Below the pieces are notes generated by a model, which was given only the letters and a program-made list of their open reading frames with translations, had not been told where the DNA came from and did no database searches. A stretch of DNA of 34,119 nucleotides from Clostridiales bacterium (GTDB taxonomy: Bacteria > Bacillota > Clostridia > Tissierellales > GPF-1): contig JABXKS010000084.1 of the NCBI GenBank assembly GCA_013619125.1, positions 127,530 to 161,648 of the forward strand, written 5' to 3'. Positions 1-34,119 of this stretch are shown here, piece after piece (the first letter of the stretch is position 1; every line of letters begins with the position of its first letter). A program made the translations under genes and the position numbers.

Positions 1-62
1 CTTTTGAAGTTGCTCAAGGCGCTAAAGGCCCTCAAGCAGAAAACATCACTTCAATTCGTTAA
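1..62 (+). CDS. csp: cold-shock protein, 3' end only (partial)
   Basis: This is the last 20 codons of a cold-shock domain protein; the window edge removes the rest. Translation in the frame that starts at base 3 gives a tail ([19 protein letters not shown]) identical to the end of the complete copy at 276-476. The DNA of bases 1-99 is identical to 415-513, terminator included, so at least three csp copies sit in tandem. The family binds single-stranded RNA and acts as an RNA chaperone. Nothing can be said of its start or promoter. Confidence 0.93.
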   Translation, partial: FEVAQGAKGPQAENITSIR

Positions 63-70
63 TCCAAAAA

Positions 71-99
71 GCAACCTCATCTGAGGTTGCTTTTTTTTT
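71..99 (+). terminator. rho-independent terminator of first csp copy
   Basis: GCAACCTCA and TGAGGTTGC pair around a two-base centre (71-90), followed by nine T (91-99). It is identical in sequence to the terminator of the next copy. Confidence 0.9.
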
Positions 100-127
100 G
101 CAACTTTTTTTGTTCACATAAAATCAT

Positions 128-156
128 TTGCTTTTTATCGAAAAGCGTGGTAGTAT
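128..156 (+). promoter_or_regulatory. sigma-A promoter of second csp copy
   Basis: TTGCTT (128-133) and TAGTAT (151-156) are separated by 17 bases. Transcription from about 163 would give a leader of roughly 110 nt before the ATG at 276. Long structured leaders are typical of cold-shock genes, where they control translation. The promoter call rests on hexamer match and spacing only. Confidence 0.55.
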
Positions 157-221
157 AAGTGAGTACCTTTAATACATTAGTGAATCTGAAAACCATGCAA
201 GGCTATTCTTTGTTGATCAGT

Positions 222-244
222 AATTTTCTCTAAGGCTTTAAAGG
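222..244 (+). promoter_or_regulatory. shared csp leader motif, copy 1
   Basis: The stretch TTTTCTCTAAGG...TTTAAAGG lies 31 bases before the ATG at 276. A close match stands at almost the same distance before the third csp gene (525-547). It is either a conserved untranslated-region element or a remnant of the duplication. Confidence 0.4.
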
Positions 245-275
245 AAAAAAAATTAGATACAACGGAGGAAATACA

Positions 276-476
276 ATGAATGGTACAGTAAAATGGTTTA
301 ACTCAGAAAAAGGTTTCGGATTCATCACTTCAGAAGAAGGCAATGACGTATTCGCACATTTTTCACAAATTAACAAAGAAGGCTACAAGACATTAGAAGA
401 AGGCGAAGAAGTAACTTTTGAAGTTGCTCAAGGCGCTAAAGGCCCTCAAGCAGAAAACATCACTTCAATTCGTTAA
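276..476 (+). CDS. csp: cold-shock protein (CspA/CspB family), second copy
   Basis: A full-length 66-residue cold-shock domain protein, the usual family size. It carries the RNA-binding motifs RNP1 (KGFGFI, about residues 13-18) and RNP2 (VFAHF, about 26-30; most homologues have VFVHF). Such proteins are cytoplasmic RNA chaperones that melt mRNA structure at low temperature or in stationary phase. The ATG follows GGAGG at good spacing. It has its own promoter (128-156), a leader of about 110 nt and its own terminator (485-513). It differs from the downstream copy at only a few residues, including S/A at position 10, A/V in RNP2 and the C-terminal tail. Family assignment is certain; the exact physiological role is inferred. 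Confidence 0.97.
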
Positions 477-484
477 TCCAAAAA

Positions 485-513
485 GCAACCTCATCTGAGG
501 TTGCTTTTTTTTT
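485..513 (+). terminator. rho-independent terminator of second csp copy
   Basis: The same 9-bp stem and T9 run as at 71-99. Confidence 0.92.
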
Positions 514-524
514 CTGAGAAGTAA

Positions 525-547
525 GTTTTCCCTAAAGACATTAAAGG
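525..547 (+). promoter_or_regulatory. shared csp leader motif, copy 2
   Basis: TTTTCCCTAAAG...ATTAAAGG ends 32 bases before the ATG at 580 and matches the element at 222-244. I see no convincing separate promoter between the preceding terminator and this gene. Confidence 0.4.
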
Positions 548-579
548 CAACAAATAATAATATTTTTGGAGGAAACACA

Positions 580-780
580 ATGAACGGTACAGTAAAATGG
601 TTTAATGCAGAAAAAGGATTCGGATTTATCACTTCTGAGGAAGGTAATGACGTATTCGTACATTTTTCACAAATTAACAAAGAAGGCTACAAGACATTAG
701 AAGAAGGCGAAGAAGTAACTTTCGAAGTTGCCCAAGGCGACAAAGGCCCTCAAGCAGAGAATGTAACACCAGTTCGTTAA
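580..780 (+). CDS. csp: cold-shock protein (CspA/CspB family), third copy
   Basis: A 66-residue cold-shock domain protein with RNP1 KGFGFI and canonical RNP2 VFVHF. The ATG follows GGAGG. It shares an uninterrupted stretch of about 63 identical bases (660-722 against 356-418) with the second copy, while the 3' end has diverged (GDKG and the ENVTPVR tail). That pattern fits duplication plus partial gene conversion. The 66-nt gap to the previous terminator has no clear promoter, so expression may depend on read-through or on a promoter I did not recognise. Confidence 0.97.
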
Positions 781-793
781 TTTAAAAAAGACA

Positions 794-819
794 AGCAATC
801 CTTCGGGGTTGCTTTTTTT
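794..819 (+). terminator. terminator of third csp copy
   Basis: AGCAATCC and GGGTTGCT pair around a TTCG tetraloop (794-813), followed by T7. It is unrelated in sequence to the other two csp terminators. Confidence 0.9.
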
Positions 820-873
820 ATACGCAAAACATGAACATTTCTTGTTATAAAAAGCTGCCCCCTCCGACAGCTT

Positions 874-1467
874 TTACTCTTCTATAATATCAATACTCGA
901 TAAAAACAATTCGAGATTTTCACTTTCCAGTTGGCTTAAATGAAACTCTTCTTTGACGATTTGCTCCACATGGACTTCTTTTGAGTCTCCAGGAAAGTGA
1001 AGATCAATGGTATTCTCGGTAGAATTAAAGATAATAAAAGGATTTTCAACCGAATCATTTACGTATACGAACACTTTGTCTCTGGCAATATAGCATGGCG
1101 CTATTTCTTTCGTAACAATATCCTGCACAAAAAAATGAATGGTTTTCGGATCCGTTTCGTAGGTAAATAGCCCTGATTTGCTTTGTTCAATACTCAGAAT
1201 TTCGATATTCCGTTTCGACTCACTAAAATCAATCATTGCCTGGGCCGCTTCTTCATCTTTCACCGATTCCAACCGAAACATCACGGTATTGATACTGATG
1301 AAGGCTATAATAATAAATCCCACCAAAGCAAGCTTCCACATATTCCTTCGCACAAAAGAAGTCTCGCCTGTAAATTTTCCAACAAATCGAAAGAAGACCC
1401 AGAGAAAAATCAATCCGCCCACGAGTTCGATTATCAATGTGTACGGCCACGCATTGAATATATTCAT
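874..1467 (-). CDS. hypothetical membrane-anchored protein, 197 aa
   Basis: I do not recognise this protein. It has two predicted membrane helices (about residues 9-28 and 45-65) separated by a short basic stretch, then a soluble charged domain of about 130 residues with beta-rich segments. The ATG at 1467 is preceded by AAGGGG at normal spacing, which supports the start. It stands alone: convergent with the csp array, and separated from the ATL gene on the same strand by that gene's terminator. A hairpin (850-875) overlaps its stop codon and is followed on the minus strand by a short T run. No function can be assigned. Confidence 0.8.
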   Translation of the reverse strand: MNIFNAWPYTLIIELVGGLIFLWVFFRFVGKFTGETSFVRRNMWKLALVGFIIIAFISINTVMFRLESVKDEEAAQAMIDFSESKRNIEILSIEQSKSGLFTYETDPKTIHFFVQDIVTKEIAPCYIARDKVFVYVNDSVENPFIIFNSTENTIDLHFPGDSKEVHVEQIVKEEFHLSQLESENLELFLSSIDIIEE

Positions 1468-1570
1468 ACGATCACCCCTTGTTCACAACTCATTTTTAAG
1501 CCACAAAAACAATTTGAATCTATAAGATAATCATACGCCTAAAAATGGGATTGCGAAAGGTCATCATGAC

Positions 1571-1601
1571 AACAAAAAAGGCAACGCATATGCGTTGCCT
1601 T
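1571..1601 (-). terminator. terminator of the helicase-ATL operon
   Basis: A perfect 24-bp palindrome at 1578-1601 (arms built on AAGGCAACGCAT) is followed on the minus strand by TTTTTTGTT. It lies about 15 bases beyond the ATL stop codon. Confidence 0.85.
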
Positions 1602-1615
1602 CTTCATTCGTTTCT

Positions 1616-1915
1616 CTAAATACCAAATTGGTTCAAATTCACTCGCCCAGATGATTCTACCTCAATGCCTTCCGCTTCCAAAAAAGCCTTTTGCTCTTCG
1701 AAACCTTGTCCATGAGGCAGGCGAATCTCACCATTTCGGTTCACCACGCGATGCCAAGGTAGTTTTTCTTTGCGGCTCATGGTATGAAGCACTCGAACGA
1801 CTTGTCGAGCTGCACGAGGATTACCCGCTAAAGCAGCTACCTGCCCGTAGGTCATCACCTTCCCATAGGGAATGCTTTGTATCACTCGTACTGCTTCTTC
1901 CGTAAAGGATCCCAT
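1616..1915 (-). CDS. alkyltransferase-like protein (ATL, MGMT family)
   Basis: A 99-residue protein of the O6-alkylguanine-DNA alkyltransferase fold, reduced to the DNA-binding domain. The motifs IPYGKVMTYGQVAALAG and the region of the arginine finger (NPRAARQV) are present. The active-site motif PCHRV of true alkyltransferases reads PWHRV here (about residue 53), so the acceptor cysteine is tryptophan, as in the E. coli ATL protein YbaZ. ATL proteins cannot remove the alkyl group; they bind O6-alkylguanine and hand the lesion to nucleotide excision repair. The gene starts 14 nt after the helicase stop, with AGGAGGGG before the ATG, so the two are probably one operon. Confidence 0.92.
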   Translation of the reverse strand: MGSFTEEAVRVIQSIPYGKVMTYGQVAALAGNPRAARQVVRVLHTMSRKEKLPWHRVVNRNGEIRLPHGQGFEEQKAFLEAEGIEVESSGRVNLNQFGI

Positions 1916-1929
1916 TTGCCCCTCCTAGT

Positions 1930-3636
1930 TTACGCGTGCGTTCTCTTTTTTGGCTTTGTGCCTTCTTTCTTATTCCATTTCCCGTACTCTCGGCGTTTGG
2001 TATGGCTATGACTACCGCCATCACGATTGCCGGATGATTGCTTTTCACGAGAAATTTCAACATTGATATGAGTTCCATTGATCGTTTTCTTGCGAAGACG
2101 CTGAATCACATGCTTGGCATGCTCTTCCGGTACTTCGATAAAAGAGAACTCGTTGTAGACATTGATCTTTCCGATTTCTTTTCCAGTCACATCAGTTTCT
2201 TTTGTGATCACACGAACCAAATCGCGAGGATCCACTTTTTCTTTTCGACCGATATTGATAAACAATTTCACTCGACCGTTTACGCCGCGAACCTTGCGCT
2301 CCGACTGACGGAAACCGCCCATGCCAGCTTCGTCAATCTCTTCGATCGCGCCGCCCTTCATCATCTTCGTCAACAGTGCAGCAGCCATGGTTTCAAACCC
2401 AAGGAAGCCTTCTTGTTGTTGCATGGTTTCAAGTGCTTTGCTCAGGTCTTGCGTTTCCGCAATTTCCTTTACTTCTGCCAAAATTCGATCCATATGAATC
2501 TTCTCAATGGATTCCTTCTTTGGAATCATCACTTCTTCAATCGTTTTCTTCGTGTATCGCATAATTGATTTCAAAGAATACATCTCTTTTGCAGTTACAA
2601 AAGAAATTGACGTTCCCTTCAATCCAGCTCGGCCCGTTCGACCAATACGATGCACATAATACTCTTCGTGGCGAGGAAGTTCAAAGTTGAATACCAGCTC
2701 TACCGCCGGAATATCCAAACCACGTGCCGCAACATCCGTTGCAACCAAAACTTGCACTTTGCCTTCTTTGTATCGACGAATAACGTTCATACGAGCCGAT
2801 TGATCCATATCCCCGTGGATTCGTTCCGCTTGATAGCCTCTGGCTGCTAACCACTCAACCAATTCGTCAACTTTTCGTTTGGTGTTACAGAACACGATGG
2901 TTCTTGTAGCGCCATACAATTCGATAAATCGAGTAAGGATTGCTTCACGGTCTCGATTTCTTGTCTTCACATACAATTGTTGGATTGTATCCGTCGTAAT
3001 CTCTTTTGGCTGAATGCGGATCATGGCTGGATCTCTCAAATAGTTCTTGATGATAGACAAGATCGCTTTCGGCATTGTCGCTGAGAATAGCATTCTCTGC
3101 GCATCTGCTGGAACCGTTTCTAATACGGTTTCGATGTCCTCTCGGAAACCCATGTTCAGCATCTCATCCGCTTCATCCAGGGTAAACATCTTAAGATTAT
3201 TTAACTTCAAGGTTCTTCGTCGGAGATGGTCCATAACCCGTCCCGGCGTTCCGACAACAATATGCGCTCCACGTCGCATTAGTTGGATTTGGCGGTCAAT
3301 AGACGCGCCTCCATAAACAGGAACCACATTGATTCCTCGATGGTACTTGCCAATCGTCTGCAGTGCTTCGGATACTTGAACTGCCAATTCTCGCGTTGGG
3401 CAAAGAATTAACGCCTGTGTATCTTTCACTGATGCATCAATGCGCTCAAAAATGGGAATGCCGAATGCGGCTGTTTTTCCCGTTCCTGTTTGTGCCTGTC
3501 CAACTAAGTCAACTCCTTCAATTGCTTTGGGGATCGCTTGCGTTTGGATCGGGGTCATTGTTTCAAAACCCATTTCGACCAACGCACGAGTTGTCTCATT
3601 CGCACAGGTTAAATCATGTACTGATAAATTCTCCAT
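1930..3636 (-). CDS. DEAD-box ATP-dependent RNA helicase with DbpA-type RNA-binding domain
   Basis: A 568-residue DeaD/CshA-like helicase that unwinds RNA duplexes in ribosome assembly, mRNA decay or cold adaptation. Visible motifs are the Q motif (about residues 24-36), Walker A AQTGTGKT (48-55), PTRELA (80-85), TPGR (130-133), DEAD (154-157), SAT (185-187), ARGLD (304-308) and HRIGRTGR (329-336). A DbpA-type RRM-like domain follows (about 455-530), then a basic tail rich in K, R and G. The long spacer and RNA-binding domain fit the DeaD/CsdA/DbpA type rather than the minimal RhlE type. The ATL gene follows in the same operon. A candidate promoter (3680-3709) and two DnaA boxes lie just upstream. 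Its closeness to three csp genes suggests a cold-adaptation role, which is inference. Confidence 0.96.
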   Translation of the reverse strand: MENLSVHDLTCANETTRALVEMGFETMTPIQTQAIPKAIEGVDLVGQAQTGTGKTAAFGIPIFERIDASVKDTQALILCPTRELAVQVSEALQTIGKYHRGINVVPVYGGASIDRQIQLMRRGAHIVVGTPGRVMDHLRRRTLKLNNLKMFTLDEADEMLNMGFREDIETVLETVPADAQRMLFSATMPKAILSIIKNYLRDPAMIRIQPKEITTDTIQQLYVKTRNRDREAILTRFIELYGATRTIVFCNTKRKVDELVEWLAARGYQAERIHGDMDQSARMNVIRRYKEGKVQVLVATDVAARGLDIPAVELVFNFELPRHEEYYVHRIGRTGRAGLKGTSISFVTAKEMYSLKSIMRYTKKTIEEVMIPKKESIEKIHMDRILAEVKEIAETQDLSKALETMQQQEGFLGFETMAAALLTKMMKGGAIEEIDEAGMGGFRQSERKVRGVNGRVKLFINIGRKEKVDPRDLVRVITKETDVTGKEIGKINVYNEFSFIEVPEEHAKHVIQRLRKKTINGTHINVEISREKQSSGNRDGGSHSHTKRREYGKWNKKEGTKPKKRTHA

Positions 3637-3679
3637 TCATACCTACCTATTCTTATTTCATTTCTAATATTAACACGTA

Positions 3680-3709
3680 ATTTTACATTAAATAATGAAC
3701 TTTGTCCAA
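3680..3709 (-). promoter_or_regulatory. promoter of the helicase-ATL operon
   Basis: On the minus strand TTGGAC (3704-3709) and TAAAAT (3680-3685) are 18 bases apart, leaving a leader of about 35 nt before the ATG at 3636. The upstream DnaA box at 3712-3720 begins 3 bp from the -35 hexamer. Confidence 0.55.
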
Positions 3710-3711
3710 CT

Positions 3712-3751
3712 TTATCCACATGTTTTTCAGAAAATTTATAATTTATCCACA
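3712..3751 (+). promoter_or_regulatory. pair of DnaA boxes
   Basis: Two perfect TTATCCACA nonamers (3712-3720 and 3743-3751) lie in the same orientation, 31 bp apart, about three helical turns, with an AT-rich spacer. The second is inside the 3' end of the SOUL gene. They border the helicase promoter. Binding is inferred from sequence only. Confidence 0.6.
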
Positions 3752-4284
3752 TGCAAACGCTCTCTTCCCCCATCATCCAGATCTTCTTTCCAATTGATCC
3801 CAATCATCACCTCGTTTCTGCGAAGAAACGGTACTTGAAATGGCGGATCGTAAAACGCAGTGACCCGCATACCCGATTCTACCCACCCATTTTTTTGAAT
3901 CCACTCATGCAAACTCGCTTCTTTGCTCTGAATTTTTCTTTCACTCGCAAATCCAGAAAAGCGAAGAACCGCCACATGGGTCCATGTCATTTGCTGTATT
4001 CCAACACTTGCATCCATAGGAGACGGCACACCCGCCTGATACTTTTTCGGCACTACAAATGCCATCGTTCTTTTCTGCGCATTTTGTTCTTGAATAACCG
4101 GAACGGTCATCGATATTTTTTCTTGGGTTTCATTGGCTCCGGAAATATACGAAAACAAGGTGCGAAATCCATCATTCCGATTCGTCATATCGACACTGAC
4201 CACTTGAAAATCCTTGTATCGGCGCAGTTCAAACATGTCTTCTTTTTCTTCAACGGTATATTCCGGCGACTCATATGAAGACAT
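3736..4284 (-). CDS. SOUL-family heme-binding-like protein
   Basis: A 182-residue protein of the SOUL/HBP family. It shows the hallmarks PEYTVEEKEDMFELRRY at the N-terminus, FSYISGANETQEKISMTVPV in the middle (about 44-63) and YDPPFQVPFLRRNEVMI near the C-terminus. The family binds heme or other tetrapyrroles in eukaryotes; bacterial members are usually annotated as heme-binding, but their role is poorly established. No signal peptide is present, so it is likely cytoplasmic. The ATG is preceded by GGGAGGTGA. It is upstream of the helicase on the same strand but has no visible terminator; the helicase has its own candidate promoter. Confidence 0.9.
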   Translation of the reverse strand: MSSYESPEYTVEEKEDMFELRRYKDFQVVSVDMTNRNDGFRTLFSYISGANETQEKISMTVPVIQEQNAQKRTMAFVVPKKYQAGVPSPMDASVGIQQMTWTHVAVLRFSGFASERKIQSKEASLHEWIQKNGWVESGMRVTAFYDPPFQVPFLRRNEVMIGINWKEDLDDGGRERLHVDKL

Positions 4285-4356
4285 ACTCTCACCTCCCTAA
4301 ACTATTTGTACCCAAAAGACCCGAACATGGGTAGGAATGATTCAAAGGAGGATGTC

Positions 4357-4647
4357 ATGAAAAAACGACTTGCACTACTACTTACGCTATTCATTGCCGC
4401 AATCGTTCTTGCCGGTTGTATCCCTGGGGACGGAAGCATCACCCCCGATGATCCCGCAGGATTTTTCTGGGGCATTTGGCATGGATGGATCGCGCCAATC
4501 AGCTTGATTCTATCCATCTTTAAGGAGCCTTATCAGCTCTATGAACCGATCAACAGCGGATTCGGATATGATTTCGGATTCTATATCGCACTTCTTGGCG
4601 GATTCGGCAGTTTTTCCATGTTTCGTAGAAAGAAAAAGAAAGACTAA
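4357..4647 (+). CDS. small lipoprotein of unknown function, 96 aa
   Basis: Starting at the ATG that follows AAAGGAGG, the protein begins with a lipoprotein signal peptide (MKKRLALLLTLFIAAIVLAGC; lipobox LAGC, lipid-modified Cys21). An in-frame ATG at 4306 lacks a ribosome-binding site and would bury the signal. The mature part contains a hydrophobic WHGWIAPISLILSIF segment, a short YQLYEPINSGFGYDFGFYIALLGGFG stretch and a basic KKKKD tail, so a second membrane association is likely. Similar short proteins are widespread in Firmicutes without a known function. It stops 14 nt before the MATE exporter and is probably co-transcribed with it. Confidence 0.85.
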   Translation: MKKRLALLLTLFIAAIVLAGCIPGDGSITPDDPAGFFWGIWHGWIAPISLILSIFKEPYQLYEPINSGFGYDFGFYIALLGGFGSFSMFRRKKKKD

Positions 4648-4661
4648 GGAAGGAGCCCTTT

Positions 4662-6002
4662 GTGGACCTGGTGCACGATGATCTCAAAACGCTGATTCGA
4701 AGAATCGCCTTGCCTGCCAGCATTGGTTGGATTTTTAATACCCTTTTCAATGTCGTTGATACCTATTACGCCGGACATTTAGACACCTTGGCTTTGGCTG
4801 GGCTCGCACTGTCCTTCCCAGTTTTTTTCATCATTATTGCAATCGGTTCTGGGATCGGAACCGGAACCACCGCACTTTTAGCAAACGCCTATGGCGCTAA
4901 TCAGCCCCAAAAAGGGCAACTTATCATCTGCAACGCCATCGTACTCGCTGGCGTTTTTTCCCTTGCCATCACTCTTGGTGGCTTCCTATGGAGCGACAAT
5001 CTTCTGCACGCTTTTGGTGTAGTGGGGAAATCCTTTGACTTTGGGGTTTCCTATCTTCGAATTCTCTTTCTCGGGTCTGGATTTTTTATCTTCAACGCCA
5101 CATTAAATGCCATGCTCGCTTCCAAAGGGGACACCAAACCCTATCGAAACTTCTTAATTATTGGTTTCTTTATGAACCTTATTCTCGACCCTCTATTTAT
5201 CAAAGGGTGGTTTGGGTTCCCCAAGATGGGCACTGGCGGGATCGCCTTGGCCACCATTCTGATCCAAATTGTTGGAACCTTGTACCTGATCAGCCGGCTC
5301 AAAAGGCGGTCGCAACACCCCTTCCACGGCTTTTGTTTGCGCGCCGTCACCTGGAAGATTCAACGGGAGATTTTGACTCAGGGAATTCCCGCCAGTTTGA
5401 ATATGATGACCATCGCCATCGGTTTTTTTGTCATTAACCGCTATGTACTTCTATATGGCGGAGATTTTGCAATCGCCGCCTACGGAGTAGCGACAAGGAT
5501 CGAACAGATCGCGCTACTGCCTGCTCTCGGTCTTAATATTGCCGCGCTTTCCTTAGTGGGGCAAAACTACGGCGCTGGAAATTTTCAGCGGATTCGGACA
5601 ATCTATCGATTGACCTTGCGCTATTCCGTGACCATTATGACCCTTGGCATGATTCTGGTCTACCCCCTTGCGCCACGACTCATCGCCCTGTTCAACGACA
5701 ATCCTTCCGTCATTGCCATCGGCACGCAATTTCTTCGCATCGAAGTCATTGCCTTTAACACCTATGTATTGATGGGGATCAGCAATTCTGTGCTGCAGGG
5801 ACTCAAACGACCTAAAATGATTTTTTTTATTGGCGTAACCAGACAATTCATTCTCCCCATGATCATCTTTCCGTTCTTGGGAGGCACACGAGCCATGGGC
5901 ATTTTAGGGGTATGGTGGGGAATCGTCCTCATCACATGGACAAGTGCGATCTTCAGCATTGCGTACACTATCCACACACTTAGGAAAGTTTTGGCAGATT
6001 AG
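4662..6002 (+). CDS. MATE family efflux transporter
   Basis: A 446-residue multi-helix membrane protein of the MATE/DinF superfamily, which exports cationic drugs or metabolites in exchange for Na+ or H+. The N-terminal ALPASIGWIFNTLFNVVDTYYAG and the matching second-half segment GIPASLNMMTIAIGFFVINRYV show the two-fold repeat typical of the family, with about 12 membrane segments. The start is GTG, preceded by AAGGAAGGAG. It follows the small lipoprotein gene by 14 nt. A second, only distantly similar MATE gene is encoded at 10638-12023. The substrate cannot be predicted. Confidence 0.94.
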   Translation: MDLVHDDLKTLIRRIALPASIGWIFNTLFNVVDTYYAGHLDTLALAGLALSFPVFFIIIAIGSGIGTGTTALLANAYGANQPQKGQLIICNAIVLAGVFSLAITLGGFLWSDNLLHAFGVVGKSFDFGVSYLRILFLGSGFFIFNATLNAMLASKGDTKPYRNFLIIGFFMNLILDPLFIKGWFGFPKMGTGGIALATILIQIVGTLYLISRLKRRSQHPFHGFCLRAVTWKIQREILTQGIPASLNMMTIAIGFFVINRYVLLYGGDFAIAAYGVATRIEQIALLPALGLNIAALSLVGQNYGAGNFQRIRTIYRLTLRYSVTIMTLGMILVYPLAPRLIALFNDNPSVIAIGTQFLRIEVIAFNTYVLMGISNSVLQGLKRPKMIFFIGVTRQFILPMIIFPFLGGTRAMGILGVWWGIVLITWTSAIFSIAYTIHTLRKVLAD

Positions 6003-6003
6003 G

Positions 6004-6032
6004 TTGTCAGACGCCAATTTATTTGATATAGT
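6004..6032 (+). promoter_or_regulatory. promoter of DAHP synthase gene
   Basis: TTGTCA (6004-6009) and TATAGT (6027-6032) are separated by 17 bases, about 30 bases before the ATG at 6062. A TGACAA at 6032-6037 is the inverted copy of the -35 hexamer and could form a weak operator. Confidence 0.65.
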
Positions 6033-6061
6033 GACAACAATTATCTAATAGGAGGTCTAAA

Positions 6062-7090
6062 ATGGCATTTCAACCGCTTCAAACAATACCAACACCAGAA
6101 ACCATAAAGGAAATGATTCCACTCTCACAAGAACTCGCGGAGCAAAAGGCCTTTCGCGACGAACAAATTCGCGATATCTTTTTAGGCCATTCCGATCGAT
6201 TTTTACTGATCGTCGGTCCATGTTCAGCCGACCATCCCGATGCAGTTCGAGAATATGTCACCCGATTGGCAAAACTGCAGGCGGACGTCAAGGACAAGAT
6301 CTTAATCGTACCCCGGGTTTATACCAATAAGCCACGCACTACCGGAGAAGGATATAAAGGCATGATGCACTCTCCAAATCCAATTAAAAAACCAGATTTG
6401 GTGGAAGGGATCAAAGCGATTCGTAACCTCCAAATTCAAATCATGAAAGATTCCGGCCTAAGTGCCGCCGATGAAATGCTCTACCCTATGAATCTTCCCT
6501 ATGTGGATGATTTGTTGAGTTATATCGCCGTTGGTGCTCGCTCTGTTGAGAACCAGAAGCACCGTCTAGTTGCCAGCGGAATTGACATTCCTGTTGGAAT
6601 GAAAAATCCGACCAGCGGGGATTTAACTGTGATGCTCAACTCGATTCGAGCCGCACAGATCCCACATACTTTTATCTTCAATGGCATGGAAGTAAAATCA
6701 ACCGGCAATCCCATTGCCCATGCAATTTTACGAGGCGCCGTCAATCAACATGGACAAAATATCCCCAACTATCACTACGAGGATTTGAACATCTTGATTA
6801 ACCAATATGAAAAACGTGGGTTGAAAAATCCTGCCATCATTATCGACTGCAATCATGCGAACTCTTCCAAAGACTTTATGGAGCAGCCACGCATCGCCTT
6901 GGAAGTATTGGCAAATCGTCGCCATAACTACGCTATCGAAAAAGCTGTAAAAGGCTTAATGATTGAAAGTTATCTCGAGGATGGCAATCAAGATTTGAAG
7001 GGCGGCATATTTGGCAAATCCATCACAGACGCTTGTCTGGGCTGGGGAAAAACAGAAACCCTGATTTATCGATTGGCAGACAAACTATAA
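6062..7090 (+). CDS. aroF: 3-deoxy-7-phosphoheptulonate (DAHP) synthase, class I
   Basis: A 342-residue enzyme that condenses phosphoenolpyruvate and erythrose-4-phosphate, the first step of the shikimate pathway. Signatures visible are GPCSAD (about 53-58), PRVYTNKPRTTGEGYKG, GARSVENQ, NPTSGD and DCNHANSSKD. The length and the N-terminal extension ahead of the barrel match the AroF/AroG/AroH type of E. coli, which is feedback-inhibited by an aromatic amino acid. Which isozyme class applies cannot be decided by eye, so the symbol is generic. GGAGG precedes the ATG. The gene has its own promoter and a long hairpin after the stop, and no other aromatic-pathway gene is nearby. Confidence 0.96.
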   Translation: MAFQPLQTIPTPETIKEMIPLSQELAEQKAFRDEQIRDIFLGHSDRFLLIVGPCSADHPDAVREYVTRLAKLQADVKDKILIVPRVYTNKPRTTGEGYKGMMHSPNPIKKPDLVEGIKAIRNLQIQIMKDSGLSAADEMLYPMNLPYVDDLLSYIAVGARSVENQKHRLVASGIDIPVGMKNPTSGDLTVMLNSIRAAQIPHTFIFNGMEVKSTGNPIAHAILRGAVNQHGQNIPNYHYEDLNILINQYEKRGLKNPAIIIDCNHANSSKDFMEQPRIALEVLANRRHNYAIEKAVKGLMIESYLEDGNQDLKGGIFGKSITDACLGWGKTETLIYRLADKL

Positions 7091-7096
7091 GCAAAA

Positions 7097-7130
7097 AGAA
7101 ATCCCGAACAAATTGTTCGGGATTTCTATA
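7097..7130 (+). terminator. hairpin terminator between convergent genes
   Basis: A stem of up to 15 bp (AGAAATCCCGAAC paired with GTTCGGGATTTCT, 7097-7127) lies 6 bases after the DAHP synthase stop. The T tract is poor on the plus strand; on the minus strand it reads ...CTTTTTGC, so it may end transcription from both sides. Confidence 0.7.
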
Positions 7131-7157
7131 TTCAACCATGTTTTACCATAGCTTGCC

Positions 7158-7577
7158 CTACTCGTCGACTAAAGTTCCTACCCAAGAAATGTCCTCGAGC
7201 TTTCCAACTCCATGCGGCGCAGCCTTCAACATCTCAGAAATGTCTGTCCCCGCCATATTGCCCCCATGTTCACCAGTGGTCCATTCTGGATGTTCCGATA
7301 CATCGTAAATCAATCCATCCACTGCCACATAAGCTGGCATACCATCCTTTCCGTTATAGGCGGCTAACTCTTCCAAGGTCAATAAATTCATACCGCCATC
7401 TTGAAGTACCGCTCCTTCTTCATCTACAATTCCGCCCGACAATGGAACTTCTTCCTCTTCAATCTGCACCGCAATTTCCGGTTCTTCCATCATTACCGGG
7501 TCAACCGCTCCCCGTTCCGACGAACAGCCAACGATAAACAAAGCGACTAGAATCATCAAACCAATCAAGCGTTTCAT
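7158..7577 (-). CDS. lipoprotein with cytochrome b5-like heme-binding domain
   Basis: From the ATG after TAGGAGAG the protein is 139 residues. It has a lipoprotein signal (MKRLIGLMILVALFIVGC, Cys18), an acidic low-complexity linker (about 25-60) and a C-terminal cytochrome b5-like domain (about 66-137). The domain holds LTLEELAAYNGKDG, AYVAVDGLIYDVSEHPEW and TTGEHGGNMAGTD...APHG. His104 (GEHGG) and His122 (APHG) are the likely axial heme ligands by comparison with the bacterial family. It would face outside the cell on a lipid anchor. The gene starts just after the stop of the b561-like membrane protein, so the two probably form an electron-transfer pair. An in-frame upstream extension to 7640 has no ribosome-binding site. 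Confidence 0.88.
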   Translation of the reverse strand: MKRLIGLMILVALFIVGCSSERGAVDPVMMEEPEIAVQIEEEEVPLSGGIVDEEGAVLQDGGMNLLTLEELAAYNGKDGMPAYVAVDGLIYDVSEHPEWTTGEHGGNMAGTDISEMLKAAPHGVGKLEDISWVGTLVDE

Positions 7578-7587
7578 ATTTACTCTC

Positions 7588-7971
7588 CTATCCGAGGGCT
7601 GTGCGATAAAACACATGCAACCCCAACAAAACCAAAACAATCAGAGAGACCAATCGATGCAATTTCCTCAAACTTCTGACTTTTTTGAGCAATCCAATTC
7701 CCAATAAACCTTGGATCAGAACAAAGAGATATAGCAGATACCCCGTATGGCGAAAGTTCCACCCCCATGCCAGATAGCCGTGTAAAACTCCTGTCGCCAC
7801 TAAAATCCCACCAAGAATTGGATGAAATCGGCGAATGAATTTTGCAACTAGCTTTGACCAAATCGGTTTCTTTGATCGCTTAAACCACTCAAAATACGGT
7901 CTGCGCAAAGAAAGTACCACTACTATACATGCATTGAAATATCCAAAGAATCGAACCATTTTATCACCCAT
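7588..7971 (-). CDS. small membrane protein with two H-x13-H motifs, putative diheme cytochrome b
   Basis: A 127-residue protein with about four hydrophobic segments. It carries His50 and His64, and again His105 and His119: two H-x13-H pairs, each placed so that both histidines lie on one helix. That spacing is the bis-histidyl heme-ligating pattern of cytochrome b, NADPH oxidase and ferric reductase membrane domains, where two helices hold two stacked b hemes. The function is therefore likely transmembrane electron transfer, probably to the cytochrome-b5-like lipoprotein encoded 10 nt downstream. I chose ATG 7971; ATG 7959 is also possible and TTG 7986 less so. No close family name comes to mind. 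Confidence 0.78.
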   Translation of the reverse strand: MGDKMVRFFGYFNACIVVVLSLRRPYFEWFKRSKKPIWSKLVAKFIRRFHPILGGILVATGVLHGYLAWGWNFRHTGYLLYLFVLIQGLLGIGLLKKVRSLRKLHRLVSLIVLVLLGLHVFYRTALG

Positions 7972-7984
7972 TATACTTTTACCC

Positions 7985-8008
7985 AAAAAAAAGATCTCTT
8001 ATGAGATC
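7985..8008 (-). terminator. terminator overlapping the stop of the diguanylate cyclase gene
   Basis: On the minus strand AGATCTC and GAGATCT pair around ATAA, followed by T8. The loop contains the TAA stop codon at 7999-8001. Confidence 0.8.
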
Positions 8009-9162
8009 TCCAAATTGGTCCGTTTCGCTTTCTTTCGTTTTTCTTCATACATCTGCCGATCAACAGTATCCAAAAACTCAAAAAATGTCATTTCATCCTC
8101 ACAGGTATACTCCGCAATCCCGGATGAGAAGCCATAGCGTATGGTTTCTCCACTTTCTGCGCGGTATTTCAACCATGTATCTTTCCATCGCGCATGAACA
8201 CGTTGCGCTTCTTCCGCATTCTGGAATAAAATACAAAATTCATCTCCCCGATACCGTACAATTTGATCCTCCTTACGAAGATCCTCCTTTATTTGAGAAA
8301 CAAAATGAATTAAAATATGATCCCCTATGACATGCCCATGCGTATCATTGATCTTCTTAAAATCATCCATATCAATAAACCATACGGCAAACGGATGCTT
8401 GTGATGCAGCCACTCCGTGATCTTGCGTTGCATAAACCTTCGATTAAATGCACCCGTCAGTTCATCTTGAATCAACGTAGGATTTAACTTATGCACGCCG
8501 GAATGGCGTAAAATCTCACCTTGCATTGGTAGAAGTGCCATCATGATCATCAACACACCAACATTCCCACCGACCGCCTCGACATAGACCAATAACAAGG
8601 TAATTGCCACGTGATAGTAAATAGAAAGTATCGTTGTTGTGGCTGTGTAGCTCTTGAGCCTATAGGTTTGTGTGTACAACGATATCTTGGTCCCCACAAG
8701 AAGTGCATTGACCACAATAAATAACAAACTCGCCATCGTCCAACTGAAAATCCCTGAAGCCGATACCGGATTAATTCCGAAAAACAGCAACCGAATCAAC
8801 GCTGCAATGAAAATAAACCGAGTTAGATTAAAACACCATTTAATATCAAAGAAATGTTCCTGCTCATGATAATAATACTTTTGAAAAAGCTTCCCCGAGG
8901 AAGTGAACAGCAAGATCATCAACAGCACAAACCAAAACGGTTGAGTTGCTACAGCCAAAATGGTCAAGGGACCTGAAAAAGACAAACTGATCTGATCATC
9001 ATAAAACATCTGCATAACTTCCATATACACCGCGGAACCCACGAGCAACCACCCCAATGGTTCAACTGATCCACCACTCTCCTGTTTCAACAAAATACGC
9101 GCAACCAATAGTGCCGTTACGGCCATTAAACTCCCTAAAAATATCCGATATTCCCGTTTCAT
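7999..9162 (-). CDS. membrane diguanylate cyclase (GGDEF)
   Basis: A 387-residue protein with about six to seven N-terminal membrane helices (residues 5-210) and a C-terminal GGDEF domain (about 220-385) that makes cyclic di-GMP from GTP. The active-site loop reads RYRGDEF, an accepted RGDEF variant. RKED lies exactly five residues before it, so the RxxD product-inhibition I-site is intact. The domain also shows the DELTGAFNRRF entry motif and FIDMDDFKKINDTHGH. The ATG at 9162 follows GGAGG; the TTG at 9174 would overlap that site. A type IV prepilin-like gene is divergent. The membrane sensor part is not a MASE domain I can name. Confidence 0.94.
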   Translation of the reverse strand: MKREYRIFLGSLMAVTALLVARILLKQESGGSVEPLGWLLVGSAVYMEVMQMFYDDQISLSFSGPLTILAVATQPFWFVLLMILLFTSSGKLFQKYYYHEQEHFFDIKWCFNLTRFIFIAALIRLLFFGINPVSASGIFSWTMASLLFIVVNALLVGTKISLYTQTYRLKSYTATTTILSIYYHVAITLLLVYVEAVGGNVGVLMIMMALLPMQGEILRHSGVHKLNPTLIQDELTGAFNRRFMQRKITEWLHHKHPFAVWFIDMDDFKKINDTHGHVIGDHILIHFVSQIKEDLRKEDQIVRYRGDEFCILFQNAEEAQRVHARWKDTWLKYRAESGETIRYGFSSGIAEYTCEDEMTFFEFLDTVDRQMYEEKRKKAKRTNLEIS

Positions 9163-9285
9163 CGATTCCTCCAATTTGCGTTAGGACCATTTTACCATAA
9201 TAATCCAATTTTTTTTGAGATGCCGTAGATATTTCTTAAAAAGTCATTAAAATTGAAAGCATCCAGAACTACGATGTGCACCTTT

Positions 9286-9294
9286 TGTTATAAT
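9286..9294 (+). promoter_or_regulatory. extended -10 promoter of prepilin gene
   Basis: TGTTATAAT is a perfect -10 with the TG extension, about 38 bases before the TTG start at 9333. No good -35 is visible, which extended -10 promoters can tolerate. Confidence 0.55.
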
Positions 9295-9332
9295 AAACCC
9301 AATCGCGAACTTCAGAAAAAAGGAGTAATTTC

Positions 9333-9818
9333 TTGGAAAATACAAAGAAAAATAATCGTTTAGGTTTTACTCTCATCGAACTCATAATTGTCTTGGCCAT
9401 CCTTGGCTTCATTCTCGCCATTGCTGTTCCCAACTATATGAACGTGCAAGCCAAAGCTACAGAAACCGCTGACACTCGCGAAGCGGAGTTGTTGGCCAAC
9501 TTCATGAAACGTGCTCTTGTAGATGGGAGCCTCGTCATTGAAGACAACAAACTGCATGGCGTTATGCCTAACTATGATACCGATGGAGAATTTATCGGCT
9601 TTAAAAAACAGCGCTTCGGTGGAACTGGAAGAAGCTTTGACAAAGCCTTTGTGCCCATAGCTTACGAGGAGGCTCCAAAACCAGAAGATCCCGATGCCGG
9701 AAATAATAGATCAGACAGTGAATTACAACGGTATATGTTCGAAGTATTGGACAGCAAAGTGAAAATCTGGATCGGTTCAAACAAGGACAAAACCTACCTT
9801 GCTGAGTTTTCCTACTAA
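9333..9818 (+). CDS. type IV prepilin-like protein
   Basis: A 161-residue protein with a classic type III (prepilin) signal: a short basic leader (MENTKKNNRLG) cut before Phe, then FTLIELIIVLAILGFILAI and AVPNY, with the conserved Glu5 of the mature protein. The remaining part is a soluble pilin head with no cysteine pair. The start is TTG after AAAGGAG. Pilins of this sort assemble into type IV pili or pseudopili and need a peptidase, ATPase and platform protein, none of which is encoded in the window. The gene is divergent from a diguanylate cyclase. Its stop overlaps the stop of yaaA on the other strand by a few bases. Confidence 0.9.
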   Translation: MENTKKNNRLGFTLIELIIVLAILGFILAIAVPNYMNVQAKATETADTREAELLANFMKRALVDGSLVIEDNKLHGVMPNYDTDGEFIGFKKQRFGGTGRSFDKAFVPIAYEEAPKPEDPDAGNNRSDSELQRYMFEVLDSKVKIWIGSNKDKTYLAEFSY

Positions 9819-10531
9819 ATATTTTGCCTCTGACAAAATACCCAAGTCCGACCCAATGACCGCTCTTGACTAAATGTATAGAAATCCAATGAAAACGCCT
9901 GAATTTTTTTCGGCATTTTTATTTCGTTTCGAATGATCCAATCCAACATTTTGCCCCGCGCCATCTTCGTCTTTGTCGACTGCGACTTCCACTCGCCCTT
10001 TGCATTTTTTTGAAGAAATTGAATCCGTATCCGATCCTCCGGCAAAAGTTTACCAAACTCCTTGGAAGACAGATCAATTACAGTCTCATCCAGAAAGTAG
10101 CCATTCAAGCGCTCATGCCAATAGTGATACAACTCTACCTCTGGCATCTTAACAACAAAGTCCAACCGATACGGTGACACCGCGTCCTGCGGTCGCAGCA
10201 CCCCGTACATAGCGGATAGAATCCTTACGTGATTCATAGCATATTCCCACTGATCCGCATCATAGGCTTCAAGCTGCAATTGTTTGTAGACAAGCCCCGT
10301 GTAGTATGTCATCGCAGGAACAACCTTCAAATCTCGTCCCGTATACAATGAAGCTACTTGATCCGCTAGAGACTCCGACAATTTCATTCTTGTTTTCAAA
10401 TCAGAAACAGACCACCCCTGCAAGATGCCTCGCAGCTGTAATGCAGAATCATCAAATTGTGGTTGGGTGATCTCTAACTCGAATTGTTCTTCGGTTTGAT
10501 AGGTTTTACTTGGTGAAATCGCAATAATCAT
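9815..10531 (-). CDS. yaaA: YaaA family peroxide-stress protein
   Basis: A 238-residue member of the YaaA/UPF0246 (DUF328) family. Typical motifs are MIIAISPSKTY at the N-terminus, SGR-like YTGRDLKVVPAMTYYTGLVY, ILSAMYGVLRPQDAVSPYRLDF and the KMARG segment near residue 200. In E. coli YaaA lowers intracellular free iron and limits DNA damage under hydrogen peroxide, and the fold binds DNA; the biochemistry is not fully known. The protein is a little shorter than the usual 250-260 residues. It has its own start with AAGGAGAAG upstream and converges with the prepilin gene, sharing four bases at the stops. Confidence 0.93.
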   Translation of the reverse strand: MIIAISPSKTYQTEEQFELEITQPQFDDSALQLRGILQGWSVSDLKTRMKLSESLADQVASLYTGRDLKVVPAMTYYTGLVYKQLQLEAYDADQWEYAMNHVRILSAMYGVLRPQDAVSPYRLDFVVKMPEVELYHYWHERLNGYFLDETVIDLSSKEFGKLLPEDRIRIQFLQKNAKGEWKSQSTKTKMARGKMLDWIIRNEIKMPKKIQAFSLDFYTFSQERSLGRTWVFCQRQNI

Positions 10532-10607
10532 CCTGCTTCTCCTTTGTTCGCTAAATTCTTTATAGGAAAGACACTTACTCTTATTCGATTATCTTTCTTT
10601 TCCTATT

Positions 10608-10631
10608 AAAAACGCCTCGATTTCTCGAGGC
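10608..10631 (-). terminator. terminator of the MarR-MATE operon
   Basis: GCCTCGA and TCGAGGC pair around a four-base loop (10614-10631), with TTTTTAAT following on the minus strand. It lies just after the MATE stop. Confidence 0.88.
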
Positions 10632-10637
10632 ATTATT

Positions 10638-12023
10638 TTATTCACTTTCAATTTCCACTTCCAAACTCGGTGCTTCCCATCCTGCCGTAACATCATGTGA
10701 CACTTTGCTAAACAAGATTAATACCGTGCTTAGACCCACCACTTCCGATACGACAAATGAATACCAAACCGCATCCAAACCGAAATATCGGCCAAACAAA
10801 TATGCCGCTGGCAAAAGAACAACCAATTGACGAATAAAGCTGACCACCATGCTTAAATGCGCCTTGCCCATGGCTTGAAACGACGTACTCAAAACAATGG
10901 AAACCCCTGCCAATGGAAAGATCAAACTAATCGTCTTAAACGCGTGCACACCGATCTCCATCATAGCCGGTGAGCTATTAAACATTTTCAATAGGGTTGA
11001 CGGAAAGAACTGAAAAACAATGGTTCCCAATACCATAATCGTTACCGCTGTCAAAAGCGCAACTCGAATCGCTTCCATCATACGTGAACGATTCTTCGCA
11101 CCGAAGTTGTATCCAACAATCGGCATGGTTCCCTGACCCAAACCAAAGATCGGCATAAAGATAAAGGATTGCAGTTTGAAGTAAACGCCCAAGACCGCAA
11201 CCGCAGAACCACTGAAACTCGCAAGGATCAGATTCAATCCCGTCAGCATTACAGAACCCAAAGCTTGCATAATCGCAGCAGGCAATCCAACAACCACAAT
11301 CTGACGAATCATCTTCGAGTCATAGTGAAAGCTTTTCATATTCAACTGCAGGCTGATTTTTTGCTTAAAAATCGCGTGAAAAACATAGAGCATGGTTAAA
11401 CACTGTGCCGCTACAGTTGCAATGGCCGCACCGCGAATACCCATTGCCGGTACCCCAAACCATCCGAAGATCAGAATTGGATCGAGAATGATATTTCCAA
11501 CCGCCCCGATCATCATGGCTTTCATAGGCTTCACCATTTCACCGGTTCCTTGCATCACGCTGATGCCTGCTTGAGCAAAGATCCGCCCGAATGCAAAAAG
11601 CATGACAATTGTGATATATTGCACCCCATACTCAATCACCAATGGATCATCCGTAAACTTGGAAAAGAATACCTTGGGAATCAAGAATGCCAAAATCACA
11701 ATAATAACATACAAAATCCCAGCAATGATAAAGCCATGCTCCGCTGCATTTGTCGCACTCTCTACATCTCTCTCACCCAGCTTACGAGACACCAAGGAAT
11801 TGATCCCGATGCCCAAGCCTACAAAAAATGCAATGATAATCAACTGAATGGGAAAAGCCAAAGACAACGCCGTCAATGCTTCTTCACCCAAGCGCGATAC
11901 AAATATACTGTCAACTACATTATAGGCTGCCTGTACCATCATGGCTATGATCGCCGGCAATGCCATTTGAAACAATAACTTCGGAATGGGCATGGTGCCC
12001 ATTTTATTTTCTTTTTGATTCAT
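10638..12023 (-). CDS. MATE family efflux transporter
   Basis: A 461-residue MATE exporter with about 12 membrane helices. Repeat-specific segments are FQMALPAIIAMMVQAAYNVVDSIFV in the first half and VVGLPAAIMQALGSVMLTGLNLIL in the second, with GQGTMPIVGYNFGA before helix 8. The family extrudes drugs or toxic metabolites using a Na+ or H+ gradient. It begins 1 nt after the MarR stop, with AGGAGG inside the marR gene, so the two are translationally linked and the exporter is very probably controlled by that regulator. It belongs to a different MATE subgroup from the protein encoded at 4662-6002. Confidence 0.95.
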   Translation of the reverse strand: MNQKENKMGTMPIPKLLFQMALPAIIAMMVQAAYNVVDSIFVSRLGEEALTALSLAFPIQLIIIAFFVGLGIGINSLVSRKLGERDVESATNAAEHGFIIAGILYVIIVILAFLIPKVFFSKFTDDPLVIEYGVQYITIVMLFAFGRIFAQAGISVMQGTGEMVKPMKAMMIGAVGNIILDPILIFGWFGVPAMGIRGAAIATVAAQCLTMLYVFHAIFKQKISLQLNMKSFHYDSKMIRQIVVVGLPAAIMQALGSVMLTGLNLILASFSGSAVAVLGVYFKLQSFIFMPIFGLGQGTMPIVGYNFGAKNRSRMMEAIRVALLTAVTIMVLGTIVFQFFPSTLLKMFNSSPAMMEIGVHAFKTISLIFPLAGVSIVLSTSFQAMGKAHLSMVVSFIRQLVVLLPAAYLFGRYFGLDAVWYSFVVSEVVGLSTVLILFSKVSHDVTAGWEAPSLEVEIESE

Positions 12024-12024
12024 C

Positions 12025-12471
12025 CTAATCCTCCTGTTGTATCTCTCTAACTGCCTTAAACGAAAAAGTTGAAACCAGTTTCAGTAATTCAGAAAACTGA
12101 TCTCGCTGTGTCATTGGTACCTTCTCAAGAATAATGGATTCCCACTCATTTAAAATTTCTTCCATCTCTCCATCAAACAACCCAGCCTTCTCTGTGCGAT
12201 GCAGGCAATACGCGCGTCTGTCTTTCTGATTGACTACTCGAGTCAAATAACCATTTTGCATCAAACTACTAACCATGCGGGTAATTACACTTTTATCTAC
12301 GCCCAAACCTTCCGCCAGCTCTTCCTGCTTAGCCCCATTCGCATGGCGCAACCACAAAAGAATTCGGAATTCTAAAGGACGCAATCCAACGTCTTCAAGT
12401 CTTACTTTTAAAAATATCTGAAATGATCGATAAATTTTAGCAATATATCGCCCATACTCATAGTGAGTCAT
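12025..12471 (-). CDS. MarR family transcriptional regulator
   Basis: A 148-residue winged-helix regulator. The N-terminal dimerisation helix is followed by LRPLEFRILLWLRHANGAKQ, the recognition region QEELAEGLGVDKSVITRMVSSLMQNGYLTR and the wing NQKDRRAYCLHRTEKA. MarR proteins bind palindromes as dimers and release DNA when they bind a small ligand. I chose the ATG at 12471 because GGAGG lies 5 nt upstream; the ATG at 12483 contains that site. Two matching inverted repeats in its own promoter (12483-12503 and 12520-12541) are the likely operators. It heads an operon with a MATE exporter, so the ligand may be the exporter's substrate. Confidence 0.94.
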   Translation of the reverse strand: MTHYEYGRYIAKIYRSFQIFLKVRLEDVGLRPLEFRILLWLRHANGAKQEELAEGLGVDKSVITRMVSSLMQNGYLTRVVNQKDRRAYCLHRTEKAGLFDGEMEEILNEWESIILEKVPMTQRDQFSELLKLVSTFSFKAVREIQQED

Positions 12472-12482
12472 CACAACCTCCA

Positions 12483-12502
12483 TTTAGTTGCTTTTGCAAC
12501 TA
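12483..12502 (-). promoter_or_regulatory. MarR operator 2 (downstream)
   Basis: TAGTTGC and GCAACTA arms around TTTT (12485-12502), in the leader between the predicted start point and the marR start codon. It matches the operator at 12520-12541 with centres 37 bp apart. Confidence 0.6.
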
Positions 12503-12507
12503 TTCGA

Positions 12508-12536
12508 ATTGTAACATCATTTAGTTGCAAGAGCAA
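12508..12536 (-). promoter_or_regulatory. promoter of the MarR-MATE operon
   Basis: On the minus strand TTGCTC (12531-12536) and TACAAT (12508-12513) are 17 bases apart, and TG lies one base before the -10. The -35 is inside the upstream operator. Confidence 0.6.
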
Positions 12537-12541
12537 CTAAA
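12520..12541 (-). promoter_or_regulatory. MarR operator 1 (upstream)
   Basis: A 9-bp perfect inverted repeat, TTTAGTTGC-N4-GCAACTAAA, covers the -35 element. Binding here would block RNA polymerase directly. Confidence 0.62.
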
Positions 12542-12561
12542 AAGGCGAGGTTCCCCTCGCC
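12539..12561 (-). terminator. terminator of the EamA-APH operon
   Basis: GGCGAGG and CCTCGCC pair around a four-base loop (12544-12561), with TTTTTAG after it on the minus strand. It starts in the stop codon of the kinase gene and abuts the MarR operator. Confidence 0.85.
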
Positions 12562-13493
12562 TATCTTTTCACAAACATTGTATTCGCTTTAATTCGCTCA
12601 ATCATCAATTGATCCAACTCCGTTACTTCTTCACTGCGATCCAAAAACGACATCATCGTTGCAAGATCCATTAGCCGAGCCAATCGCTCCCAGTCCTCAG
12701 GTAGTCGATTCTTCGATTCCTTCTGATAGCCTCGATAAAAAGCACGTTTTCTCAACCCAGTCATACTTTCTTCCTCACGAATAAATTGCCCAATATCAAA
12801 ATATCGCGGCGCTGACAGAACAAATTCCCAATCCAGTACTCCGGTTACACAATCACCCGATACCAGCAAATTCGCTGGCCGAAAATCTCCGTGGGTCAAA
12901 ACAAATTCTTCCGTCATCCGTTCCAAGTCTGCCCCACTAGTTTCAATGATTTGTTCGATCTCTCGTTTCCATTCACTGCCCAATTTCTTTCCTGGAATCC
13001 CATTCAAAAAATATGCGTACCAATCTAAAATCGGCGGCAATCCAGCGTCTATTTCCAAGTTTTCATTCAACGCACCTTCTTTTTCAAAGGACTCTTGATG
13101 AATGACCGCCAAAATTTGACCAAGTTGTTCAAAAATCGAATCCGTGCATGCATTCTCATTCTTCAACATAGACGCGAGCGAAACGCCTTTTAGATATTCC
13201 ATCACGATATATGCATTGCCTTGTTCAATCTTTCCAGACCGATAAACCTTCGGAACAGGCAATCGCCCTGCAAGGCGCTGATAGATCGCTATTTCCTTTT
13301 GTGAAACATCCGCTTCCATTGGATAGATTCGAAGTAATACCGTCTCATTCTCTACTTTGATTTGATAATTAGTGGTTCGCCTCCCATTTGGGCAAATCTC
13401 TTTGGAGACAACTTTCCATTCCACATTAATCTTTGAAAGGATTTGTTCGACTTCCACAACTTCGATCTCAACCCAGTCTTCTACCCGATTCAT
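12561..13493 (-). CDS. APH family phosphotransferase (aminoglycoside/choline kinase-like)
   Basis: A 310-residue protein kinase-like enzyme. It has an N-lobe with VLLRIYP (Lys is replaced by Arg at the usual ATP-binding lysine position) and YIVMEYLKG, the catalytic loop THGDFRPANLLV (His201, Asp203, Asn208) and the metal-binding DWEF (Asp221). The family phosphorylates small hydroxyl compounds such as aminoglycosides, choline, homoserine or fructosamine; the substrate here is unknown. Its ATG overlaps the stop of the upstream EamA exporter by 4 bases (ATGA), a sign of translational coupling. The pair may modify and export one compound, though this is inference. Confidence 0.9.
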   Translation of the reverse strand: MNRVEDWVEIEVVEVEQILSKINVEWKVVSKEICPNGRRTTNYQIKVENETVLLRIYPMEADVSQKEIAIYQRLAGRLPVPKVYRSGKIEQGNAYIVMEYLKGVSLASMLKNENACTDSIFEQLGQILAVIHQESFEKEGALNENLEIDAGLPPILDWYAYFLNGIPGKKLGSEWKREIEQIIETSGADLERMTEEFVLTHGDFRPANLLVSGDCVTGVLDWEFVLSAPRYFDIGQFIREEESMTGLRKRAFYRGYQKESKNRLPEDWERLARLMDLATMMSFLDRSEEVTELDQLMIERIKANTMFVKR

Positions 13494-14380
13494 GATCGCG
13501 TCTTTCGTTTCAAGCCCAATACTTGACCTTCAGAAAGCAGCATCAAACTGATAAAGATTAAGCCGAATCCAAGAAACGTCCCAACCGATAAGGCTTCATG
13601 CAAGAAGATCGCACCCCACATCACACCGAAGAAAGGAACCATAAATGTTACGGACAAGGTTTTTGTCGGACCAATTCGTCGAATTAATGAAAAATACACG
13701 AGATATGCCAAAGCTGTACAAAATACACCCAACGCAACAACTGCCAACCAAACCCCTATTGGCACACTCCAAGTAGCCGGAGGTTGAATAAAAATCATGG
13801 GAAACAATACCATGGCCGCTCCCGCTTGTTGACCAAATGCCAATACCTCTCCACCAAATCCCATCAGCTTCTTCTTTACATAGACCCCGCCGATTCCATA
13901 ACAAGCCGATGCGCCCAAGGACATCATGGCTGCCAATATGACTTCACGAGTAAACGGCAATGGACTCCAACCCAAGAGTGCCACAACACCCCCAACACCA
14001 AAGACAAATGCCAAAAAATGATTCCATTTCAATGGCTCTCCCAAAACGAGCCACGCCATAATCGCAGCAAACAACGGTGTGGTCGCATTAATCACAGATG
14101 CCGTTGAAGCAGGCAGGGTCAATGTCGCCGCCGAAATCAAGGTAAATGGAATCGCCGCGTTGATTGCACCGACAATCAGCATCTTTCCCCAAGCACCTTT
14201 CAAGTTTATTTTTTTCTTTTTCGCCAAAAAACCAATCCATAAAACCAATGCCGCGACAGTTACACGCACCCAGATGGTTGCAAACGGCCCCAAATATGGC
14301 GTAGAAACCCGCATAAATAAAAAAGACGCACCCCACAAGGCAGCAAGCCCTGTCAGCGCGAGTAAATCTCTTGTTTTCAT
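13490..14380 (-). CDS. EamA/DMT family transporter
   Basis: A 296-residue membrane protein with ten predicted helices and two EamA repeats, of the drug/metabolite transporter superfamily. The first repeat begins LLALTGLAALWGASFLFMRVSTPYLGP; the second begins at about residue 150 and contains ACYGIGGVYVKKK. EamA proteins export amino acids and metabolites. The ATG at 14380 is preceded by GGAGG; an in-frame ATG at 14395 has none. A paralogue of exactly the same length is encoded at 16636-17526. It is coupled to the downstream kinase gene by a 4-base overlap. Confidence 0.94.
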   Translation of the reverse strand: MKTRDLLALTGLAALWGASFLFMRVSTPYLGPFATIWVRVTVAALVLWIGFLAKKKKINLKGAWGKMLIVGAINAAIPFTLISAATLTLPASTASVINATTPLFAAIMAWLVLGEPLKWNHFLAFVFGVGGVVALLGWSPLPFTREVILAAMMSLGASACYGIGGVYVKKKLMGFGGEVLAFGQQAGAAMVLFPMIFIQPPATWSVPIGVWLAVVALGVFCTALAYLVYFSLIRRIGPTKTLSVTFMVPFFGVMWGAIFLHEALSVGTFLGFGLIFISLMLLSEGQVLGLKRKTRS

Positions 14381-14395
14381 CCCCAACCTCCACAT

Positions 14396-14600
14396 GCTTT
14401 TCTACATTCTAGCAGAAAACCACTAAAAAATGACTCCGAATTTCAAAATAATTCTTCCCTATGAATATTCATGCAATAAATTTCACAATTTCAGTATTAT
14501 GCTCTCAAATCCTTCGACTTCCAATAATATCAAATAGAAGAATTTTCCAAAAAAACTTGAAAAATTCTCCAAAAAGGTTTACCATAAAATTAATATACAT
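14396..14600. other. AT-rich intergenic region between EamA and tRNA-Pro
   Basis: No reading frame is convincing. It must hold the promoters of the leftward EamA gene and the rightward tRNA. TTGAAA (14557-14562) and TAAAAT (14585-14590) are present before the tRNA, but 22 bases apart, so I do not call a promoter. Confidence 0.4.
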
Positions 14601-14677
<77 letters not shown>

Positions 14678-14692
14678 GCACTACTATAAAAG

Positions 14693-14730
14693 GTCGGGAG
14701 CTTGAGCGAATTCAGGTTCCCGGCTTTTTT
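14693..14730 (+). terminator. terminator after tRNA-Pro
   Basis: A long stem (outer GTCGGGA/TCCCGGC with one G-T pair, inner GCTTGA/TTCAGGT) is followed by six T. It shares the inner TTCAGGTTCCC type of sequence with hairpins at 16560-16598 and 27818-27856. Confidence 0.88.
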
Positions 14731-15060
14731 CATACAGTAATTTCCCAGCTTCATTTTTCTCTTCATTTTCTAGCGACTTGCGTGTAGTCTTTATACCCTT
14801 ATATCAAGTTCAAATATAAAGGCACATCTTCTATATGCGATATGTTTTTAGGACTCAGTTTGCGATTTTATCAAACACCTTTTACTATAATCATCATAAA
14901 TTAGTTCTCAAATTAAACATAGACTTCCTAAAGAACTCTCAAGCTAAGACAATATATTTCTCCTTCAAATTATTTTATCCACAAAACGCTTAATTACAAG
15001 GCTGCAGCCATCAGTATCACAGTGATCAAAACGTAAGAAAATCAGACATCAAAGCCAATT
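14731..15060. other. AT-rich non-coding stretch
   Basis: No frame of useful length is open on either strand. It contains one perfect DnaA box TTATCCACA at 14975-14983. It may hold decayed upstream parts of the TnpB gene, but I could not recognise any TnpB motif before 15061. Confidence 0.4.
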
Positions 15061-15279
15061 TTTTCAGATGAAGATCTGATGCCGAAGTATGGCGAACAAA
15101 AAGACATTGTGTTCTGTGGCCGAAGAATCTAACGCGGTTTATACAAAACAAAAGTCGGCACTCTTTTGAATGCCGACGTAAACGGTGCTTGCAATATTAT
15201 TAAGAAAGTAGTCCCCACAGCTTTCGAGCAAGGGGATAGAGGGCTTATGAGCAGCCCAATAGGTTTAAGCTTGGCCTAG
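15061..15279 (+). pseudogene. C-terminal remnant of an IS200/IS605-family TnpB
   Basis: Reading from 15061 gives FSDEDLMPKYGEQ, then FCGRRI, a TAA at 15130, then RGLYKTKVGTLLNADVNGA, CNIIKK and a tail ending in a true stop at 15277. This is the end of TnpB: the GRRI-(K)-RGLY block and the LNADVNGA motif with the last RuvC-like aspartate. The in-frame TAA stands where related proteins have a lysine. The zinc-finger block and all earlier parts are missing, so no RNA-guided nuclease can be made. No TnpA or clear element ends were found. The 3' end overlaps the neighbouring minus-strand gene by 15 bases. Confidence 0.85.
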
Positions 15280-15672
15280 TTTCGCCGGCATTTTCTTTTG
15301 CGCAATATTAAACAGTTCTCCAGCCAGGTTCGTACCGGCTAATGATTTGCTTTCTAAATGATATTCCATTGTATCGGTGTGCGCGATGATGGAAATCATT
15401 AATCCAAACATCTTTTCTTCAATTTCAGGCTTTGCTTCGAGCTCTACCCAGTATTGAGATACCGATTCAATAAATTGCCCAAATTCTTCTTTTTCTTCAT
15501 CTTTAAGAATAAACTCGTACAAATTATCGTCTATAGATTGTAAGATCGCGTCAGCAAGCATTTTCATACGTTCTGGGAGCTCTTTTGCTGAAGTAGCTTC
15601 TATAACCCCTGATGTAATTGCCGCAATGTTATCAATCACCGCAATTTTTAATTGCAATAGTTCATCATTCAT
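15265..15672 (-). CDS. hypothetical protein, 135 aa
   Basis: I do not recognise this protein. It is acidic, nearly all alpha-helical by composition and without signal or membrane segment, so probably cytoplasmic. The ATG at 15672 follows GGAGG at 6 nt, which supports that it is translated. Its last four codons (LGQA) and stop codon are antisense to the tail of the TnpB remnant, so the present C-terminus may have been created by the insertion, replacing an older one. No operon partner is visible: the next genes are on the other strand. Confidence 0.75.
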   Translation of the reverse strand: MNDELLQLKIAVIDNIAAITSGVIEATSAKELPERMKMLADAILQSIDDNLYEFILKDEEKEEFGQFIESVSQYWVELEAKPEIEEKMFGLMISIIAHTDTMEYHLESKSLAGTNLAGELFNIAQKKMPAKLGQA

Positions 15673-16007
15673 TTATTTCCTCCAAAATTCATAGTAATAT
15701 ATGAATTCTAACAGAAAAAGCACTGTTCGTAAATAATGACAAGGCACTCTTCGTACAATGCGATAAACGAAAGGAGAATAAGAAATGTAAAATTTCCCAG
15801 TAATTAGGAACAAAAAAAGAAATCCTAGAAATCTTCCCGAATGGAGCATCTCTTTTTCGTTTAATCGGGGTTCTTCTAATTGAGCAAGATGAGAAGTGGT
15901 CATCCGAGGAAAAGTACACACTTTTTCGGACTTGACTTGTCCGTATTCTTTGAAAATCTTGTTCTTTCTTATATAATAGATAATAAATCGACTAAAGGAG
16001 CAGCTTA
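15673..16007. other. intergenic region between two divergent hypothetical genes
   Basis: It holds the start region of the 135-aa gene on the left and a good promoter on the right (15950-15977). Minus-strand frames of about 80 codons cross it but have no ribosome-binding site and no recognisable sequence. Confidence 0.5.
15950..15977 (+). promoter_or_regulatory. promoter of the gene at 16008
   Basis: TTGAAA (15950-15955) and TATAAT (15972-15977) are separated by 16 bases, about 30 bases before the ATG. Confidence 0.65.
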
Positions 16008-16418
16008 ATGGACAATACGACTATGGCAATTATTGGTGGAACAACAGTTTTAGTAATTGGTGCAGTGATTGCATTATATTCTTACAAAAAACGAAATATA
16101 ACAAACTTATTCGATCAGGCTTATGAATCCTCAAAACAAGCACCTAAACAAAAGAAAAACAGTTTCTTGTTGCTAATGTTTATGGAAGCCATTTCGACAT
16201 CGAAGAAAAAATCAAAATCGGATGCTAGCGTAAATAAACTTAACAATCCCAAATATCTTGAACTTCAATTAATGAAAATGTCTAAGATTCTTAAAGACGG
16301 GTCAAAAGATCAAGATAAAAAGACTAAACAAGCACTTCGCCTACTTAAAAATTACCTGGAATGGGAAGAAAAAAAGAAAGCTATTGATATTAAATCAAAA
16401 CAAAATAAAACGGCTTAA
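16008..16418 (+). CDS. hypothetical single-helix membrane protein, 136 aa
   Basis: An unrecognised protein with one N-terminal membrane helix (about residues 7-26) followed by a strongly basic, lysine-rich domain that is probably cytoplasmic and helical. AAAGGAG precedes the ATG and a near-consensus promoter lies upstream, so it is likely expressed. Base composition is more AT-rich and lysine codons are almost all AAA, unlike most neighbours, which together with the adjacent TnpB remnant could indicate acquired DNA. It converges with the second EamA gene across a shared hairpin. No function is proposed. Confidence 0.78.
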   Translation: MDNTTMAIIGGTTVLVIGAVIALYSYKKRNITNLFDQAYESSKQAPKQKKNSFLLLMFMEAISTSKKKSKSDASVNKLNNPKYLELQLMKMSKILKDGSKDQDKKTKQALRLLKNYLEWEEKKKAIDIKSKQNKTA

Positions 16419-16559
16419 AAAAACACCAAACCGAACCACTCTTAGATAGAAGTAAAAAGATTACTCTTACAAATTCTCTACATCTCGTATTTACAACGAG
16501 TCATTGACATCATGGATGTCTACAGGGCAAGTTTTGGCACACGATCAGCACAATTTATA

Positions 16560-16598
16560 AAGGAAGGGAACCTGAGTGAAATTCAGATTCCCTTCCTT
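16560..16598. terminator. long hairpin between convergent genes, probable two-way terminator
   Basis: An 11-bp outer stem (AAGGAAGGGAA with TTCCCTTCCTT) has an inner CTGA/TCAG stem. Short A/T-rich tails follow on both strands but there is no long T run. Confidence 0.65.
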
Positions 16599-16635
16599 TA
16601 TATTATATAGAAATCTCTCAATGATTAGTCCATCT

Positions 16636-17526
16636 TCAGGAACGTACTTTGCTTTTAGCTTGTATAAGCTGCACTTCATAAAGCATCATCAAACCGAGCA
16701 AGATCAACCCAAATCCGAAAACCGTCCCAAAAAACAAAGTTTCCTTCAGAAAAACGACTCCCCAAAGTATTCCAAAGAAAGGCACCATAAAGGTTACCAC
16801 TAATATCTTTGACGGTCCAATACGCTGTATCAATGAATAATAGATTAGAGATGCGATTTCCGTACAAAATACACCCAAAGCAACAACAGACACCCAAACA
16901 CCAAGAGGTACATGCCATGTAACTGGCGGTTGAATGAAGATCAAGGGAAATAGCACAAAAACCGCTCCGATCTGTTGTCCATATGCAAGCACCTCCCTGT
17001 CATGCTCCATCAAATTTGTCTTCATGAACACACTTCCGATACCAGCGAACAATGTTGCTCCCAAAGCCATCAATATCGCAAGCACCTCCTGATGTGTAAA
17101 CGAAAACCGATTCGATCTCAGTAATATAACGATACCTACAGAACCAAAAATAGCCGCTAGAAAATGATTCCGTTCTATTGGCTTTTTCAAAAACAGACCT
17201 TCCATAATCACGGTAAACAACGGCGCTGTTGCAATAATAATCGCAACGGTTGATACTGGCAACACCAAGGTTGAAGTAGCAATCAAGATAAATGGAATTG
17301 CCGTATTAATTGTACCCAAAAAGAACATCTTTCTCCAGGCTCCCCGCAAGCAAATCTTTTTCCCTCGCACAAAAAACCACATTAATAATACCAACGTTGC
17401 AACCGTTACCCTCAACCAAACCGTTGTAAAGGGCCCCAGATAAGGTGTTGATACCTTCATAAATACAAAAGATGCACCCCTAATGGCGCCAAGCCCTGTG
17501 AGTACAAGCAAATCTCTCGGCTTCAT
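16636..17526 (-). CDS. EamA/DMT family transporter, paralogue
   Basis: A 296-residue, ten-helix EamA exporter, the same length as the protein encoded at 13490-14380 and similar throughout (MKPRDLLVLTGLGAIRGASF against MKTRDLLALTGLAALWGASF). GGGAGG precedes the ATG. Some substitutions look unusual, for example a charged Arg in the first helix where the paralogue has Trp (AIRGASF/ALWGASF), so it may have a different substrate or be under relaxed selection. Unlike its paralogue it is not coupled to a kinase gene. The substrate is unknown. Confidence 0.92.
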   Translation of the reverse strand: MKPRDLLVLTGLGAIRGASFVFMKVSTPYLGPFTTVWLRVTVATLVLLMWFFVRGKKICLRGAWRKMFFLGTINTAIPFILIATSTLVLPVSTVAIIIATAPLFTVIMEGLFLKKPIERNHFLAAIFGSVGIVILLRSNRFSFTHQEVLAILMALGATLFAGIGSVFMKTNLMEHDREVLAYGQQIGAVFVLFPLIFIQPPVTWHVPLGVWVSVVALGVFCTEIASLIYYSLIQRIGPSKILVVTFMVPFFGILWGVVFLKETLFFGTVFGFGLILLGLMMLYEVQLIQAKSKVRS

Positions 17527-17636
17527 TCCTAACCTCCCATTACTTTATCTGCTTTCCACAATCCGCACACTTAGAGAAATATCGATAATCTGTATTCTAT
17601 CTTCCTTTTTGAACCCAGATTCCATTTGTAGGGTAA

Positions 17637-17667
17637 TAAAAAATTGAGCTTGATTATCCAAGCTCAA
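17637..17667 (-). terminator. terminator of the NSS-MetS-M24 transcript
   Basis: TTGAGCTTG and CAAGCTCAA form a perfect 9-bp stem with a six-base loop (17644-17667), followed by T6 on the minus strand. It lies after the M24 peptidase stop. Confidence 0.9.
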
Positions 17668-17702
17668 CCTTTCAGACATTCTTCTATACACGATAGTCGA
17701 TC

Positions 17703-18857
17703 TTATACGGAATGGAATTCGCGACTTGCGCTCGACAATAACTCACAACCATCTTTCGTAATGACGAAGTTCTCTTCCAAATTGAAAGCTCCTAGTTCAT
17801 TGACAATACCCGGCTCCAAGTTGATAATCATTCCCTCTTCGAGAATAGTTTCATCATAAATGGTAACTGAAGGCGGCTCCGTACTCAACAAGCCCATGCC
17901 ATGGCCCATGCGTCCACAATCAAAGTTAGCTTCAAATCCAACCTTCACCATTTCTTCCGCGCATGCTCGTGCAACATCAGCTACTGCAACCCCCGGCTTC
18001 ATCACTTTAGACGCTCTCATGGTCACTTCACGCACTTTCCTTTGAATCTCTCTTCTCTCTTCGCTAATCTCGCCAACAACAGCCAGTCGACAGAAATCAG
18101 ACCAGTAATGGTTGTAACGGGCGCCCAAGTCCAATACGATTAAATCGCCATCTTGCAACTCTCGATCCGTTGCGGTTTTGCTGATTCGATCATAATTTCC
18201 TTCGCCTGCTGTGATTAATACAAAGCCAGGTTGATCGGCTCCGCCTTCCAGCATATACTGTTTCACCAATCGCGAAACTTCATGTTCAGTCATGCCAGCC
18301 TTAATATTTTTGAAAATCTTGTCATGCGCATAGCTTGTTGCATTACATGCTCTGCGTATGCATTCGATCTCTTTGGGTGACTTGATTAATCGTTGACTCC
18401 AAATCAAATCAGATGCGTCTTCAAATGATGCTGAAGACAATTCTTCTTTCAATCCTTCATACAGATTAATTTGGAAACCCATTAACTGCTCATAGCCTTT
18501 TTCAAAACCAATCTTGCCGCTGCCCATATTTAGCTCACGCATAATTTCTGCAATCTGTAATGCATTTGGTCCGAGCAGGCTTTCAAATGCGCGAATATCA
18601 CACGCTTTTGAAATTGCCCTAGCATCCGGTGTTTGGAAAATATGCAGATATAGAACCGGCTTGCCTTCTTTTGGTACAAACAAAAACATCGGTCGTGTAA
18701 AAGTTGTCCATGGGGCATGGGTATGGAAATTACTATAATAATTCATATTGCTTTCCGCCGAGAATACAACTCCCTCAAAACCCTGTTCATTCATATTCTT
18801 TTGACACAAGTCAATTCTTGCTTGAATATCCTCTTCTGTAAAATTGATATATTCCAT
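17703..18857 (-). CDS. M24 family metallopeptidase (Xaa-Pro peptidase-like)
   Basis: A 384-residue protein with a creatinase-type N-terminal domain (about 10-150) and a C-terminal pita-bread M24 domain. All five metal ligands are present: Asp243 (LDLGA), Asp254 (WSDFCR), His319 (MGHGMG), Glu348 (NLEPG) and Glu361 or 362 (NLEENF). Such enzymes cleave the bond before proline or hydrolyse creatine-like compounds; bacterial members of this subgroup vary. No signal peptide is seen, so it is cytoplasmic. It starts 1 nt after the MetS-like gene, whose end holds its AAAGGAG. As the last gene of the transporter transcript it may release amino acids from an imported peptide or conjugate. Confidence 0.92.
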   Translation of the reverse strand: MEYINFTEEDIQARIDLCQKNMNEQGFEGVVFSAESNMNYYSNFHTHAPWTTFTRPMFLFVPKEGKPVLYLHIFQTPDARAISKACDIRAFESLLGPNALQIAEIMRELNMGSGKIGFEKGYEQLMGFQINLYEGLKEELSSASFEDASDLIWSQRLIKSPKEIECIRRACNATSYAHDKIFKNIKAGMTEHEVSRLVKQYMLEGGADQPGFVLITAGEGNYDRISKTATDRELQDGDLIVLDLGARYNHYWSDFCRLAVVGEISEERREIQRKVREVTMRASKVMKPGVAVADVARACAEEMVKVGFEANFDCGRMGHGMGLLSTEPPSVTIYDETILEEGMIINLEPGIVNELGAFNLEENFVITKDGCELLSSASREFHSV

Positions 18858-18858
18858 T

Positions 18859-19002
18859 CTACTCTGCTCCTTTATCCGTCGTCATACTATCTAATTCAGC
18901 TTGTTTTTTTTCCATTCTTAACAGACGTGTCATCATGACTGTAAATCCGCCAAAAAATATCCCCATTAAGATTACCATCGTAATAATCGCATTTGTCGTC
19001 AT
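18859..19002 (-). CDS. metS: MetS-like small subunit of NSS transporter, 47 aa
   Basis: A short gene between the transporter and the peptidase, found by translating the gap. The ATG at 19002 is preceded by GGAGG at good spacing. The product begins MTTNAIITMVILMGIFFGGF, has one membrane helix (about residues 4-24) and ends with a charged cytoplasmic tail. Size, sequence style and position directly after an NSS transporter match the methionine/alanine importer small subunit family (MetS of Corynebacterium MetPS), which is required for transport. The gap to the transporter stop is 33 nt; the next gene begins 1 nt after its stop. The family call is by eye and by context. Confidence 0.85.
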   Translation of the reverse strand: MTTNAIITMVILMGIFFGGFTVMMTRLLRMEKKQAELDSMTTDKGAE

Positions 19003-19035
19003 ACTATAATCCTCCATTCACCTCGTCTGAGTTGA

Positions 19036-20535
19036 TTAGTCGTTATATCCATTGTCTTGAATTTCAGGGAATGTTTCCCCATCGAAGTATTTATTTTTAA
19101 TCGAGTTTGCCACGCGATCATTCGTCAAAATACTCACTAGAACCATCAGCCCACCTTGGACAATCGCGGTTCCCAAGCTTAACGCTTTAAATGGATTCCA
19201 CCATTGTGGATCCCAGCTGATTGACTGGAATGACCACCAGAAAAACATAACGGCAATAATCGTTGGTGCAATAAGTTTGATGGACCACTCCCACCATGCT
19301 CCCATATTCATACCCGTATATGGATTGTTGATAAATGTTTTACGTACTTTCTTAACGCCGAACTTAACCAATGCATAACAAGATAGGAAGGCTCCAAATA
19401 CCATCATCTGACCAACTACCCAGTCTTGATTCGACAGGAAGTTCGCACTCCATGCAGAAGGGATTCCCCAAATTAAAAGAATGAAGTAGACTCGCAGAAT
19501 CGCTGTCTTTTTCGGTACGCCAGAATCAGCCATCGGCAATGCGACGATCATTACACTCGCAATAACGGAAGAGAAGGCTGCCAAGAACAAACTCAGGAAG
19601 AATAGGATCCCGACAATATATCCACCTGGCATTTTCTCAAATAGCGTTGTTAATGAAATAAATGTCAGTCCAAAGTTCCCTTGTGCACAAGTTGCTGTTG
19701 CCTCTGCAATGCTTGGTGCCATTGCAAAAATTGCTGGAATAACTGCAATGCCTGCCAACAACGCTGCCATTGAGTTTCCGAAGACTTGAAGGCTTGTTGT
19801 TAATGTTGCATCAGATTTTCTTTTTGCAAATACCGCAAAGGTGATACATAGTCCCCAACCAGGACCCGCTGACCAAACCGCTTGAGTCAGTGCTTCCAGC
19901 CAGACCTTAGAACTTAGAAGCGCTTTCGGTTCGAAGGTGAACAAGAAGTTCATCCCTGCCGCTGAACCTGGTAAACTCAAAGCGCGAATTGCTGTGATAA
20001 ACAAACAAATAAACAAAATCGGTAAAAATACTTTTGTTACTTTTTCAATTCCTTTAATTCCTTTATATGTGATAAACGATGCCAAAGAAATCAAAGTCAC
20101 AAAAATAAGGACGGTAACAATACTTTTATTAGAAACAGAATCGAACAATGCCGCTTTATCTACACCATAATACCCTTTTGTAATTGCAAGGCCTAAGTAA
20201 TTTCCAACCCATGCAGTCAATACACAATAATAGGCTGTTAATGCATACATCAAAATATTAACCGATGATCCCATCCATGTAAACTTCTTGCCTATAAAAT
20301 CTCTAAATGCACCCGGTGTGCCATGACGGGTTGCACGACCCATGACATGCTCTCCTAGCATGATGGGTAAACACACAACAATTGCCATAATTGCCCAGGC
20401 AACGATAAATGTACCGCCACCGTTCATTGCTGCTACGCGCGGAAACCGCCAAATATTCCCTAACCCGACGGATCCTGCAATTAGTGTAATAACCAGTCCT
20501 AATTGCGATTGAAATCCTGAATTCTTATTCTCCAT
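19036..20535 (-). CDS. NSS family sodium-dependent amino-acid transporter
   Basis: A 499-residue, 11-12-helix member of the neurotransmitter:sodium symporter family (LeuT fold). The first helix carries the signature GLGNIWRFPRVAAMNGGGTF with the unwound Na+/substrate site. Helix 6 has FTFEPKALLSSKVWLEALTQAVWSAGPGWG. The bacterial family imports amino acids with Na+. A MetS-like small subunit follows, which places it near the methionine/alanine importers. GGAGG precedes the ATG. It lies downstream of diaminopropionate ammonia-lyase after a 278-nt gap, so 2,3-diaminopropionate or a related amino acid is a plausible substrate, but this is inference. Confidence 0.95.
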   Translation of the reverse strand: MENKNSGFQSQLGLVITLIAGSVGLGNIWRFPRVAAMNGGGTFIVAWAIMAIVVCLPIMLGEHVMGRATRHGTPGAFRDFIGKKFTWMGSSVNILMYALTAYYCVLTAWVGNYLGLAITKGYYGVDKAALFDSVSNKSIVTVLIFVTLISLASFITYKGIKGIEKVTKVFLPILFICLFITAIRALSLPGSAAGMNFLFTFEPKALLSSKVWLEALTQAVWSAGPGWGLCITFAVFAKRKSDATLTTSLQVFGNSMAALLAGIAVIPAIFAMAPSIAEATATCAQGNFGLTFISLTTLFEKMPGGYIVGILFFLSLFLAAFSSVIASVMIVALPMADSGVPKKTAILRVYFILLIWGIPSAWSANFLSNQDWVVGQMMVFGAFLSCYALVKFGVKKVRKTFINNPYTGMNMGAWWEWSIKLIAPTIIAVMFFWWSFQSISWDPQWWNPFKALSLGTAIVQGGLMVLVSILTNDRVANSIKNKYFDGETFPEIQDNGYND

Positions 20536-20813
20536 CTTTTCCCTCCTAATAATAATTCCCTAGCTTTCTAAAATACGAAGCTTCAACAAATAATTCCTTA
20601 TGCTAACCGATTCCAGTAGTTGAACTTTTATTCGCTCGACAACGATTTCCTCTCGGTTTCAATTCACCCCTTTCGCTTAAAAGTTTCTTCCTCGGCTCTT
20701 CCAACTATTTTTTTGCATTTCTCAACACAATCTTAAAATGCGATTGCCTGACATTGCAGCATCAGGGCACAACGCCCTGAGCATTTGCAACATCTATTCG
20801 CTATTCATTCTAT
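20536..20813. other. 278-nt spacer between NSS transporter and dpaL
   Basis: It holds one clear stem-loop (20754-20790, listed separately). I looked for a second sigma-54 promoter (GG-N10-GC) and for a T-box and found neither. The transporter may be read from the upstream promoter or from a promoter I could not recognise. Confidence 0.45.
20754..20790 (-). other. stem-loop after dpaL
   Basis: TCAGGGC and GCCCTGA pair around ACAAC (20762-20780), with an outer TTGCA/TGCAA stem. There is no T run, so it could be an mRNA-stabilising or processing element rather than a terminator. Confidence 0.5.
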
Positions 20814-22028
20814 TTAAATTTCAGTACCATATCCGCCATTCCAGATGACATCTTCATAAACCTTAGGATCCGTATCGCCCTCCGTACTAATCAGCAAGAC
20901 TACACTGTTCTCATCAATCTTCATTTGATTTTTGATATCCTCATAATCATTCGACTGACAAAGCATTGAAAGCAAACCAAATCCCAATGCTCCTGACTCA
21001 CCAGAAATAATTCGAGTATCATCGCCTATTGGACTAGAAAGTATTCTCATTCCTCTTGCTGAAATCGAATCCGAGCAACTCGCATACCCCTCAACAATTG
21101 TTCTTAATGTTTCCCATGCAACGAAATTGGCTTCACCTACAGATAATCCTGCCATAATGGTTTCCAACTCACCAGTAACCACAGTGTATTCTCCATTCGT
21201 TACGGATTGATAATAGCAGTCTGCATTTTCTGGCTCGGCAAGCACCATATATGGTTTACTCTCTTTAAACACATTTGCAAAATAACCAAGAATCCCAAAA
21301 GCAAATGAGCCCGCGCCTGCTTGAAGAATAATATGTGTTGGCTTCTCTGATCCATCTTCCTGCATTTGACCTAAAGCCTCGTCGGCAATAATGGTATATC
21401 CTTCAGAAATCAGATTGGTAACTTTTGTATAACCTTCCCATGCTTGGTCCTGAACATGAATCCAGTCATTCTCAGCGGCTTTCTCGATAACAATTCGCAA
21501 GGTATCATCATAATTTCCGTCTGTTACCGTCACCGTCGCTCCGTAATTTTCAATCGCTTTCACTCGTGCTTCAGTCGAGTTCTTTGGCATATAGATATGA
21601 CATTTACAGCCAAGCTTGCTCAGAATCCACGAAAGACCTTTTCCATGATTTCCATCTGTCGCTGCGATAAAAACAAGCTCTTGGATCTTGCTATTCAACT
21701 CGGGTGCCATCAGATCATTGAAACCAATTTTCTCAATATCAAGATCGAACCGATCACAAATCAAACGTGCCACACCGTATAAAACGCCAACGCCTTTGAA
21801 TGCATTTAACCCCATTCGCTTTGATTCGTCTTTAACATATACTTTTTGAACCCCAAATCGTGATGCAAGGGCATCCAGACTGACCAATGGTGTCGACTCA
21901 TATTCCTCTAATGTCTCAATAAATCTTTTTGCTTTCTTGGCATTCTCTTCTGTTAGAAAATCACAATAATTGTATTCTCCCAGTTCAGCCTCAATAAACT
22001 TGCAATTCTTCGTGTTGTTTTTGTACAT
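20814..22028 (-). CDS. dpaL: diaminopropionate ammonia-lyase
   Basis: A 404-residue PLP enzyme of fold type II that converts 2,3-diaminopropionate (both isomers) and also D-serine to pyruvate and ammonia. The PLP lysine is Lys78 (NAFKGVG). Both catalytic aspartates known from the E. coli enzyme (Asp120 and Asp189) align with Asp125 (ATDGNHGKG) and Asp194 (VQDQAWEGY). The glycine loop GAGSFA binds the phosphate and the C-terminal EGDTDP motif is family-typical. GGAGG precedes the ATG. The gene follows the YgeY-like hydrolase by 78 nt, the same ygeX-ygeY pairing as in E. coli, and should lie under the same sigma-54 promoter. Confidence 0.95.
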   Translation of the reverse strand: MYKNNTKNCKFIEAELGEYNYCDFLTEENAKKAKRFIETLEEYESTPLVSLDALASRFGVQKVYVKDESKRMGLNAFKGVGVLYGVARLICDRFDLDIEKIGFNDLMAPELNSKIQELVFIAATDGNHGKGLSWILSKLGCKCHIYMPKNSTEARVKAIENYGATVTVTDGNYDDTLRIVIEKAAENDWIHVQDQAWEGYTKVTNLISEGYTIIADEALGQMQEDGSEKPTHIILQAGAGSFAFGILGYFANVFKESKPYMVLAEPENADCYYQSVTNGEYTVVTGELETIMAGLSVGEANFVAWETLRTIVEGYASCSDSISARGMRILSSPIGDDTRIISGESGALGFGLLSMLCQSNDYEDIKNQMKIDENSVVLLISTEGDTDPKVYEDVIWNGGYGTEI

Positions 22029-22106
22029 TGTTTCCTCCCATATACCTTCGAGCTAAATTTTCATTCGATCTAAATCTATTATTTTTACAATCATTGCAAC
22101 TGTTTT

Positions 22107-23279
22107 CTAGCTCAACTTTTCCAAGCAACTCGTATAAACTTCACATGCCTCAATGATGTCACTGATTTTACAACTCTCGTCTCTCATGTGACAATACTTA
22201 ATTTCTCCAGGTCCATATCCGATTGTTGTTATGTTTCTCGCTGTCGATGCAAATCCATTTGTACTGAAATTCCATTTAAAAAATTCCGGTGTTCGATCTG
22301 TTTGTTCCAAGTACGCCTGCGCCATTGCCATCGGCAACCTATTATTTTCCGGCGTATTCCACGCCTCCATAAAACTGTTCATGCTTACCTCGATACCCGA
22401 AGAACTTTTTCCGTTGGCAATGTAAACATTCCACTCTGCATTCAATCCTTCAACAAGCTTATCCATTTCTGTTTGAATCACTTCGTATGTTTCATCGATA
22501 GCAAGTCTTCGATCTAAATAAATCGTGCATTGATCCGGAACCGCATTCAAGGACACTGAAGAACTCTCAATTTTACTCAATGCAATGGAACCATGCTCAC
22601 CAGTTTTTTCATATAATTTCTTATTTAATTCTTGAACCCTCGTAACAATGGTATTCATTTCGTAAACTGCATTTTCACCATTCTCTGGCGCGCTGCCATG
22701 ACATGCAATGCCTTTTGTATGCACTTCAAAAAGTGCTCTGCCTCGATGGCCCACCGCGATTCGATTTTCACTCGGCTCACAAACCACTACGTAATCAAGC
22801 TTTAACTCAAGCTCATCAATTAAATTTCCAAGAGCGTATCCATCAAAATCTTCTTCCATAACCGAAGCACTCACGTAAATTGATTTTCCTTGATGAAAAC
22901 CAAGCTTTTTCGCCAAATAGCCTGCGTACACCGTGGAAGCAATTGCACTTTTCATATCGACAGTTCCTCGGCCGTGAATCCGGCCATCCGCAATCACACC
23001 TTCAAATGGTGGGTATTGCCAATACTCTGCATCCGTTACGGGTACTGTGTCCATATGTGAATCAAAAAGAATGCTTAAAGGTCCGTTGCCAATAATACCA
23101 ACGACATCTCCTAAGGTTGTTTCAACGACACGATCGTATCCAAGGGAAAGCATCTCCTTTTTGACACGCTCTGCTATAACTTGTTCCGCACCTGTCAAAC
23201 TCTTAATTCTAATCAAATCTTGCAAGAAACGAATCATATCTTTTTCAATAGCCAAACACTCTGTTTGAATACTTGTCAT
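22107..23279 (-). CDS. ygeY: M20 family metallohydrolase, YgeY-like
   Basis: A 390-residue M20 deacylase/peptidase with the di-zinc ligands SHMDTV (His), GRGTVDMK (bridging Asp), VMEED (catalytic Glu and ligand), CEPS (Glu) and CHMRDE (His near the C-terminus). The lid domain lies at about 185-295. I start it at the ATG at 23279, which follows AGAGGAGGTG. An in-frame ATG at 23345 would add 22 residues and has only a GGGGG tract upstream. The pairing with dpaL and with a YgeV-like activator marks it as YgeY. The substrate is not established in any organism I know of; an N-acyl or peptide conjugate of diaminopropionate would fit. Confidence 0.9.
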   Translation of the reverse strand: MTSIQTECLAIEKDMIRFLQDLIRIKSLTGAEQVIAERVKKEMLSLGYDRVVETTLGDVVGIIGNGPLSILFDSHMDTVPVTDAEYWQYPPFEGVIADGRIHGRGTVDMKSAIASTVYAGYLAKKLGFHQGKSIYVSASVMEEDFDGYALGNLIDELELKLDYVVVCEPSENRIAVGHRGRALFEVHTKGIACHGSAPENGENAVYEMNTIVTRVQELNKKLYEKTGEHGSIALSKIESSSVSLNAVPDQCTIYLDRRLAIDETYEVIQTEMDKLVEGLNAEWNVYIANGKSSSGIEVSMNSFMEAWNTPENNRLPMAMAQAYLEQTDRTPEFFKWNFSTNGFASTARNITTIGYGPGEIKYCHMRDESCKISDIIEACEVYTSCLEKLS

Positions 23280-23380
23280 TTCAATTTCACCTCCTCTAAC
23301 ATCTGTTCCAGAAAATACGTCATGTTTCATTTCTGGTTTCGACATATCCCGTACACCCCCAAATATTCCAATTCTCTATA

Positions 23381-23398
23381 ATGCAATAACCATGCCAA
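23381..23398 (-). promoter_or_regulatory. sigma-54 (-24/-12) promoter of the ygeY-dpaL operon
   Basis: On the minus strand TTGGCATGGTTATTGCAT matches TGGCACG-N4-TTGCA with GG and GC exactly 10 bases apart. The start point would be near 23370, leaving a leader of about 90 nt. The divergence from consensus is a single base in the -24 block. The sigma-54 activator gene directly upstream supports the call. Confidence 0.85.
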
Positions 23399-23532
23399 AA
23401 GAGCTGTCAGTAACCAAAATGGTATGCTTTTGTTTTGAATTGCATTAAAAAACCTGATATTTATACAAAATAGACAAAACACAAAGTATTCCTCATTTCA
23501 TTTGCCAGATTTCTTAAATGAAAGCAAAAAAA

Positions 23533-23571
23533 AATTGTCAAAATGACAATTTGATTTTCATTTTGACAATT
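23533..23571 (-). promoter_or_regulatory. paired dyads, candidate enhancer (UAS) for the sigma-54 activator
   Basis: TTGTCAAAATGACAA (23536-23550, inverted repeat with 9-bp arms when flanks are counted) is followed by a copy in the other orientation with one mismatch (23556-23570). Centres are 20 bp apart, two helical turns, about 145 bp upstream of the -24 element. A weaker third match (12 of 15) overlaps the regulator stop at 23623-23637. Confidence 0.75.
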
Positions 23572-23628
23572 GTATGAAAACGTTTGATTCCAATGCTTTT
23601 CTCCAAATTGCTCTAGTTCTAATTCCCA

Positions 23629-25368
23629 TTATGACAATTTATACTTACGCATCTTTCTGTACAAGGTAGAAAGACCAATCCCCAACTCTTCCGCTATAAT
23701 ATGTTTTGACTCCGTTGAGTTCCCATATAAGTCCAGTGCCTTTGAGATCTCTCGTTTCTCCAATTCATCAATAGGAATCACCCTGCTTGGATCATTTTCC
23801 ATACTTTGAATATTGGCAATGTATTCAGGAAGATGATGAATTGTAATCAGCTGCTCTCGCCCAGACATTGCTACCATAAATTCAACGACATTTTGAAGTT
23901 CCCTAACATTGCCTGGCCATCTATAGCTTTTCAAGCTACTCATCACGTTTGCATCTATTTCTTTATGCTGAATATGAGCATCATCCGTATATTTATCGAG
24001 AAAGTGCTTGATTAGCACTTCAATGTCTACCACTCTTTGTCTAAGGGGTTCAATTTTTATTGGAATCACATTCAAACGGTAGTACAAGTCTTCTCTAAAT
24101 GTTCCGTTCTCTACCATCTGCTTCAGATTTTTATTCGTTGCCGAAATCACTCTAACATCGACAGCGATTTCCTCATTCGAACCAACCCGTGTAATCTTTT
24201 GCTCTTGAAGTACTCTCAATAATTTCGCTTGCAAATACAACGGCATGTCCCCAATTTCATCCAGAAACAAGGTTCCTTTATCGGCATATTCAAATTTTCC
24301 CTTTTTACCCGATTCATTTGCTCCGGTAAAACTTCCTTTCACATAGCCAAACAACTCACTCTCCATCAAAGCTTCTGGAATGGCAGCGCAATTGACTGCA
24401 ACAAATTTCTTGCTTTTTCGCTTGCTCTCTTTCCATAATGCATTTGCTATAACTTCTTTTCCTACACCACTTTCACCCGTGATCAAAATAGTCGATGATA
24501 TCTTTGACAAACGCGAGATTCGATTCTTAATGTCAATCATATTCTTTGATACGCCTATGATTGAATGACTTTCAATACTATGCATCATTTTCGCATAGGC
24601 GTTAATCTTTTCTTTCACTGCTGACTTCTCATGAAACATAAAAATATAATTCGTATCATTATATCTCCTATAAGTGAACTCTTCACCCACAAGAACATAT
24701 TCCCGTTCTTCTACACGACAAGAGTATTCAAAAAAATTCCCGGTTTTAATATCCTTGCTCTTGATTGTAAAATTCGCCGGCATCTTCTCCTCTAGCGACA
24801 ATTGTTTTCTTGCGGAAGAGTTTGCATAGATTGGTCGCTTCTCAGAGTTGAAAATCAAAATTCCCTGTTCAATATTGTCTGTGATTTTATACAGCATCTT
24901 GTTCGTTTCGCTGTAATTATCCATTTGAATACGCTCAGAAATCTGCATGCCGATAAAATATGCGATCTGTTCAATGAATTCCAAATATCCATTCAGATTG
25001 CTCTCAATTAAATCCTTTTGGGCTTTCGTCGTGCCCAACAAACCAATTACACCAAAAACTTCTTTGTGGGCAAAAATCGGCATCGCGATTTCAAAGGTTT
25101 CCGGACAATTTTTATATTGCGGACAATTTACGCAAATGGGATCTCTTCCGGGATTTTGAATCACGATTTTTTCTTTACTATTGATAACTTGAACATATAC
25201 ACGACTGTCATTGTCCATTCGCTCTCCAACGCGGGAGCGAAATAATCCCGTTCCTGCAACACGGATCTTATTTTTTGACATAACCTCAACATCAATACCT
25301 AGAATACTTGATAGTACATCCATATATTTTTGTACAGTTGGCTGTATTTTCAATAATAGATCGTCCAC
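23629..25368 (-). CDS. sigma-54-dependent transcriptional activator, YgeV-like
   Basis: A 579-residue enhancer-binding protein. An N-terminal sensor domain (about 1-155) holds a CVNCPQYKNC cluster (C-x2-C-x5-C). A PAS-like domain follows (about 160-250), then the AAA+ domain (about 270-500) with Walker A GESGVGKE, Walker B GTLFLDEIGD and the sigma-54 contact loop GSFTGA (usually GAFTGA), and a C-terminal Fis-type HTH (AEELGIGLSTLYRKMRKY). Overall order and N-terminal wording (KIQPTVQKY, RVAGTG) resemble E. coli YgeV, the activator next to ygeW-X-Y. I chose GTG at 25368 after a GGGGGG tract; TTG at 25383 contains that tract. It lies upstream of and in line with its likely targets. Confidence 0.92.
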   Translation of the reverse strand: MDDLLLKIQPTVQKYMDVLSSILGIDVEVMSKNKIRVAGTGLFRSRVGERMDNDSRVYVQVINSKEKIVIQNPGRDPICVNCPQYKNCPETFEIAMPIFAHKEVFGVIGLLGTTKAQKDLIESNLNGYLEFIEQIAYFIGMQISERIQMDNYSETNKMLYKITDNIEQGILIFNSEKRPIYANSSARKQLSLEEKMPANFTIKSKDIKTGNFFEYSCRVEEREYVLVGEEFTYRRYNDTNYIFMFHEKSAVKEKINAYAKMMHSIESHSIIGVSKNMIDIKNRISRLSKISSTILITGESGVGKEVIANALWKESKRKSKKFVAVNCAAIPEALMESELFGYVKGSFTGANESGKKGKFEYADKGTLFLDEIGDMPLYLQAKLLRVLQEQKITRVGSNEEIAVDVRVISATNKNLKQMVENGTFREDLYYRLNVIPIKIEPLRQRVVDIEVLIKHFLDKYTDDAHIQHKEIDANVMSSLKSYRWPGNVRELQNVVEFMVAMSGREQLITIHHLPEYIANIQSMENDPSRVIPIDELEKREISKALDLYGNSTESKHIIAEELGIGLSTLYRKMRKYKLS

Positions 25369-25391
25369 AGTAATCCCCCCCAATCTTCTCT

Positions 25392-25420
25392 AGTCTATTT
25401 TCTAATGTAGGGATAGTCAA
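25392..25420 (-). promoter_or_regulatory. sigma-A promoter of the activator gene
   Basis: TTGACT (25415-25420) and TAGACT (25392-25397) on the minus strand are 17 bases apart. The start point would be about 15-20 bases before the GTG. Confidence 0.45.
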
Positions 25421-25635
25421 GTCGCAACAACATATGTTTTTTTACTCGTCATTTCAATCCGTGAAGTCGATGCACTCATCTTGCTTAACCGAGAAGAAAG
25501 GTCTTCACAGTACATCTCATACATTTTCTAACAAATATTCAAATCTATTCATTTGTAATTCTTCCCAATAGATTCACCGCTATGTTTACAGGGAATAAAA
25601 TATACGTAGCACATTAGTTTAAGGAGGAAAATGCT

Positions 25636-27783
25636 ATGAAAAAAATTAGGATCATATTACTGACCTTGATATTACTTATGACATCATCAATTCCTGCTTT
25701 TGGACTTGATCCAGCCCCTATTGTGATCGATCCGATCATGGTTATGCCGTTGATGCCTGTCTTTTTCAACACCAGGACAGTCTCATCCATACCCTTATAT
25801 CGACTCCACAACAGCGCATGGGATGTACATTCCTATACCTCATCATCTAGCGAAAAAGCCGATCTGATTGCAGACGGGTGGACCGACGATGGAATTGTTG
25901 CCTATGTCAGTCCTGTTCAACTGCCCGGTTATGAAGCACTCAATCGATACCAAAGCTTCGGCCGGCTTGTCAAACTTTCAGCCACACCCATTCCCGGTCT
26001 CACCTTGTGGCAACATACGGGTACCGTAGGTTATATCCCGCCTGATCCGTTCGTCGGATTTAGCCATGTGCACGAGAGCGTAAAATCCTTGGCGGAAGGT
26101 GACATGCCTTGGGATTCCGACTATTACTACAGCAGCGAATTCATTCAACTCGGTCCATGGGGAAAAATTCCAAAAATCCCTCTCGGATACAACTTTACCG
26201 GCAATACATTCAACATGTGGAGCGGTTCAACAGTCTTGCAAGAAATCTCAATTACCGACCTGCCTTCCAATGTTTCCGGCGGTCACAAACACACCCTCGC
26301 CTGGTCCACCCTTGTGGCAGGCGGCAAAGTTGAATTGTTATACTCAAGCGACAACGGAGGCACTTGGAACACCATCGTTGATGAACTCGACAACCCCTCA
26401 ACTATGGGAAGCTATCAATGGAGTGTACCAAATATCACCAATAGTGAAATGAAGGTAAGAATTCTTTGGATGCCGGCACCAGGAAAAAGTGCTGCCGCAT
26501 GGGATACCTCCAACACCTTTTCCACTACAAAGGATCCCGGCATTATCATCTTGATCCCGATCGACCCAGGGATTGATATTCTGACTATCAAGCCTTCAGC
26601 GCCAACGAACCTGACAGCGAATCCTGGAATCCTCACGAAGAAAATCTCCCTTTACTGGGCTGACAACTCCGCAAACGAAACCGGCTATGCCGTGGAAAGA
26701 AAAGTCGAAGGAGGCTTCTACTCAGGAATTGCACTTGTTGACATCAATGAAACGGAATACACCGATACTTCAATCAGCACCGATGTTGAATACATTTACC
26801 GTGTACTCGCAAAAGGCGCGATCCTTGATTCCGGCTATTCCAATGAAGCAGGAGCCATATACACTGGGCTCATTGTTAAGCCTAAGCTTCCTGACGGATT
26901 CATATTCCCAGAATTTCCCGATCCGCCTGAAAATGCAACAGCCGTATTTACCGACGGATCCAACTCCGAAGTTCTTATCTCATGGGATCCGCCTTCAGGA
27001 GCCTACACCGGATTCAAGGTGGAACGAGCTACCGGAATGGGATGGATTGAACTGGGCAATACGACAGAGGACGACCATGACTTCGTGGATGTCGACCTGA
27101 CGGAACTATCCGGCGAGATTTCTTATCGTGTGAAAACATATGACGAAGCGCTAACCTCGGCTCCATCAAATCTCGCATCGATCGATCTCGACGAAGCCGA
27201 ACCGCCAGAAACCGAACCGCCAGTTCCTGATCTTCCGGACATTTTCGATGGAACCCAATCGGGATGGGCTGAGCCTGAACTTATTGAAGCCTATGAAAAT
27301 GGACTCACTTATCCAGGGATTATGTACGATTACGACCGTGCCATTACACGAGAAGAGTTCTGCACCATCGCTGTAAAACTTTTCGAAAAACTTACAGGTC
27401 TAGGTGTCATTCCTGATGAGGATCCTTTTGAAGACACGGACAATCCCGAAGTATTAAAGGCATATAAACTTGGCATTGTAAACGGCATCAGCGAAACCCA
27501 GTTCGCACCTGCTCTGAATATCACACGCCAAGAAATGTGCGTTATGATCTATCGCACACTGGGAGCGGCAAGAATGGACACAAGTGTTGATCCAACGGCC
27601 GCCTTCCCGTTCAACGATGCCCGCTCCATTGCAGCATGGGCAATCAACGAGGTGAAATTCTGTTATCAAAACGGGATTATGAATGGAACCAGCCCAACTA
27701 CAATAGATCCTTTGCTAAACACACCGAGGGAACAAGCTATTGTACTGATCGGCAGAACCTACAATTCCTTTGTCTCCCCCTGA
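25636..27783 (+). CDS. secreted S-layer-anchored protein with DUF5648-like, FN3 and SLH domains
   Basis: A 715-residue exported protein. Residues 1-23 form a signal peptide (cut near AFG-LDP). Residues about 55-145 match the DUF5648 style (YRLHNSAWDVHSYTSSSSEK, DGWTDDGIVAYV). An Ig-like segment spans about 190-285, two fibronectin type III domains follow (about 318-405 and 431-518), then a proline- and acid-rich linker and three SLH repeats (about 535-712; DRAITREEFCTIAVKLFEKL, LNITRQEMCVMIYRTLG, LLNTPREQAIVLIGRTY). SLH domains bind pyruvylated secondary cell-wall polymer, so the protein sits on the cell surface. GGAGG precedes the ATG. The ligand of the N-terminal part is unknown. It stands alone with its own terminator. 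Confidence 0.93.
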   Translation: MKKIRIILLTLILLMTSSIPAFGLDPAPIVIDPIMVMPLMPVFFNTRTVSSIPLYRLHNSAWDVHSYTSSSSEKADLIADGWTDDGIVAYVSPVQLPGYEALNRYQSFGRLVKLSATPIPGLTLWQHTGTVGYIPPDPFVGFSHVHESVKSLAEGDMPWDSDYYYSSEFIQLGPWGKIPKIPLGYNFTGNTFNMWSGSTVLQEISITDLPSNVSGGHKHTLAWSTLVAGGKVELLYSSDNGGTWNTIVDELDNPSTMGSYQWSVPNITNSEMKVRILWMPAPGKSAAAWDTSNTFSTTKDPGIIILIPIDPGIDILTIKPSAPTNLTANPGILTKKISLYWADNSANETGYAVERKVEGGFYSGIALVDINETEYTDTSISTDVEYIYRVLAKGAILDSGYSNEAGAIYTGLIVKPKLPDGFIFPEFPDPPENATAVFTDGSNSEVLISWDPPSGAYTGFKVERATGMGWIELGNTTEDDHDFVDVDLTELSGEISYRVKTYDEALTSAPSNLASIDLDEAEPPETEPPVPDLPDIFDGTQSGWAEPELIEAYENGLTYPGIMYDYDRAITREEFCTIAVKLFEKLTGLGVIPDEDPFEDTDNPEVLKAYKLGIVNGISETQFAPALNITRQEMCVMIYRTLGAARMDTSVDPTAAFPFNDARSIAAWAINEVKFCYQNGIMNGTSPTTIDPLLNTPREQAIVLIGRTYNSFVSP

Positions 27784-27817
27784 AGCCAATGCTAATCCGT
27801 AGTAATGGACATAGCAA

Positions 27818-27856
27818 AGCCAGGAACCTGAATTTCAGGTCCCTGGCTATTTTTTT
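27818..27856 (+). terminator. terminator of the SLH protein gene
   Basis: AGCCAGG/CCTGGCT outer stem with an inner ACCTGA/TCAGGT stem (27818-27848), then TATTTTTTT. Inner sequence is related to the hairpins at 14693 and 16560. Confidence 0.9.
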
Positions 27857-27971
27857 AAAAACGCATGTGTCTTGTGCTTCAACCTACTGGTTGTCACTTA
27901 CACCTATATCGTACAAAAACTAATGGACTAATTCCGACAAAAAAATTGATCGTAAAATCGGATTCATTCCC

Positions 27972-28373
27972 CTATTTAAACAATTTCAATATGTAAAAAC
28001 TGATCGTTGAAACGGCGCCACCTAAAGAGCTTCCCCAAATCAAATCAATGATTGTAATCTTGATGGGCCAATCTGCCAAGGTTGCCAAATTTGTTAGGTC
28101 ATAGGTCGAATACGACACAAATCCAAATAAGATTCCCGCAAAGAGCGCATAGCTCCAGCTGTCTTTTTCTATTGCGGGATGAATCACAAAGAAAACCAAA
28201 CCGACTATAAAAATCAAATAAAATAAAATAGCGGCACCCCAATTTGGTTTTGGACTCATGATAAAACCCAGTTCTTTTTGATATAGATTTTTCGCAATCA
28301 CGGCGAGCCATACAATATCAATCAATAAAAACACAACAAGGGCAACCACATACATTTTCAAATATTCCAGCAT
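27972..28373 (-). CDS. DUF2177 family membrane protein
   Basis: A 133-residue protein with four predicted membrane helices. It shows the family pattern LIDIVWLAVIAKNLYQKELG near the N-terminus, a central NWGAAILFYLIFIVG and YSTYDLTNLATLADWP near residue 90. The family is found in many bacteria and its function is unknown. GGAGG precedes the ATG. It begins 17 nt after the uvsE stop, so both are probably in one transcript; whether it helps in DNA repair is not known. Confidence 0.9.
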   Translation of the reverse strand: MLEYLKMYVVALVVFLLIDIVWLAVIAKNLYQKELGFIMSPKPNWGAAILFYLIFIVGLVFFVIHPAIEKDSWSYALFAGILFGFVSYSTYDLTNLATLADWPIKITIIDLIWGSSLGGAVSTISFYILKLFK

Positions 28374-28390
28374 AAAAATTCCTCCATTCT

Positions 28391-29305
28391 TTATTGGTTT
28401 ACTTTTCCATTCATCTCATCCAAGTCCTCAAGAAAACGCAGCGCGGCTCGATCTTTCATTTTTGCTTCGATCATCACATCAACATCATGACGCTGATAGA
28501 TCTCCCATACCCTGCGGCAATCCTCCCAGGATATATACGCATGGTGGCTTTTATCCTTCTCATAGGTCTTCCCGGAACTGACATGCATTTTTGGCATTCC
28601 ATGCTGCCATGTTCTCTCAATTTTCCCAATAAGATCTTCCGTTATTTTCCCATCGGTCAAACATCGATAATGGTGATAATCAAAAACGACCGGAATACCA
28701 GTTGCCTCTGAAATCTCAAGTACATCTGAAATCGAATAAGACTTATCGTCATTTTCCAAGCGAAGCAGCATCTTAATCTCCGCGCTGAGTAAATGAAACT
28801 GCTCTACGAATCGCCTCTTCGCTTCTTCCTTTTCCCCATAAACACCGCCTACATGCAAAATCAAATCATGCCCGCCCATTGCATGCATAAGTTTTGCATG
28901 GTACTCCAGATACTCAATGCTTGCCGCAACGACTTTTGGTTTGTTGCTGTTGAGCACAGTGAATTGGTCTGGATGCATCGATAAGCGCATCCGATTTTCT
29001 TGCACCAATATTTGGATTGCCTTTAACTTACCTGCAATCTCCTCATCTTCATACCAGCGCCAATCACTCATTGCCAACACGTCTCGATGGGTAACAAGCG
29101 GCATCAAGTCGCTGGTTACACGATACATTAAGATCGTATGATCGAGATTCCATTTTAATATTTCATTCGTGAACTCTACATTGTGTAGAATGATTTGTTT
29201 CAAATAATCAATGCCTTTTTCCTTGATCGTTTTTAACCGGCAGCTTCTAAACGTTTTTGGTTTTAGGTGCTCATTGATACAAGCATAGCCCACTCGATTG
29301 ATCAA
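28391..29305 (-). CDS. uvsE: UV DNA damage endonuclease UvsE
   Basis: A 304-residue UvsE/UVDE TIM-barrel endonuclease that nicks DNA 5' of UV photoproducts and other lesions. The N-terminus INRVGYACIN, the MHPDQFTVLNS motif, LILHVGG, FDYHHYRC and the HVSSGK and VMIEAKMKD segments carry the metal-binding His, Asp and Glu residues of the family. I start it at TTG 29305, 5 nt after AAAGGAG; the open frame runs to 29542 but the added residues match nothing and overlap the next gene. A candidate promoter with an internal palindrome lies at 29365-29392. DUF2177 follows in the same transcript. Confidence 0.93.
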   Translation of the reverse strand: MINRVGYACINEHLKPKTFRSCRLKTIKEKGIDYLKQIILHNVEFTNEILKWNLDHTILMYRVTSDLMPLVTHRDVLAMSDWRWYEDEEIAGKLKAIQILVQENRMRLSMHPDQFTVLNSNKPKVVAASIEYLEYHAKLMHAMGGHDLILHVGGVYGEKEEAKRRFVEQFHLLSAEIKMLLRLENDDKSYSISDVLEISEATGIPVVFDYHHYRCLTDGKITEDLIGKIERTWQHGMPKMHVSSGKTYEKDKSHHAYISWEDCRRVWEIYQRHDVDVMIEAKMKDRAALRFLEDLDEMNGKVNQ

Positions 29306-29364
29306 ATGATCTCCTTTCTTGAAGACGCATAATGAAAATCTCAATTCGTTTCGTATCGTTCTAA

Positions 29365-29392
29365 CATATAAAACTAGATAACCTAGTTTCAA
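29365..29392 (-). promoter_or_regulatory. promoter of uvsE with palindrome in the spacer
   Basis: TTGAAA (29387-29392) and TATATG (29365-29370) on the minus strand are 16 bases apart. AAACTAG-N5-CTAGTTT (29371-29389) fills the spacer, a possible operator. It does not match the Gram-positive LexA box (GAACN4GTTC). Confidence 0.45.
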
Positions 29393-29410
29393 TGTACCCG
29401 GAAAACAGAT

Positions 29411-29452
29411 AAAAAAAACCAAAGCATCTATTCTGTGAATAGTCCGCTTTGG
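29411..29452 (-). terminator. terminator of the C26 hydrolase gene
   Basis: CCAAAGC/GCTTTGG outer stem and CTATTC/GAATAG inner stem, followed by T8 on the minus strand. It lies 8 bases past the stop. Confidence 0.88.
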
Positions 29453-29460
29453 CCATCTTG

Positions 29461-30315
29461 TTATTTCGTACATGCATTGATAAACGCATGAAATATCTTT
29501 TCTTGTTCCGGCACTTTGATTCGAAGCATCTCTGGGTGCCATTGAATCCCCATAACAAATCGAGAAGTGTCTCGATGTTCAATCGATTCAATAATCCCAT
29601 CTGGCGACAATGCCGATACAACCAAATCTTTCCCCAGCTTTTTAATCGACTGATGGTGCAGCGAATTGACTTGTAACGCCGTTTTTTCGAACAGGCGATG
29701 CATCCGCGTTCCCTCAATCAGTGTAACTTCATGGGAAAATCCATCCCATTCTTGAAACTGCGAGTGATTGAAACTCGTTGCCGATCGATTGTCCTGGTAC
29801 AAACTACCACCCATGGCAATATTCAGAATCTGCGCTCCCCGGCAAATTCCAAGGATCGGAATCGTCGTGTTTTCTATGGCATACTGAATCAAGTCAATCT
29901 CCATTTGATCCCGCTCTCGAATTTCAGTTGCAAACCCAGCGGCATCCTCATTCTTCAACCCCTCGAGTTTGCCAAAAAGTCCAGAATTCTCTCGCATCTC
30001 TTCTCCGTACCACTCTGTACCCACATCGCTTCCACCAGCAAACAGAATACCGTCCAATCGCGACAGCATCTCCCGTGCCGTCTCCTGGTTCTGAATCAAG
30101 GGCAGTACAACAGGAATTGCTCCCGCTGCTTCAATAGCTTCCACGTCCGTCTGAAAGGAAAGGTTCACTGGTATCTCGTTCAACGCGTAAATCCCTTTCC
30201 CCACATAGCTATTCTGAAGCTTCTCCATTTCCGACTTTTCAAAGGCCCCTCCGCGTTCCAGCTTCGGCATCAGACTATTAAAATAATTGCTGGTAATGCC
30301 AATCAATGGCTTCAT
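29461..30315 (-). CDS. class I glutamine amidotransferase-like hydrolase (peptidase C26, PuuD-like)
   Basis: A 284-residue C26 hydrolase, the family of gamma-glutamyl-GABA hydrolase PuuD. Motifs are PLIGIT at the start, LDGILFAGGSDV (about 87-98), the nucleophile elbow GICRGAQ (Cys158), NSLHHQSIK (about 217-225) and the His-Glu dyad in QWHPE (His260, Glu262), so the triad is intact. Such enzymes release free glutamate from gamma-glutamyl amides. The N-terminal part is about 25-30 residues longer than in typical members, between residues 15 and 45. It is a single-gene unit with its own terminator, and no polyamine genes are nearby, so the substrate is open. Confidence 0.92.
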   Translation of the reverse strand: MKPLIGITSNYFNSLMPKLERGGAFEKSEMEKLQNSYVGKGIYALNEIPVNLSFQTDVEAIEAAGAIPVVLPLIQNQETAREMLSRLDGILFAGGSDVGTEWYGEEMRENSGLFGKLEGLKNEDAAGFATEIRERDQMEIDLIQYAIENTTIPILGICRGAQILNIAMGGSLYQDNRSATSFNHSQFQEWDGFSHEVTLIEGTRMHRLFEKTALQVNSLHHQSIKKLGKDLVVSALSPDGIIESIEHRDTSRFVMGIQWHPEMLRIKVPEQEKIFHAFINACTK

Positions 30316-30384
30316 TGCTTCCCTCCCACTTTACTTTATTTCCCATACAACCAGTATAGTCCAAAAAATCAGAAATATCGATAT

Positions 30385-30418
30385 AAAAAACGGCGCAAGG
30401 TCTCATCCTCGCGCCGTT
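30385..30418 (-). terminator. terminator of the 94-aa gene
   Basis: AACGGCGC/GCGCCGTT stem with a 14-base loop and TTTTTTATAT after it on the minus strand. Confidence 0.85.
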
Positions 30419-30430
30419 CTTCTCTTTTCA

Positions 30431-30715
30431 TCAATGCTGTACATTTGAGAAAATCATCAGCTTTCTCATGCAGGTTTTGTACTCCGCATCAAACAAGCAT
30501 TCATACCTTTCAATATTTTCCCGGTAGATGTCCACCCATTCCTTTACAGAATCTACCAAGTCCACTTTTGCCTCCTCCATCGTCTTACCTTCTCCACACA
30601 AATTAATCTTGTCTAAAGAAAGAGTATAAAGAACCGCATCGACATCAAACGCCGAATGAACATGAATCGTAAAATACTGCATCTCTGGGTCAAACCCATT
30701 ACGCCATTGCTCCAA
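30431..30715 (-). CDS. small hypothetical protein, 94 aa
   Basis: I do not recognise this protein with confidence. It starts at TTG 30715 with AGAGGTG upstream; the next ATG (codon 12) lacks a good site. The middle part (YTLSLDKINLCGEGKTMEEAKVDLVDSVKEWVDIY) has the style of HicB-like antitoxin N-domains: a beta sheet strand, a G-E/D-G-x-T turn and a helix. No HicA toxin is adjacent and there is no DNA-binding domain. A strong terminator follows, which supports it as a real gene. Confidence 0.65.
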   Translation of the reverse strand: MEQWRNGFDPEMQYFTIHVHSAFDVDAVLYTLSLDKINLCGEGKTMEEAKVDLVDSVKEWVDIYRENIERYECLFDAEYKTCMRKLMIFSNVQH

Positions 30716-31002
30716 TAACTACACCTCTTTTCTAACGCACTTGCCATAAGTGTGTTCCTTGCAACCAATGTGAATATTCATTCCAATGTATTTATACCCA
30801 TGATTCGTCCGAAATGCCGGATAATTCTACAATTCAAAGCGACAGAGAAATTCATCAGCCTAGCAAACCTGCCACCCGGTCACACAGCACTCCGTACAGC
30901 AATGCTTTCCATACAGATAAACAAGGAAAGGGCAATCCCTCTACTGCAAGTAGACTGATCAGATTATCTATGATAGGGTAAAATTACCAATTGGAGGCGT
31001 CT

Positions 31003-31293
31003 ATGACAAACAAAAAACTTTATTCTATGAGAACCGAAGACCTGGAACATCTATTGGAACAGTCCGATTCGATTCGAATTTTTCAGGAACAAGCCCTGTC
31101 GCAAAGCAGAATGCAAAAGCTTCAACATTACCTCCTTGAATTACTTGCACAAAAAAAGAAAAGTCCGCAGGATATTCTCAATCAAGCGAACTTTTCAAAA
31201 AGCTATTACTATAAGATTCTAAATGGAGAGAAACACCCCTTCAGAAAAGCTTTTTCATATCCCTTTATAGAATTAATCTTTAGCTATAAATAG
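31003..31293 (+). CDS. truncated HTH (XRE-like) protein, probably frameshifted
   Basis: From the ATG at 31003, after GGAGG, the frame encodes 96 residues. The N-terminal MRTEDLEHLLEQSDSI and the HTH part LLAQKKKSPQDILNQANFSKSYYYKILNGEKHP resemble a clostridial family of XRE-like regulators that continue with PSRDKLL...A and several hundred bases more. Here the frame leaves that pattern at HPFRKAF. The +1 frame at the same point reads PSEKLFHIPL and then stops, which suggests a lost base and a later stop. A terminator follows. It may be a pseudogene or a short HTH protein. Confidence 0.65.
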   Translation: MTNKKLYSMRTEDLEHLLEQSDSIRIFQEQALSQSRMQKLQHYLLELLAQKKKSPQDILNQANFSKSYYYKILNGEKHPFRKAFSYPFIELIFSYK

Positions 31294-31330
31294 AGAATGC
31301 CGCCAATTTGGCGACATCCTCTATTTTTTT
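31289..31330 (+). terminator. terminator of the HTH gene
   Basis: An ATAGAG/CTCTAT outer and CGCCA/TGGCG inner stem is followed by T7. It overlaps the stop of the HTH gene. Confidence 0.82.
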
Positions 31331-31335
31331 GCACT

Positions 31336-31351
31336 CGGGAGCAAGCTCCCG
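31336..31351. repeat. short palindrome
   Basis: CGGGAGC and GCTCCCG around AA. No T run on either side; purpose unknown. Confidence 0.35.
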
Positions 31352-31460
31352 TCACATATTTTTCAAATCATTCAATGCCTTGGTCAAGCGTTTAAATCGC
31401 CTTGATAGACATCCCTCATAACAATGTGCCAACAGTGTTATCGATTTACCCATTTGCCTA

Positions 31461-33248
31461 CTATTTTGCTGCGTTCTGTCCAGCAATTCGACCGAATACT
31501 GTAATATCTGCAATCGCGTTGCTGCCCAAACGATTTTTGCCGTGAATGCCGCCTGTTACTTCGCCAGCCGCAAACAATCCTTCAATGACACTACCTTCAA
31601 GATCAACCACTTGAGCGCTCTCATTGATCATGATTCCGCCCATGGTATGATGAACTGCCGGTACCGCTTTCAAAATATAGTATGGTGCTTTTTCAATCGT
31701 TGACGGTAAGCTTCGTTTGTTGAATTCTGGATCTACGCCGTCAGCAACGTAGCTGTTATAATTGTCGACTGTTGTTTTCAATTCTGCCGCATCTATGCCA
31801 TAGAAGGCTGCCGCTTCTTCCAACGTATCCGCTTTTACGAACAGATCATTATTGTACAAGTACTCAATCTCTGCCGCATGATTCTCTTGCAAGTAACTCT
31901 TTTCAAATCCATTTTGGTCCATCAATTCATAACAAACACTGCCTGTTTGTGCTTTGATTCCCATGGACATCACATCGCGACGTCCTAATTCCTCAACAAA
32001 TCGCTTACCTTCCAAGTTCACGATCACCGTATGTCCGTATAGACGGGCATCATCCACATACAACAAGGTACCGGATAAAGGATCGCAAATTGGATAAGTT
32101 TGAATAAATTCCATGCCAGTCAAATCCGCGCCAACAGCTTCTGCCATCACAATGCCATCACCTGTGCTTCCCGGTGAGTTAGTGGAAAGAATCGATCCAT
32201 CGATATCTGGATTGTACTTCACGCGCATTTCCACATTGGATCCGAAACCGCCTGATGCAATAATCACTGCTTTGTTGGTTTCGAAGATATAATCATTCTC
32301 TTTTCCTTCCGCTTCTACACCAACAACTTTGCCGGTTTCATCGGTGATCAATGCTGTTGCTTTCGTATTCAATAGAACCGGAATTCCCATCTCTTCTGCT
32401 TTTACCAATTGCTTGGTAATAATCGCTCGTCCGCTTGCTCCTTCAGGAACCAAGCTTCGTTTTGCGGAATGACCACCAAACTGCATCAATTCGTCTTCCC
32501 AAACAACGCCGACAAAGTCACGCAACCACTCGGCGCCTGCAAGGGCGTTTTCCGCAACCACACGAACCAATGCCGGATCATTGACATAATCTCCGCCTTT
32601 TAGCGTATCTTCGATATGTTGTTCAATGCTATCTTCAATGCCCATTTCCTTTTGCATCCAGTTGTTGGAAGCCGCATATTCGGCCCCAGAGATCAAGGTG
32701 TTACCACCTGCTGCCGGCATCTTCTCCAAGACAATAACATTCGCGCCTGCCGCTTTGGCTTCAATGGCTGCTGTCAGTCCTGCTCCACCTGCGCCAATGA
32801 CAACGACGTCGCATTTTTCCGTTACAGTTTCTCTCTCTGTCGTCACTTCTGCAACTTCGATTTTTTTCAGCATATCCGGTGTCGCATTTGCTGCACCCAA
32901 CGCCGCTGTTACCGCTTCAACAAAACCATTGGACGTTACGCTTGCTCCCGCAACCACATCCACTTCCAAGGAATTGATACGAAGAATTTCTTCGGTCAAA
33001 GTCCCAATCGCTTGGTCCAATCCCTCTGTTTCGTTTTGGCTAAGGACATTGATGGCTGTGATGACATCCTCTTCAATCGTCACCTCAACCGAAATATCTC
33101 CGCCCTTGCCTTCGCCTACCCCTGTATAGGTACCATTCTCGATAGCTGTCTTTGCAGCCTCCGGTTCTTCAACCGTAGCACCTTGTGAACAACCTGTTGC
33201 CGTAACAATCATGGCAATCATAAGTAAATAAATCATAATTTTCTTCAT
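31461..33248 (-). CDS. lipoprotein FMN/FAD fumarate-reductase-like oxidoreductase
   Basis: A 595-residue extracellular flavoprotein. It has a lipoprotein signal (TATGC, Cys20) and an FMN-binding domain (about 38-120) with the covalent attachment motif GASVTS (Thr105). A FAD-binding fumarate/urocanate reductase-type domain (about 145-595) has Rossmann motif GAGGAGLTA (152-160), EKMPAAGGNT, HHTMGGIMIN and the C-terminal GSNAIADITVFGRIAG. Such enzymes reduce an unsaturated acid outside the membrane, with electrons arriving through the FMN. The exact acceptor (fumarate, urocanate, acrylate-type acids) cannot be told by eye. GGGGG-rich sequence precedes the ATG. A Cache-sensor gene is divergent, which may sense the same acid. 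Confidence 0.93.
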   Translation of the reverse strand: MKKIMIYLLMIAMIVTATGCSQGATVEEPEAAKTAIENGTYTGVGEGKGGDISVEVTIEEDVITAINVLSQNETEGLDQAIGTLTEEILRINSLEVDVVAGASVTSNGFVEAVTAALGAANATPDMLKKIEVAEVTTERETVTEKCDVVVIGAGGAGLTAAIEAKAAGANVIVLEKMPAAGGNTLISGAEYAASNNWMQKEMGIEDSIEQHIEDTLKGGDYVNDPALVRVVAENALAGAEWLRDFVGVVWEDELMQFGGHSAKRSLVPEGASGRAIITKQLVKAEEMGIPVLLNTKATALITDETGKVVGVEAEGKENDYIFETNKAVIIASGGFGSNVEMRVKYNPDIDGSILSTNSPGSTGDGIVMAEAVGADLTGMEFIQTYPICDPLSGTLLYVDDARLYGHTVIVNLEGKRFVEELGRRDVMSMGIKAQTGSVCYELMDQNGFEKSYLQENHAAEIEYLYNNDLFVKADTLEEAAAFYGIDAAELKTTVDNYNSYVADGVDPEFNKRSLPSTIEKAPYYILKAVPAVHHTMGGIMINESAQVVDLEGSVIEGLFAAGEVTGGIHGKNRLGSNAIADITVFGRIAGQNAAK

Positions 33249-33365
33249 TTGTTTTCCCCCTTTTTAATTGTTAAAAATGTAACACTTTCGATTAACAGTC
33301 TATCAGCTTCCGCGCTCTTTGTATTTACACCAGATTTCCTATTTTTGAACTCTCAAGCATCCACC

Positions 33366-33393
33366 TTGAAAAGCCCAATAGTTCCGGTATAAT
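33366..33393 (+). promoter_or_regulatory. promoter of the Cache-sensor gene
   Basis: TTGAAA (33366-33371) and TATAAT (33388-33393) are 16 bases apart, about 44 bases before the ATG. Confidence 0.65.
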
Positions 33394-33436
33394 GAGAAAG
33401 GAATTCAAAAATGTCAAATCATGTAAGGGTGAACCC

Positions 33437-34119
33437 ATGTCTCTACGATCAAAAATCATTTGTTCCTTTGTACTCATTATCGCTTTAAGTCTTTCCGTCC
33501 TTTCTTTTTTGATGGAAACCAAGATCAAGACCTTGCGAATGGAAGAACTGGAGCACAATACTACCCAACTAATCGACTCAAAGGCCAACGAGATTGGATC
33601 TTGGCTGAATCAACGAATCAGCGAAATTCGGATCATCCATGAAAATCCATCCACCAAAACAATGAACTTTACTGAGATAAAACCATATCTCTCGCAATTG
33701 AATGAAGTTTTGCGGGGGCAATACGGGAATCCTAATGAGACCTTTGCCATTGGCGGTATCGATGGCCAGGGCTGGGTCAATGACCAGATCACCATTGATG
33801 TCTCAAAACGAGATTACTTCTTAGAAGCAATGACGACAAAAAACGAATATGTCATCAGTGATCCCATCGTTTCCAAGTCGGATAATATGCCGATTTTTAT
33901 TCTCTGCTATCCAATCATTAATGAGAAAAATGAAAAGGTGGGCTTTATCAACGGCTCCGTGAATCTTGAAAACTTCTCAGAGATCGTTGATACCATTGAT
34001 CTATACGATGGCTTCACTTGGATTATGAATACAAACCAAGATATCTATTCCATTGATGCGGAATCCTTAATAGAAAACCACATTTCGTTCGAGGGACTCG
34101 CTTCCATTATCCAGTCCAA
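33437..34119 (+). CDS. Cache-domain membrane sensor, N-terminal part (partial)
   Basis: The frame is open from the ATG after AAGGGTG to the window end (227 codons seen). A membrane helix (about 7-25) is followed by an extracellular double-Cache type sensor domain. It begins with ANEIGSWLNQRISEIRIIHENP, has the ligand-site style VSKRDYFLEAM and VISDPIVSKSDNMPIFILCYPI, and GFINGSVNLENFSEIV. The output domain is outside the window: methyl-accepting, GGDEF or histidine kinase are all possible. The membrane-proximal part is typical of clostridial chemoreceptors and diguanylate cyclases. It is divergent from the FMN/FAD reductase and may respond to its substrate. Confidence 0.88.
   Translation, partial: MSLRSKIICSFVLIIALSLSVLSFLMETKIKTLRMEELEHNTTQLIDSKANEIGSWLNQRISEIRIIHENPSTKTMNFTEIKPYLSQLNEVLRGQYGNPNETFAIGGIDGQGWVNDQITIDVSKRDYFLEAMTTKNEYVISDPIVSKSDNMPIFILCYPIINEKNEKVGFINGSVNLENFSEIVDTIDLYDGFTWIMNTNQDIYSIDAESLIENHISFEGLASIIQS

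Follow-up and report, generated by a model that had tools for sequence, protein, structure and literature searches.

The window analysed here, a 34,119-nucleotide stretch of a genome labelled Clostridiales, contains two small adjacent genes, and the question they raise is whether a membrane protein of little more than 120 residues and a lipoprotein could together carry electrons across the membrane of an anaerobe. Both genes lie on the minus strand, that for the putative diheme membrane cytochrome (7588..7971) coming first and being followed after a gap of 10 nt by that for a cytochrome b5 lipoprotein (7158..7577; 139 aa, with a lipobox Cys18, an acidic linker and a b5 domain at about residues 63-137). 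The initial annotation gave the membrane protein 127 residues, and a gene of that length does start at the ATG at 7971; a product of 123 aa from the ATG at 7959 is likelier, since the corresponding Met5 is invariant in nine aligned sequences (the window protein and eight relatives). A terminator-like hairpin that matches the consensus (7990..8011, minus strand) separates the pair from the GGDEF gene upstream, and a palindromic one lies 3' of the b5 gene, before the convergent DAHP synthase gene (7097..7127, minus strand). These two compare with 0.7 expected in shuffles of the pair region, where no sigma-70-like promoter was found on the strand of the pair. With hairpins both before and after it, the pair probably forms a separate transcription unit. 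A SOUL heme-binding protein (PF04832, 158 bits) is encoded at 3736-4284 on the same strand, 2.9 kb from the b5 gene.

In the cores of cytochrome b and the ferric reductases, one heme ligand pair is carried on each of two helices with a spacing of 13 residues. The window membrane protein has two such pairs, His50-x13-His64 and His105-x13-His119, and at least two H-x13-H pairs occur in 0.6% of 200,000 letter shuffles of its sequence. Distinct proteins of at least 100 aa drawn from the related-genome, class and b5-contig collections form a family of 54 members, window protein included, with identities to it of 15% to 74% (mostly 15-37%). All four histidines and the exact 13/13 spacing are kept in 54 of 54, a conservation that weighs more than the shuffling result but is partly circular because the profiles used to find members include these columns; the sole other invariant position is Gly77 (54/54). 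When the 398-genome phylum sample is added to this collection, the set grows to 65 distinct diheme proteins, every one with at least two H-x13-H motifs. Left out of the counts are three diheme frames shorter than 100 aa (the two pieces of the split frame L035 and the cut frame of L011), the decayed copies in G001 and G454, and L083, where the match lies at a contig end and no b5 frame was called. The loop residue His75 was considered as a fifth ligand and rejected as a general one, being His in only 36 of the 54 members and Arg in the nearest relative.

An AlphaFold2 model of the protein from 24 sequences (pLDDT 86.7) has helices at residues 2-21, 23-32, 36-68, 76-96 and 99-121, and it places His50 and His64 on the helix 36-68 and His105 and His119 on the helix 99-121, so that each pair would sit on a single helix, as the initial annotation had supposed. 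When the two halves of the diheme profile are aligned with one another, the histidines coincide; hhalign gives this match a probability of 85%, whereas none of eight column-shuffled controls exceeds 4.4%. This suggests internal duplication of a two-helix unit; the shared ligand spacing alone could contribute to such a match. Structural comparison with VIA-align finds superoxide oxidase (5oc0, Z 11.0, rmsd 2.9, 117 residues aligned), cytochrome b6 (2e74, Z 10.7), the designed diheme protein 4D2 (7ah0, Z 10.7), STEAP1 (Z 10.3) and NOX5 (Z 10.0) among the neighbours of the model. The highest score, however, belongs to a designed protein, ABLE (6w6x, Z 12.2), and unrelated helical bundles do equally well. 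As a Z below about 13 for a helical bundle may reflect no more than a common arrangement, the fold match serves as supporting evidence only. The diheme profile retrieved nothing at E 5 from the sequences of solved structures, and Foldseek gave no match of the model to the PDB at E 0.001. In having a ligand pair per helix and the 13-residue spacing, the protein is like helices A-D of cytochrome b and of the ferric reductase, NOX and STEAP proteins (Z about 10-11), but with its ~123 residues it has neither their further quinone-site helices nor an NAD(P)H/FAD domain. These data support, as a prediction, a diheme four-helix membrane cytochrome.

Assignment to a described family is less direct. 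The window protein scores 22.7 bits against DUF4405 (PF14358), below the gathering cut-off of 26.7, and DUF4405 matches at E<=0.01 are seen in 7 of 24 aligned members (best E 1.2e-4, 23.0 bits, in L014), with 24.2 bits for the fused member L111. Prokaryotic cytochrome b561 (PF01292), the family to which superoxide oxidase belongs, gives 12.6 bits against a cut-off of 30.1, with 6 of the 24 members at E<=0.01 (best E 2e-4). For Ferric_reduct/MsrQ (PF01794, cut-off 28 bits) the window protein has no match at E<=1 and 5 of the 24 members have one at E<=0.01 (best E 1.6e-4), and NCBIfam yields no match for the window protein at E 0.01. The four central conserved histidines in a small membrane bundle, a feature of DUF4405, are present in all 54 members and in the model; by the Pfam cut-off the window protein is thus not DUF4405, though it resembles DUF4405 in layout.

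The b5 lipoprotein is recognized more readily. Its match to Pfam Cyt-b5 (PF00173) reaches 28.3 bits against a cut-off of 23.7 and is the sole PF00173 match in the genome at E 0.001. His104 is kept in 88 of 89 distinct b5 domains (the other has a gap) and His122 in 87 of 89, and these two residues would bind the iron as the b5 axial ligands. A model of the domain superposes on 6nzx of Hadesarchaea (Z 15.4, rmsd 0.9 Å over 75 residues) and on 6vz6 of Methanococcoides burtonii (Z 15.2, rmsd 1.1 Å over 76 residues) at 45% identity, and sequence searches find the same two entries at E 2e-13 and 5e-13, respectively; eukaryotic b5 and PGRMC1 are far poorer matches to the model (best Z 9.1). The archaeal chains are 76-78 residues long and consist of the domain alone, whereas the window protein adds a lipobox, an acidic tether and a membrane cytochrome partner. 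Among 83 distinct b5 frames, 62 show a lipobox pattern; the others may include cytosolic relatives as well as frames whose start was chosen wrongly. For the window protein, Cys18 of the lipobox and the Cyt-b5 match above cut-off support the predicted extracellular lipoprotein.

Whether the two genes belong together was assessed from both sides. A diheme match was found in 9 of 60 genomes in the related-genome sample (the window's own included), in 24 of 391 in the class sample and in 14 of 398 in the phylum sample, and none was found in G002, the third genome of the window's genus. From the other side, the best 80 of 112 b5 relatives were used as loci: a diheme gene adjoins b5 in 25 of these best 80, counting the split frame L035, and no such gene lies beside b5 in 55 (a few of them cut by contig ends). 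Same-strand b5 neighbours accompany 33 of the 65 distinct diheme proteins; in 30 of these b5 comes first, and in 3 the order is that of the window, with the diheme gene preceding b5. One further protein (L120, 240 aa) is fused to b5. Nine others, of 286-318 aa (L104, L105, L107, L109-L112, L117 and L131), are fused to an FMN_bind domain that scores 34.7 to 60.2 bits, in each case above the Pfam cut-off of 22, and for 22 of the 65 neither b5 nor FMN_bind was seen within the flanking DNA examined. As 20 of the 65 were found solely through the b5-first search, the remaining 45 may be considered on their own: 13 adjoin b5, 1 is a b5 fusion, 9 are FMN_bind fusions and 22 have neither. The 22 diheme proteins without b5 or FMN_bind and the 55 of the best 80 b5 loci without a diheme gene indicate that neither part strictly needs the other. 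The pair nonetheless recurs in other genomes, mostly in records labelled clostridial, and is predicted to be a conserved unit; the statement of the initial annotation that no other redox partner is fused holds for the window but not for the family. That the same membrane module serves b5 or FMN outside would point to an electron-transfer device and not to a dedicated enzyme.

The genes around the relatives indicate which redox systems the pair may serve. In Lacrimispora (L031:145-5633) b5 and diheme genes lie 198 nt downstream of an rnfC-D-G-E-A-B operon, in which rnfG was called by eye and the others score above NCBIfam cut-offs, and an RnfB-like gene (by eye) precedes the b5 gene in L041 and L038. 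A FAD_binding_2 protein, its N-terminus cut by the contig end, lies directly before the b5-diheme pair in L027 and L030, which are two contigs of a single MAG. In L099 and L100 an NAD_binding_1/FAD_binding_6 reductase is separated by one gene from a diheme gene that has no b5; the intervening gene encodes a 152-aa protein (L099:1891-2349 and L100:1009-1467), for which there is no Pfam match in L099. L108 has a Fer4_5 membrane protein, and in L103 an FMN_bind protein is encoded divergently from the diheme gene. Most of the other listed pairs have, by eye, unrelated neighbours. Neighbours resembling Ferric_reduct below the cut-off were also noted at the b5 loci L048 and L016.

The reading in which we have moderate confidence is that the pair forms a minimal transmembrane diheme conduit that hands electrons to the outer b5 and from there to outer flavoenzymes. 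A four-helix bundle of ~123 aa would hold, on two of its helices, a stack of two b hemes with bis-His ligation, one heme towards either face of the membrane; judged by eye from the positive loops, His50 and His105 would lie towards the inside and His64 and His119 towards the outside. The diheme protein would move electrons outwards across the membrane; b5, lipid-anchored and on a flexible acidic tether, would accept them singly and in turn reduce outer flavoenzymes. The analysis establishes the genes, the conservation of the ligand residues, the predicted fold, the recurring linkage and the fusions; heme loading, topology, direction, donor and acceptor are all elements that we infer. The b5 and FMN_bind fusions and the flavin reductase, Rnf and FAD_binding_2 neighbours fit the earlier proposal of electron transfer across the membrane, and the outward direction is the part of that proposal which should be read as presumed.

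The inner donor would probably depend on the host and may be Rnf, an NAD(P)H-flavin reductase or quinol. The window genome has two UbiA matches, one of them beside a UbiD-like gene (by eye). A model with quinone only was rejected: UbiA (PF01040) is matched in 21 of 40 diheme-carrying genomes and has no match in 19 of 40, which argues against quinol as the general donor. G454, in which the diheme copy is decayed, was not counted in this set, and among the carriers with at least 90% completeness and at most 5% contamination the match is present in 18 of 32. On the acceptor side, the window genome has ten FMN_bind matches. Six of these are lipoprotein-like proteins of 594-643 aa that combine FMN_bind with FAD_binding_2 and would be the most likely substrates of b5, and two others lie in Rnf-like and Nqr-like operons (by eye). 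Inspection by eye of the 1.5 kb flanks of the six genes revealed no evident membrane electron carrier. One of the six is encoded within the window (31461..33248, minus strand) and is a candidate electron acceptor of the pair; the nearest FMN/FAD reductase genes of this genome are separated from the two genes by over 20 kb and share no operon with them.

In the class sample, FMN_bind is present in 24 of 24 diheme carriers and in 269 of 367 non-carriers (p 8e-4, phylogeny ignored). We repeated the comparison without ten carriers that have actual or probable diheme-FMN fusions, eight of them confirmed by Pfam, the other two being G124 (a cut frame, with no FMN_bind match in the piece) and G175 (without a locus). 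At least one FMN_bind match is then found in 14 of 14 carriers against 269 of 367 (p 0.014), and at least two in 12 of 14 against 116 of 367 (p 7e-5), phylogeny again being ignored. Because of this, and because 293 of the 391 genomes have FMN_bind anyway, we give the enrichment among diheme carriers little weight.

Other roles for the pair can be weighed against the same evidence. One is oxygen or superoxide defence, whereby the diheme protein would take electrons from superoxide outside, as the superoxide oxidase of E. coli does, or deliver them for removal of O2 or peroxide, with b5 as its outer partner. The structural match to 5oc0 and the mostly clostridial distribution of the pair speak for such a role, as do the rubrerythrin-like DUF2202 genes beside b5 in L016 (5527-6141) and L018 (390-1004) and, in L016, a neighbouring protein of 200 aa whose Ferric_reduct match stays below the cut-off (22.3 against 28 bits). 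Neither of these two loci has a diheme partner of this family, however, superoxide oxidase has its heme ligands on different helices, the 19 of 40 carriers without a UbiA match leave superoxide oxidation without a general quinone acceptor, and the FMN_bind fusions together with the Rnf and FAD_binding_2 neighbours point to respiratory flavoproteins; we regard a defensive role as unlikely. We also doubt that the pair acts in iron or heme acquisition, whether through reduction of iron or heme from the ferric state at the cell surface or with b5 as a heme carrier. The STEAP1 and NOX5 cores among the structural neighbours and the nearby SOUL protein in the window are in its favour, and the DUF4405-like FezC belongs to ferrosomes according to PMC11334425. 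Against it, no iron or heme transporter was recognized by eye among the immediate neighbours of 20 pair loci (ABC-type ATPases in L024 and L085 are untyped), and two strongly kept axial histidines in b5 suit electron transfer more than heme hand-over. Reverse flow, with the diheme protein importing electrons that b5 has received outside, be it from RnfG, whose flavin faces outside, or from a donor in the surroundings, is improbable: the Rnf operon adjoins the pair in Lacrimispora and no sequence feature fixes the direction, but the NAD(P)H-type flavin reductase of L099 and L100 and the FAD_binding_2 proteins of L027 and L030 (possibly not secreted) fit export.

The conduit that we prefer has relatives in the literature. 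PMC11334425 describes DUF4405 and FezC as small membrane proteins in which four central histidines are best conserved, reports heme b binding by purified FezC and by one purified DUF4405 protein, and links DUF4405 genes with flavinylation gene clusters and extracytosolic flavoproteins. The nine FMN_bind fusions give the window family a similar flavoprotein association, but the partner here is a b5 lipoprotein, and 'cytochrome b' occurs 0 times in the main text of that paper. The accessible text of PMC8238504 likewise contains 0 occurrences of DUF4405 and of 'cytochrome b'. In PMC5898192, an arCOG04002/DUF4405-b5 fusion of Thermococcus barophilus is proposed to function in electron transfer. 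It joins the same two kinds of module, but it is an archaeal fusion with a two-TM half of cytochrome b561, whereas here the genes are mostly separate, the b5 is an outer lipoprotein, the records are labelled Bacillota and there are sometimes three b5 domains. The membrane cytochrome class and one b5 fusion precedent are thus already in print (PMC11334425, PMC5898192). A search of the openly accessible literature turned up no description of the diheme-b5 pair as two genes, nor of the Rnf and reductase genes beside it or of the variants with three b5 domains; its repeated occurrence as separate genes with a b5 lipoprotein outside, triple-b5 variants included, looks new.

If the proposed conduit is correct, various anaerobes of clostridial type possess an electron exporter that spans the membrane and is encoded by two genes. 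It could link outer flavin reductases with cytosolic donors, and standard annotation would miss it, as the window membrane protein has no NCBIfam match and falls below the Pfam cut-offs. The ~123-residue diheme protein would also be the equivalent in nature of minimal diheme bundles obtained by design, 4D2 among them, its small size suiting direct spectroscopy and mutagenesis.

In some relatives the b5 domain is multiplied. The genome G001, of the same genus as the window, has a decayed diheme copy with stops, then a triple-b5 lipoprotein and then an intact diheme-b5 pair, the first two forming a tandem duplicate of the cassette (L003:175-1281 and L011:1441-1740). The triple-b5 lipoprotein is 368 aa long and has an extended Asp-rich tail. 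L053, which adjoins a diheme gene, and L082 likewise have three b5 domains each, and L078 has two. Tentatively, one diheme module with exchangeable outer modules might constitute a b-heme route of extracellular electron transfer that needs neither c-type cytochromes nor a covalent flavin outer carrier, with the triple-b5 proteins of some lineages (L003 of G001, L053 and L082) as a three-heme relay, a short wire through the cell wall. There is a hint that b5 has been joined to membrane proteins several times; a b5-DUF2231 fusion (L086:5001-5714) and a CopD-b5 protein (L089:4377-5342) were observed as well.
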